From Bacillota bacterium (GTDB lineage Bacteria; Bacillota; Clostridia; Peptostreptococcales; Anaerovoracaceae): a stretch of 43,084 nt of DNA. The stretch is taken from contig JAFWZZ010000026.1 of assembly GCA_017522185.1 (NCBI GenBank), positions 1-43,084 of the forward strand, read 5' to 3'. The notes under the pieces are model-generated. The model worked only from the letters and a program-made list of their open reading frames with translations, searched no databases and was not told the origin of the DNA. Below are positions 1 to 43,084 of the stretch, in pieces; position 1 is the stretch's first letter, and every line of letters begins with the position of its first letter. The translations under genes and the position numbers were made by a program.

Positions 1-143
1 AGGGAAATGCCGCCAATTAAAACACCGCCGAGCATATTCTTCAAACCCGAGGGAAGTTGGTAGACAAGCGCAAGAAGAAAACCGAGCGCAACCGTGACTT
101 CCCTCAGAAAAGGAGAAGGAACGAAGTTATTAAAAAATCCCAT
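1..143 (-). CDS. Partial membrane protein, N-terminal part only
   Basis: Reading the minus strand from an ATG at 143 gives an open frame that runs off the window edge. About 47 residues are visible, starting MGFFNNFVPSPFLREV and followed by a hydrophobic stretch typical of a membrane segment (VALGFLLALVYQLPSG). The frame can be extended upstream to an ATG at 239, but that would translate through a hairpin, so 143, preceded by a weak AGCAGGA, is the better start. I do not recognise the family. It lies outside the integrated element and is presumably the original chromosomal neighbour. Confidence 0.4.
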   Translation of the reverse strand, partial: MGFFNNFVPSPFLREVTVALGFLLALVYQLPSGLKNMLGGVLIGGIS

Positions 144-205
144 CCATATCCTGCTTCTAAAAGGGAAGTGCTTGCCATAACTGGTCACTACTTTCAAGAC
201 AATGA

Positions 206-232
206 AAATGGACCCTTGTGGTCCATTTTTTT
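206..232 (+). terminator. Hairpin terminator, possibly bidirectional
   Basis: A 9-bp stem (AAATGGACC with GGTCCATTT) and a 5-nt loop is followed by a T-run on the plus strand. The minus strand has a weaker T-tract. No plus-strand gene is visible upstream of it in the window. Confidence 0.55.
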
Positions 233-271
233 GTACCATAAAAATGTAAGCAACAAGCAAAGTTAAAGGCC

Positions 272-305
272 CAAAAAAAGAAAAAAGCGGTTCTAATTAC
301 CGCTT
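272..305 (-). terminator. Rho-independent terminator downstream of the left tRNA-like repeat
   Basis: On the minus strand, AAGCGGT pairs with ACCGCTT across a short loop and is followed by a long T-rich tract. It lies about 75 nt beyond the CCA-like end of the repeat at 381-532, so it could end a transcript through that repeat. Confidence 0.6.
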
Positions 306-380
306 CTGTCTCTCCTAATCGAACCATACTGCAGTCGCGAATCCGGGTCTGTAGAAGTAATAGTTCGGATAGGAACGTTT

Positions 381-532
381 TGGTACACCCTCAGGGGTTT
401 TGCATCCTTGCTGCGCAAGTCTGCCGTCCTGCGGCTCCTCTTTCAGTCGCCTTGGACCGCTCCCTGTTCAACAGTTCACCGAACTGTTTCACGACGCTCG
501 CGCCCTTGCGGGTTCGAACCCTGGACACCCTG
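381..532 (-). repeat. Structured repeat, copy 1: displaced tRNA-Lys 3' end with an insert of about 110 bp
   Basis: Read on the minus strand, the segment begins with 23 bases identical to the intact tRNA-Lys from its anticodon stem to its T-loop (510-532). It ends with the tRNA-Lys 3' end including CCA (381-399, plus strand TGGTACACCCTCAGGGGTT). Between these is an insert of about 110 bp that can fold into several hairpins, including CTTGC/GCAAG and ACAGTTC/GAACTGT. A second copy at 8319-8467 keeps the first 55 plus-strand bases almost unchanged and keeps two later hairpins with different sequences. It probably marks the left attachment site of the integrated element. Confidence 0.75.
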
Positions 533-683
533 TGGGATTTCATTTTAATTATGTAGGTTTATACTCGTTCTTCTAATGTTATCTTATTCGTCGATATCGT
601 TGGAAATTCAATAACTCCTAACTGATATAACACGAGAAGATGCGATATAATTTTTATTAAGTTTTATTGAAAGTCAGAACATT

Positions 684-694
684 TTGTGGGAAGA
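684..694 (+). promoter_or_regulatory. Integrase arm-type site, left end
   Basis: TTGTGGGAAGA occurs here and again at 6787-6797 (reverse), 8232-8242 and 8244-8254. Clustering at the two element ends and just before the integrase gene fits arm sites for the integrase N-terminal domain, as known for the Tn916 family. The role here is inferred. Confidence 0.55.
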
Positions 695-695
695 A

Positions 696-1625
696 TTATA
701 TATCATCTTCGTCCAGCAAACCCTCAGTGATAAGCTTATTTTTTAAAACTCTCTTCTTCTTTACATTTAACAAAAGCTCTTTCTTTATCTCTATTGCATC
801 ACAATTTGGATTACAAGAGTACAGAATGGTTGCCATCGCGGTTACTTTTGGTGCTGAAAAAGATGTTCCCTCAGCTATGATGCTTTCATCTTCTATAACT
901 CCAAGTGCGCCAACATCTACAGAATTCTTTCCATAATTGCTCGTCTCTAAGAGCCTGCCAGTTTCATCAAGTGCAGCTACAGAGATTGCATTTTTCAGTT
1001 TGTATTTTGTTGGATAACTAGGAAAGTCTCCATCCAAATTTTCACTTTCATTTCCCGCCGCAACCACAAAAAGCATTTCCGAGGCTTCGATCGTCGCTCT
1101 TAATTCATCATCGTCATGATATGTAGAAATGCTAAGATTACATATTTGAGCTCCGTTTTCTTCTGCATATCGAATTGCAGAAATAATGTCACTATTTTTA
1201 CAAACACCATCTTCATTCATAACGCGTAATAACATTATTTCATATCTCGATTCATTTCCAGTGTGTTTCTGTACGCTATCAATATAGTTCTTAATGACTA
1301 AATCTCCATGTGAAAGATCATTTAAAGACATAAACTTAATCTGGCCCTTGTCTATAAAATCCCATCCATAGATATCATCTGTAAACCCATTTTGATCGTC
1401 ATCAATTTGATTTGGTTGTTCATTAATATTGCACCATAAACCTTCCTCTAATCCTTTTTTTGTTTCGTTTGACCAAGAGGAATCAATGAAAGCAACAATA
1501 ACTTTTTCATTGCAATTGTTCGGGGAAGAATTCAGCCTATTAACGGAAATCAAAGTTCCTGCTCCTGCAATAAGAAATATAATTATCAATAAAGCACACG
1601 CACAATACTTACTTTTTCTTTCCAT
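696..1625 (-). CDS. Membrane-anchored subtilase (S8 serine peptidase)
   Basis: A 309-residue protein with one N-terminal membrane segment (about 9-29) and an extracellular S8 peptidase domain. The catalytic set is complete: Asp48 (VAFIDSS), His106 (LSHGD), oxyanion Asn192 (VVAAGNES) and Ser255 (EGTSFSAP). The stretch NQIDDDQNGFTDDIYGWDF at 72-90 is the usual subtilase insert before the His motif. It is short and has no obvious propeptide. The start overlaps the end of the upstream two-TM gene by 17 bases, so translation is probably coupled. As the last gene of a three-gene cargo operon it probably acts at the cell surface, with the secreted product of the first gene as the natural candidate substrate (inference). 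Confidence 0.88.
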   Translation of the reverse strand: MERKSKYCACALLIIIFLIAGAGTLISVNRLNSSPNNCNEKVIVAFIDSSWSNETKKGLEEGLWCNINEQPNQIDDDQNGFTDDIYGWDFIDKGQIKFMSLNDLSHGDLVIKNYIDSVQKHTGNESRYEIMLLRVMNEDGVCKNSDIISAIRYAEENGAQICNLSISTYHDDDELRATIEASEMLFVVAAGNESENLDGDFPSYPTKYKLKNAISVAALDETGRLLETSNYGKNSVDVGALGVIEDESIIAEGTSFSAPKVTAMATILYSCNPNCDAIEIKKELLLNVKKKRVLKNKLITEGLLDEDDI

Positions 1626-1791
1626 TTGAACTAAATTTAATCACATACGACGCAAGTGCGATTACAGAGCATACACTCATAATCCCCACACCCCACCATA
1701 AACTATTGGCAAACGGCTTAACCACAACAATAATAATGCCAACAATTACTAATATTATATTTAAAATAGCAATACTTTTAATTTTATTCAT
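1609..1791 (-). CDS. Small two-TM membrane protein
   Basis: Sixty residues with two hydrophobic segments (about 6-25 and 32-51) and a positively charged tail ending KKK. The start at 1791 has a GGAGG-type site. It lies between the secreted protein gene (14 bp away) and the subtilase gene (17-bp overlap), in one operon. The size and topology would suit an immunity or accessory peptide, but nothing in the sequence proves a function. Confidence 0.7.
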   Translation of the reverse strand: MNKIKSIAILNIILVIVGIIIVVVKPFANSLWWGVGIMSVCSVIALASYVIKFSSNGKKK

Positions 1792-1804
1792 ATGTTATCC
1801 TCCT

Positions 1805-2809
1805 CTACAGCTTAGTTCCATATGTCTTTATCACATTATAGTAATCTCTCGCATCTTGCCATTTTTCATAACTGTCAACCATATTATCAACAGCTTTATA
1901 GATTGCAACACCATTAAACAATCCACATACAATTGTTACAATTGTTGATGGTGGAAAGGCTGCATTAGCAAGAATCGCGACCTCAATAGCAAAAATACTA
2001 ATCCCAGTCCCTGAAAGATAAGCAATAGCCTTAGTTTCATAGGATTTTGACGACTTAACCGCTTTCATATAATTCTCGCACTTTTTATCTCTCGCACTGG
2101 AAATATTGTCCGTTCTGATTCGATACGTTGCTTTACAACCTATTTTTAAATAAGTCTTTTTTCCATTATTTCCTGTTTGGTACCAAAACTTTGTATCGTC
2201 CCATGTTGCCGAATTCGTCTTCTTACCATAGCTAATTCCTTGTGCATGCGCAACTTTTTCATCCGCTAATTCGTTACATATAAATGCCACTGTCTGTTTT
2301 TCGTAACACTGTAATTCAGGGTCATATAAATAAGTCTCAGAACAAATTTGTCCCTCTTCTATCCAGGATAATGACATTTTCGACTTATCATCTGAATACG
2401 TCTTAACATAAGTCACCCCTTCATCCTGATATGTTTCCGTAATATAGTACATACCTTCGTCCATCGCAAGATGTCTATCTTCCATATCCAGCTCATTCAA
2501 TGTAGCATTATTAAAAAGTTCTTCTACTGCATCATTTATGGAAATCTCGGTATCTTCTGCTTCAACGCACTCTACACCTTCAGAGTCCTCAATGTATTCC
2601 TCAAGTTCTTCTGCCGAATAGGTATCTTCAACAGAATTATCAGTTTCCAAAACCTCATCTTCGATTTCTTCCACTAATTCGTTCACCTCTGCGGCAGACA
2701 AATTGTTATCCACATATACTGCATCTGTACCTAATGCATATGCCACTCCATTTGCACTCATCGCAAATAATGACAACACTAACACTAAAGCTAAAATTCT
2801 TTTTTTCAT
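1805..2809 (-). CDS. Secreted acidic protein with hydrophobic C-terminal region
   Basis: The 334-residue product starts with a clear signal peptide (MKKRILALVLVLSLFAMSA, cleavage near residue 25). Then come a strongly acidic region rich in Glu/Asp (about 38-125), a middle domain with several Cys, and a C-terminal part containing a long hydrophobic Gly/Ala/Ile stretch (about 262-305, around IFAIEVAILANAAFPPS) followed by a polar helix. I do not recognise the family. An acidic pro-like region before a membrane-active-looking C-terminus, next to a dedicated surface subtilase, is compatible with a protease-activated secreted effector or bacteriocin precursor (inference). It is the first gene after a strong promoter at 2865-2893. 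Confidence 0.75.
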   Translation of the reverse strand: MKKRILALVLVLSLFAMSANGVAYALGTDAVYVDNNLSAAEVNELVEEIEDEVLETDNSVEDTYSAEELEEYIEDSEGVECVEAEDTEISINDAVEELFNNATLNELDMEDRHLAMDEGMYYITETYQDEGVTYVKTYSDDKSKMSLSWIEEGQICSETYLYDPELQCYEKQTVAFICNELADEKVAHAQGISYGKKTNSATWDDTKFWYQTGNNGKKTYLKIGCKATYRIRTDNISSARDKKCENYMKAVKSSKSYETKAIAYLSGTGISIFAIEVAILANAAFPPSTIVTIVCGLFNGVAIYKAVDNMVDSYEKWQDARDYYNVIKTYGTKL

Positions 2810-2864
2810 TCATATTCTCCTTATTAAACTTATTTTCCGTCTTTTATTTTTGACAGACCTTACG

Positions 2865-2893
2865 AGTATATAATAAACAGATTCGAATGTCAA
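2865..2893 (-). promoter_or_regulatory. Strong sigma-A type promoter of the cargo operon
   Basis: On the minus strand, TTGACA (2888-2893) and TATACT (2865-2870) are separated by 17 bp, upstream of the secreted protein gene. The cargo operon therefore has its own transcription start, separate from the mobilization genes. Confidence 0.75.
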
Positions 2894-2934
2894 TTATCTA
2901 AGAAAATCAGGCGTATTGACAGGTTAATGGTCCA

Positions 2935-2975
2935 CAGAAAAAACGAAAACAGTGCATTAACGTCACACTGTTTTC
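2935..2975 (-). terminator. Terminator after the relaxase gene
   Basis: A 10-bp stem (GAAAACAGTG with CACTGTTTTC, 2945-2975) is followed on the minus strand by a T-run. It separates the relaxase transcript from the cargo promoter just downstream. Confidence 0.75.
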
Positions 2976-2982
2976 AAATCTT

Positions 2983-4017
2983 TTATCGTTCTACTTCTCG
3001 TTCTGTCTTTTTCTGCACCCTGTCCCTACAATACGAAATCATCTTTGCAAATATCTCATCTTTCGGTTTCGGTCTTTCCTTTGGAAATATATCAACCCAT
3101 TCCCTAATTAATCTGTTCAGTGTTTTCGTGGCCAGCTGCACAATACTGCGATACTGTTCCGGACCATTGCCTGCAGCTACTGACTCTCTAATCGGCTGTA
3201 AAACCATCTGTCTTTTCACCTCTTTTACATGGTCTTCTGACATGATAGTAGCTGCGTAAGATGCATTGTAGTTCCATTTGTGCACCGCCTCATTGTTCTT
3301 TCGGATAACGTCTTCCATCGGGTTATTCTTGCCAATTTTCTTTGTTGCCAGGAAAATACTATCCTTAGGAAATATCTTAAGCTTTCTTCTTTCATCGTAA
3401 ATTTCTTCGTTAATTAGTTCTGTGTACACGGTTTTAAGTTCACGGAGGAAAGCCTTTTTCTTAAAGAAACTATTCTTCTGTCCAAAGTAATGTCCACTAT
3501 ATGGATTACCCTTTGGAATAATATAGCACCCTTTCCGAAGTTCTCCCTGGTCATCTAAAATTTGTTTTTTCGTTCTGCAGTGCTTGCCATTTTCATCGTA
3601 AAACATATTCCTTGTCGCAATCTTCACCTCAGGCTCCGGTAGTTCTTTCCGTTCTGAAAAGATTAAATGAATATGATAATTGGTCTGACTTGTATTGTGA
3701 TGCAGTGCTGCAATACACTCCACGCCATACTTTTCTTTGAAGAAATCAGTAAACTTCTTTAGGATTCGATTTGCGTTTAAGCTAAGATATTCTTCTGGCA
3801 ATGCAATAACCAGTTCCCTTGCTTCGATGCATACACCCTTACTTCCACTCCTTAGAAAGTCTCTCTGATTCTCCTTCGCCAGCTTCGTTCAGAAAGGATC
3901 CTCGCAGGTACTATACACCGCATATAGGAATTCCTGTTTCTGTTCACTGGAAATATAATCTATTCTTCCTGCTACATCATGCAGTTTCGTCATTTGTATG
4001 AATGAATGTCTCGCCAT
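2983..4017 (-). pseudogene. MobA/MobL-family relaxase gene interrupted by one in-frame TGA
   Basis: From an ATG at 4017 the frame reads MARHSFIQMTKLHDVAGRID, a typical relaxase N-terminus. It meets TGA at 3889-3891 (codon 43) and continues in the same frame without another stop to 2983. The interrupted codon follows CEDPF and precedes TKLAKENQ, where I would expect Trp (TGG to TGA). The metal-binding HxH motif (NYHIHLIFSER) lies after the stop. The intact gene would encode about 343 residues. Reinitiation at TTG 3801 would give a 272-residue protein that lacks the N-terminal part. Unless the stop is read through or is a sequencing error, the element has lost its own relaxase. Confidence 0.8.
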
Positions 4018-4021
4018 CTAA

Positions 4022-4110
4022 TCCCCCCTAACTTGCGAAACTGCCCTGGCCCCGCAGGGCGAAATACCCAGCGCATAAATCTATGATTTGTGCATTGGGT
4101 GTATTTCGCT
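4022..4110 (-). other. Probable origin of transfer (oriT)
   Basis: Directly upstream of the relaxase start are a small inverted repeat (GCCCTG 4043-4048 with CAGGGC 4055-4060) and a long imperfect one (4059-4081 with 4085-4109, outer arms GCGAAATAC/GTATTTCGC), next to TAACTTGCGAAACTGC at 4028-4043. Inverted repeats beside a conserved stretch just upstream of the mob gene are the usual layout of MOBQ-type oriT sites. The nick position is not identifiable from sequence alone. Confidence 0.5.
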
Positions 4111-4239
4111 CTCAGGCGCCGAGGGCTTCTTCTGTTTTTCTGGTTAGTTATCGTTCTTTTTCCGTATGACTGTAGTCCTTTCCAAACTGTATTAATTCGG
4201 TGCCTGTTTCGCAGAAAACCCTGCGCTAGCTCAGCTTTT

Positions 4240-4410
4240 TTAAGATAAAACTGCTTCGTCGACTAATTCATCGACCGCAGGTCTTTTTCCCATCCGAAAC
4301 GGCCATATTGGACAGCTTGTAATCGGACATTCTCTTACTTCCCTCATGTTGCCACAACAGCAATCCAGGCATTTTGCCCGAATCGCTTTCAACGGCGTTA
4401 ATACTTTCAT
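4240..4410 (-). CDS. Small cysteine-rich mobile-element protein
   Basis: A product of about 56 residues starting MKVLTPLKAIRAK; the ATG at 4410 is chosen because AAGGTGGTG lies just upstream. A longer frame to 4449 exists but would overlap the previous gene. It has five Cys in CLDCCC and CPITSC, a likely zinc-binding arrangement, followed by WPFRMGKRP. Short proteins of this type are common in integrative elements and phages of Firmicutes; the role is unknown. Confidence 0.7.
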   Translation of the reverse strand: MKVLTPLKAIRAKCLDCCCGNMREVRECPITSCPIWPFRMGKRPAVDELVDEAVLS

Positions 4411-4445
4411 CTCACCACCTTCTTTCTTATCTGTAAACAGAAACG

Positions 4446-4664
4446 TCAACGTTTCTGTAATTCCTGATAAACCTCAAACGCCTTTTGTCTGTGTTCTTCT
4501 GTGCTGCCTGTTTTATGCTCGCTGTACACAATGCGTTTTGCGTGGCACATCATCTTGTCTTCCAGCTCCGTTTTAATCAACGCTTCATCACTATGTTCTT
4601 CGTGGATATGATATCTGCATAGTGCGTTAAACAGCCTTTTGCTTATCAGCACATTCTTTCCCAT
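4446..4664 (-). CDS. Small conserved mobile-element protein
   Basis: Seventy-two mostly charged, helical residues beginning MGKNVLISKRLFNALCRYH. Proteins with this N-terminus are frequent in Clostridia integrative elements and have no established function. It lies between the AAA ATPase gene and the Cys-rich gene on the same strand, so it is probably co-transcribed with both. Confidence 0.65.
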   Translation of the reverse strand: MGKNVLISKRLFNALCRYHIHEEHSDEALIKTELEDKMMCHAKRIVYSEHKTGSTEEHRQKAFEVYQELQKR

Positions 4665-4740
4665 GTCATTAACCTCCCTTCAACATGGCAAGGTGGCAAG
4701 ATGCCCTTCCTTATAAACATAGCCATCTTGCCATCTTGCT

Positions 4741-5706
4741 TTAATCATCCAGTTTCCAATACCATTTATTTTTCTTCTTTATCACAAGGACACCTAAGTT
4801 TTCCTTCGCTTTTCGAAGGGTCTTCTCCTTAATACCTTCCTGGCCCGCCAGATTATAAACTTCTGTAGTCGGAAGCTCACCTTCTTCCAGAATTCCCTTA
4901 AGGAAATCTTCGGCCTCCTTAACCTTACTGACTTTGTAATCCCCTGACATTAGTTCATCAGCTGTAATGTCAATCTCACCGCACCATGCAAAGCCGGCTT
5001 TTTTATCCAGCCGGAATGCAATTGCCTGTGCCTCTGGTGCAAGTGAGTTTTTAATCTGGCACAGGACACGCATTTCAGGCTCATCCTTGATTCTCCCGCA
5101 TACAATAACGCTCCGTGCTGCTGCCGTAATATCAATGGAACCAAGACCACGGTAATTGACTTTACCCATACTGTTCTTGTTCATATGTCCAATCAGAATG
5201 ACTGCACATCCATACTTCTCAGCTAGTACGGAAAGTCTGTGCATAAGCGGTCTGATTTCGTTAGCACGGTGCATGTCCACTCCTGCACCAAGATATCCCT
5301 GCAGTGGATCCAGTACAACCAGTCTTGCCCCTGTCATCTCAATTGCCATTTCGAGCCTATCGTCTGAAATCGTCAGTGCTTCATCACTGTCATCGATAAC
5401 CAGCACCTTAGAACAGTCAGCTCCTGCCGCTACTAATCTCGGCTTTATCGTATCGCCCAAACCATCTTCTGCAGTCTGGTAGATAACGTAGATTGGTTCA
5501 TACTCCTTTTCATCCTCAACAAAAGACAGCGTTTCTCCTTTTGTTAAGCAAGCGATAATATGCAGCATTGCCGTTGTCTTTCCTTCCCCTGGGTCCCCCT
5601 GCAAAATCGTTACTTTTCCAAAAGGGATTAGTGGGTAGAGGAGCCAGTCGACTTCCTCTACCTCCACATCTGCCATATTAATCAGTTTCAATTTGTTTTC
5701 TTCCAT
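4741..5706 (-). CDS. RepA-like AAA ATPase (AAA_25 type)
   Basis: The ATG at 5706 (MEENKLKLINMADV) has AAAGGAG upstream and gives 321 residues. A longer start at 5760 would overlap the excisionase-like gene and is less likely. Walker A is GDPGEGKT at 37-44, and a Walker B-like strand is RLVVLDPLQG. This is the RecA-fold, hexameric-helicase-like family (RepA/RadA-related) found in plasmids and integrative elements, where it is thought to act in element replication. The C-terminal part resembles a winged helix, possibly DNA-binding. It is the second gene of the leftward operon controlled by the XRE repressor region. Confidence 0.85.
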   Translation of the reverse strand: MEENKLKLINMADVEVEEVDWLLYPLIPFGKVTILQGDPGEGKTTAMLHIIACLTKGETLSFVEDEKEYEPIYVIYQTAEDGLGDTIKPRLVAAGADCSKVLVIDDSDEALTISDDRLEMAIEMTGARLVVLDPLQGYLGAGVDMHRANEIRPLMHRLSVLAEKYGCAVILIGHMNKNSMGKVNYRGLGSIDITAAARSVIVCGRIKDEPEMRVLCQIKNSLAPEAQAIAFRLDKKAGFAWCGEIDITADELMSGDYKVSKVKEAEDFLKGILEEGELPTTEVYNLAGQEGIKEKTLRKAKENLGVLVIKKKNKWYWKLDD

Positions 5707-5734
5707 CCTAATCACTCCTTTCGCGCCGACTCTT

Positions 5735-5953
5735 CTAACCTCTCCATGGACGGATTTCATCTCGTTTACGAAGATCTACATTCTGGTTCAGTTGCAGAAA
5801 GCCTTTCAGTTCTTCAGTAGGAATTAAAATCTTTCTGCCTACTCTCAATACCGGGATCATTTTCCATTCAACCAGTTGTCTCATTGTGTTACGTCCAATG
5901 CTGGTATATTCCGCAGCTTCCTCTATGGTCATAGCCATCTTCATTTCTACCAT
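5735..5953 (-). CDS. Excisionase-like helix-turn-helix protein
   Basis: Seventy-two residues containing a MerR-like winged HTH of the excisionase family (TIEEAAEYTSIGRNTMRQLV, then VGRKILIPTEELKGFL). Proteins of this family bend DNA at attachment sites or act as small regulators. It is the first gene downstream of a near-consensus promoter at 6006-6033 that is overlapped by operator O1, so the repressor divergently encoded at 6127 probably controls it. It may be the Xis partner of the integrase; a replication-initiation helper role is the alternative. Confidence 0.8.
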   Translation of the reverse strand: MVEMKMAMTIEEAAEYTSIGRNTMRQLVEWKMIPVLRVGRKILIPTEELKGFLQLNQNVDLRKRDEIRPWRG

Positions 5954-5973
5954 GCAATCTCATCTCCCTTCAT

Positions 5974-5992
5974 AAGTTGCGTTATGCAACTT
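5974..5992. promoter_or_regulatory. Operator O1
   Basis: A perfect 7-5-7 palindrome, AAGTTGC-GTTAT-GCAACTT, just downstream of the -10 of the leftward promoter. Its near-copy at 6061-6079 lies in the same divergent intergenic region, which is the pattern expected for the XRE repressor's binding sites. Confidence 0.75.
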
Positions 5993-6005
5993 TTTCTGTA
6001 TTTGC

Positions 6006-6033
6006 ATTATATCACTTCCCACCACTTTGTCAA
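6006..6033 (-). promoter_or_regulatory. Leftward promoter of the xis/replication genes
   Basis: Minus-strand TTGACA (6028-6033) and TATAAT (6006-6011) with a 16-bp spacer, near consensus. Operator O1 lies over the expected transcription start. Confidence 0.8.
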
Positions 6034-6060
6034 GCATTACGCATCAATATTTTTTATTAT

Positions 6061-6079
6061 AAATTGCATATTGCAACTT
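6061..6079. promoter_or_regulatory. Operator O2
   Basis: AAATTGC-ATATT-GCAACTT differs from operator O1 by one base in the 7-bp arms. It overlaps the -35 of the repressor's own promoter, which implies autoregulation. Confidence 0.75.
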
Positions 6080-6099
6080 ATAAATTTCTATGTTATACT
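6071..6099 (+). promoter_or_regulatory. Promoter of the XRE repressor gene
   Basis: TTGCAA (6071-6076) and TATACT (6094-6099) with a 17-bp spacer, ending 27 bp before the start codon of the repressor. Confidence 0.7.
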
Positions 6100-6126
6100 G
6101 TAACAAATAGTGAAAGGAGAAAATTC

Positions 6127-6735
6127 ATGTTTGATAAGGAACTCCGGAAAACAATTGGCAGTCGCACTAAGATACGACGCAAAGAATTAAATCTGACGCA
6201 GGAATATCTAGCCGAAAAACTAGATGTAAACAAGTCCACAATTCAGCGATATGAAAGTGGTACCATTGACAACACCAAGAAATTGGTTGTTGAAGGATTA
6301 GCCAACGCACTGCATGTATCACAGGAATGGCTCACAGGCAAAACCGATGATTTAACAACAGAGGTGTCCAGCAAAATTCACATTGAAGTTCTCGACGCTT
6401 TAGAGTCCACAAAATCCGTTTACCCTGCTAGTGCAGATGAGATTGGTAAAGAATTCGCACAGACTTTGCTTCTTCTTTTCTTGAAGGAATACGAAGAATT
6501 TAACAAATCTCTGGATTCCGCTTACAAGCACTATCATCAGAATCAGAATTATGGTGAGATTGCAGAGCAGATTGGATTCACTTCTGCCGACGAATTAAGC
6601 CAAGTCATGTTTTCAAGAGAAATCACACACACAGCGAATACGCTTTCGGAACTTGCTGCATTAATTGAAGACTATCCGAAAGATCATGAATCAGCGTTAT
6701 TGCGCCTAAAGAGACTCCTTGAGTTCTATACATAA
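6127..6735 (+). CDS. XRE-family repressor of the element
   Basis: The ATG at 6127 follows AAAGGAG and gives 202 residues. An N-terminal Cro/CI-type HTH covers about 8-65 (LNLTQEYLAEKLDVNKSTIQ is the helix-turn-helix core). The C-terminal part is helical and unfamiliar, perhaps for oligomerization or signal sensing; no LexA-like peptidase motif is visible. It is divergent from the excisionase-like gene across two matching palindromes, the classical layout for a repressor that controls excision and replication of an integrated element. Confidence 0.88.
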   Translation: MFDKELRKTIGSRTKIRRKELNLTQEYLAEKLDVNKSTIQRYESGTIDNTKKLVVEGLANALHVSQEWLTGKTDDLTTEVSSKIHIEVLDALESTKSVYPASADEIGKEFAQTLLLLFLKEYEEFNKSLDSAYKHYHQNQNYGEIAEQIGFTSADELSQVMFSREITHTANTLSELAALIEDYPKDHESALLRLKRLLEFYT

Positions 6736-6786
6736 CAGCAGCAGAATACAAGCTGGGCGTGATTCCCTAAAATAATAGTGTTGTCA

Positions 6787-6797
6787 TCTTCCCACAA
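6787..6797 (-). promoter_or_regulatory. Integrase arm-type site upstream of int
   Basis: A reverse copy of TTGTGGGAAGA lies 24 bp before the integrase start codon. A site here could let the integrase influence its own expression; this is inference from position. Confidence 0.4.
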
Positions 6798-6821
6798 AGT
6801 GTTCTGCGGAAAGGAGCACAA

Positions 6822-8192
6822 ATGACAACAAATCAATCAACACAAAATGGAAGTGTAAGACAAAAAGGCAACTCCTGGTATTATCGCTTTCGCGTTCAAG
6901 AACCTGACGGCACATGGAAGCTCCGTGAGTTTAAAGGAGGACTGACAAAAAGAGAGACACAACAGATGCTGGCGCAGGCAATCAAAGACTACAACGAGCA
7001 GGGACTGCTTTTCGAGCCCGGTTCCATCACTGTGTCACAGCTATGTGATGAATGGTGGGAAGCAGAAATTGAAAACGGCACCTTAGCCGTCTCTAGTCGC
7101 GGTTGTCTGCAAAATGCAATTCAGCACATTAAGAGACATGATCTGGGAGGCAAGAAACTAAAAGATGTATCCATTGAGGATATACAAGCCTATATAGACT
7201 TGAAAACCTACGGGAGCTTTAACGATGCAGGAGAGAGAATTGAGAAGGCTTATGCAAAGAGTACCCTCAGAAAACACCGTCTTGTACTAAACAACATTTT
7301 TAAGTTTGCAGTTTATCCAAAACGGTATCTTCGAGAAAATCCTATGCAATATGTGAAGCAGCGTAAGCAAGTGCAGGAAGTCGACTTATTCAGCTGCAAC
7401 GAAGAACAGAAAGTGAAGAAAAAGACAATTACCCACGAAGAATATGAGCAGATTATTTCTTTCCTGAAAAGTGATGAAAGATATGTTCATTGGGCATTGC
7501 CAATCCAGATTGCTTACTTAACAGGTCTTCGTGAAGGGGAAATTTGCGGCCTGGACTGGTCTGATATAGATTTCGAAAAGAAATGCATCTATCTCAAACG
7601 TTCTATGACCTATAACCCTAAAGAAAAATGTTGGGAATTAAAAGTGCCGAAAAGCGGTAAATCAAGAATTGTCGAATTCGGTAATACTCTGGAACAGATT
7701 TTGAGAGAAGAAAAAGAGCGACAACTCCAAGAAGAGGAACTGTATGGAATCTACTATCATAAGCACTATGTACAGACAAAAGAAATCAGGAATCTTGTGC
7801 ACTGGCAAATCTTCACCGATGCTTATACAGACAATGGTATTCTCAGCAGTCGGACAACCAAAGGTAAGTTCATGGAAGAACTTGATCCATGCCAGCCGAA
7901 AAGAAAACTTGCTTTCATCTGCACCAAACCTGGTGGCGAACTACTAACACCGCAGTCAATAAAATACGTGACCAAAATAATTAAAAAGAATCTGCCGGAT
8001 ATTAGCCACTATACGTTTCACGGTCTGCGTCATACGTACGCAACCACCTTAGTTCAAAACAAGGCAAACATGAAAGATGTGCAGGGACTGCTTGGACATT
8101 CTGATATGAAGATTACCATGAACACCTACGCCCATGATGATGCTATCTCTCGTAGAGGTGCCGTAGATTTATTAGAACAGGCAATCAGTTAA
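6822..8192 (+). CDS. int: Tyrosine recombinase / integrase
   Basis: A 456-residue integrase with an N-terminal arm-binding domain (about 10-60), a core-binding SAM-like domain (about 70-170) and a catalytic domain. The catalytic residues are visible: Arg237 (LTGLREGE), His400-x2-Arg403 (HGLRH), His426 (LLGHSD) and nucleophile Tyr436 (NTYAH); Lys277 or Lys280 (PKSGK) fits the beta-hairpin lysine. The start has GGAAAGGAG upstream. It is the gene closest to the tRNA, as usual for tRNA-targeting elements of the Tn916-like integrase group, and repeated arm sites lie immediately downstream. Confidence 0.95.
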   Translation: MTTNQSTQNGSVRQKGNSWYYRFRVQEPDGTWKLREFKGGLTKRETQQMLAQAIKDYNEQGLLFEPGSITVSQLCDEWWEAEIENGTLAVSSRGCLQNAIQHIKRHDLGGKKLKDVSIEDIQAYIDLKTYGSFNDAGERIEKAYAKSTLRKHRLVLNNIFKFAVYPKRYLRENPMQYVKQRKQVQEVDLFSCNEEQKVKKKTITHEEYEQIISFLKSDERYVHWALPIQIAYLTGLREGEICGLDWSDIDFEKKCIYLKRSMTYNPKEKCWELKVPKSGKSRIVEFGNTLEQILREEKERQLQEEELYGIYYHKHYVQTKEIRNLVHWQIFTDAYTDNGILSSRTTKGKFMEELDPCQPKRKLAFICTKPGGELLTPQSIKYVTKIIKKNLPDISHYTFHGLRHTYATTLVQNKANMKDVQGLLGHSDMKITMNTYAHDDAISRRGAVDLLEQAIS

Positions 8193-8218
8193 CCAAACGA
8201 TATTATTCCACAAAAAAA

Positions 8219-8254
8219 TCTTCCCACGGCCTTGTGGGAAGATTTGTGGGAAGA
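8219..8254. promoter_or_regulatory. Integrase arm-type site cluster, right end
   Basis: Two direct copies of TTGTGGGAAGA (8232-8242 and 8244-8254), 12 bp apart, plus a partial reverse copy (8219-8227) that forms a hairpin with the first. Together with 684-694 they bracket the element. Confidence 0.6.
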
Positions 8255-8275
8255 CTAGAATCTAGTCGTTGTACA

Positions 8276-8315
8276 AAAAAGTAAAAAGCTTGAAATCTCA
8301 ATGACTTCAAGCTTT
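8276..8315 (-). terminator. Terminator after repeat copy 2, also downstream of int
   Basis: A 10-bp stem, AAAGCTTGAA with TTCAAGCTTT, followed on the minus strand by a T-rich tract. It begins 3 nt beyond the CCA-like end of the repeat at 8319-8467, as a terminator would for a small RNA gene; it could also stop integrase transcripts less efficiently. Confidence 0.7.
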
Positions 8316-8318
8316 GTT

Positions 8319-8467
8319 TGGTACACCCTCAGGGGTTTAGCATCCTTGCTTCGCAAGTCTGCCGTCCTGCGCAGGCCCCTTCAGCCTGCTTGGACCATGG
8401 CCTACTCGACAACTCACAGGGTTGTCTCGTTTCACGGCCATGCCCTTGCGGGTTCGAACGCCCTGGA
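8319..8467 (-). repeat. Structured repeat, copy 2 (tRNA-Lys 3'-end-like)
   Basis: It has the same layout as 381-532: on the minus strand a T-arm-like start (CCAGGGCGTTCGAACCC), a structured insert, then the tRNA-Lys 3' end with CCA (TGGTACACCCTCAGGGGTT on plus, 8319-8337). Hairpins are clear: CATGGCC/GGCCATG enclosing GACAAC/GTTGTC, then GCAGGC/GCCTGC, then CTTGC/GCAAG. Several stems differ in sequence from copy 1 but keep their position and pairing. It follows the tRNA-Lys terminator and carries its own terminator. No protein is encoded; open frames across it are accidental. Confidence 0.75.
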
Positions 8468-8474
8468 GTTCTAC

Positions 8475-8513
8475 ATAAAACAAAATCGAGCACCCGATTG
8501 GATACTCGATTTT
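8475..8513 (-). terminator. Terminator of tRNA-Lys
   Basis: On the minus strand AAAATCGAG pairs with CTCGATTTT, and a T-rich stretch follows. The stem starts 4 nt beyond the tRNA CCA end. Confidence 0.75.
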
Positions 8514-8517
8514 CTTT

Positions 8518-8593
8518 TGGTACACCCTCAGGGGTTCGAACCCTGGACACCCTGATTAAGAGTCAGGTGCTCTGCCAGCTGAGCTAAGGATGC
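8518..8593 (-). tRNA. tRNA-Lys (anticodon CTT)
   Basis: A 76-nt cloverleaf with encoded CCA. The acceptor is GCATCCT/AGGGTGT with G1-U72 and U4-G69 wobbles, the D-arm is GCTC/GAGC, the anticodon stem CCTGA/TCAGG has loop CTCTTAA, and the T-arm is CAGGG-TTCGAAC-CCCTG. Its 3' part is repeated at the other end of the integrated element, so it is the integration target and remains intact. Confidence 0.95.
8532..8554. other. Right attachment site core (attR) in tRNA-Lys
   Basis: A 23-bp stretch covering the T-arm to the 3' half of the anticodon stem, identical to 510-532 at the other end of the element. The sequences diverge immediately afterwards (ATTAAG here, TGGGAT at the left). Confidence 0.6.
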
Positions 8594-8629
8594 ACATTTG
8601 AAGTTGTTGTGCTCTCAAGCACAGGTATT

Positions 8630-8658
8630 ATATTACCACCTATAGAGATGAATGTCAA
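8630..8658 (-). promoter_or_regulatory. tRNA-Lys promoter
   Basis: Minus-strand TTGACA (8653-8658) and TAATAT (8630-8635) with a 17-bp spacer, about 37 bp before the mature tRNA 5' end. Confidence 0.65.
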
Positions 8659-8680
8659 CAACTTTTTTAAAGTTTTTTGA

Positions 8681-8722
8681 AAAAAATATAAAAAAGTTTC
8701 GGGCGGGCTTTCAGGCCCGCCC
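8681..8722 (-). terminator. Strong terminator after the TIM-barrel gene
   Basis: A GC-rich 8-bp stem (GGGCGGGC with GCCCGCCC, 8701-8722) is followed on the minus strand by a T-rich tract, 20 bp past the stop codon of the gene at 8742. Confidence 0.88.
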
Positions 8723-8741
8723 GCACAATATAAATTCTCTG

Positions 8742-9479
8742 TTATACCAGTTCCAGCAGTTCTTCTAAATCGTGGTCGCCTTCGGGAACCTTGTGCTTTT
8801 CCGGTTCCTGTTCAGCCATGATACGGTAGTCTACCATCATGCCTGCGAAGATGTCTGCGCAGGTCGGCGGCGTGAAACTGATGGTGTTGGCACCTGCCGC
8901 GATGGTTTCCCTAATGGTATCGTCGTTCGGTCCGCCGGTTGCGATAATCGGCACCGTCGGGAAGTCCGCACGGATGTGCTTTACCAGTTCTGCCGTCTTT
9001 GCTGCGGCAGATACATTGAGGATGGATACACCGGCACGCAGACGGGCATCGATGTCGGTTTTGTCGCTGACTACGGTGGCGATGACAGGAATGTCGATGA
9101 CCTTTTTGATCAGTGCAATGTTATCGTTCTTCATCGGTGCGTTGACTACGACACCAAATGCGCCGTGGGCCTCTGCATCCTTTGCCATGGTAGCTGTACG
9201 CAGTCCCTGTGTAGTACCACCGCCAACACCGGCCAGCACCGGAATAGATGCGGCGTTAATAATAGACTGGGTGATAATCTGCTGCGGCGTAAACGGATAA
9301 ACTGCCAGCACTGCGTCGGCATTGCAGTTTCGGATAATCGCTATATCAGTGGTAAAGATTGCGGACTTGATACGGCGGCCCATGATAATGATTCCCTTTG
9401 CCTGCCAAATCGGTTCCGGAACCTGTACGCTTTTCTTTCTCAGTTCCCCTGTTACATGCGGAATGTCTCTCATATTCAT
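8742..9479 (-). CDS. TIM-barrel protein of unknown specificity
   Basis: A 245-residue single-domain alpha/beta barrel. The C-terminal phosphate-binding-like loops (PIIATGGPNDDTI, then AGANTISFTPP) resemble those of NanE or ribulose-phosphate-binding barrels. The strand motifs VLAGVGGGTTQGLR and VVVNAPMKN are distinctive, and I recognise the protein only as a conserved barrel annotated as a putative hydrolase in Clostridia. The start at 9479 has GAAGGAGGGG upstream. It is a single-gene unit with its own terminator and no informative neighbours. Confidence 0.7.
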   Translation of the reverse strand: MNMRDIPHVTGELRKKSVQVPEPIWQAKGIIIMGRRIKSAIFTTDIAIIRNCNADAVLAVYPFTPQQIITQSIINAASIPVLAGVGGGTTQGLRTATMAKDAEAHGAFGVVVNAPMKNDNIALIKKVIDIPVIATVVSDKTDIDARLRAGVSILNVSAAAKTAELVKHIRADFPTVPIIATGGPNDDTIRETIAAGANTISFTPPTCADIFAGMMVDYRIMAEQEPEKHKVPEGDHDLEELLELV

Positions 9480-9638
9480 ACTAGCCCCTCCTTCGCTTTA
9501 ACTCTCTAAACTACGAAAATTATACACCTAGCAAAAGTGAAATTCAACGTGTTTTCCTGTTCCTTTGATGTAGTTTTTGTGATATACTCTTCTAGGCATA
9601 ATTTGGGAAAAGACAACGAAAAATGAAAGGAGAAAAAT

Positions 9639-9893
9639 ATGTTTTACAGATACAAAACTGACGGAACCTGTTCCGCTTACATCGACGTCGAAATGGACGG
9701 CAACGTGCTGACAGAATGCACTTTCCACGGAGGCTGCAACGGCAACCTGAAGGGCATCGCGTCTCTTTGCAAAGGCATGACCTACGAGGAAATCAAAGAA
9801 AGAGTCGGTGGCATCACCTGCGGTTTCAAGAAGACTTCCTGCCCTGACCAACTGGTAAAGGCCATGGAAGCTGCTCTGGAAGAAGCGAAATAG
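9639..9893 (+). CDS. TSCPD domain protein (TIGR03905-like)
   Basis: An 84-residue protein whose C-terminal KKTSCPDQL is the name-giving TSCPD motif. Further Cys occur in CTFHGGCNGNL and ITCGF. This small domain also occurs at the end of some ribonucleotide reductases, and the stand-alone form has no proven function; metal or cluster binding by the conserved Cys is plausible. It has an AAAGGAG site and lies 9 bp upstream of the cation exporter gene, probably in one operon. Confidence 0.85.
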   Translation: MFYRYKTDGTCSAYIDVEMDGNVLTECTFHGGCNGNLKGIASLCKGMTYEEIKERVGGITCGFKKTSCPDQLVKAMEAALEEAK

Positions 9894-9902
9894 GTACAGG
9901 CC

Positions 9903-11072
9903 ATGAACGAATTGCTTTGTAAATGGTTCGTAAAGGACCATGAAAACACGGAGGATCCGGCAGTCCGCGAAAGCTACGGCAAGCTGGCAGGTGTGGTAGG
10001 CATCATCTCTAACCTGATTTTATGCGCAGCAAAGATTTTGATTGGCATCGTTTCCGGCAGCATCGCCATCATCGGTGACGGGATCAACAACCTGGCCGAC
10101 GCATCCTCTTCCGTCATTACTTTGGTCGGATTCAAGCTGGCTTCTATGCCGGAGGACAAAGAGCACCCTTACGGTCACGCCCGCTACGAGTATATCACCG
10201 GCATGATCGTATCTATTTTGATTGTACTGGTCGGCGTCGAGCTGGGCCAGAGTTCCATCGACAAGGTGATGCATCCGCAGCCGCTGGATTTCAGCTGGAC
10301 CATCGTTCTGGTTCTGGTGCTGTCTATCGCCATCAAAATCTGGCAGGCTCTGTTCAACATCAAAGTCGGCAACAAGATTGATTCCATGACTCTGATCGCG
10401 ACAGGTGCTGACAGCCGTAACGACGTAATCTCCACCACAGTGGTTCTAATCAGTGTGCTGGTTGGCGAATTCGCTGGTATAGCCATCGACGGCTACATGG
10501 GATGTCTGGTTGCGCTGTTCATCATCTGGTCCGGTATCTCTCTGGTAAGAGAAACCATCAGTCCGCTGCTGGGCGAGGCTCCTGACGACGAACTGGTATC
10601 CGAAATCCGCCGCCTGGCACTGGCACCGGATGCGATTCTGGGAGTCCATGACCTGGTAGTTCATAACTACGGTCCCGGCAAAGTCTTCGCTTCCATTCAT
10701 ATCGAAGTGGATGCCGACGGTGACCTGATGGAAAGCCATGATCTGGCAGATGACATCGAAAAACAGGCTGCCGACAGACTGAACATCATGCTGACCTGTC
10801 ATCTGGATCCGATTAAGCTTAATGACCCTCTGGTAAATCAGATGATGGCCCTGACAGCCAAAACGGTGGGCGAAACAGAAGGCATTACCAACGCCCACGA
10901 CCTGCGCGTGGTACCCGGCGTAACACACACCAATATCATCTTTGATGTGGTAATAGAACCAGGCTGCAAATACAGCGAAGAGGAACTGCACGCTATTTTC
11001 GAGAAGAAGGTCAAAGCCTGCGACGAGAAATACTGCGTGGTTATCAACTTTGATAAAAGCTATGTAAACTAA
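9903..11072 (+). CDS. Cation diffusion facilitator (CDF) transporter
   Basis: A 389-residue CDF-family exporter with membrane segments in the N-terminal 210 residues and a ferredoxin-like cytoplasmic domain after that. CDF signatures are present: GDGINNLADASSSV at 58-71 (metal-site Asp), HPYGHARYEYI at 88-98, and TGADSRNDVISTT in the fifth segment. The family exports divalent metals such as zinc, iron, manganese or cobalt by proton antiport; the metal cannot be told here. It follows the TSCPD gene and ends at a strong terminator. Confidence 0.92.
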   Translation: MNELLCKWFVKDHENTEDPAVRESYGKLAGVVGIISNLILCAAKILIGIVSGSIAIIGDGINNLADASSSVITLVGFKLASMPEDKEHPYGHARYEYITGMIVSILIVLVGVELGQSSIDKVMHPQPLDFSWTIVLVLVLSIAIKIWQALFNIKVGNKIDSMTLIATGADSRNDVISTTVVLISVLVGEFAGIAIDGYMGCLVALFIIWSGISLVRETISPLLGEAPDDELVSEIRRLALAPDAILGVHDLVVHNYGPGKVFASIHIEVDADGDLMESHDLADDIEKQAADRLNIMLTCHLDPIKLNDPLVNQMMALTAKTVGETEGITNAHDLRVVPGVTHTNIIFDVVIEPGCKYSEEELHAIFEKKVKACDEKYCVVINFDKSYVN

Positions 11073-11100
11073 GAACCGGAAACCCCGGTTCTTTTTCTTT
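11072..11100 (+). terminator. Terminator of the TSCPD-CDF operon
   Basis: AGAACCGG pairs with CCGGTTCT (11072-11092), and TTTTTCTTTT follows. The stem overlaps the stop codon of the CDF gene by one base. Confidence 0.88.
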
Positions 11101-11163
11101 TGTTTGCATGTGCCGGCGCGGGGTGGTAAAATAGAGCCAATCAAAGAGGGGGTGACGACAGTT

Positions 11164-11967
11164 ATGAGACTGACAGCGAGAGAAAAAGAGTGGAACCGTA
11201 TGATTCGGGCGGAGAAGGAGTTCCTGGTGAAGGGGGCCAGTAAGAAGGACACCATGCTGAACCAGCTGCTGGCGGAAAAAGTGCCGGACAAACTGCAGGG
11301 GACACTGGATGCGGCCTTCGCAAAGGCCTTTGAGACCATCTTCCAGAAAGGTACCGGCATCATCGAGAAAACATATAAGAAAGAGGAACTGGAGCACCAG
11401 TATCAGGTCAACGCCTTTGCTGCGGACCTGAAGGAAAACAAGAAGACCCTGCGCAAGTTCAGCAAACAGGCGGGGTCGGCCAGCACGAAGAATCTTCTGC
11501 TGACCAGCGTGGAAGGTATCGGCATGGGCGCTTTCGGCGTGGGCCTGCCTGACATTCCCGTCTTCGTCGGCGTGCTTCTGAAAAGCGTCTACGAGGTAGC
11601 CCTCAGCTACGGCTACAACTATGACACGGCGGAAGAGCAGTATTTCATCCTGAAGCTGATCGAGACGGCCCTGTCCCACGGCCAGCCTCTTGTGCGGGGC
11701 AATGCGGCACTGAACCAGTACATCGAATCGCCTGCACTGCCGGAAGACTATGATCTGCCTGCACAGATCGCATCCACCAGCGCAACCATGTCCAAGGAGC
11801 TTCTTTATCTGAAGTTCCTGCAGGGGTTCCCGGTTGTGGGTGCGGTAGGCGGCGCGTATAACACCGTCTATCTCCAGCAGGTGCTCAAATACGCCAAGCT
11901 GAAGTATCAGCGCAGGTTTTTATATGACAAAGCAAACGGCGGCTGGACGCCGGACGATGCGTGTTAA
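11164..11967 (+). CDS. EcsC-family protein
   Basis: The ATG at 11164 (MRLTAREKEWNRM) with GAGGGGGTGA upstream gives 267 residues; a longer frame from 11104 lacks support. The protein matches the EcsC family in layout: a helical N-terminus, a Gly/Ala-rich hydrophobic segment (GIGMGAFGVGLPDIPVFVG, about 119-137) and a conserved Tyr-rich segment (YEVALSYGYNYDTAEEQYF). EcsC accompanies an ABC exporter in Bacillus, but the function of the domain is not settled. Here it stands alone. The following 450 bp hold no gene (see the array at 12014). Confidence 0.85.
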   Translation: MRLTAREKEWNRMIRAEKEFLVKGASKKDTMLNQLLAEKVPDKLQGTLDAAFAKAFETIFQKGTGIIEKTYKKEELEHQYQVNAFAADLKENKKTLRKFSKQAGSASTKNLLLTSVEGIGMGAFGVGLPDIPVFVGVLLKSVYEVALSYGYNYDTAEEQYFILKLIETALSHGQPLVRGNAALNQYIESPALPEDYDLPAQIASTSATMSKELLYLKFLQGFPVVGAVGGAYNTVYLQQVLKYAKLKYQRRFLYDKANGGWTPDDAC

Positions 11968-12013
11968 TCCGCCGGTTTCTGCGATGGCAGAAGCAGTAAC
12001 GCAACGGTATGTG

Positions 12014-12356
12014 CGCAACCATTTTCTATGAAACCGCTCTTGTACTGCACTTTTTTAGAAAAACGCAACCCTAACGCAGTTTTGCATCTATGCACTGCGT
12101 TATTTTTATTATTTAATCCAAATCAACACCGATTTAATTGGTTACACGCAATCTTGAGACATTTTTTATTAGAGAAACTGCAGAGCTATCGGCTGTGACA
12201 TTATTTTAGGGATTCAGACAGCTTGTGGAAAATTAAAATGCCATATAAGCAATTCTCCTCGCGTTCTTCGCGCAGTAGCAACACAAAAGATGAGAATATG
12301 GTTGCGTTTTTTTCCTGAGATGCAGTAACGTCATCAGATATGCACTCATGGTTGCG
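12014..12356. repeat. Phased inverted array 1: four CGCAACC...ACTGC units
   Basis: Two direct units (CGCAACC at 12014 and 12064, each with ACTGC exactly 30 bp further on at 12044 and 12094) face two inverted units (CGCAGT at 12271 and TGCAGT at 12321, each ending 30 bp before the end of GGTTGCG at 12300 and 12350). The period is exactly 50 bp on both arms; the sequence between blocks is AT-rich and not conserved, and the centre spans about 171 bp. An array with the same geometry lies at 13887-14250. It fills the gene-free stretch between the convergent EcsC-like and LUD genes. Confidence 0.85.
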
Positions 12357-12371
12357 CAAACCTTTTTACAA

Positions 12372-12400
12372 GAAAAAAAGAAGGAGCTGGCCGCTCCTTC
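12372..12400 (-). terminator. Terminator of the nuclease-LUD operon
   Basis: GAAGGAGC pairs with GCTCCTTC (12380-12400), and a T-run follows on the minus strand, 17 bp beyond the LUD stop codon. Confidence 0.88.
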
Positions 12401-12417
12401 TCTCAACTTACCCTTTC

Positions 12418-13020
12418 TTAATATCCTAACTCTTCTTTTACCAGTACCACTTCCATGTCGCAGGAACCCATCTTCTTGTAATGAATGACCATGCCGTTAC
12501 AAATACGTTCCGGGCTGTCGCAGTCGTAACACTTGTCTCCTTTGATGGCGCACGGAGTTTTGCGGCCAAGGCGCTTTGCGTTCAGCGGAGATGCGATGTT
12601 TCGCGCCCTATGGATTGCAGACGGCAGATCTTCTGTGATTTTGTTAGTGCCAACCACGAAGTAAACCTTTTCATGTCCGTAGAGAGTAGACGCAACACGA
12701 TTGCCGGTTCCATCGATGTTGACCATTTCGCCGTTTTCGCTGAGGGCGTTGACGGACGTCAGGTAGATGTCCGCTTCTGCAGCCGCTTTGATAACCTCCG
12801 GCATGGCTTTTCCGGATTTTGGCCAGTGCCAGTAGCAGGTATTGTGTGTCGACAGCGTGTCGAAAACCCCCAAGTCCTGCAGTGTTACAGACCCTCCGAA
12901 GCCAACGGACTTGCCGTCAATGGACTGGTTCAGATAGTCAGCTGCCTCTGTGGCAGTGTCAAATAGCGATACCGCGTATCCGTTTTTCTTGAAATTCTCT
13001 ATTGTTTTTTCGATATTCAT
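12418..13020 (-). CDS. LUD-domain protein (LutC/YkgG-like)
   Basis: A 200-residue protein of the LUD (DUF162) family, with the characteristic VGFGGSVTLQDLGVF near residue 40 and DIYLTSVNALSENGEM, DGTGNRVAS and VYFVVGTNKI later. In LutABC and YkgEFG, related proteins take part in lactate oxidation; this stand-alone type has a C-terminal Cys group (CAIKGDKCYDCDSPERIC) that could bind a metal or cluster. No LutA or LutB partner is nearby. The start codon overlaps the stop of the upstream gene as ATGA, with GGAGG inside that gene, so translation is coupled. Confidence 0.88.
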   Translation of the reverse strand: MNIEKTIENFKKNGYAVSLFDTATEAADYLNQSIDGKSVGFGGSVTLQDLGVFDTLSTHNTCYWHWPKSGKAMPEVIKAAAEADIYLTSVNALSENGEMVNIDGTGNRVASTLYGHEKVYFVVGTNKITEDLPSAIHRARNIASPLNAKRLGRKTPCAIKGDKCYDCDSPERICNGMVIHYKKMGSCDMEVVLVKEELGY

Positions 13021-13853
13021 ATAGACCTCCGGGGTAATATCATTCCTTCAAAGTGTGGCAGAATCATTTTCTCGATTATATCATAGATAACCTGACTTTG
13101 ACAATTTCCGTCCGCATCATCCTGGGTAATGATAAGATTATGGCCGATAATAAGTCCATTTGCCTGATATGCCGCAAGCTTCTCAACATTATCTCTTCGA
13201 TATTTTTCTTTATTCAAAAGGCCCCAATGCTCCCAATACAGGTATTTCTCGTGAGGCAGCCGAATCTTAAAGTCGGGATAGATTGGCCGGGAATAGTCTG
13301 GGAAAAACAATTCTTCCTCGTAATGATTCGGGATGCCGTATCCATATAGGGCATTGGCGATGATGGCCTCTCCCTTTGATCTCACGTAATCGCCAAAGGC
13401 GGTACGGTGGGTCAGCCTTTCCGGATAATATGGACATCTTTTGTACGAGGCATTTTGCCAGGCCTTTAGCTCCTGCTGTTCTTTCTCCCTCAAAAGGTCA
13501 TGGTAATTGGCCGGGATTCCTTTTATCAAATCTGAAAGGCTCACTGAAAGATACTGCTTCTGCATTTTCTCTAGTAAAGGTATGTTGTTTTGCAAGCTCC
13601 TAATTGTTTTTTCGGCTAACCTCTTGTCGAGAAGAAGCTTTTGCATTTCATAATCAGACGTTATATTCGTTTGCACCGTCTGCCACCCTCTACCCATACG
13701 CGCTTTGTGCTGGTGGTAATAAGAAATGCTATCCTTTCTTTGTCTTGGAAAAAGAAAGCCTTCCGGAGAAGTATTTAGGATTTGTTGCTGTTCTTCCAGC
13801 ATGTGTTGTTGTTTTAATAGTTCCAATTGAATCATTTTTTGAAAAGCATCCAT
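13017..13853 (-). CDS. PD-(D/E)XK nuclease-like protein
   Basis: A 278-residue protein. The first 130 residues are largely coiled coil (Gln/Glu/Lys-rich). The C-terminal domain carries a motif series typical of a PD-(D/E)XK fold: Glu162 (RSKGEAI), Asp194 in YPDFKI, Glu208 in YWEHWG, and Lys225. This pattern occurs in uncharacterized nuclease-like proteins of gut Firmicutes. I infer a DNA-cleaving or degenerate nuclease fold; the target is unknown. The start has AAAGGAG. It is coupled to the LUD gene by an ATGA overlap, and its upstream region is the phased array at 13887-14250, whose first block lies 34 bp before the start codon. Confidence 0.75.
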   Translation of the reverse strand: MDAFQKMIQLELLKQQHMLEEQQQILNTSPEGFLFPRQRKDSISYYHQHKARMGRGWQTVQTNITSDYEMQKLLLDKRLAEKTIRSLQNNIPLLEKMQKQYLSVSLSDLIKGIPANYHDLLREKEQQELKAWQNASYKRCPYYPERLTHRTAFGDYVRSKGEAIIANALYGYGIPNHYEEELFFPDYSRPIYPDFKIRLPHEKYLYWEHWGLLNKEKYRRDNVEKLAAYQANGLIIGHNLIITQDDADGNCQSQVIYDIIEKMILPHFEGMILPRRSI

Positions 13854-13886
13854 ATTGCTTTACTCCTTTCGTTTATGATTTTTTCA

Positions 13887-14250
13887 CGCAACCTTCTAGT
13901 GTTTTTTTGTCATTCAACTGCGTTCGTTTTAAAAAACGCAACCATTCTTTATTTTTAATGGTTACTACTGCACGACACGACTAAAAAACAACTAAGTGAG
14001 GCGTATGAGACTGGATAAATGGATAAAAACGGTCCTAAATTGGAAATATTATATTTTTATAGAAATAAATGGTAATTTCTACGCTGATATTCTCGCACAT
14101 TTCCAGTGTAAACGCAAGGAATCTGATATAAAATTTAATTATATTTTTCAAAGACTGTAAACTGCGCAGTATCATGCCAAAATCACTTCCCATGGTTGCG
14201 TAATTGTTCTCATGCGCAGTATAATCACAAGATTTCAACATATGGTTGCG
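13887..14250. repeat. Phased inverted array 2: four CGCAACC...ACTGC units
   Basis: CGCAACC at 13887 and 13937 with ACTGC 30 bp on (13917 and 13967), then CGCAGT at 14165 and 14215 with GGTTGCG ending 30 bp later (14194-14200 and 14244-14250). Spacing within each arm is again exactly 50 bp, and the centre is about 192 bp. The inverted copies extend the consensus to CGCAACCAT...TACTGCGC. The array fills the gene-free stretch between the nuclease-like gene start and the end of the MFS gene; 14251-14334 shows nothing I can assign. Confidence 0.85.
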
Positions 14251-14334
14251 CGACTTAGGCAAAGTCACTGTTCGTGTTCACTAAAAAAACGGCCCATGCC
14301 TCAAATGCACGTGCCGCCAATAAACTTCATATAT

Positions 14335-15546
14335 TTAGTTTTTCTTCACCTTATCTACCGTTGCAATCAGAATCAGTGTTCCCACAGCAGTAAATACCGT
14401 CGCAATCAGAGTCAGCATCTTCGCGCCACTAATATCCAGGATGACGCCGCCGATCAAGCTGCCGATGATGGATGCCACCGTCGTCATCATGGTGAAGAAG
14501 GCCTGACCTTTGACAGCCTCACCTTTGCTCATGACCTCATCGATGAACATAACCATGACAGGCAGGAACAGCCCGAAGGAAATCAGCTGGAACAGCTGTG
14601 CGAAGTAGATCATGCCCACGGTTGTCGCAATATAATGGAGCGCAATCTTCACGGTGAATCCCACCGCCGCCACCTTCAACATCAGTTCACAGGAGAACTT
14701 TTTGCGAAGGGATCCTGCGCATATCATCAACGGGATTTCCAGGAAAGCCATGATGGACAGGATTCTGCCCATGTCTTCGCTGTCACCGCCTACATTGCTT
14801 ACGATCTGAATCATATAGTTATTCAGCACCTGGTTGCTGAAGAAAATCCCCAGCACGCCGATGTTCAGCAGAAGGAAAACCTTGTTTCTCTTCAGGAATG
14901 CGATCAGGTTGATCTCTTCTTCCACTTCTTCTTTTACAACATTCCCAGTCTCGGTTTCACCGCCAGCAGCTTTTGCGGCTGCCGCCTTGTCGAACATCTT
15001 CTTCGTTGCGAGGAGGCTGGTCATCAGCATCAGAATGACAACAACGCCACTGACCGGCATGATGCTGACACTGTACGTTTCCACCAGCGTTCCCATAAAT
15101 GCACAAAGAATGGAATATGCCAAAGATCCCATGCTGCGGGCTACGCCGAAGTTAATCTTCAGACCGCTTTCTTCCAGCTTGAAGTTCAAGGAATTGATCA
15201 GAGGCTGCAGGGACGTATGCCATGCCAGCAGCAGCAGGAAGATCACGGACAGTGCCAGTGTCTTCTGCTGGAACACGAACAGGCACGCCATGAACAGCAG
15301 CATGATGATAGTCATAATCTCAATAATTCCTACCAGGGATATTTTCTTGCTTCTGTCTGCAAGGTCTGCAACCATTGGCTGCAGCACCACCGCTACCACG
15401 TTGGCAACTGCCAGAATTACCCCGATTTCGGAATTGGAATATCCTCTCGCCAGCAGGAACACGGATGCAAAGCTGCCAACAACGGCATAAACCATCCAAT
15501 ATGTCGCCTGAATGCCGGCGTAACTAATATTCAAACGTTTCTCCAT
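14335..15546 (-). CDS. MFS transporter (MFS_1-like, LacY/nucleoside symporter type)
   Basis: A 403-residue protein with about 12 membrane segments split by an acidic cytoplasmic loop (about 187-212, Glu-rich). The N-terminus (GIQATYWMVYAVVGSFASVFLLARGYSNSEIG) and ADLADRSKKIS in loop 2-3 suit the MFS_1_like / nucleoside:H+ and oligosaccharide symporter group. The substrate is unknown. The start codon directly follows the TAA of the upstream GPH transporter gene, so the two are one transcription unit. Confidence 0.8.
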   Translation of the reverse strand: MEKRLNISYAGIQATYWMVYAVVGSFASVFLLARGYSNSEIGVILAVANVVAVVLQPMVADLADRSKKISLVGIIEIMTIIMLLFMACLFVFQQKTLALSVIFLLLLAWHTSLQPLINSLNFKLEESGLKINFGVARSMGSLAYSILCAFMGTLVETYSVSIMPVSGVVVILMLMTSLLATKKMFDKAAAAKAAGGETETGNVVKEEVEEEINLIAFLKRNKVFLLLNIGVLGIFFSNQVLNNYMIQIVSNVGGDSEDMGRILSIMAFLEIPLMICAGSLRKKFSCELMLKVAAVGFTVKIALHYIATTVGMIYFAQLFQLISFGLFLPVMVMFIDEVMSKGEAVKGQAFFTMMTTVASIIGSLIGGVILDISGAKMLTLIATVFTAVGTLILIATVDKVKKN

Positions 15547-16977
15547 TTATATCTGTTTCTCCTTTGTTTCTCCTGTTTTTTCCAATACGTCCCTATTATA
15601 CTCGCTATTTTCCTCGTTTTCCAGCATTTCTTCGTACCTGGCCTTGGTAATCGGATATTTGTATAAAGCCACACAGACCACAAGAATAAACGCAACCGGA
15701 ATCAATGTCGCCGCGTTCTCAATCCATACCAGGGCGTTCTCCGTCTGCACAGGTGAGGTGCCGTCAAAGCCTGCCTGCTCCAGCACGACACCCAGAATCT
15801 GACCACCGATACCTACGGCCAGCGCTTCCACCAGTCCCTGGAAGGATACGATGGTTGCTGTACGCGTTCTGCCGTTTTTGATGCGGTCATATTCCGCCAC
15901 GTCGTAAAAGATTCCCGGCATAATCTGCCAGTAGATGGCCGTACATATAGTTAGGAACACCATGTACAGCCCGATTTCCAGGGCAATACCAAACTCCGTG
16001 AAACGCATGAGGCAAAGCCCTGCCGCTCCGACCGCAAGGAATCCAATCATAGTCTCTCTTTTATCGAACCGGAGCACCAGTTTTCCCGTAATCGGAATGA
16101 ATGCGATGCCAAGCACGGTTCGCAGCATCAGCCAGGAAGAGGTTTCACCGGCCGACAGCTCTTTCACATAGATGAAATAGTAGTTTACGTCACTCATCAG
16201 CATGGTAAAGACGATAAGTCCCGCCAGGCTGGCTGCAATCAGGTAACGCATCGGCTTCAGCGCTGCCACCGACGCATATTCCTTGAACAAATTCAACAAA
16301 ACAGCTCCGAAGGATTCTCTTCCCTCTGCTTCCGCCGGTTTCTCACAAGGCGGATCCTTCTTCTTTGAGGTCGCCACGGTAATCAGCACCGATGCCGCGG
16401 CCACAATTCCTAAAAACAGACCCGTAGCAGACCAGGCTTCACTGCCTGTCGCGCCATGCTCTTCCAGGAATGCCACCAGCAGGTTAGGAATAACCATGGA
16501 AAATAATGTCCCAATCATATTGAAGAAAGAGCTGAACAGTCTCAGCACCGTCCGGTCGTCATAGTCAGATGTGTACTCTGCTCCCAGGGCCAGATATGGA
16601 ATAAAGAAGCCCGTGTAACTGGTCCAGTACAGCATCAGCATCAAGCCGTAATAGAAGGGCTTTACCGATGCCGGCATATCGATATTGGTAAACAGCAAGA
16701 AAGACGTTACCGCCATCGGAATAGCAAATGCAAAGATCAGCGGTCTTCTACGGCCGAAACGCGTATAGACTCTGTCCGCGAAATACCCGATCAAAGGATT
16801 AAAAAAGGCATTCCAAAAAGCCCCCACTGCCGCAATGGTCCCAGCCACCGCCGGCGAAATCCCCGCAATGGTGGTCAGGAAGAACAGCAGGAAAACGCTG
16901 ATAAATCCATAGAAGGATGCGTCCCCCAGGGATGCCACGCTGTATCCGATTTTTTCCGTCAAAGTCGTCTTTCTCAT
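15547..16977 (-). CDS. GPH-type sugar/cation symporter (MFS_2)
   Basis: A 476-residue protein starting KIGYSVASLGDASFYGFIS, the usual start of glycoside-pentoside-hexuronide symporters, with loop DRVYTRFGRRRPLIF after segment 2 and about 12 hydrophobic segments. Members import sugars or sugar conjugates with sodium or protons. The charged C-terminal tail is unremarkable. It lies 13 bp downstream of the radical SAM gene and abuts the second MFS gene; two dissimilar transporters in tandem behind a radical SAM gene suggest uptake of related compounds, but the substrate is not evident. Confidence 0.82.
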   Translation of the reverse strand: MRKTTLTEKIGYSVASLGDASFYGFISVFLLFFLTTIAGISPAVAGTIAAVGAFWNAFFNPLIGYFADRVYTRFGRRRPLIFAFAIPMAVTSFLLFTNIDMPASVKPFYYGLMLMLYWTSYTGFFIPYLALGAEYTSDYDDRTVLRLFSSFFNMIGTLFSMVIPNLLVAFLEEHGATGSEAWSATGLFLGIVAAASVLITVATSKKKDPPCEKPAEAEGRESFGAVLLNLFKEYASVAALKPMRYLIAASLAGLIVFTMLMSDVNYYFIYVKELSAGETSSWLMLRTVLGIAFIPITGKLVLRFDKRETMIGFLAVGAAGLCLMRFTEFGIALEIGLYMVFLTICTAIYWQIMPGIFYDVAEYDRIKNGRTRTATIVSFQGLVEALAVGIGGQILGVVLEQAGFDGTSPVQTENALVWIENAATLIPVAFILVVCVALYKYPITKARYEEMLENEENSEYNRDVLEKTGETKEKQI

Positions 16978-16990
16978 CGATCATCTCTCA

Positions 16991-17902
16991 TTATAAATGT
17001 AGTCTTTTAAAGCTTTTCTTGAAAGTCTCATCGTCCACCTTTTCCAGGCTCTTCTCGATGCGCTCCAGCATCCATTCCCGGTCCTGTCCCACATAGCCTG
17101 CAACCGGCGTGGAGTTGAGAATATGGTTCGCCCAGAAATGCAGCTCCGGCAGCTCCAGGTTCTCCAGTATGGTTTTCTCCTCGGTAAGGATTTCCTTCTC
17201 CCCAGCCTCTTCAAATCTGCCGTTCTTTACGTCTTCGGCCAGTTCACAACCATCAAAGATGGAAAGAGTCATCAGTCTCACCATCTGCGGCTCCGCCCGA
17301 TTGATCATTTCCGCCGCCGCCAGTCCGCTTTCTTCGCCTCGTCCCTTGCCGCCCAGGCCTAAAATCATGGTCGCATTGTGGCGGATGCCGGCGCGTTTCA
17401 GTCTCTGTACCTGGGTGATGCAGTCTTCCACGGTGGTGCCTTTGTTCATGGCAGCCAGCACGTCGTCCAGCCCGGACTCGTAGCCGATGTGCAGGTCATT
17501 GACGCCCAGCTCCTGCAGGCGGCGCAGGTCCTCGTCGCTCTTGGTTTTGATGCTGCGGACAGCTGCGTACATGCTGATGACTTCCAGCTCCGGCAGATAC
17601 ATGCGGATCTCCTTGATCTTCGCCTCCAGCTTATCGGCGGACAAAGAGAACACGTCTCCATCCATCAGGAAAATCCTCTTAACCGGCTTCTTGTAGATGC
17701 CGGAGATGCGCTGTGCCTCCATCAGGTTAAAACGCACATCGCTTTCGTCGATCAAATGAAAGTCCTTCTCCCTGTACATGGTGCAGAATCTGCACGCGTT
17801 GTGGGTACATCCTGCCGTAATCTGCAGCAGAAACGTGTCCGCTTCCACAGGCGGACGGTAGATAGTACCCTCTATTCTAAAATTATCCATGTTGAATCTC
17901 AT
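16991..17902 (-). CDS. Radical SAM protein
   Basis: A 303-residue Elp3/HemN-like radical SAM protein. The cluster motif is Cys32-x4-Cys37-x2-Cys40 (AGCTHNACRFCTMYR), the variant of a Clostridia family with HNxCxFCxMY. Later motifs suit the partial barrel: FLMDGDVF, GVNDLHIGYESG and MILGLGGKG. The reaction is unknown. The start at 17902 has GGGAGG. It leads a three-gene operon with two MFS transporters. Confidence 0.88.
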   Translation of the reverse strand: MRFNMDNFRIEGTIYRPPVEADTFLLQITAGCTHNACRFCTMYREKDFHLIDESDVRFNLMEAQRISGIYKKPVKRIFLMDGDVFSLSADKLEAKIKEIRMYLPELEVISMYAAVRSIKTKSDEDLRRLQELGVNDLHIGYESGLDDVLAAMNKGTTVEDCITQVQRLKRAGIRHNATMILGLGGKGRGEESGLAAAEMINRAEPQMVRLMTLSIFDGCELAEDVKNGRFEEAGEKEILTEEKTILENLELPELHFWANHILNSTPVAGYVGQDREWMLERIEKSLEKVDDETFKKSFKRLHL

Positions 17903-18016
17903 GCAAAAACCTCCCTTTGTGACTTTGTCACTGTGACTATTCTACCATATCTGTTATAATGAGGGCAATGGTGGTATACTTAATATGCAAGCAAGAATAT
18001 TACGGAGGATAAAGAT

Positions 18017-18319
18017 ATGAGTTTAACAATTACAAAAGATAATTTTGAAGCAGAAGTAATCCAGAGTGACAGAACAGTCCTGATTGACTTCTGGGCGCCA
18101 TGGTGCATGCCTTGCCGTATGCTGGCTCCGACCCTGGAAGAAATCGCCGCAGAAAGACCTGACATCAAAGTCTGCAAGGTCAACACCGACGAGCAGATGG
18201 AACTTGCGGTAAGATTCGGCATCACCAGCATTCCTTGCCTCTTCGTCATCAAAGACGGCAAAGCAGTGGAAAGACTGGAAGGCCTGCGTCCGAAGGAAGA
18301 AATTCTGCCTTATCTGTAG
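18017..18319 (+). CDS. trxA: Thioredoxin with CMPC active site
   Basis: A 100-residue thioredoxin fold. The active site is WAPWCMPCRM, Cys30 and Cys33, with Met-Pro in place of the usual Gly-Pro. The cis-proline loop reads TSIPCLF, so an extra Cys sits right after the cis-Pro. A changed CXXC dipeptide normally shifts redox potential and partner choice. It heads an operon with a CcdA-type membrane reductase and a TlpA-like extracytoplasmic thioredoxin, so it may be the cytoplasmic electron donor of that chain. Confidence 0.92.
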   Translation: MSLTITKDNFEAEVIQSDRTVLIDFWAPWCMPCRMLAPTLEEIAAERPDIKVCKVNTDEQMELAVRFGITSIPCLFVIKDGKAVERLEGLRPKEEILPYL

Positions 18320-18339
18320 GGCTGTAAGGGGGCGTTCCG

Positions 18340-19002
18340 ATGCAATATCTGATATCTTTTTTAGAGGGCATCATTACCTTTATCTCGCCCTGCCTGCTGC
18401 CGATGCTGCCGATTTACATCAGCTATTTCGCCGGAGGCGGCGAACGTGACGTACGGAAGACCCTGCGGTGTGCCTTCGGATTCATTCTGGGATTCACCAT
18501 AGTCTTTATGGCTATGGGAGCCCTTGCGGGATCCTTTGGCAGTTTTGTGATCCGCTATCAGACAGCGGTCAATGTGATCTGCGGAGCCATTGTCGTGCTG
18601 TTCGGCCTCTACTATCTGGGGGTTTTGAAGATCAACCTGTTCCGCGGCAGAAAGCGTGCAGTAGATACCAGCAACCTGAATTTCCTGTCATCCATGGTCT
18701 TCGGCGTGGTCTTTTCCATTGGCTGGACACCGTGTGTGGGTGCTTTCCTGGGCTCTGCCCTGCTGATGGCATCTACCCAGGGGCAGGTACTGACCGGTAT
18801 GTTGATGCTGCTGGCTTATTCGCTGGGGCTGGGGATTCCGTTTCTGATCAGTGCGGTCCTCATCGATCAGCTGAAGGGCGCATTTGACTGGGTAAAGAAG
18901 CATTACGCGGTGATTAACGTTGTATGCGGTGGATTCCTGATTCTAGTCGGCGTGATGATGGCCACAGGGACACTCGGCAGGCTGCTGGCTCTGCTGGGAT
19001 AA
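18340..19002 (+). CDS. ccdA: CcdA / DsbD-like transmembrane thiol-electron carrier
   Basis: A 220-residue protein with six hydrophobic segments and the two CcdA cysteine motifs: Cys18 in SPCLLPMLPIYISY and the second in GWTPCVGAFLGSAL. CcdA passes electrons from cytoplasmic thioredoxin across the membrane to extracytoplasmic thiol proteins. The gene starts 21 bp after trxA and is followed 31 bp on by the TlpA-like gene, so the three form a complete route. Confidence 0.93.
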   Translation: MQYLISFLEGIITFISPCLLPMLPIYISYFAGGGERDVRKTLRCAFGFILGFTIVFMAMGALAGSFGSFVIRYQTAVNVICGAIVVLFGLYYLGVLKINLFRGRKRAVDTSNLNFLSSMVFGVVFSIGWTPCVGAFLGSALLMASTQGQVLTGMLMLLAYSLGLGIPFLISAVLIDQLKGAFDWVKKHYAVINVVCGGFLILVGVMMATGTLGRLLALLG

Positions 19003-19033
19003 AGTATAATGGATTCCAGACAGGAGAATGAAC

Positions 19034-19600
19034 ATGAGTAAGAAAAAAGTTTTGATTTTAATACTGGTGCTGGCACTTTTGATGGTGGGAGGCACCCTGC
19101 TGTATAAACAGCTCCTTTCCAACACGATGCCCGGCGTTGCGGTCACCGAGGAAGAGGGGGAAACAGAGGCAGAGACAAAACACCTGATGCCGGACTTCAC
19201 GGTTTATGACGGAGCAGGTGGCGCGGTCCGTTTATCTGACTTCCGCGGCAAACCGGTGGTGTTGAATTTCTGGGCAAGCTGGTGCGGACCATGCAAGAGC
19301 GAGATGCCGGCCTTCAATGAAGCGGCGGAAGAACTTGGCGGAGAAGTGATTTTCCTTATGGTAAACCTGACCGATGGCTATCAGGAAACCACTGATACGG
19401 CATCTGCCTTTATTGAAGAGCAGGGCTATACCTTCCCGGTATTCTATGATACCGATCTGGAAGCCGCTCAGGCCTACGGTGTTTCCTCCGTGCCGGTAAC
19501 CTACTTCATCGACGAGGAAGGTTACGGCGTCGGTCGGGCCATGGGCGCCATCGACAAGGCGTACCTGCAGGCGGGGATTGATATGATTTATCAGCCATAA
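19034..19600 (+). CDS. Membrane-anchored TlpA/ResA-like thiol-disulfide protein
   Basis: The ATG at 19034 (MSKKKVLILILVLALLM) is preferred over 19028 because AGGAG lies 7 bp before it. This gives 188 residues. One N-terminal membrane segment is followed by a Glu-rich linker and a TlpA-type thioredoxin domain with FWASWCGPCKSEMP and cis-Pro region SVPVTYF. It should act outside the membrane, reduced through the CcdA homologue. No cytochrome c gene is nearby; substrates could be other exported Cys proteins. Confidence 0.9.
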   Translation: MSKKKVLILILVLALLMVGGTLLYKQLLSNTMPGVAVTEEEGETEAETKHLMPDFTVYDGAGGAVRLSDFRGKPVVLNFWASWCGPCKSEMPAFNEAAEELGGEVIFLMVNLTDGYQETTDTASAFIEEQGYTFPVFYDTDLEAAQAYGVSSVPVTYFIDEEGYGVGRAMGAIDKAYLQAGIDMIYQP

Positions 19601-19639
19601 AATGAAGCACATCGACTCAATGTGCGAAAAAGCATTCAA

Positions 19640-19677
19640 AAAGGTGGTTCAATCCAACAGGATTAACCACCTTTTTT
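19640..19677 (+). terminator. Terminator of the redox operon
   Basis: AAAGGTGGTT pairs with AACCACCTTT (19640-19673), and T residues follow. It could also stop the convergent transcript ending at 19730. Confidence 0.85.
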
Positions 19678-19729
19678 AGTACAATTCATCTATATCGTGT
19701 GCACAGCTTCCATTCGTCCAACAGCCATT

Positions 19730-19927
19730 CTATTTTTCCTTGTAATACAGCAGGCAGTGGCAGTAGCCCTCGAACTCGGGATCTGCAATCTGCTCCTTGA
19801 ACTCTTTGCAGACACATTTTGTGTCTTCCGTCCGGTCAAAGCGGCAAGGACAATAGCCGTCGTTCTTTGCAAGGCCGTCTTTGATGGCTGCGACTACGGC
19901 AGCATCTTCGTTTAATCTGACTTTCAT
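19730..19927 (-). CDS. FTR-beta-like six-cysteine mini-protein
   Basis: A 65-residue protein with CPC (26-28), CVC (38-40) and CHC (56-58), the cysteine arrangement of the ferredoxin:thioredoxin reductase catalytic subunit, which holds a [4Fe-4S] cluster beside a redox disulfide. It is shorter than the usual chain of about 100 residues and lacks most of the N-terminal helix. Its ATG overlaps the TAA of the upstream surface-protein gene (TAATG). The convergent redox operon lies next door, though co-regulation is not shown. Cluster-dependent thiol reduction is a fair inference. Confidence 0.82.
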   Translation of the reverse strand: MKVRLNEDAAVVAAIKDGLAKNDGYCPCRFDRTEDTKCVCKEFKEQIADPEFEGYCHCLLYYKEK

Positions 19928-20961
19928 TATGCAGCCTTTCTTCTCAGTGCGATCATTGCCGCGCCTGCTGCTGCAAGTGCTGCCAGCGGAAGAAGCGTAT
20001 TGGCGTCGCCGGTTTCCGGTGCCTTTTCGCCTTCCGTTTCTGTTTCAGGTTCTGGAACCGCATCTCCCTGGCCGCCACCGGCTAACAGAGACTTCGCTTC
20101 TGCATAAGTATCATCGATTCCCATGAAGAAGTTGCGCACCAGTTCTCCGTCAATCATAGCATCATCCGGATTTGCAGGGAACACGCCTTCATAGTATTCT
20201 GCGAAAGCCTTTGCTGTCTCTGCATTCGGTTCGTTCATATATGCCTGATAAACATCATCCATAGAAATCAGGATGTTCAGATCCATCACAGCGGAAAATA
20301 CAGCGTTCCATGCCGCAGGACCGTCTTCTTCGCCCATCAGCAGTGCCAAATCGGCTAGTTCCTCACTGCTTAATTCGTTGAAGATATCTGCCACTTCATC
20401 AAAAGCGGCAACGGCTTCTCTTGTACTTTCATCCACGCTCCAGTATTCCAGCGCATTGGCAAGTCCAACATATGCGTCATATACTTTGATCACGTTTTCG
20501 GACGGAGTCATGGTCTGTGCCTCTGCATAGACAGCCTCTACGTCCGGGATAAACACCGCGATTCCTGCTCTGTAATCTGCCAGGTCTTCCATGCCGTAAT
20601 AGTCCACAAAGTCCTTCGCGGTCTTTGTGTTCTTGTCTGCAACAAAGGCATCATACAGTTTATCAACTTCTACCAGAATCGCAGCCTCCATCAGATTTGC
20701 CATGAACTCTGGATCTTTCTCTGAAATCAGTTCCGTGTCGTCCCATTCCAACGCACCGTTGGCTTCTTCTACGGCTGCATACGCAGTTTTTACAGCTTCG
20801 ATATCACTTCCATCCAATGCTGTCTTCAAATCAACATATTTTTCCCATGCGGCCTGCACGTTTGGATCATCGCTGATTTTCTCTGTTTCTGCCATTGCAG
20901 GAACTGCGGAAGCCAGCGCTAAAGTTAAAACGAGTAGAATGCCTAATAATCTCTTTCTCAT
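19927..20961 (-). CDS. Surface protein with signal peptide and APETGD sorting signal
   Basis: A 344-residue protein. It has a signal peptide (MRKRLLGILLVLTLALASA, cleavage about 24), a helical acidic body with related segments around VQAAWEKYVDLKTAL, VYDAYVGLANALEYW and DDVYQAYMNEP, a Glu/Pro-rich spacer, and a C-terminal sorting signal APETGD (314-319) followed by a hydrophobic segment and RRKAA. This is a non-canonical LPXTG-type motif, probably recognised by a sortase other than the class C pilus sortase. I do not recognise the body. The FTR-like gene is coupled to its 3' end. Confidence 0.8.
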   Translation of the reverse strand: MRKRLLGILLVLTLALASAVPAMAETEKISDDPNVQAAWEKYVDLKTALDGSDIEAVKTAYAAVEEANGALEWDDTELISEKDPEFMANLMEAAILVEVDKLYDAFVADKNTKTAKDFVDYYGMEDLADYRAGIAVFIPDVEAVYAEAQTMTPSENVIKVYDAYVGLANALEYWSVDESTREAVAAFDEVADIFNELSSEELADLALLMGEEDGPAAWNAVFSAVMDLNILISMDDVYQAYMNEPNAETAKAFAEYYEGVFPANPDDAMIDGELVRNFFMGIDDTYAEAKSLLAGGGQGDAVPEPETETEGEKAPETGDANTLLPLAALAAAGAAMIALRRKAA

Positions 20962-21012
20962 CGGTGTGTCCTCTTTGCTTTCATAAAATATGTTATAGTT
21001 TACAATAAATTA

Positions 21013-21768
21013 TCAGAAAAGTCCATCTTTTCTCGTGTATACATAGACTTTGTCATCCGAAAGCTCATCGTTGTAAGCATAGTTGGCCAGTTCGATTTCT
21101 TTGATATCCTCTGCTGTCTTCACGTGTTTCTCAGCCATACGGCGTACCATCTCGCCGCGGGCCATCTTGCAAAGGGTTCCTTTTTCCACGATTCTGCCGC
21201 CTGTCTCTTCACCGAAGACGCAGGTAATCATGCGCACGTCTGCCGGCAGATGTTTTGCGATGGCAGAGCTGTATTCTTTGGACGCCAGGTTGATGATGCA
21301 GTCTGTCTCTTCGGCAAGCCGGTCGGCCAGCATACTCCCCCAATAGGCGTAAAGATCCTTTGCATCGCCTATTTGCAATTTTGCCTGCATCTCCAGCCGG
21401 TACGGCACGACACCGTCAAAAGGCTTCAGCACTCCGTAGAACCCGGACAGAATCCGCAGATGTTCCTGTATGTAATCGTACTCTTTGTCAGAGAAAACGG
21501 TCGGTGCCATGTACTGGTATTGGATACCTTCATATGCCAGAACTGCAGGGGTCAGCTGTTTCCGCAGGTCCATGTGCTCCAGTCTTTCCACGTTCTGCAG
21601 TGCGATTTTCTCGTTACATTTCCAAAGTTTTTTCAGGGCATCGTAGTCCATTTCCCGGAGTTTCTCCAGGATTTCCTCCGTCTGCGGAAGGAGCGCCGGC
21701 AGATTACGCCAGGCCAGACTGTCGGTGTCGATATTCATTTTCTTTGCTGGTGAAATGATGATTCGCAT
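21013..21768 (-). CDS. yaaA: YaaA-family protein (DUF328)
   Basis: A 251-residue protein of the usual family length, starting MRIIISPAKKM, the family signature, and with LSGFYGVLKPFDGVVPYRLEM in the middle. In E. coli YaaA lowers intracellular free iron during hydrogen peroxide stress and binds DNA with a helix-hairpin-helix-like fold. Its start codon directly abuts the stop of the bcp peroxidase gene, which supports a shared role in peroxide defence. Confidence 0.94.
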   Translation of the reverse strand: MRIIISPAKKMNIDTDSLAWRNLPALLPQTEEILEKLREMDYDALKKLWKCNEKIALQNVERLEHMDLRKQLTPAVLAYEGIQYQYMAPTVFSDKEYDYIQEHLRILSGFYGVLKPFDGVVPYRLEMQAKLQIGDAKDLYAYWGSMLADRLAEETDCIINLASKEYSSAIAKHLPADVRMITCVFGEETGGRIVEKGTLCKMARGEMVRRMAEKHVKTAEDIKEIELANYAYNDELSDDKVYVYTRKDGLF

Positions 21769-22236
21769 CTATGCTTCCTCTCCGTTCAAATAACTCAGGA
21801 TTTCCGCCGCGTTGGTGTCCGGTTTTACCTTCGGCATCACCTTTTCGATTACACCGTTCTCGTCAATGATATAGGTCGTGCGGACCACGCCCATGCTTAC
21901 CTTGCCGTAGAGTTTCTTTTCCTTCCATACGTCGTACCCCTGAATCGCCACCAGTTCCGGGTCGGACAGCAGAATAAACGGCAGGCTGTGCTTCTCCGCA
22001 AACTTTGCATGAGATGCGACAGAGTCCTTGCTGATGCCGATGACAACGATATCCTTTTCCTCAAATCCTTTATATGCACCCGCAAAGGCACAGGCCTGTC
22101 TGGTACAGCCCGGCGTATTGTCTCTCGGGTAAAAATACAGCACGACTTTTCTGCCTGCAAAATCCGCAAGGCTGACTTCTTTGCCGTCTTTGTCTAACAA
22201 TGTAAAGCCAGGGGCTTTTATTCCTGTTTCTAACAT
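21769..22236 (-). CDS. bcp: Thiol peroxidase BCP (peroxiredoxin)
   Basis: A 155-residue atypical 2-Cys peroxiredoxin with the peroxidatic Cys in DNTPGCTRQACAF and a second Cys five residues on, the standard BCP arrangement, plus the PRD and Arg residues of the active site. It reduces peroxides using thioredoxin. It lies between cdd (11 bp upstream) and yaaA (directly adjacent). Confidence 0.95.
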   Translation of the reverse strand: MLETGIKAPGFTLLDKDGKEVSLADFAGRKVVLYFYPRDNTPGCTRQACAFAGAYKGFEEKDIVVIGISKDSVASHAKFAEKHSLPFILLSDPELVAIQGYDVWKEKKLYGKVSMGVVRTTYIIDENGVIEKVMPKVKPDTNAAEILSYLNGEEA

Positions 22237-22247
22237 GATTCTTCCTC

Positions 22248-22661
22248 CTATTTCAAGTTATCCGGTCCAAAACCGTATGGCACCAGCTCTTTCAGCAGCA
22301 CTTCCAGTGCGCCGCCTTTGCCGTCAGGCATGACGATGACAAAGGTCTCCGGATCGCAAAACTCCATCATCACCTGTCTACACACGCCGCAAGGTGCCGT
22401 CGGTATATCTGCTTCCACGCCTTCCGGTGCCCCTACTACAGCAATACGGTCAAAGTCTCTCTCCCCTTCATAAACCGCTCTGAAAAACGCAGTTCGCTCA
22501 CCGCAGTTGGTCGGTGTGAATGCTGCATTTTCGATGTTGCATCCATGATAGATCTTACCGCTCTTTGTCAAGAGTGCCGCCCCTACTTTGAAATGAGAAT
22601 AGGGCGTATATGCACGCTCTCTGGCGAGTTTCGCTTCTTTTAATAATTCCATATTGTTCAT
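22248..22661 (-). CDS. cdd: Cytidine deaminase
   Basis: A 137-residue homotetrameric-type cytidine deaminase. The zinc and catalytic residues are seen in CNIENAAFTPTNCGERTAF (Cys and Glu) and PCGVCRQVM (two Cys), giving the three-Cys zinc site of Gram-positive CDA. It converts cytidine and deoxycytidine to uridine forms in pyrimidine salvage. AGGAGG lies 8 bp before the chosen start. Confidence 0.95.
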   Translation of the reverse strand: MNNMELLKEAKLARERAYTPYSHFKVGAALLTKSGKIYHGCNIENAAFTPTNCGERTAFFRAVYEGERDFDRIAVVGAPEGVEADIPTAPCGVCRQVMMEFCDPETFVIVMPDGKGGALEVLLKELVPYGFGPDNLK

Positions 22662-22683
22662 AGGATGAACCTCCTGTTAATCT

Positions 22684-23235
22684 TTATTTTAGTATGATGC
22701 TCTCTGCAATCCATAGAACCAGCACGGCAACTGCTGCCAGAGTTCCAATGCAGTCAAAGACTCTGCTTGCGGTGCTTTCCGGCTGTGCGTCCTGCACCGT
22801 TTCAATCGGGAACTTTGCCATGTCTTTCCCCGCTCCAATGGCAATCAGCAGTCCGATTAAGATTGCGAAGATCCCCAGGAAGAATGCAAGTATGCTCACA
22901 CTGGCCAGAAAATCATGGAGTTCGCCCAGAACGATCAGCAATACAAAAGGTGCTACCATCATCACGACACCGGCTATAAGAATTTTGCCGCCACTGTCCT
23001 GTCGTTCCTTCGCCTCCATGTACGCCTCGTTTCTTCGCAATTCTTCCGGCACCGGCTGTGCCATTTTTGTTGAAAAGGTGCTCCGCAGCACTGTGCAACT
23101 GCAGAAAACCATCACCAAAAGGTTCCTGATATCATCAAGCTCTGCATCCCCATCCTGAAATGTCAGATACGAGCAGTAGATCAGAAATCCGCCGACGACA
23201 ACCGCAGATATGATTCTCTTGACTTTCTCGTTCAT
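22684..23235 (-). CDS. Membrane protein of unknown function
   Basis: A 183-residue protein with about five hydrophobic segments (starting near 10, 38, 89, 112 and 160) and no recognisable catalytic motif. It is the first gene of a run with cdd, bcp and yaaA, separated from cdd by 22 bp. I do not recognise the family. Confidence 0.65.
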   Translation of the reverse strand: MNEKVKRIISAVVVGGFLIYCSYLTFQDGDAELDDIRNLLVMVFCSCTVLRSTFSTKMAQPVPEELRRNEAYMEAKERQDSGGKILIAGVVMMVAPFVLLIVLGELHDFLASVSILAFFLGIFAILIGLLIAIGAGKDMAKFPIETVQDAQPESTASRVFDCIGTLAAVAVLVLWIAESIILK

Positions 23236-23499
23236 GTTTCCGTTCCCCCCTAAACCGATTGTCTTTGTCTAAAGTATACCACATCCATTGCTATATAACT
23301 ACCTTTCATGCAGGAACTCTCCTTCTATTGTATGTTTCCCCAATACAATTACCATTTGAACAAAGCATTCAAATCTCATTTCTTATACCCATAATAACCC
23401 CTCTCTCGATGCTTTCGGGACAAGAAAATTGCAAAATGTTTCATTTATTTTTCTATGTGAATTCGATATAATGGGTTTAGCTATTAAAGGGGGGATATC

Positions 23500-24042
23500 A
23501 TGCTGAGTCTATATTTAACGCTCATTGATACAGACGAAGATAAAATCAGGTTTACGAAACTGTATGAACAGTATCGTCACCTGATGTTTTACATTGCAAA
23601 GGAAATCTTGCAGGATGAACATCTTTCCGAAGATGCAGTGCAGGAGGCTTTCTTGCGCATCGCAAAAAATTTTCATAAAGTTGGAGAAATTCTTTGTCCC
23701 GAAACAAGAAATTTCACGGTTATTATTACCAGAAATGTGGCAATCAACATGGTCAGCCGAAAGCATGGTGATCTGGATATGGACGCCTACTTGGACAGTG
23801 CCTCTAGCGAATTAACCGAAGACGTATTCGAAACCGTATCAAATAAACTGCTGATGGAATGTATCCTGAAGCTTCCGGAAACCTATCGTGATCCACTTTA
23901 TCTGTACCATCTCTATGGATATAGCTTTAACGAAATCTCGAACCTGTTATCCGTTTCTGTTGAAACCGCAAAGAAACGAGCACAGCGTGCCAGACATATG
24001 TTGAAGGTATTATTAGAAAAGGAGGGTTATCATCATGAATAA
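23500..24042 (+). CDS. ECF-type RNA polymerase sigma factor
   Basis: A 180-residue sigma-70 family protein with region 2 (LYEQYRHLMFYIAKEIL to EDAVQEAFLRIAKNF, about 24-66) and region 4 with its HTH (YGYSFNEISNLLSVSVETAKKRAQRARHML, about 142-171). It lacks regions 1 and 3, as ECF sigmas do. The gene overlaps the next, a single-TM protein, by 8 bp, as expected for a sigma and anti-sigma pair. The 264 bp upstream hold only a TATAAT-like element at 23465-23470. Confidence 0.9.
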   Translation: MLSLYLTLIDTDEDKIRFTKLYEQYRHLMFYIAKEILQDEHLSEDAVQEAFLRIAKNFHKVGEILCPETRNFTVIITRNVAINMVSRKHGDLDMDAYLDSASSELTEDVFETVSNKLLMECILKLPETYRDPLYLYHLYGYSFNEISNLLSVSVETAKKRAQRARHMLKVLLEKEGYHHE

Positions 24043-24700
24043 GAATTTTGATAGTGCCCTTGAGAATGCCTTTGATAAAGAGTTTTCCTGGCTGGATGCT
24101 TTTGAAAATCCTTACGCAAGTTACAAGTTTTCATCTCAGTTCGAATCCAGTATGAATACAATTATTCCGAAAGCTGAATTCACTTACGTAAGCATTGGAA
24201 AACGTAGAATTCGCAAAACTTTGCTGGCTGCACTTGTAGCATTACTAGCTATTTTGATTACAGGTTGTGCATTTGGCGTGTACTATCTGGTAGAGTGGAA
24301 TGAAGTGCAGAATGATAAACAAGGCACCTTAGATATCACCTTTGATATCACTGGTGAGCCCTCATCCGATTCGAATACTTCAGTTGTCCCTAAAACTCCC
24401 GCTGGGTATACCATTACAGAGCAATTCGATGATGATTCCTCTTGCATCATTGTCTATAGTGATGCACAGCAAAATCAAATCATCTATTCTCGGAGCAATG
24501 ATATAGAAAACATGAGCGTCAGCATTGACAATGAAGATGCCATTTTCAAAGAGACTATCATAAATGGATACAAGGGCTACACATCTTCCAAAGAGGGCGT
24601 TCATGCACTCTATTGGGTAGACAGCACTTATTTCTACGAACTCCAGGGAACCTGTGATATAGATGTGCTGTTCACAATGGCCGAGAGTATGGTAAATTAA
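24035..24700 (+). CDS. Single-TM protein, DUF4367-like, probable anti-sigma factor
   Basis: A 221-residue protein with a cytoplasmic N-terminus (about 1-60), one membrane segment (about 62-88) and an outside domain resembling DUF4367 (TPAGYTITEQFDDDSSCIIVY, about 122 onward). Proteins of this build encoded right after an ECF sigma usually hold the sigma at the membrane and release it on an outside signal. No classical zinc-binding HxxxCxxC anti-sigma motif is visible, so the inhibition mode would differ. The 8-bp overlap implies coupled translation. Confidence 0.75.
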   Translation: MNKNFDSALENAFDKEFSWLDAFENPYASYKFSSQFESSMNTIIPKAEFTYVSIGKRRIRKTLLAALVALLAILITGCAFGVYYLVEWNEVQNDKQGTLDITFDITGEPSSDSNTSVVPKTPAGYTITEQFDDDSSCIIVYSDAQQNQIIYSRSNDIENMSVSIDNEDAIFKETIINGYKGYTSSKEGVHALYWVDSTYFYELQGTCDIDVLFTMAESMVN

Positions 24701-24713
24701 TTTTTTGCATAAA

Positions 24714-24746
24714 AAAACCACCTTGGATAATTCCAAAGTGGTTTTT
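24714..24746. terminator. Bidirectional terminator
   Basis: AAAAACCAC...GTGGTTTTT with an interrupted inner stem (TTGGA/TTCCAA). It has T-runs on both strands and serves the sigma operon and the convergent rplM-rpsI operon. Confidence 0.82.
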
Positions 24747-24790
24747 GTTTGCTTTGATTGAAATTCTCGATTTTGTTGGCGAGAGATAAA

Positions 24791-25186
24791 TTATCTCTTG
24801 GAGAACTGGGAAGCTCTTCTTGCCTTCTTTAAACCGTACTTCTTTCTTTCCTTCATTCTGGAGTCTCTTGTTAAGAAACCAGCAGCCTTCAGAGGAGCTC
24901 TGTAAGCTTCCTTATCAGCTACGCACAGTGCTCTGGAGATACCGTGTCTTAAAGCACCAGCCTGACCTGTGAAACCGCCGCCGTGTACAGTAGCGATAAC
25001 ATCGAACTTGCCTTCGCAACCAGCAATTTCGAAAGGTCTTCTAACTTCTCTCTTAACGATTTCCATACCGAAGTAATCTTCTAAGTCCTTCTTGTTAACA
25101 GTAATTTTTCCAGTTCCTGGGATTAATCTAACTCTAGCAACTGAATGTTTTCTTCTACCTGTTCCCTGGTATTGTAATTTTGCCAT
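24791..25186 (-). CDS. rpsI: 30S ribosomal protein S9
   Basis: A 131-residue S9 with the canonical N-terminus ([16 protein letters not shown]) and C-terminal [12 protein letters not shown] tail that reaches the P-site tRNA. It lies 19 bp after rplM, the standard L13-S9 operon. Confidence 0.98.
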
Positions 25187-25205
25187 TGTCTATTCCTCCC
25201 TTTCC

Positions 25206-25634
25206 CTAGATTTCTAATGCTTCTGGTTTCTGAGCTTCGTGAGCGTGAACCGGACCAGCATATACCTTTAACTTCTTGAACATCTGTCTGCCTAACTTAC
25301 CATCAGGTAACATGCCCTTAACAGCGTGCTTGATGATTTCTTCTGGCTTTCTTGCCTGTAACTTTTCGAAAGTAGTTTCTCTCAGGCCACCTGGATAACC
25401 AGTGTGTCTCTTGTAGATCTTTTCCTTTCTCTTCTTACCAGTTACTTCGATCTTTTCAGCGTTGATAACGATTACGTAGTCACCGCAGTCAACGTGTGGT
25501 GTGTAGATAGGCTTGTTCTTGCCTCTTAAGATAGAAGCAACTTCAGATGCTAATCTACCTAAAGTCTTTCCTTCTGCATCAACAACGTACCATTTACGTT
25601 CTACTTCTGCAGGCTTTGCAATGTAAGATTTCAT
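25206..25634 (-). CDS. rplM: 50S ribosomal protein L13
   Basis: A 142-residue L13. The ATG at 25634 ([15 protein letters not shown]) with AAAAGGAG upstream is chosen over a longer frame starting at 25670, which would translate part of the leader. Signature stretches are [19 protein letters not shown] and [11 protein letters not shown]. The upstream leader and promoter are annotated separately. Confidence 0.98.
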
Positions 25635-25641
25635 TTTTTCT

Positions 25642-25800
25642 CCTTTTCTACCTACTGGGATACCTTGCAAAGTATCTTGTTCGGTGCTGCCTACTGGGAT
25701 TGAAGCATTCTCACTTCAATTGTCTTCGGCATAACTAAAATAACCTTTAGTGTGCAACGCTGCCGGGCGGCTGAGCTGCCCTACGTTACAACTTCTAACT
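25642..25800 (-). promoter_or_regulatory. Structured rplM leader (L13-leader-like)
   Basis: The untranslated leader of about 180 nt on the minus strand contains a hairpin from the AACG...CGTT region (GGGCAGC/GCCGCCC, 25758-25790), TTGAAG/CTTCAA (25701-25720), and GATAC/GTATC (25660-25677). An 11-bp direct repeat, CCTACTGGGAT on the plus strand, occurs at 25651-25661 and 25690-25700. Autogenous control of L13-S9 operons by leader RNA is known in Firmicutes; I cannot confirm that this one matches the described L13 leader. Confidence 0.5.
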
Positions 25801-25823
25801 TGGCGATAAGCGCAAGCACGATT

Positions 25824-25852
25824 ATTATATAGGAAAACGTCACACAATGCAA
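25824..25852 (-). promoter_or_regulatory. rplM-rpsI promoter
   Basis: Minus-strand TTGCAT (25847-25852) and TATAAT (25824-25829) with a 17-bp spacer. Confidence 0.7.
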
Positions 25853-25863
25853 CTGTTTTTTGC

Positions 25864-25892
25864 TTGAAAAATCAACATTTTTGTGCTATAGT
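25864..25892 (+). promoter_or_regulatory. ridA promoter
   Basis: TTGAAA (25864-25869) and TATAGT (25887-25892) with a 17-bp spacer. Its -35 lies only 11 bp from the -35 of the divergent rplM promoter, so the two may compete for polymerase. Confidence 0.7.
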
Positions 25893-25920
25893 AGCAACAT
25901 CAAAATCGGAGGTACTCATC

Positions 25921-26295
25921 ATGAAAAAGATTCATACAAATAACGCGCCAGCTGCTATCGGCCCTTATTCCCAGGCCATCGCGTGTGGCGATTTCTTATT
26001 CACATCTGGTCAGATCGGTCTGGACCCTGAAACCGGGGCAGTCGTAGAAGGCGGCATCAAAGAGCAGGCGGAACGCGCACTGCAGAACCTGATTGCTATC
26101 ATCGAAGAAGCCGGTTCCAGCCCTGACAAAATTGTAAAGACAACCTGCTTCCTGGCAGACATGGCTGACTTTGCTGCATTCAACGAAGTCTATGCTTCCT
26201 ACATCCCAAACGCGCCGGCGAGAAGCTGTGTTGCAGTGAGAGAACTGCCAAAGTCTCTCCTGTGTGAAGTGGAAGCTATTGTTTCCCTGAAGTAA
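25921..26295 (+). CDS. ridA: RidA-family enamine/imine deaminase
   Basis: A 124-residue RidA homologue; the ATG at 25921 with GGAGG is preferred to an upstream in-frame ATG at 25864, which would overlap the promoter. Motifs include NAPAAIGPYSQAI, FTSGQIGLDPETG and the C-terminal NAPARSCVAVRELP with the substrate-binding Arg and a nearby Glu (LLCEVEAI). RidA hydrolyses reactive 2-aminoacrylate and similar enamines from PLP enzymes. Confidence 0.96.
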   Translation: MKKIHTNNAPAAIGPYSQAIACGDFLFTSGQIGLDPETGAVVEGGIKEQAERALQNLIAIIEEAGSSPDKIVKTTCFLADMADFAAFNEVYASYIPNAPARSCVAVRELPKSLLCEVEAIVSLK

Positions 26296-26308
26296 AGGCG
26301 GAAGAACT

Positions 26309-26824
26309 ATGGCAAACCCAAACAAGCTTCCGCAGCCGGTCATCAACACCATTGCCATCGTCCGCGGACTGGCATTCGCACTGGTGACGGCTCTGTATTT
26401 CATCCTGCCAATCCAGGAATATCTCTGGTGTGTCTACGTAGGATTCTTCCTGACCATGGCGCTGGGCACGGATTACAAGAGAATGCCATCCTATATCTGC
26501 AGTCTGATTGCAGGATATGGCTGGGCATTCCTGTACTTAAATGCCGGCGGCTGGCTGGCACTGATCCTGCCGTTTTCTGTAACGGTCTGTGTGGTCATTT
26601 CGGAGTTCATCCTGACCGGAGGTCTGCTGTTCATCCATCTGACCTACTTTGCCGGCGGACTATTGGGCACGGTTCCTGCAGTCTTTGCTGCGGTCGCCAC
26701 TATCTTTGCGACCGGCCAGGGCATCGGTGCAGCGCCTGCATGCGGCGGCTCCGTCATCGCAGGTATTCTAATGGCATTCGGTACGACCTGGGTGATTGAT
26801 AAGGTGAATGGGAGACGCAAGTAA
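26309..26824 (+). CDS. DUF1097-family membrane protein
   Basis: A 171-residue protein with about five or six hydrophobic segments and the DUF1097 look (IQEYLWCVYVGFFLTMALG, then GGSVIAGILMAFGTTW). No function is established for the family. It lies 13 bp after ridA and shares its terminator. Confidence 0.75.
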   Translation: MANPNKLPQPVINTIAIVRGLAFALVTALYFILPIQEYLWCVYVGFFLTMALGTDYKRMPSYICSLIAGYGWAFLYLNAGGWLALILPFSVTVCVVISEFILTGGLLFIHLTYFAGGLLGTVPAVFAAVATIFATGQGIGAAPACGGSVIAGILMAFGTTWVIDKVNGRRK

Positions 26825-26832
26825 ACATATTT

Positions 26833-26867
26833 AAAACGGTGAAATCCCCAGGACTTCACCGTTTTCT
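26833..26867. terminator. Bidirectional terminator between the ridA operon and the Rpn gene
   Basis: AAAACGGTGAA pairs with TTCACCGTTTT. T residues follow on the plus strand and a T-rich stretch on the minus strand. Confidence 0.82.
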
Positions 26868-26880
26868 TACTTATATATCC

Positions 26881-26916
26881 ATTATTTAATTACTACCTTG
26901 TGGAACTTCTTCTTGC
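26881..26916 (-). repeat. Copy of the tyrS 3' end at the end of the Rpn gene
   Basis: These 36 bases match 27937-27972 (the end of tyrS) at 32 positions. In tyrS they encode KKKFHKVVIK and stop; here the same DNA is read in another frame as the last residues of the Rpn protein (EEVPQGSN). The two copies bracket the Rpn gene, about 1056 bp apart. Confidence 0.75.
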
Positions 26917-27788
26917 AATTGGCGAATCTGCTCTTCCGTCAAGCCCGTGGTCTTCATAATTACATCGCTACTTAATTGCTCTTCAATCATGGCTTTTGCA
27001 ATAGACAGTTTTTCTTCGATTCGCCCTTCTGCCCGGCCTTCTTCCCAACTCTCCTCACCACGAATTTGTGCAAATTGTTCAATTGTAATATCATCGTAGA
27101 GCATACCTCTTACCTCCTTGCCATACTGTATCAGAAAGTCCTTAAGAATGTTCTCTTCAATACAGCGTTTCACCGCCATATCGATTGCTTCTTCCAGCAG
27201 GTTTCCTTCCTCTCTGTATGCATTGACATAGTTTAGCAAGAGGCTATATCCGCGAAGTTTTTCACTGCGGGCCAGAATAGCTTCTGCTTTTTTTCTATTG
27301 TACCTCACATCAATGATTTTTACCACAAGTTCCATAGAATTTTTCTGCGCTGGACCAATAAAGCTGTCCGATAAACGAAGTTCATCCTTATCCCAGTTTT
27401 CTTCCCCCGTATAAATGACAAAAAATTCCGGTGTCAAAATCGGAATTGGTTTTCGTTTGAACAACTCCTCGTTATCAACCTCCTTGTTGTACGTCTGTGC
27501 AACATAATTCAAAAACCTTAGCGGCATGTTTCCGTTAATTGTTGATTGATGCTCCGTTAACACGACAAACTTTCCTGCGATAGAAAAGCCTAAATCATTT
27601 TTACCTTCTACATAGAGTACATTTTCCAGTGTTGTGAACTCCACTTCTGTATCCATCCCATAGTCTGTGCCCTCCAATGCATTATATAACTCGATTGCAC
27701 TTTCTTTATTCGCAAACAGGAACCGAAATAGTGTGTCCTGATATGTGCGTTTTGCTTTTACTGGATGTGTTTTCGTCTGTAATTTCAT
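26886..27788 (-). CDS. Rpn-family recombination-promoting nuclease / putative transposase
   Basis: The ATG at 27788 (MKLQTKTHPVKAKRTYQD) with GAGGGGG upstream gives 300 residues; the longer frame from 27929 runs through the tyrS terminator and is rejected. The N-terminal PD-(D/E)XK-type domain has RTYQDTLFRFLFANKE, then VVLTEHQSTINGNMPLRFL, the Rpn/transposase_31 signature, with the active-site Asp probably in KNDLGFS. A Glu-rich helical part and a small C-terminal helical module (TGLTEEQIRQLQEE) follow. Rpn proteins are nucleases linked to recombination and phage defence. Its last codons derive from a tyrS 3'-end copy. Confidence 0.9.
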   Translation of the reverse strand: MKLQTKTHPVKAKRTYQDTLFRFLFANKESAIELYNALEGTDYGMDTEVEFTTLENVLYVEGKNDLGFSIAGKFVVLTEHQSTINGNMPLRFLNYVAQTYNKEVDNEELFKRKPIPILTPEFFVIYTGEENWDKDELRLSDSFIGPAQKNSMELVVKIIDVRYNRKKAEAILARSEKLRGYSLLLNYVNAYREEGNLLEEAIDMAVKRCIEENILKDFLIQYGKEVRGMLYDDITIEQFAQIRGEESWEEGRAEGRIEEKLSIAKAMIEEQLSSDVIMKTTGLTEEQIRQLQEEVPQGSN

Positions 27789-27885
27789 GCTTCTTGTTCC
27801 CCCTCGCTCTATTTCAAATAGAATTTTTGTCATTGTAACACATGGAATATGGAGAAACTTGTCATAAATTGTCGCAAAATCAACA

Positions 27886-27919
27886 TAAAAAGAGCTGATC
27901 CCAACCGGAATCAGCTCTT
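27886..27919 (-). terminator. tyrS terminator
   Basis: AAGAGCTGAT pairs with ATCAGCTCTT (27890-27919), and TTTT follows on the minus strand, 18 bp beyond the tyrS stop. Confidence 0.85.
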
Positions 27920-27936
27920 GCAATATCACTTATGCA

Positions 27937-27972
27937 ATTATTTGATAACCACCTTGTGGAACTTTTTCTTGC
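27937..27972 (-). repeat. tyrS 3' end, partner of the repeat at 26881-26916
   Basis: This is the original copy, read in the tyrS frame. Similarity to the other copy continues weakly for about 12 bp past the tyrS stop codon (AAATAAT...TAAGT in both). Confidence 0.75.
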
Positions 27973-29266
27973 CCTTCTGAATCAGGATTTCGCCATCCTG
28001 GAACAGATCAGCAGTTACGCTCATCTTAGGGTTTGTTACCTTTTCACCGTTCAGAGATAAGCCTCCCTGTTCGATGGTTCTGAAGCCTTCGCCGTTGGAT
28101 GGAACCAGACCCAGTTCTTTGATCAGGGAAACCAGACCCTTGCCTTCGCCTTCGAATACAGCAGCATCCATTTCTGTTGTAGGGATGTTCGCAGAAGCAC
28201 CGCCGCCACCGAATGCCGCTCTTGCGCCTTCCTGTGCCTTCTTTGCTTCTTCTTCGCCGTGAACCATCTTTGTTACTTCGTAAGCCAGGATTTCCTTTGC
28301 CTTATTGATTTCAGCACCTTCCAGTGCGGATAATCTTTCTACTTCTTCCATCGGTAAGAAAGTCAGGAATCTCAGGCACTTGTTTACGTCAGCGTCAGCA
28401 ACGTTTCTCCAGTACTGGTAGAATTCGTATGGGGAAGTTCTTTCAGCGGATAACCATAATGCGCCCTTCTGTGTCTTACCCATCTTCTTGCCTTCGCTGT
28501 TTGTCAGCAGCGCAAAAGTCATACCTTCTACGTCGATGCCGCACCATTTTCTGGATAACTGCTTGCCTGCTAAGATGTTGGACCACTGGTCGTTTCCGCC
28601 GAACTGCATCTTCAGACCAAAGTCTCTAGCCATTACGCAGAAGTCATAACCCTGCATCAGCATATAGTTGAATTCGAAGAAAGTCAGACCGTCAACCATT
28701 CTCTGCTTGAAACATTCTGCTCTCAGCATTGTGTTTACGTTGAAGTGTGTGCCTACTTCTCTTACAAAATCTACGTAGTTTAACGGTCTCAACCAGTGTG
28801 CGTTGTTTACGCTGATTGCCTTACCAGGCAGAGGTTCTCTGTTCTGGTGTCCTGGCTGGTATACACCGCCATTGCCTTCGTACTTCCATTCATCGTCAAA
28901 GTCTAAGTACTTATCAAACAGTTTCTTGAATGCCTGGCAGTTTTCGTCGATAGTTTCTACTGTCATCATCTGACGCATATCCTGTCTGCCGGATGGGTCA
29001 CCAACCATGCCGGTACCACCACCGATCAGAACAACCGGAGTATGTCCGTACTTCTGCATATACATCAGGATGATAACCTGCATGAAGTGACCGATGTGCA
29101 GGCAGTCAGCAGTCGGGTCGAAACCGATGTAGAACTTAATCTTTTCTTCGCCCAGCATCTTTCTTACGGCTTCTTCATCAGTAACCTGTTCGATAAAACC
29201 TCTTTCTTTTAATACGTCATACACGTTTGTATGTTTACTTACATTATCAGGAATAAAATTCTTCAT
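27938..29266 (-). CDS. tyrS: Tyrosyl-tRNA synthetase
   Basis: A 442-residue class I synthetase, slightly longer than the usual bacterial TyrRS of about 420. The HIGH motif is in DPTADCLHIGHFM, and the KMSKS-like motif is KKMGKTQKG. A C-terminal S4 RNA-binding domain covers about the last 65 residues (ends KKKFHKVVIK). It charges tRNA-Tyr. No T-box is visible upstream; instead a palindromic element lies at 29324-29433. Confidence 0.96.
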   Translation of the reverse strand: MKNFIPDNVSKHTNVYDVLKERGFIEQVTDEEAVRKMLGEEKIKFYIGFDPTADCLHIGHFMQVIILMYMQKYGHTPVVLIGGGTGMVGDPSGRQDMRQMMTVETIDENCQAFKKLFDKYLDFDDEWKYEGNGGVYQPGHQNREPLPGKAISVNNAHWLRPLNYVDFVREVGTHFNVNTMLRAECFKQRMVDGLTFFEFNYMLMQGYDFCVMARDFGLKMQFGGNDQWSNILAGKQLSRKWCGIDVEGMTFALLTNSEGKKMGKTQKGALWLSAERTSPYEFYQYWRNVADADVNKCLRFLTFLPMEEVERLSALEGAEINKAKEILAYEVTKMVHGEEEAKKAQEGARAAFGGGGASANIPTTEMDAAVFEGEGKGLVSLIKELGLVPSNGEGFRTIEQGGLSLNGEKVTNPKMSVTADLFQDGEILIQKGKKKFHKVVIK

Positions 29267-29323
29267 TCTTACTTATCCTCTTTCTTTAGAATTTTTCGCC
29301 CTTATATTTATTTCTCCCGCGCA

Positions 29324-29433
29324 GGAAATTTTTTCCAAGTGCACAGGTTTGACAAGGGGTGATGAGTGCGCGCACTTAGGCGTACGCAATCGAATCACCG
29401 TGCAGGCAAACCGAAGCAATGCGGAAATTTAAC
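29324..29433 (-). repeat. Foldable intercistronic element, copy A (between upp and tyrS)
   Basis: Outer arms GGAAATTTT...CGGAAATTTAAC and CACAGGTTTG...GCAAACC pair with each other. An inner helix GGTGAT/ATCACC follows, then conserved GAGTGCGCG and GTACGCAATCGA around an apical hairpin. It starts 7 bp past the upp stop codon. Copy B at 31561-31667 keeps the outer arms and the loop motifs but has a different inner helix, AGTCTTGC/GCAAGGCT, that still pairs. The strand of action is uncertain because the element is nearly palindromic. Confidence 0.75.
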
Positions 29434-29440
29434 CAGCGGA

Positions 29441-30070
29441 TTATTTCGTGCCGTAGAGTCTGTCCCCGGCATCTCCCAGCCCTGGCACTATGTACTTATT
29501 TTCGTTGAGACGTTCATCCTTTGCTGCAACGTAGATGTCCACATCAGGATGGGCGTTCTGCAGCACCTCAATGCCTTCCGGCGCCGCCAGCAGGCACATG
29601 AAGACGATATCTTTACCGCCTCTCTGCTTGATGAAGTCAATGGCAGCCACGGCACTTCCACCTGTCGCCAGCATCGGGTCTACAACGAAAATTTTTCTCT
29701 TTTCAATATCAACCGGAAGCTTGCAGTAATATTCTACAGGCTGGTGTGTCTCCGGATCTCTGTATAAGCCAATGTGACCCACCTTTGCGTTTGGTACCAG
29801 CGCCAGCATGCCGTCCACGAAGCCCAGCCCCGCTCTTAAAATCGGAACGATGGCGATGTCCTCACCTTCCAGCATGTTCACGGTTGTCTTGCAAATCGGC
29901 GTTTCAATTTCCACCGCCTTCAGCGGAAGGTCTCTTGTCGCTTCGAAGCCCATCAAAGTAGCCACTTCCGTCGCCAGTTCTCTGAACTCCTTAACGGTTG
30001 TGTCCGTCTTTCTCATGAGAGAAACCTTGTGCTGAATTAACGGATGATCAAATACGTATACTTTACCCAT
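29441..30070 (-). CDS. upp: Uracil phosphoribosyltransferase
   Basis: A 209-residue UPRTase of standard length. The PRPP-binding loop is [15 protein letters not shown], the N-terminus is [17 protein letters not shown], and the C-terminal uracil-binding [11 protein letters not shown] is typical. It converts uracil and PRPP to UMP. It lies 12 bp after rpiB in the prfA-to-tyrS run. Confidence 0.97.
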
Positions 30071-30082
30071 GACAACCTCCCG

Positions 30083-30514
30083 TTACATTTCGTCCAACAT
30101 GTTGGTTCTTCTTTCGTGACGGCCGCCTTCAAAGTCAGTATCCAACCATGCATCTACAATCTGCAGTGCAAGTTCCGGTGCAGTTGTACGTCCACCCAGC
30201 GCAAGAACATTTGCGTTGTTATGCTGCTTTGTTAACTGTGCCATCTCAACAGATGTACAAAGTCCGCAACGCACGCCTTTTACTTTGTTTGCAGCGATGG
30301 AAATGCCGATGCCTGTTCCGCAAACAACGATGCCGCAGTCTGCGTCTCCATTCGCAACAGCTTCTCCGCATGCTTTCCCATATACAGGATAATCTACAGA
30401 TTCTTCGGAGTTCGTTCCCAGATCTGCAACCTCAAATCCTCTTTCTGCTACGTGCTTCTTTACGATTTCCTTCAGTTCAAAACCGCCGTGATCGCTGGCA
30501 ATTGCAATTTTCAT
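30083..30514 (-). CDS. rpiB: Ribose-5-phosphate isomerase B
   Basis: A 143-residue RpiB. The start MKIAIASDHGGFELK is chosen because AGAGGTGG lies 5 bp before that ATG; an earlier GTG is possible. The active-site Cys is in VVCGTGIGISIAAN, and the D and H residues of SDHGG are present. It interconverts ribose-5- and ribulose-5-phosphate. Confidence 0.95.
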   Translation of the reverse strand: MKIAIASDHGGFELKEIVKKHVAERGFEVADLGTNSEESVDYPVYGKACGEAVANGDADCGIVVCGTGIGISIAANKVKGVRCGLCTSVEMAQLTKQHNNANVLALGGRTTAPELALQIVDAWLDTDFEGGRHERRTNMLDEM

Positions 30515-30528
30515 CATTTCCACCTCTG

Positions 30529-31536
30529 TTATACTTTCTTAATATTATATCCTGCTGATTTCAGCATTCTGTTCATAACGGAGAACCCGATACCTTCTTC
30601 CGGCATAGCCGCAGCCAGAATTACATCTGCGTCAGCCTTATCCGCTTCGCGAAGCTGCGCAAAGAATTTCTGTGCAGCTGTACGCTGATCTGTACCATCA
30701 AAGAGCAGCGCAACGACTTTCTCGCCCCGTTCTTCTCTAAGAATCTTCTCTTCGATGATGGCAGCTCTCACATCGTCCGGGTCACCCTCAAAGACCAGCA
30801 TCGGCGCGTTTGGCGCATAATGCTTATATTTCATGCCCGGAGATTTCGGTGCAAATTCCGCATCGCCCCTCTCTTCCGGACGCTGATTCAATGTAGGGTC
30901 TACTAAAACAACCTTACCCAAAACAGCCTCAACATCCTGCTTTGTGATAATGCCGGGTCTTAGGATCATCGGCCTTTCCCCAGTCATATCGATGACCGTA
31001 GACTCAATTCCCACCTGACAGTCATTGCTGCAGATGATAGCATCCACTCTGCCGTCTAAATCGTCTACCACATGCTGTGCCACGGTCGGACTCGGTTTTC
31101 CAGACAGGTTTGCACTCGGTGCCGCAATAGGGCATCCGGATTTCGCAATCAGTTCCAGGGCTACCAGATGATCCGGCATGCGGATTCCTACCGTATCCAG
31201 ACCTCCTGTTGTGGTATCAGGAATCATCGGTTTGCGAGGCACAATCATCGTCAGTGGCCCCGGCCAGAAAGCATCCATCATCTTTTCCATGTCTTCCGTA
31301 ATATACGGTGTCAGTCTGACAAAGTCCTCTCTGGACGCGATGTGGACAATCATCGGATTATCGGAAGGTCTGCCCTTTGCGGCATAAACCTTGCCTACTG
31401 CTTCTGCGTTTAACGCATCGGCACCTAGACCGTAAACCGTCTCCGTCGGGAACGCCACCAGCTTGCCCTCAGCAATGAGCTTGGCCGCCAATTCGATGTT
31501 TTCAGTTGTATCGGGTAATAGTTTTGTGTTTAGCAT
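30529..31536 (-). CDS. ywlC: Threonylcarbamoyl-AMP synthase (Sua5/YwlC type)
   Basis: A 335-residue two-domain Sua5: the YrdC domain (KLVAFPTETVYGLGADA, KGRPSDNPMIVHI, SANLSGKPSPT) and a C-terminal Sua5 domain (SPGMKYKHYAPNAPM linker, then alpha/beta). It makes threonylcarbamoyl-AMP for t6A37 of ANN-decoding tRNAs. It lies between prfA and rpiB, the standard Firmicutes order. Palindromic copy B lies 24 bp upstream of its start. Confidence 0.95.
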   Translation of the reverse strand: MLNTKLLPDTTENIELAAKLIAEGKLVAFPTETVYGLGADALNAEAVGKVYAAKGRPSDNPMIVHIASREDFVRLTPYITEDMEKMMDAFWPGPLTMIVPRKPMIPDTTTGGLDTVGIRMPDHLVALELIAKSGCPIAAPSANLSGKPSPTVAQHVVDDLDGRVDAIICSNDCQVGIESTVIDMTGERPMILRPGIITKQDVEAVLGKVVLVDPTLNQRPEERGDAEFAPKSPGMKYKHYAPNAPMLVFEGDPDDVRAAIIEEKILREERGEKVVALLFDGTDQRTAAQKFFAQLREADKADADVILAAAMPEEGIGFSVMNRMLKSAGYNIKKV

Positions 31537-31560
31537 CTTTATCTCGCTCCTCTAACGCAG

Positions 31561-31667
31561 GGAAATTTTCGTAGTACACAGGTTTGTGGAAGTCTTGCGA
31601 GTGCGCGTACACATAGTACGTAATCGAGCAAGGCTGAAAGCAAACCAAAGTAATACGGAAATTTAAC
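31561..31667 (-). repeat. Foldable intercistronic element, copy B (between prfA and ywlC)
   Basis: It is homologous to 29324-29433. The conserved parts are GGAAATTTT, CACAGGTTTG, GAGTGCGCG, GTACGTAATCGA and AATACGGAAATTTAAC; the inner helix is AGTCTTGC with GCAAGGCT. It begins 3 bp past the prfA stop codon. An imperfect hairpin of about 100 nt can form with a conserved internal loop. The position immediately after one stop codon and before the next gene on the same strand is the same as in copy A. Confidence 0.75.
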
Positions 31668-31670
31668 AAG

Positions 31671-32735
31671 TTAGAAGTTTTTCATCTTTTCAGCCTGATC
31701 GTGTGTGATTAAGCCATCGATAATTTCATCTAAATCACCATCCAGGATTGCATTCAGCTTATACAGTGTTAAGTTGATTCTGTGTTCGGAAACACGACCC
31801 TGTGGGAAGTTGTATGTTCTGATACGTTCGGAACGGTCACCGGAACCTACCTGGCTCTTACGTGCTTCAGAAATTTCCTTGTTCTGTTCCTGTAACATCA
31901 GGTCATATAATCTTGCCTTCAGTACCTTGAAAGCCTTTTCTTTGTTCTTAATCTGGGACTTTTCGTCCTGACAGGTTACAACCAGACCAGTTGGTTCGTG
32001 AGTCAGACGAACAGCGGAGTCAGTTGTGTTTACGCACTGACCGCCGTTACCGGATGCACGGTATACGTCTACACGAACGTCGTTTGGATTCAGGTCAACT
32101 TCTACGTCGTCAACTTCTGGCAATACAGCGATTGTTGCTGCGGAAGTGTGTACACGGCCAGCAGATTCTGTTTCCGGTACACGCTGTACTCTGTGTACAC
32201 CGGATTCATACTTCAGTCTGGAGTACGCACCCTTACCCTTGATGATAACAACAGCTTCCTTGATACCGCCGATACCTGTATCGTTGATATCCATGATTTC
32301 TGTCTTCCATCTGTTTCTTTCTGCATAACGCAGGTACATTCTTAATAAGTCCTGACCAAACAGTGCAGCTTCGTCACCACCTGTACCTGCACGAACTTCT
32401 AAGATTACGTTCTTTTCATCGTTAGGGTCCTTTGGCAGTAACAGAACTTTCAGTTCAGCTTCGAATACTTCAACTGCTTCTTCCAGCTCGTTGATTTCCA
32501 TCTTCGCCAGGTCTCTCATTTCTTCGTCGGATTCCATTTCCAGGATTTCCTTCGCATCTCTCAGGCCATCCTTTGCCTTCTTGTATTCTTCGTACTTCTT
32601 TACGATTGGTTCCATTTCGCCCATATCCTTGATATACTTCTGCCAAACCGGCTGGTTGGCAATGATTTCAGGATCGGATACTTTCATGGACATTTCTTCG
32701 TATTTTTCTACAATAAAATCCAGTTTATCAAACAT
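31671..32735 (-). CDS. prfA: Peptide chain release factor 1
   Basis: A 354-residue RF1 with the GGQ motif in [18 protein letters not shown]; Cys follows GGQ where His is common. The stop-codon tripeptide region is [14 protein letters not shown] (PET, of the RF1 PxT type, not the RF2 SPF type), so it should read UAA and UAG. The length is standard. It starts the run leading to ywlC, rpiB, upp and tyrS. Confidence 0.96.
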
Positions 32736-32832
32736 AAAAAATCTCCTCGTTTTTTAAAAAATTACATATCTACCTAATGTTATATTGTATCACAAATTGT
32801 TCCAAGAAAAAACCGAATTTCCCTGGAATCAC

Positions 32833-32878
32833 AAAAAAACCTGTACTTTTGAGCATTTCTGTCTCAAAGGTACAGGTT
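32833..32878 (-). terminator. Terminator of the pilus operon
   Basis: AACCTGTAC pairs with GTACAGGTT around an inner TTTGAG/CTCAAA stem. A T-run follows on the minus strand, directly after the last sortase gene. Confidence 0.85.
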
Positions 32879-32882
32879 ATTC

Positions 32883-33476
32883 TTATCTTGTATGCATACA
32901 GCGCACGGCAATTCTCTTCGTGATGCTGCTGTCACAGGTAAACAGGGTTAAATCCCATTCTCCTGCTTTCATTTCTTCCACATCTTCCGGTTCTAAAACC
33001 TCAATAGATACCACTTCGTAGGAAAACTTATTCCCTGATGCATCAGTAAACAAAACTTTGTCATAAAGGTCAAGACTTGTCAACTGTCCGAAGTGGGCGT
33101 CATAGTTGTGGGCTGCAATAATCAAATCACCCTTATAGGCTGACCCACTATAGCGGCAAGGTGCGATACGAAGCTTATCATACTCCCAGTCGCTGATGAC
33201 CGGCAACTTTCTTTCAATGGATGGAATTTCTAAAATTCCGATGCAAAGCTCCCCGTCAATTTCCACAGTAGGCATCTCCATGTCCGGATTCAACACATAA
33301 TCCGGAATATAATAACAATCCATTGCACCGATTTGTGATTCCATCTGCGCCAGTAGTGCCTGTGCATTTTTCTCTGCACGGTACGCCTGCAGAATGGTCA
33401 CAACGGAAAGGATTATGGCCGCTGCAATGAGTAAAATCCCAATAGAGATAAAGATTTTCCCCACTTTAGCCTTCAT
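32883..33476 (-). CDS. Second sortase of the pilus locus
   Basis: A 197-residue transpeptidase with one N-terminal membrane segment (about 8-30). Catalytic residues are His123 (IIAAHNYDAHF), Cys181 (TLFTCDSS) and Arg188 (TKRIAVRC). It ends 9 residues after the Arg and lacks the C-terminal membrane segment of class C enzymes. The class is unclear (closer to B/D/E than C). As the last gene of the pilus operon it probably attaches the finished pilus to the cell wall or handles the minor pilin (inference). The start overlaps the minor pilin gene by 11 bp. Confidence 0.85.
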   Translation of the reverse strand: MKAKVGKIFISIGILLIAAAIILSVVTILQAYRAEKNAQALLAQMESQIGAMDCYYIPDYVLNPDMEMPTVEIDGELCIGILEIPSIERKLPVISDWEYDKLRIAPCRYSGSAYKGDLIIAAHNYDAHFGQLTSLDLYDKVLFTDASGNKFSYEVVSIEVLEPEDVEEMKAGEWDLTLFTCDSSITKRIAVRCMHTR

Positions 33477-34452
33477 AGTCAGCCCTCCGTTTCACCAGCA
33501 GTCCAACCACAACAAAAGCCAGGCCTATTGCGAACATGATCAGCGCAACCGGCCACAACTGCCCGGTTAACGGTAAATAATCATCAGGCTCTTCCCCCGG
33601 TGTAGATGGAGTTGTTGGACCTTCTTCCTCAGAAATACTGCCCTTTTTCGTGTTGGTAATAATAAAGGTATGCCCTTCTTTTGTTACCGTTGCAGTATAA
33701 GATGAAACTTCACGTTCGACAACATTCCAGCTGTGGTTCGTTGGCAGCTTTTCCCAAATATGCTTCCACTGATCATCCTCGTTCAGTTTTACTGTATCAT
33801 ATACCTTTCCATCTTTTAATAAATCCACCTTTATTTCCCTCGGGCGGTTTTCTCCCTCACCATCCTTCCAGATTTTCAGCACTTTATAGCTTTCATATAT
33901 TGGGTTCGGATTTTCTGGTAGCATTTCAACTTCTTTCTTTGGCTTTACCACCAATTCATACTGATATGCCTTGGAAGACGAATCATAAGCGGGAACTGTC
34001 ATCAAAATCGGCTCACACTGGTACACCAGTTCACCCTGAATGTGACGGTAACCTATGATTAAGTAAGCACCACACGTCAACGAATCAAAAGTACATCTTC
34101 CATCCTGGTCAGTCTGTTTGTGACTATCCTGCATAAGACCATCTCTCAAAATGTATCCCTGCAAAGCAGTTGCTGTTCCCCTTCGTTCTGTTGCGGTTTC
34201 GCTGTTTAAGTTCACAGGATAATCTACATAAGGGGTTCGAATAATTAATCTGCCATTCTCATCCATATCTGCAATATGATACAGGTCAAACGCAGCTCCA
34301 ACTAAGGCTTCGTCATTCTCCCAGTATGAAATCGTTACCGTTGCAGGTTTATGGAGATTCACCTTCTCGGCTGCCAGGCCTTTCTGCGGAAATAAGCATA
34401 TGATAAAAATGGAGATTATAAATAAAATAGTATATTTTTTAACGCTTGTCAC
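33466..34452 (-). CDS. Minor pilin with Cna-B domain and LPLTG signal
   Basis: A 328-residue protein with a signal peptide (about 1-27), an N-terminal SpaA-like domain (VTISYWENDEALVGAAFDLY), a Cna-B-like domain (YKVLKIWKDGEGENRPREIK onward), a Pro/Glu spacer and the sorting signal LPLTG (293-297), a membrane segment and KRRADYEG. The layout fits a basal or minor pilin. It is read with an ATGA overlap after the class C sortase gene. Confidence 0.85.
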   Translation of the reverse strand: MTSVKKYTILFIISIFIICLFPQKGLAAEKVNLHKPATVTISYWENDEALVGAAFDLYHIADMDENGRLIIRTPYVDYPVNLNSETATERRGTATALQGYILRDGLMQDSHKQTDQDGRCTFDSLTCGAYLIIGYRHIQGELVYQCEPILMTVPAYDSSSKAYQYELVVKPKKEVEMLPENPNPIYESYKVLKIWKDGEGENRPREIKVDLLKDGKVYDTVKLNEDDQWKHIWEKLPTNHSWNVVEREVSSYTATVTKEGHTFIITNTKKGSISEEEGPTTPSTPGEEPDDYLPLTGQLWPVALIMFAIGLAFVVVGLLVKRRADYEG

Positions 34453-35297
34453 ACCTTCTCCTTCCTCTCTTTCCTTTTGGGTCGAAGCAAAATAATTAAT
34501 GCAAATAATAGCAACGGAATCGCAATAATCGGTGCAATTACAAATGGTTCAATCTGCATAGCGTCAGAATGTACTCTTGCTAAATCCGCAGTGCTCAGAT
34601 TCTCAATACGATGTCCCCGTAGCATTAGTCTGTGAGAGTTCACTCCGTAAGGGGTGCAGGTCATTAAAGTGCAATAATCCTTTCCTTTGACACGATATAG
34701 TGGCTTTGTATCACCTGGCTCTACAATGAGAATCTTGTCAATTTCATAAGTCAACACTTCATTCAAAACGCGAAGCATGAACACATCCCCTTCTCTCAGC
34801 TGATCCAAATTAGTAAACAGCTTTGCAGAAGGCAATCCACGATGACCAGAAATAACACAATGGTTACCCTTTCCTCCAGTAGGCAAATTGGTCCATTCAA
34901 GATGGCCAATAGCAACCTGAAGCACATCTTCCGGTGTCCCATGATAAATTGGCAGAGACACCCTGATATCCGGGATTTCTACAGTTCCCATAATACCACT
35001 CTCATTTACAGATAGTGCATTTTTGTATTCTGTCTCCATATCCTTGGGTAATGCCATCCCTTGTGGAAATTGATTCAGCTTTTTATTAAAGTTTTTCGCT
35101 TCATCCCATAGTCTCTGATATTCTTCTTCATCTAATTCCGTCACAAATTCGGCATAATGCGCCACTGCTTTAGACTGATGCTTACTATTCCACCAATTGC
35201 TGATGGTTGGATACAATAGCAAGGACAATCCTGCAGCTAACATCATTATGAGCAAAAAAGTCGATAAAGAAAAGGACTTTTTTTTCTGTTTATTCAT
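34449..35297 (-). CDS. Class C (pilin-polymerizing) sortase
   Basis: A 282-residue sortase with both N-terminal (about 12-30) and C-terminal (about 252-271) membrane segments, the class C build. Catalytic residues are His152 (VISGHRGLP), Cys214 (LMTCTPYGVNSHR) and Arg223. The usual DPW/DPF lid motif is not obvious; NWW at 34-36 is the nearest candidate. It joins pilin subunits through LPXTG Thr and a pilin Lys. It sits between the major and minor pilin genes, behind a hairpin at 35325-35358. Confidence 0.93.
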   Translation of the reverse strand: MNKQKKKSFSLSTFLLIMMLAAGLSLLLYPTISNWWNSKHQSKAVAHYAEFVTELDEEEYQRLWDEAKNFNKKLNQFPQGMALPKDMETEYKNALSVNESGIMGTVEIPDIRVSLPIYHGTPEDVLQVAIGHLEWTNLPTGGKGNHCVISGHRGLPSAKLFTNLDQLREGDVFMLRVLNEVLTYEIDKILIVEPGDTKPLYRVKGKDYCTLMTCTPYGVNSHRLMLRGHRIENLSTADLARVHSDAMQIEPFVIAPIIAIPLLLFALIILLRPKRKERKEKV

Positions 35298-35324
35298 TAG
35301 GCCTCTCCTTGATATTGTAAATAC

Positions 35325-35358
35325 CGGAAAACGAGGGAGATCTCTCCCCCGCTTTCCG
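35325..35358 (-). promoter_or_regulatory. Intercistronic hairpin between the major pilin and sortase genes
   Basis: CGGAAA...TTTCCG with an inner GGGAGA/TCTCCC stem and no T-run. It could stabilise the upstream pilin mRNA or reduce readthrough into the sortase gene, which would fit the different amounts of product needed. Confidence 0.55.
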
Positions 35359-35387
35359 TTCTTATCATAACAGCTTATATCTTTCTG

Positions 35388-37178
35388 CTATCTGTTCATA
35401 GCCATACGCTTCTTTGTAATTAATAATACGATTGCACACAATACTAATGCACCGCCACCTAAATACAGGATGGTTGTACCCATTCCACCAGTAGATGGTA
35501 AAGTGGAACCCTTAGAGTTACGCACGCCAACTGTTGAACTGGATCCCTGTGTTCTTGTATCCACCTTATACTCTACGGTAGCGGAAAACTCGCCATTCGC
35601 TTCATGATACGTAGGCAGGATTTCAATCTGTACAGGTGTATCTAATAAGTTATAACCATCGTTGGTCTTTGTTTCTTCTAAATAGTACAGACCACTGTCT
35701 AAGCCCTTTAAGTTGATGGCACCGTTTTCATCAGTATCTAAAACAGAAGCCTCTTCACGCTCAGTCGTAAATCCATATACTAAGCCCAAGTCATCTTCAT
35801 CTACAACTCTGCCGTTAATCGACGTGCCGGCAGTAATCATTTCTTCTGTTACAACCTTCGCATAATGATATACAGTCTCGTCACCGGAAGTGTCTCTATC
35901 ATATAAGATGAATTCTACGCCTTCCAGCTTTAAGGTTTCATTTGCAGCATCAAACTTGTCGATATCGATTTTGAATGTGAAGACGGAGGCCTTATCAGAT
36001 ACAGTTGTACCTGTACCTTCTCCGTTTGGATTGTTGTCATATTCTACTTTAACAACATTGGAGTTTTCATCTTTGATTAACGCATCTCTTGTCAGAACTG
36101 CACTATATTTTACAATAATCTTCTGACTAGGCAGAATCTGTGGATAAGTCTTGTATAAATCCACGATTTCTAAAGAGAACACAGTCGGCTGTCCGTCAAC
36201 CGTTGCTGGGGTTGGGAATATAATTCCATTCTTTTCCAGGCTCAGGCTATCATTGGTGTCATCGCCATCTGTTACATCCATAATGGTGTATGCAGGAGTG
36301 CCATTTGCATTTTCAATATAAACCTGCTCGATTCTGTTAAATCTTAAACCTCCTGACATTGTATCGATGAATTTGTAGTTATATTCATCGTAACTTTCTA
36401 AGTTATTTGGTAATTTGCCTTCCCACTTGAAATACAATATATCATTAGTGTTTGCATCTTCTGTATCTGTAAAAGTACCGCCTAAGGTGTCATTTACAGT
36501 CTTCTGAACAGCAACGCCTTCACCCTTTACAGAGATATCTGCAGATTTTACAACACGCATGATATACTTGGTATAAAAGTCTCCCTCTCCCAGGTTGCTA
36601 TTCTTATCTCTATCCTTAATTAAGTAGTAACCTGCGTGCAGACCGTCCAGCATATAGCCTTTTGTAGCAACATCCTGAATAATCTTTGTAGTCTGCTGGT
36701 CTACAGAACTTGCAGGACTTCCTAAAAAAGCATGTGTCTGTCCATCAGAGTTTACCTTACCTACAACTTCTGCAAATCTGTCTAAAATGTTGGAGTCATT
36801 TGGAACAGTCCCTAAAATGGTTGCGACTTCATTCGCCTGCTTGTCGGTTGTAATCGTAGCCACTGTAGAGAAAATCTGCTTCAGTGTAGTGGTGCCGGTG
36901 GTTGTTTTAATAACCTTTTCATCACTAAGTAAAGCTTCTACCAATCTGGCTGAATCAGATACAGAAGCCCCCCACTCTACATTGGATAAGGTTGTACCAT
37001 CAGAGGATAAGTCCCCAGTAAAAATCTGATATGCATCATACACGTGGTTTTCCGCGTCATTCTTAACGAAAACCTCATATGGTCCTGTTGTGTCTTCCGC
37101 AAATGCTGTTGGCACGGCTAGGGATAAAACCATAGCAAGTGTTACAAGCAATGCTAAAAATTTCTTTGTTGTCTTCAT
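35388..37178 (-). CDS. Major pilin with isopeptide-forming domains, LPSTG
   Basis: A 596-residue shaft pilin: signal peptide (about 1-27), a D1-like N-terminal domain with VFVKNDAENHVYDAYQIF, a middle fimbrial isopeptide-forming domain (VQKTVNDTLGGTFTDTEDA onward), a C-terminal SpaA/Cna-B domain with the E-box-like LYYLEETKTNDGYNLL, and LPSTG (560-564) with membrane segment and KKR tail. DLYKTYPQIL contains a candidate pilin-motif Lys. Its start overlaps the tip adhesin stop as ATGA. Confidence 0.92.
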   Translation of the reverse strand: MKTTKKFLALLVTLAMVLSLAVPTAFAEDTTGPYEVFVKNDAENHVYDAYQIFTGDLSSDGTTLSNVEWGASVSDSARLVEALLSDEKVIKTTTGTTTLKQIFSTVATITTDKQANEVATILGTVPNDSNILDRFAEVVGKVNSDGQTHAFLGSPASSVDQQTTKIIQDVATKGYMLDGLHAGYYLIKDRDKNSNLGEGDFYTKYIMRVVKSADISVKGEGVAVQKTVNDTLGGTFTDTEDANTNDILYFKWEGKLPNNLESYDEYNYKFIDTMSGGLRFNRIEQVYIENANGTPAYTIMDVTDGDDTNDSLSLEKNGIIFPTPATVDGQPTVFSLEIVDLYKTYPQILPSQKIIVKYSAVLTRDALIKDENSNVVKVEYDNNPNGEGTGTTVSDKASVFTFKIDIDKFDAANETLKLEGVEFILYDRDTSGDETVYHYAKVVTEEMITAGTSINGRVVDEDDLGLVYGFTTEREEASVLDTDENGAINLKGLDSGLYYLEETKTNDGYNLLDTPVQIEILPTYHEANGEFSATVEYKVDTRTQGSSSTVGVRNSKGSTLPSTGGMGTTILYLGGGALVLCAIVLLITKKRMAMNR

Positions 37179-40100
37179 TTTGAAAGTCTCCTTTCCTTCA
37201 TAGAATATTGATATCTATACAATAAGCCGAACCCTGCGAAAAGAATCATAATAAGTCCGCCTATGGTATACAAATAGGTTCCCGTTCCCCCGGTTGCCGG
37301 CAGCTCATGAACAAAGCCCCAGCGATAATCATTGATTACGGTTACTTCATAAGTATCCGGATTCCCAGGAATAATTTTTACTTCTCCGTAACTTGGAATC
37401 CAGTCCTGGGTGTTCCAGGATTCCTCCACGGTATAGGCAATAACATTACCAGCCTCATCAGTATACGGAAGTCCTCTAAAAGTATCCTGCCAGTTGTTTT
37501 TTAAACTTAACGTTACAGTTCTGCCAGTGTCCTTTCCATTAGCAAGCAGCTTCATAGTAACCTTTTCCTGCTCGTAAATGGCTTTTGTCGCTTCCGTAAT
37601 ACCCAGATTCCAGGACTTATACACCTTCAGCGAAGTTTCGTCCTTGAGCGGTGTATTCGTTACTTCATATACAAAGTTCTCAACTGCTACAGATGTCGAT
37701 TCTTCAACCATTACCTTCGGGTTGAAGGTCAGCGCAGATCCAGTGGACGTACCAACAGAGCCTCTGCCATCGCTTTTAATCCCGGTAAAGTAGTACTGGC
37801 TGCCGTTTTTATAGGAGAGTCTGACGCCTCCGTTTACTTCGGATATTACAATCGTCTGATTATTTGACGTGCCTGCCATAGGATAAATGTAACGATTGCT
37901 ACTGCTCCATGCAGAATGGTTATAGGTCATAGACTGACCGGCTCCATTAGTCAGCTTCATCCCTCCATTCACGCTTGATACAGCCCAAATTGCCAGATTT
38001 GAGCTCTTTGCCTCCTCTTCATCTAACCATTCAAACTGGTTAATACTGGAACCTTTGCTGGCCAGATATCCACTGGAAGTCTTCAGCAGATAAGTCTTCC
38101 CTGCTTCCAGCGATGTCGCATCCTGCCAGTGGGTGTTCTTCAAGTCTACGGTTTCAACTCTGCGAATGGTTCCATGATAGCCCTCGGTATATCCTTCTTC
38201 GACACCATATTGAATTGGTGTCACGCCATCCTCCGCATACTTTGGCATATTCGTCCAAACATACTTCCAATCATTTTCTTCACTAAGCTGAATCTCTCGA
38301 AGTCTTCGGACTGTTCCATCGGAATCTGTAACCGTTAAATATACAGTAACCACTTCGCCTTCATGGTTTTTATTGTCTGCCCATTTCTTTGTTACTTCAA
38401 TAGAAGTTGTCTCTTCTACCCATTCCGGTGCATTGGTTGCCACGATATATGCCTGCTGCGTTTCTTCATCAATACGGAATCCGTGAACCGTGAATCCCTG
38501 AGATACTGCCTGCTCTGCCTCATCAATGATTTTCACACTATAGGATGCCACCCCACGTTTGTCGAGCGACAGGCAGATGATACCGTTTGGTCTGCTATAT
38601 TCGTCCGCATCCGGCGGCTTGGTTTCTTTGATGTAATATGTATTCCCGGCACCGAAGCCCCAAATGGTGGCCTTTCCTTTTTCTACCGTTACGGTACTAA
38701 TCGCTGGATCACCATTATTATGAGATTCCTTGCTCGTCCACAATTCTGCCGGAATTGTACACGCCTCATCTCTATAAAATGTAAACTGTGCACCATTCAA
38801 TGCTTCTTGTGTCAGAACATCTTCCTTTTGAAGATTCAACCCAAAGCGAGGTGCCAAATTGAAATAAATTGCACAGTTTGACTGAGAGCTTCCTCGTTCT
38901 AAGTAGAGGATAGTAAGAACATGTTCTCCACTATCGATTCCACTAACGCTTCCGGTTTGTTTTCCATCAACGGTAACAACACCTGTTGCAAAGTTGATAT
39001 CGCCGCTCTGCACACCATGAATACCACCAATGTCCAAAACTAAGTTTCCATCGATTAAAATCCAAACGTCATCGTCTCCAGAAAACTGGAAGTGCATATC
39101 CTTTCCATAAACGTCTTGATTGCCATAATTTCCAGATGCATCTCTCGTTCCCGGTGCTTCCGGCAGATAGAAGTTCACATCTGTTCTCATCCCGAACCAG
39201 AAGTTTGTTGCAACATGGTTTGTCGCGCTGCCACTCCCGTTATACTTTGCGTCATAAGTATAATGGTCTCTTCTCACATATTCAGAGTTCACTCCGTCAT
39301 ACTTATACGTAATCACATCTTTTCCATTTGTATTTACATAAGGCGAATTCAACGGAACAAAGTCCGAATATTTGCCCACACCAGTCCCTGAAGAATTGGC
39401 TGAATCAGAGGTTCTTGCCAGATATTCATATACATAGAACCGCTCATCTTTTTGGTTATATGACGCTGCATTTAAGCTGGAGTCATAGTAATAATAGCCA
39501 TAATGTTCACTATTTGGGTCAGTCATCAGCTGAAACAGATGATCTCCGGTTCCCAAATATTCCTTACCAATAATGCCTTCCCCGGTCTCCGGATTGTAGG
39601 AATTATCAGTGTTAAATAAAATTTCTTCCAACTCTTTATAATGCAAGCCACTCGTTACATCGTCATGGCTTGTATTCTGATCATTGGTACTGGATGGATA
39701 TGAAATTCTTCCATTTCCATCCCAGTCACGGAAAATATAATTCAATGTCGCTGCATTATCATATTTAACCTTGCCACTATTTCTCAAAGTCCAGGTTTCA
39801 GAATGACTACTGTCACTAATATTAACATTGGTTGCATCAGTCGACATTACATTAAACAGTACGCCATAATCAAATACCTTTGTTGTAATAAAGTCTTTTG
39901 TGCTAACCGTATCTGCAACGTCTACATTGTAAACCCCAACATCATAAGATGTTGCACGCCAATCGGCATAAAAAACTAAATCTTCCGTTATCGTAACTTC
40001 ACTACCTGGCGCATAGTACTTGCCGTTTTTTACGTCATACCAGCCACGCAGCGTATAATCATATTTTGACGGAGAGTCCCAGGCTGTTGGAAGTATAAAA

Positions 40101-41716
40101 GCAGCACCTTCGTTCACTGCACGCCTTTCGTTTCGAGCACCGCCTAAGCTCATTAGTCCACCATTGCTGCCATCCAACCAGACGTTATAAGTCTGTGCAG
40201 GTTTTGTGGCTCTTGCAAGGAAAAAGACATTATTACTGCTTGCATTTTCGATGCTCTCAAATTTGCTGTTATCACTCTTTAGTTGTGCATATCTGCTTCC
40301 ATATAAGCTTCTAATTTTCAGCCCGCGTTCTCCGCGACTGTTAGTTCCGGCTTCTTCAAGTCTGGAAGCAGTCTTATCATCTGAGCTTGCATGGGTAACT
40401 GCCGTACTGTAGCCAGAAGGATAGACTCGTCTGTTGTCCGATACATTGAGTATCAGCCACTCTCCACTACCTCCACTAACTTTCCACTTCAGAGCATCCA
40501 GACTTCCTGCCGCAGCATTGGTAGTAACCTGTCCAGTTTCTGAAACAAAAACTTCTACTGCATTTCCCTGATTGTTCATAGCGTAATACCGGCCATCGGA
40601 AGCTTGCATATAGAAAATATATGTATCATTTGTAGAAAAACTATTCGTATAGCTTATAGACTGTCCTAATACATTTGCACCTGCCCTTGGTGCTGTAGCA
40701 AAGAACATTGGCAGCTGACTTTCATTTTCCTGCTCTTCGGGCTCTTCTCCCTGTTCTTCGTCTTGTACCTCCTGCTCCTCAGACTGTTGCTCTTCAAATT
40801 GTTCCGTTTGCTGATCCTCAGTGTTTTTTTCCGTAGAATCTCCATTTTCCTGCTGTTCTTCCAGGCCTACCATTACGTCTTCTATAGCATCTGTGTTAAC
40901 AAGACCATAGCCCAAAATATTGGATTCCTCTGGTGTATAAGCAATGATTTCTACCTTCTGATTTGGCGTATCCCCTTCAATAACATCGATAGAAACTAAA
41001 GTTTTCTCTTCGCGAAGCGTTGCCTTTGTAATAATGCCTACGCGATCCGCATGATTATCCCCTGTTGTTTCCAAAAAGACAATATCGCCTTCTTTTGGTA
41101 TATACTCCAGCCCTGCCTGCTGATACAAACCTGCCTCTTCGTAGGCTCTCTGCATTTCACTACTGCTATCATTTCTTGGGGCATATTCCTCCGCAATCCC
41201 TGCATAATGCAAGCAGAAAGAGACAAACATTGCATCCCAGTTTCCATATGGATTTTCTCTCCATATACCGTATCGGGTCGCTCCTTGAACCAAACCGTCA
41301 TCATTTGTGCGGGTTACCGTATCACTTTCTTTATAATCCAGCTGGCTCTTCGCAACCGCTAACAACTTCTCTAAAGGTGTTCCTGACAAGTCTGCCGGAA
41401 GCGTTGCTTCCCATTCCTCAGCGGTTTCTACAAGAATTTCTTCTGTTTCAAAGCACTGGATTTCATCGTGAAGATGTTCTTCGATGCCACAAATCGGCAC
41501 TTGATTCTCTGTGCTTTCATAACAGCTTTCTATATGCTGGTGTTCTTCCAGTCCACAAATCGGATTTGCTTCACTGGTTATCGCTGGCAATATCAATGCA
41601 TAGGTTGTACAGAATACGACAATTGCCGCTAAAATAATAACTATTCTCTGTCGTTTTTTATCTTTTAGTCTCCGCATTGCAAAAACTTCTGCTTGATATT
41701 GCAACCGTCGTCTCAT
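37175..41716 (-). CDS. Giant pilus tip adhesin (CHAP-like, fibro-slime, Cna-B, LPATG)
   Basis: A 1513-residue protein. In order: membrane/signal segment (about 24-47); two ICGxEEHxH...C repeats (53-65, 75-88), probably metal-binding; a CHAP-like domain (about 115-280) in which the usual catalytic Cys position reads WDAMF (Asp161), with Cys168 and His222 nearby; a Gln/Glu linker; a beta-rich domain (ASDGRYYAMNNQGNAV); an InlB-repeat-like part; a fibro-slime domain (FQFSGDDDVWILIDGNLVLD); a SpaA domain; two Cna-B domains flanking a second beta-rich domain; and LPATG (1472-1476). It is probably the adhesive pilus tip. AGGAGG precedes the start. Confidence 0.9.
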   Translation of the reverse strand: MRRRLQYQAEVFAMRRLKDKKRQRIVIILAAIVVFCTTYALILPAITSEANPICGLEEHQHIESCYESTENQVPICGIEEHLHDEIQCFETEEILVETAEEWEATLPADLSGTPLEKLLAVAKSQLDYKESDTVTRTNDDGLVQGATRYGIWRENPYGNWDAMFVSFCLHYAGIAEEYAPRNDSSSEMQRAYEEAGLYQQAGLEYIPKEGDIVFLETTGDNHADRVGIITKATLREEKTLVSIDVIEGDTPNQKVEIIAYTPEESNILGYGLVNTDAIEDVMVGLEEQQENGDSTEKNTEDQQTEQFEEQQSEEQEVQDEEQGEEPEEQENESQLPMFFATAPRAGANVLGQSISYTNSFSTNDTYIFYMQASDGRYYAMNNQGNAVEVFVSETGQVTTNAAAGSLDALKWKVSGGSGEWLILNVSDNRRVYPSGYSTAVTHASSDDKTASRLEEAGTNSRGERGLKIRSLYGSRYAQLKSDNSKFESIENASSNNVFFLARATKPAQTYNVWLDGSNGGLMSLGGARNERRAVNEGAAFILPTAWDSPSKYDYTLRGWYDVKNGKYYAPGSEVTITEDLVFYADWRATSYDVGVYNVDVADTVSTKDFITTKVFDYGVLFNVMSTDATNVNISDSSHSETWTLRNSGKVKYDNAATLNYIFRDWDGNGRISYPSSTNDQNTSHDDVTSGLHYKELEEILFNTDNSYNPETGEGIIGKEYLGTGDHLFQLMTDPNSEHYGYYYYDSSLNAASYNQKDERFYVYEYLARTSDSANSSGTGVGKYSDFVPLNSPYVNTNGKDVITYKYDGVNSEYVRRDHYTYDAKYNGSGSATNHVATNFWFGMRTDVNFYLPEAPGTRDASGNYGNQDVYGKDMHFQFSGDDDVWILIDGNLVLDIGGIHGVQSGDINFATGVVTVDGKQTGSVSGIDSGEHVLTILYLERGSSQSNCAIYFNLAPRFGLNLQKEDVLTQEALNGAQFTFYRDEACTIPAELWTSKESHNNGDPAISTVTVEKGKATIWGFGAGNTYYIKETKPPDADEYSRPNGIICLSLDKRGVASYSVKIIDEAEQAVSQGFTVHGFRIDEETQQAYIVATNAPEWVEETTSIEVTKKWADNKNHEGEVVTVYLTVTDSDGTVRRLREIQLSEENDWKYVWTNMPKYAEDGVTPIQYGVEEGYTEGYHGTIRRVETVDLKNTHWQDATSLEAGKTYLLKTSSGYLASKGSSINQFEWLDEEEAKSSNLAIWAVSSVNGGMKLTNGAGQSMTYNHSAWSSSNRYIYPMAGTSNNQTIVISEVNGGVRLSYKNGSQYYFTGIKSDGRGSVGTSTGSALTFNPKVMVEESTSVAVENFVYEVTNTPLKDETSLKVYKSWNLGITEATKAIYEQEKVTMKLLANGKDTGRTVTLSLKNNWQDTFRGLPYTDEAGNVIAYTVEESWNTQDWIPSYGEVKIIPGNPDTYEVTVINDYRWGFVHELPATGGTGTYLYTIGGLIMILFAGFGLLYRYQYSMKERRLSK

Positions 41717-41767
41717 GCCTATACACCTCCTTCCCTGCGAGTTTTCTCTTCTATTTACTCCATTATA

Positions 41768-42355
41768 TTAGAGTGTGCATAACTTTGTAAGAGGCCACAC
41801 CCTGATTACAATTTTCCCGACTACTTGTTCTTCCGATATGCATCCAATAATCGTATTTCTGGAGTCTAAGGACGTATCACGATGATCTCCTAAGCAGAAA
41901 ATCTGCTCATCTGGCACCTGATACGGCAATGTAATATTACAATCTCCAAAGTCCTTATTTGTTACATATGGTTCGTCTAACAATTCATCATTGACATATA
42001 CGTTGCCGTATTCGTCAATATTGACCCATTCTCCCGGGCCGGCGATAAAACGTTTTACCAGAAGCTTGTTCCCAATATAAAAACACACCAAATCGCCTTT
42101 CTCAAAATCTGCTCCCTTTACAGATACAACAATTTCCCCTTCTTCCAAAGTAGGTGTCATTGATGAACCGTAAATTTGTAATACGGGCATCCAGATGGTT
42201 GCTACTAACACTGCTACAGCAGCTACCACAATCAGTAAATAAATGGTACTTCGCAATACGCCTGCATAGCTCCGTTTGTAATTCTCTCGGTATAACTCTT
42301 CTTTTATTTCACTTATACTAGGGAGTCTTAATTCTGGTTTTTCCTTCGTCTTCAT
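41768..42355 (-). CDS. Signal peptidase I of the pilus locus
   Basis: A 195-residue S26 peptidase with one membrane segment (about 36-58), nucleophile Ser65 (GSSMTPTL), general-base Lys101 (LLVKRFIAGPGE) and the C-terminal box CLGDHRDTSLDSR. Dedicated signal peptidases are known in Gram-positive pilus islands, where they help pilin export and assembly. The ATGA overlap with the coiled-coil gene shows tight coupling. Confidence 0.93.
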   Translation of the reverse strand: MKTKEKPELRLPSISEIKEELYRENYKRSYAGVLRSTIYLLIVVAAVAVLVATIWMPVLQIYGSSMTPTLEEGEIVVSVKGADFEKGDLVCFYIGNKLLVKRFIAGPGEWVNIDEYGNVYVNDELLDEPYVTNKDFGDCNITLPYQVPDEQIFCLGDHRDTSLDSRNTIIGCISEEQVVGKIVIRVWPLTKLCTL

Positions 42356-42756
42356 TCTTTCTCCAGTTTTTTCGCCTTCCGCTTCATTTCCTCATAATAA
42401 GCATCCGCTTCCTTATGTTTTCTCATAGAATAAAGGTTCGCCTGTGAAATGATAGCGTAAGATTTTCTCTGTGATTCTGTAACACTATGCAGAGCAGAAT
42501 CTTCAGCCTGTATCGCCTTCTTCTCGATGCTTTCCACGTATAAACGGGCTGCCTCTTCCGCAGCACTAAAAATGCCGCTTAACTGTAGTGAAGCTTCGGC
42601 AATAGAGCCGGTCTTCTGCATCACAATCTCGCGGTTATCTAATTCCCTTTTAACCGTTTCTAATTCCCGTTCTAGTCGTTCAATTTCTTCTGCCTGCATC
42701 AGTAGTATTTCAAGTAATTCTTTTCGATTTAATTTTTTTAAGTCTTTATTCGCCAT
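42352..42756 (-). CDS. Coiled-coil protein heading the pilus operon
   Basis: A 134-residue cytoplasmic protein, almost wholly helical: a heptad-rich part (LLMQAEEIERLERELETVKRE, about 18-38), a middle segment and a basic C-terminus (MKRKAKKLEKE). It has no membrane segment. Proteins starting MANKDLKKLNRKELLEIL occur at the head of comparable Clostridia pilus loci as I remember them; a scaffold or placement role, somewhat like DivIVA, is only a guess. It has an AAGGAG site. Confidence 0.75.
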   Translation of the reverse strand: MANKDLKKLNRKELLEILLMQAEEIERLERELETVKRELDNREIVMQKTGSIAEASLQLSGIFSAAEEAARLYVESIEKKAIQAEDSALHSVTESQRKSYAIISQANLYSMRKHKEADAYYEEMKRKAKKLEKE

Positions 42757-42823
42757 AAAAACTCCTTAAATTATGAATACGTATCATATATCCGTCCTAA
42801 AAGGACAGACCGCCCTATATTCT

Positions 42824-42851
42824 ATTATACTACTATCAGATATTTCGTCAA
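42824..42851 (-). promoter_or_regulatory. Pilus operon promoter
   Basis: Minus-strand TTGACG (42846-42851) and TATAAT (42824-42829) with a 16-bp spacer. The untranslated leader of about 60 nt includes a small hairpin, GTCC/GGAC at 42793-42806. Confidence 0.75.
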
Positions 42852-42869
42852 GAAGTTCACTTTTGTGAC

Positions 42870-42906
42870 AAAAATAAAAAAAAGACCCGGGATTTATTCC
42901 CGAGTC
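42870..42906 (-). terminator. rpmE terminator
   Basis: On the minus strand GACTCGGGA pairs with TCCCGGGTC (42884-42906), followed by a T-run. Confidence 0.88.
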
Positions 42907-42944
42907 CAAATTTCTTTTGATTATATAGGCTTTGCAGCAAATCT

Positions 42945-43084
42945 TTACAGACCGTACTTGTTCTTGAACTTTTCAACACGACCGCCACGGTTGATGAATT
43001 TCTGCTGACCTGTAAAGAACGGATGACATGCTGAGCAAACATCTAATCTCAGTTCTTCTTTTGTAGATCTAGTAACAAAAGAAT
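42945..43084 (-). CDS. rpmE: 50S ribosomal protein L31, C-terminal part
   Basis: The minus-strand frame ending with TAA at 42945-42947 reads [20 protein letters not shown] and then [20 protein letters not shown]. This is the C-terminal two-thirds of L31 with a CxxC zinc pair (CSAC). The N-terminus, with any further Cys, lies beyond the window edge. Confidence 0.95.

Follow-up and report, generated by a model that had tools for sequence, protein, structure and literature searches.

Comparison of sequences within one genus reveals a family of intergenic elements, about 295–365 bp long and present in several species, in which the recognition word differs between species while the unit length and layout are kept. 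We slightly favor the view that these arrays are non-autonomous mobile elements, read by a putative trans-acting transposase or recombinase whose specificity drifts. We infer the protein, its chemistry and its role as the mobilizer of the elements.

Arrays in the window and in the source genome

The window, i.e., the whole 43,084-nucleotide stretch of DNA that was analyzed, contains two arrays. A sequence-only reading had placed eight CGCAACC/ACTGC units in them, and all eight are present at those positions. When up to two mismatches were allowed, the window gave 13 unit matches, compared with a mean of 2.53 and a largest value of 6 in 100 shuffles. The features are:

12014..12356, no strand: element A, a four-unit array of 343 bp in the space between EcsC and LUD, two convergent genes
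12014..12049, + strand: element A unit F1, CGCAACCAT-N20-TACTGCA
12064..12099, + strand: element A unit F2, CGCAACCCT-N20-CACTGCG
12147..12182, + strand: weak extra unit within the core of element A, score 12.4
12271..12306, − strand: element A unit R2, CGCAACCAT-N20-TACTGCG
12321..12356, − strand: element A unit R1, CGCAACCAT-N20-TACTGCA
13887..14250, no strand: element B, a four-unit array of 364 bp between the nuclease-like and MFS genes, both on the − strand
13887..13922, + strand: element B unit F1, CGCAACCTT-N20-AACTGCG
13937..13972, + strand: element B unit F2, CGCAACCAT-N20-TACTGCA
14165..14200, − strand: element B unit R2, CGCAACCAT-N20-TACTGCG
14215..14250, − strand: element B unit R1, CGCAACCAT-N20-TACTGCG

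The extra core unit of element A scores below the best background site in the window (14.4); the next background site scores 9.9. The difference of about 21 bp between the central gaps, reported earlier, is the difference between the two element lengths.

The source genome, a draft of 2.12 Mb in 35 contigs, was searched for CGCAACC-N23-ACTGC. There were 23 exact units and none of the reversed-pattern control. The exact units fall in eight dispersed arrays on seven contigs; the genome scan thus added six arrays to those of the window, one of them a deletion form (C13). A similar partial form lies at the C12 contig end. Each of the seven complete arrays is arranged as two direct units, a core and two inverted units (->-> core <-<-), and all are intergenic. 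Their lengths are 343, 364, 356, 355, 357, 357 and 356 bp, the two window copies being the outliers; the arrays on C9 and C15 have a clear fifth unit near the middle. The arrays are not specific to the nuclease-LUD gene pair: the five complete arrays outside the window adjoin unrelated genes. With three mismatches allowed, the source genome gave 104 unit matches versus 31 for the control; those outside the arrays are scattered single sites, in excess of the control.

The consensus unit, CGCAACCAT-N20-TACTGCG, is bipartite and 36 bp long. Among the 28 units of the seven complete arrays, the first box CGCAACC and the 30-bp spacing are both exact in 22; regarding the deviating units, four have 31-bp spacing and three have a changed first base, one unit being counted in both groups. 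Positions 17–21 of the unit are A/T-rich, with T favored at 19–21, in a 28-unit logo that is approximate (one unit is off by one base, and four have the 31-bp spacing). An A-rich spacer separates paired units. The sequence between the blocks had been described as not conserved; this holds in part, with these five positions and the spacer as exceptions. The proposal that all blocks share one face of the helix holds approximately. At 10.5 bp per turn of DNA, a 50-bp step corresponds to about 4.76 turns and misses a whole number by a quarter turn.

Arrays of like design in sister species

Stretches from sister species totaling 764.5 kb were examined with a detector for any 6-mer that is repeated at a fixed pitch and occurs again, inverted, within 600 bp. 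Twenty bins were flagged, versus none in five second-order Markov resamples. Several of these were other repeats; the remainder pointed to arrays of like design built on other words. The relatives keep the geometry, and with the six further arrays of the source genome this is contrary to the refuting outcome set out in the first reading. The word in G008, G011 and G004 is CGCACCAT-N20-ATGGTGCG with a pitch of 62–63 bp; it occurs in three of 349 family genomes (control, 0), with nine exact units in G008, four in G011 and one in G004, the last in a partial array. Nine arrays were located in G008, eight of them with four units. The G009 word is GCCATA-N20-TTCAGACG with a pitch of 61–62 bp, and it yielded 50 exact units (control, 0). 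Each of the 18 arrays in that genome has four units, provided that 21 bp is accepted for a single unit in three of them. Thirteen measure 303–306 bp; the other lengths are 294, 312, 315, 334 and 336 bp.

Looser relatives are found in G007 (TTGGGCT-N23-AGCCCAA; 29 units, control 0, commonest pitch 53 bp) and in G004 and G011 (TTGTGCA/TGCACAA units of 37–39 bp, a 53-bp class). The units of G008, G011, G004 and G007 are dyads of 36–39 bp. In the source genome and G009 the dyads are nearly absent, the half-sites being symmetric over only about four bases. No comparable array was detected in a sample of about 312 kb from G010 or in most of a 160-kb sample of G005. In the latter genome, one small array of pitch 61 (L164) may belong to the family. 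Other flagged hits, unrelated or of unclear status, were not counted: a tRNA-like stretch present in duplicate (L136), a G007 tandem repeat (L174), G005 repeats with a period of 89–94 bp (L165, L168, L169), a G008 TTGACA/TGTCAA repeat at about 82 bp (L138) and a G010 TGTAAT match (L182).

Because the words differ, cross-species similarity searches miss the family; whole-element BLAST from one species matched only two of 13 genus genomes, the query's own included. The three-block pattern of the source genome, with up to three mismatches, was found in one of 349 family genomes, the source genome itself. Its word had two matches among 84,980 species genomes (records near the source genome were perhaps left out). 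Both appear to be chance matches: each falls within an open reading frame (88 aa in one case, 343 aa in the other) and lacks an inverted pair. In a 99-genome set that includes the source, eight other genomes have one unit each, and pairs at 50 bp occur in none of them. Viral contigs had no match to the source-genome word or the G008 word, and 19 to the G009 word, none a full unit. A looser pattern had one viral match, with GGTTGCG three times in one direction and no partner box, which we took to be unrelated. Neither one G009 element searched against plasmids nor one G008 element searched against phages gave a match.

Constraint on the boxes and relatedness of the copies

Nine G009 copies are homologous and collinear over their full length of about 305 bp, with no inner inversions. 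Averaged over pairs, the 56 box columns are 97.0% identical, the 249 remaining columns of the element 62.1% and the outer flanks 33.7%. Searching by exact box patterns, as was done for the G009 arrays, favors intact boxes. Five copies first found by whole-element BLAST are less subject to this bias, although local alignment still favors conserved blocks; in these copies (L232–L235 with four units each, L236 with three), one of 168 box letters differs from the query, compared with 254 of 865 others. The G009 consensus ends about 5 bp outside the box (30 outer flanks). These comparisons show that the elements have sharp ends and that their boxes are under strong constraint.

In the source genome, the 64 box positions are identical between C5 and C20, which differ at 47 of the 292 positions elsewhere in the element; for C7 and C20, the corresponding differences number one of 64 and 58 of 290. 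By their letters, C5, C20 and C7 are recent relatives. Their similarity runs past the array because they adjoin other dispersed repeats. Compared with each other or with this trio, the other four complete arrays are only 22–38% (once 44%) alike at the non-box positions of their first 175 bp, with C15 placed one base off in this comparison. The best full-length G009 pair is only 76% alike. Such high conservation of the boxes in the absence of close copy pairs points to selection on each copy in place, which is a prediction of the main rival explanation considered below. In the broken C13 array, two of the four changes relative to C20 (120 bp) fall within boxes, as would also be expected if the whole array were needed.

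Presence, absence and inversion of copies

Comparison of orthologous intergenic regions, an early suggestion, showed that two copies are absent in sister species. The G008 copy C34b is missing at the orthologous site in G011, G004 and G002, and the G011 copy C116 is missing in G007 and G005; the junctions of these empty sites are not exactly placed, as the intergenic DNA has diverged. Since several relatives lack each copy, we infer gain rather than loss, but each empty site could instead be a loss. The comparison leaves out L155, L159 and L160, for which no usable pairing between species was obtained: a right flank was missing, the flanks were split between contigs, or the gap differed in size. 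The left neighbor of array C56 in G008 has a matching gene (etfA, judged by eye) in G004 and G011, and behind it both genomes have arrays of the 53-bp class. Their presence rules out these two genomes as empty sites for C56 and suggests a favored place or a replacement.

One locus is common to G008 and G011. Its right flank, outer unit included, is collinear at 87.6% over 871 bp; the element as a whole matches in the opposite orientation (83.8%) and is thus inverted relative to the flanking gene. The left flanks differ, and in G008 the same outer-unit type is found at both ends; for this last reason, one simple crossover does not fully explain the inversion. Two insertions at one place in opposite directions are a possible alternative to a flip.

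The target duplications looked for on the strength of the first reading did not materialize. In 18 G009 copies, repeats of 3–6 bases were not above random re-pairing: the best offset gave three perfect 4-base repeats, versus a mean of 3.8 in the re-pairings, and there was one 7-base match. None was found in seven source-genome copies or in seven from G008 and G011. No long, transposase-bearing copy or autonomous element with the same ends was present among the unit matches in the source-genome and G009 drafts.

Gene context and candidate partner proteins

We assigned neighboring genes to 33 arrays with a rough ORF caller: 12 arrays are convergent, 14 tandem, 3 divergent and 4 unclassed. For element B, the divergent class given by the caller was manually corrected to tandem, since the + strand ORF that it called overlaps the MFS gene. 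Putative ORFs of 93–277 aa from the same caller overlap 11 of the 33 arrays. The elements, at most about 365 bp long, contain no transposase gene. Of 20 G009 neighbors scanned, 18 have Pfam matches to ordinary families, including ribosomal protein L17, histidinol dehydrogenase and diaminopimelate epimerase, and two have none; no recombinase or transposase match was found among these 20 proteins, and no transposase match among nine window proteins.

The nuclease-like protein encoded at 13017–13853 had been proposed as the reader of the arrays and labeled PD-(D/E)XK. The label was not borne out by Pfam (E ≤ 0.001) or NCBIfam (E ≤ 0.1), neither of which gave a match. As for the partnership, adjacency in this window is what speaks for it. 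No such tie is seen at the remaining arrays: all 13 genus genomes contain matches to the protein's family, and of the five in the source genome, four are on contigs without arrays. That the arrays are this protein's targets is therefore hardly credible. The nuclease-like gene overlaps LUD by 4 bp in the window. A composite element in which the two arrays carry the LUD-nuclease pair was also considered and is unsupported for LUD. In G011 and G008, the LUD match lies 16–27 bp from the MFS match by tblastn ends, with no array between them according to the repeat detector.

A model for the arrays and its rivals

Exact spacing of boxes in otherwise free sequence, kept while the words change, argues for a protein with separated contacts on double-stranded DNA. 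The arrangement of two direct sites at each inverted end, similar to that of IS21, favors a trans-acting transposase or recombinase and non-autonomous copies. In our working model, the substrate is an element whose inverted ends each have a pair of bipartite sites of about 36 bp. An oligomeric DNA-binding transposase or recombinase, presumably encoded elsewhere in the genome, would contact each unit at three points, its two separate boxes and its A/T-rich middle. It would fill all four units cooperatively and join both ends, and the joined complex would copy, move, flip or lose the element. The protein of each species would have drifted, such that the boxes differ while unit length and layout stay. 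The first reading had raised double-stranded sites for a cooperative protein, a transposase-end-like layout and, as one possibility, a miniature mobile element; all three are supported, the last as a possibility.

The main rival to this model holds that the units are host nucleoprotein sites: a species-specific architectural protein would bind all four and wrap or loop about 350 bp, the arrays would mark chromosomal domains or insulate gene ends, and the boxes would be selected in each copy, with occasional duplication and loss. It draws strength from box letters conserved far beyond the rest of each copy, from near-constant lengths (355–357 bp in 5/7 source-genome copies, 303–306 bp in 13/18 from G009), from the scarcity of promoter-type positions (3/33 arrays divergent) and from the lack of a transposase within the arrays or seen adjoining them. 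Weighing against it are the two tested copies that are absent in sister species, the full-length homology of the nine G009 copies, which resembles that of copied elements, and the copy flipped in place; sharp element ends, moreover, are not something it requires. We regard it as unlikely. Slightly less so, though still rather doubtful, is a reading in which a four-site nucleoprotein array of fixed geometry, its word replaced between sister species, is moved and flipped by a dedicated protein acting from a single place elsewhere and is kept for a chromosomal benefit of each copy. That the elements are both mobile and useful, as the cited portions of PMC8049555 model for REPINs, is in more general terms a mixed reading that we leave open.

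Two further explanations are less probable. If the arrays were switches akin to res or six, each end would be a two-subsite site for a serine recombinase of the resolvase/invertase type, and the inverted ends would let the core flip. Dyads of 36–39 bp in four genomes, which are of the order of resolvase dimer sites, speak for this, and the element inverted at one orthologous locus is compatible with it. The half-sites of the source genome and G009, however, are symmetric over just those few bases, and recombination sites alone do not explain dispersed, sharp-ended copies; in addition, 12 of 33 arrays lie between convergent genes, the 20 scanned G009 neighbors include no recombinase, and the nine G009 alignments are collinear. 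We thus consider such switches improbable. A structured RNA or RNA-level repeat, already doubted in the first reading, is more improbable by far. Folding energies below those of resampled sequences (z from −0.87 to −4.32 for seven elements on both strands, with 40 first-order resamples each) are weakly in its favor. Against it, no Rfam match came near threshold in 11500–14800 (the best had 22.3 bits vs. a threshold of 58.7), the hairpins possible in the G008 boxes are not kept in the source genome and G009 while the spacing is, and fixed block spacing in otherwise free sequence points to double-stranded DNA.

Relation to known systems

Like the miniature inverted-repeat elements (MITEs) described in the portions of PMC10969869 cited here, the arrays are short, dispersed and intergenic, have sharp inverted ends, look non-autonomous and have empty sites in relatives. 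They are also too small for a transposase gene. Unlike MITEs, they lack a target duplication, each end consists of two phased bipartite sites, the length is near-constant, and conservation is far higher in the boxes than elsewhere. No related autonomous element turned up among the unit matches in the source-genome and G009 drafts.

Ends of the IS21, Mu and Tn7 type resemble those of the arrays in having two direct sites per end with the ends inverted. According to the sections of PMC10122671 used here, an IS21 end has two direct repeats; the GC-rich boxes, two in every repeat, are about 10 mostly A/T bases apart, and integration needs two repeats. The array units likewise consist of two boxes with A/T-rich DNA between them, but the boxes are about 20 bp apart rather than the approximately 10 bp given for IS21 in that source. 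The arrays are, unlike such transposons, only about 300–365 bp long and without a transposase gene inside.

The cited parts of PMC9943657 describe the Tn3 res site as three dimer sites in 114 bp and the Sin res site as two dimer sites plus a site for a bending protein. Clustering of dimer-binding sites at defined spacing may be a point of similarity with the arrays. The arrays differ in having four sites in an inverted 2+2 arrangement that is not palindromic in every species, and no resolvase gene was seen adjoining those examined. REPINs, in the passages of PMC3116915 and PMC8049555 cited, are described as non-autonomous, inverted-site elements whose extragenic populations persist and have a link to a transposase gene, and REPs are given as palindromes of 20–40 bp in the part of PMC3733652 cited. 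The arrays resemble REPINs with their RAYT transposases in being extragenic, inverted-site and non-autonomous in appearance, and differ in their length of about 295–365 bp, their four sites of about 36 bp and hairpins that are not kept.

A literature search found no paper on miniature elements with tandem binding sites in Clostridia; it was too limited to claim absence from print. We conclude that the arrays work like a miniature element with multi-site transposon ends. Because the target-duplication test failed and there is no known partner, we assign them neither to the MITEs nor to the IS21 derivatives or res sites. If mobile, they would constitute a family of miniature elements with transposome-like ends and no transposase in sight; if they serve the host, they would be a chromosome-organizing system whose sites relocate. 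Their fixed layout and changing words offer a natural series in which the specificities of site and protein may change together within a genus.

Single units and paired arrays

Allowing up to three mismatches, our search of the genome that holds the window returned 104 matches to the unit CGCAACC-N23-ACTGC, against 31 for the control; at three mismatches, the excess over the control includes scattered single sites that lie outside the arrays. Whole arrays can also occur close together. In the sister-species genome G008, a pair of four-unit arrays on contig C39 (about 40190-40530 and 44915-45264) is separated by approximately 4.4 kb, and the window likewise holds two arrays, 1.5 kb apart.

A second array class is built from 37-39 bp dyads with the words TTGTGCA/TGCACAA and TTGGGCT/AGCCCAA, its paired units lying about 53 bp apart. 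Both classes are found together in two sister-species genomes (G004 and G011).

In the arrays of sister species G009, CCGTCTGAA is often present in the complement of the second box. This word is close to the DNA uptake word of Neisseria; we take the likeness to be a coincidence.

Dispersed and periodic repeats

The window's own genome contains a dispersed, palindromic repeat roughly 165-190 bp long, with ~10 copies at 97-100% identity and further, more diverged ones. This repeat directly adjoins the arrays on contigs C5, C7, C13 and C20, and it also occupies several contig ends. A second dispersed repeat, carrying a CTGACGGGG-type palindrome, was found to the left of some arrays; the arrays on C12 and C13 share an identical internal deletion that is joined to this repeat.

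Periodic repeats were seen in sister species: G005 has repeats with a period of 89-94 bp (the L169 copy being hairpin-like), and in G008 inverted TTGACA/TGTCAA pairs recur every ~82 bp.

Locations of array and repeat features (L, sequence stretch with local positions; C, contig)
Dyad-class arrays: L188 947-1259; L189 1492-1813; L172 8341-8629
165-190 bp palindromic repeat: C20, L029 about 4970-5135; C5 (L092, L094); C34 (L095); C19 (L097); C11 (L101); C12 end (L096)
CTGACGGGG-type repeat: L027 about 4084-4360; L096 200-455; L092 700-795
89-94 bp period repeats (G005): L165 about 3080-3300; L168 about 4390-4840; L169 485-705
TTGACA/TGTCAA pairs (G008): L138 about 9193-9340 and 18507-18710

The nuclease-like protein family

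The family of the protein encoded at 13017-13853 of the window had no match in Pfam or NCBIfam; inspection of its sequence by eye suggests that it is nuclease-like. It is a multi-copy family, with relatives in all 13 genomes of the genus and 1 to 10 matches in each.
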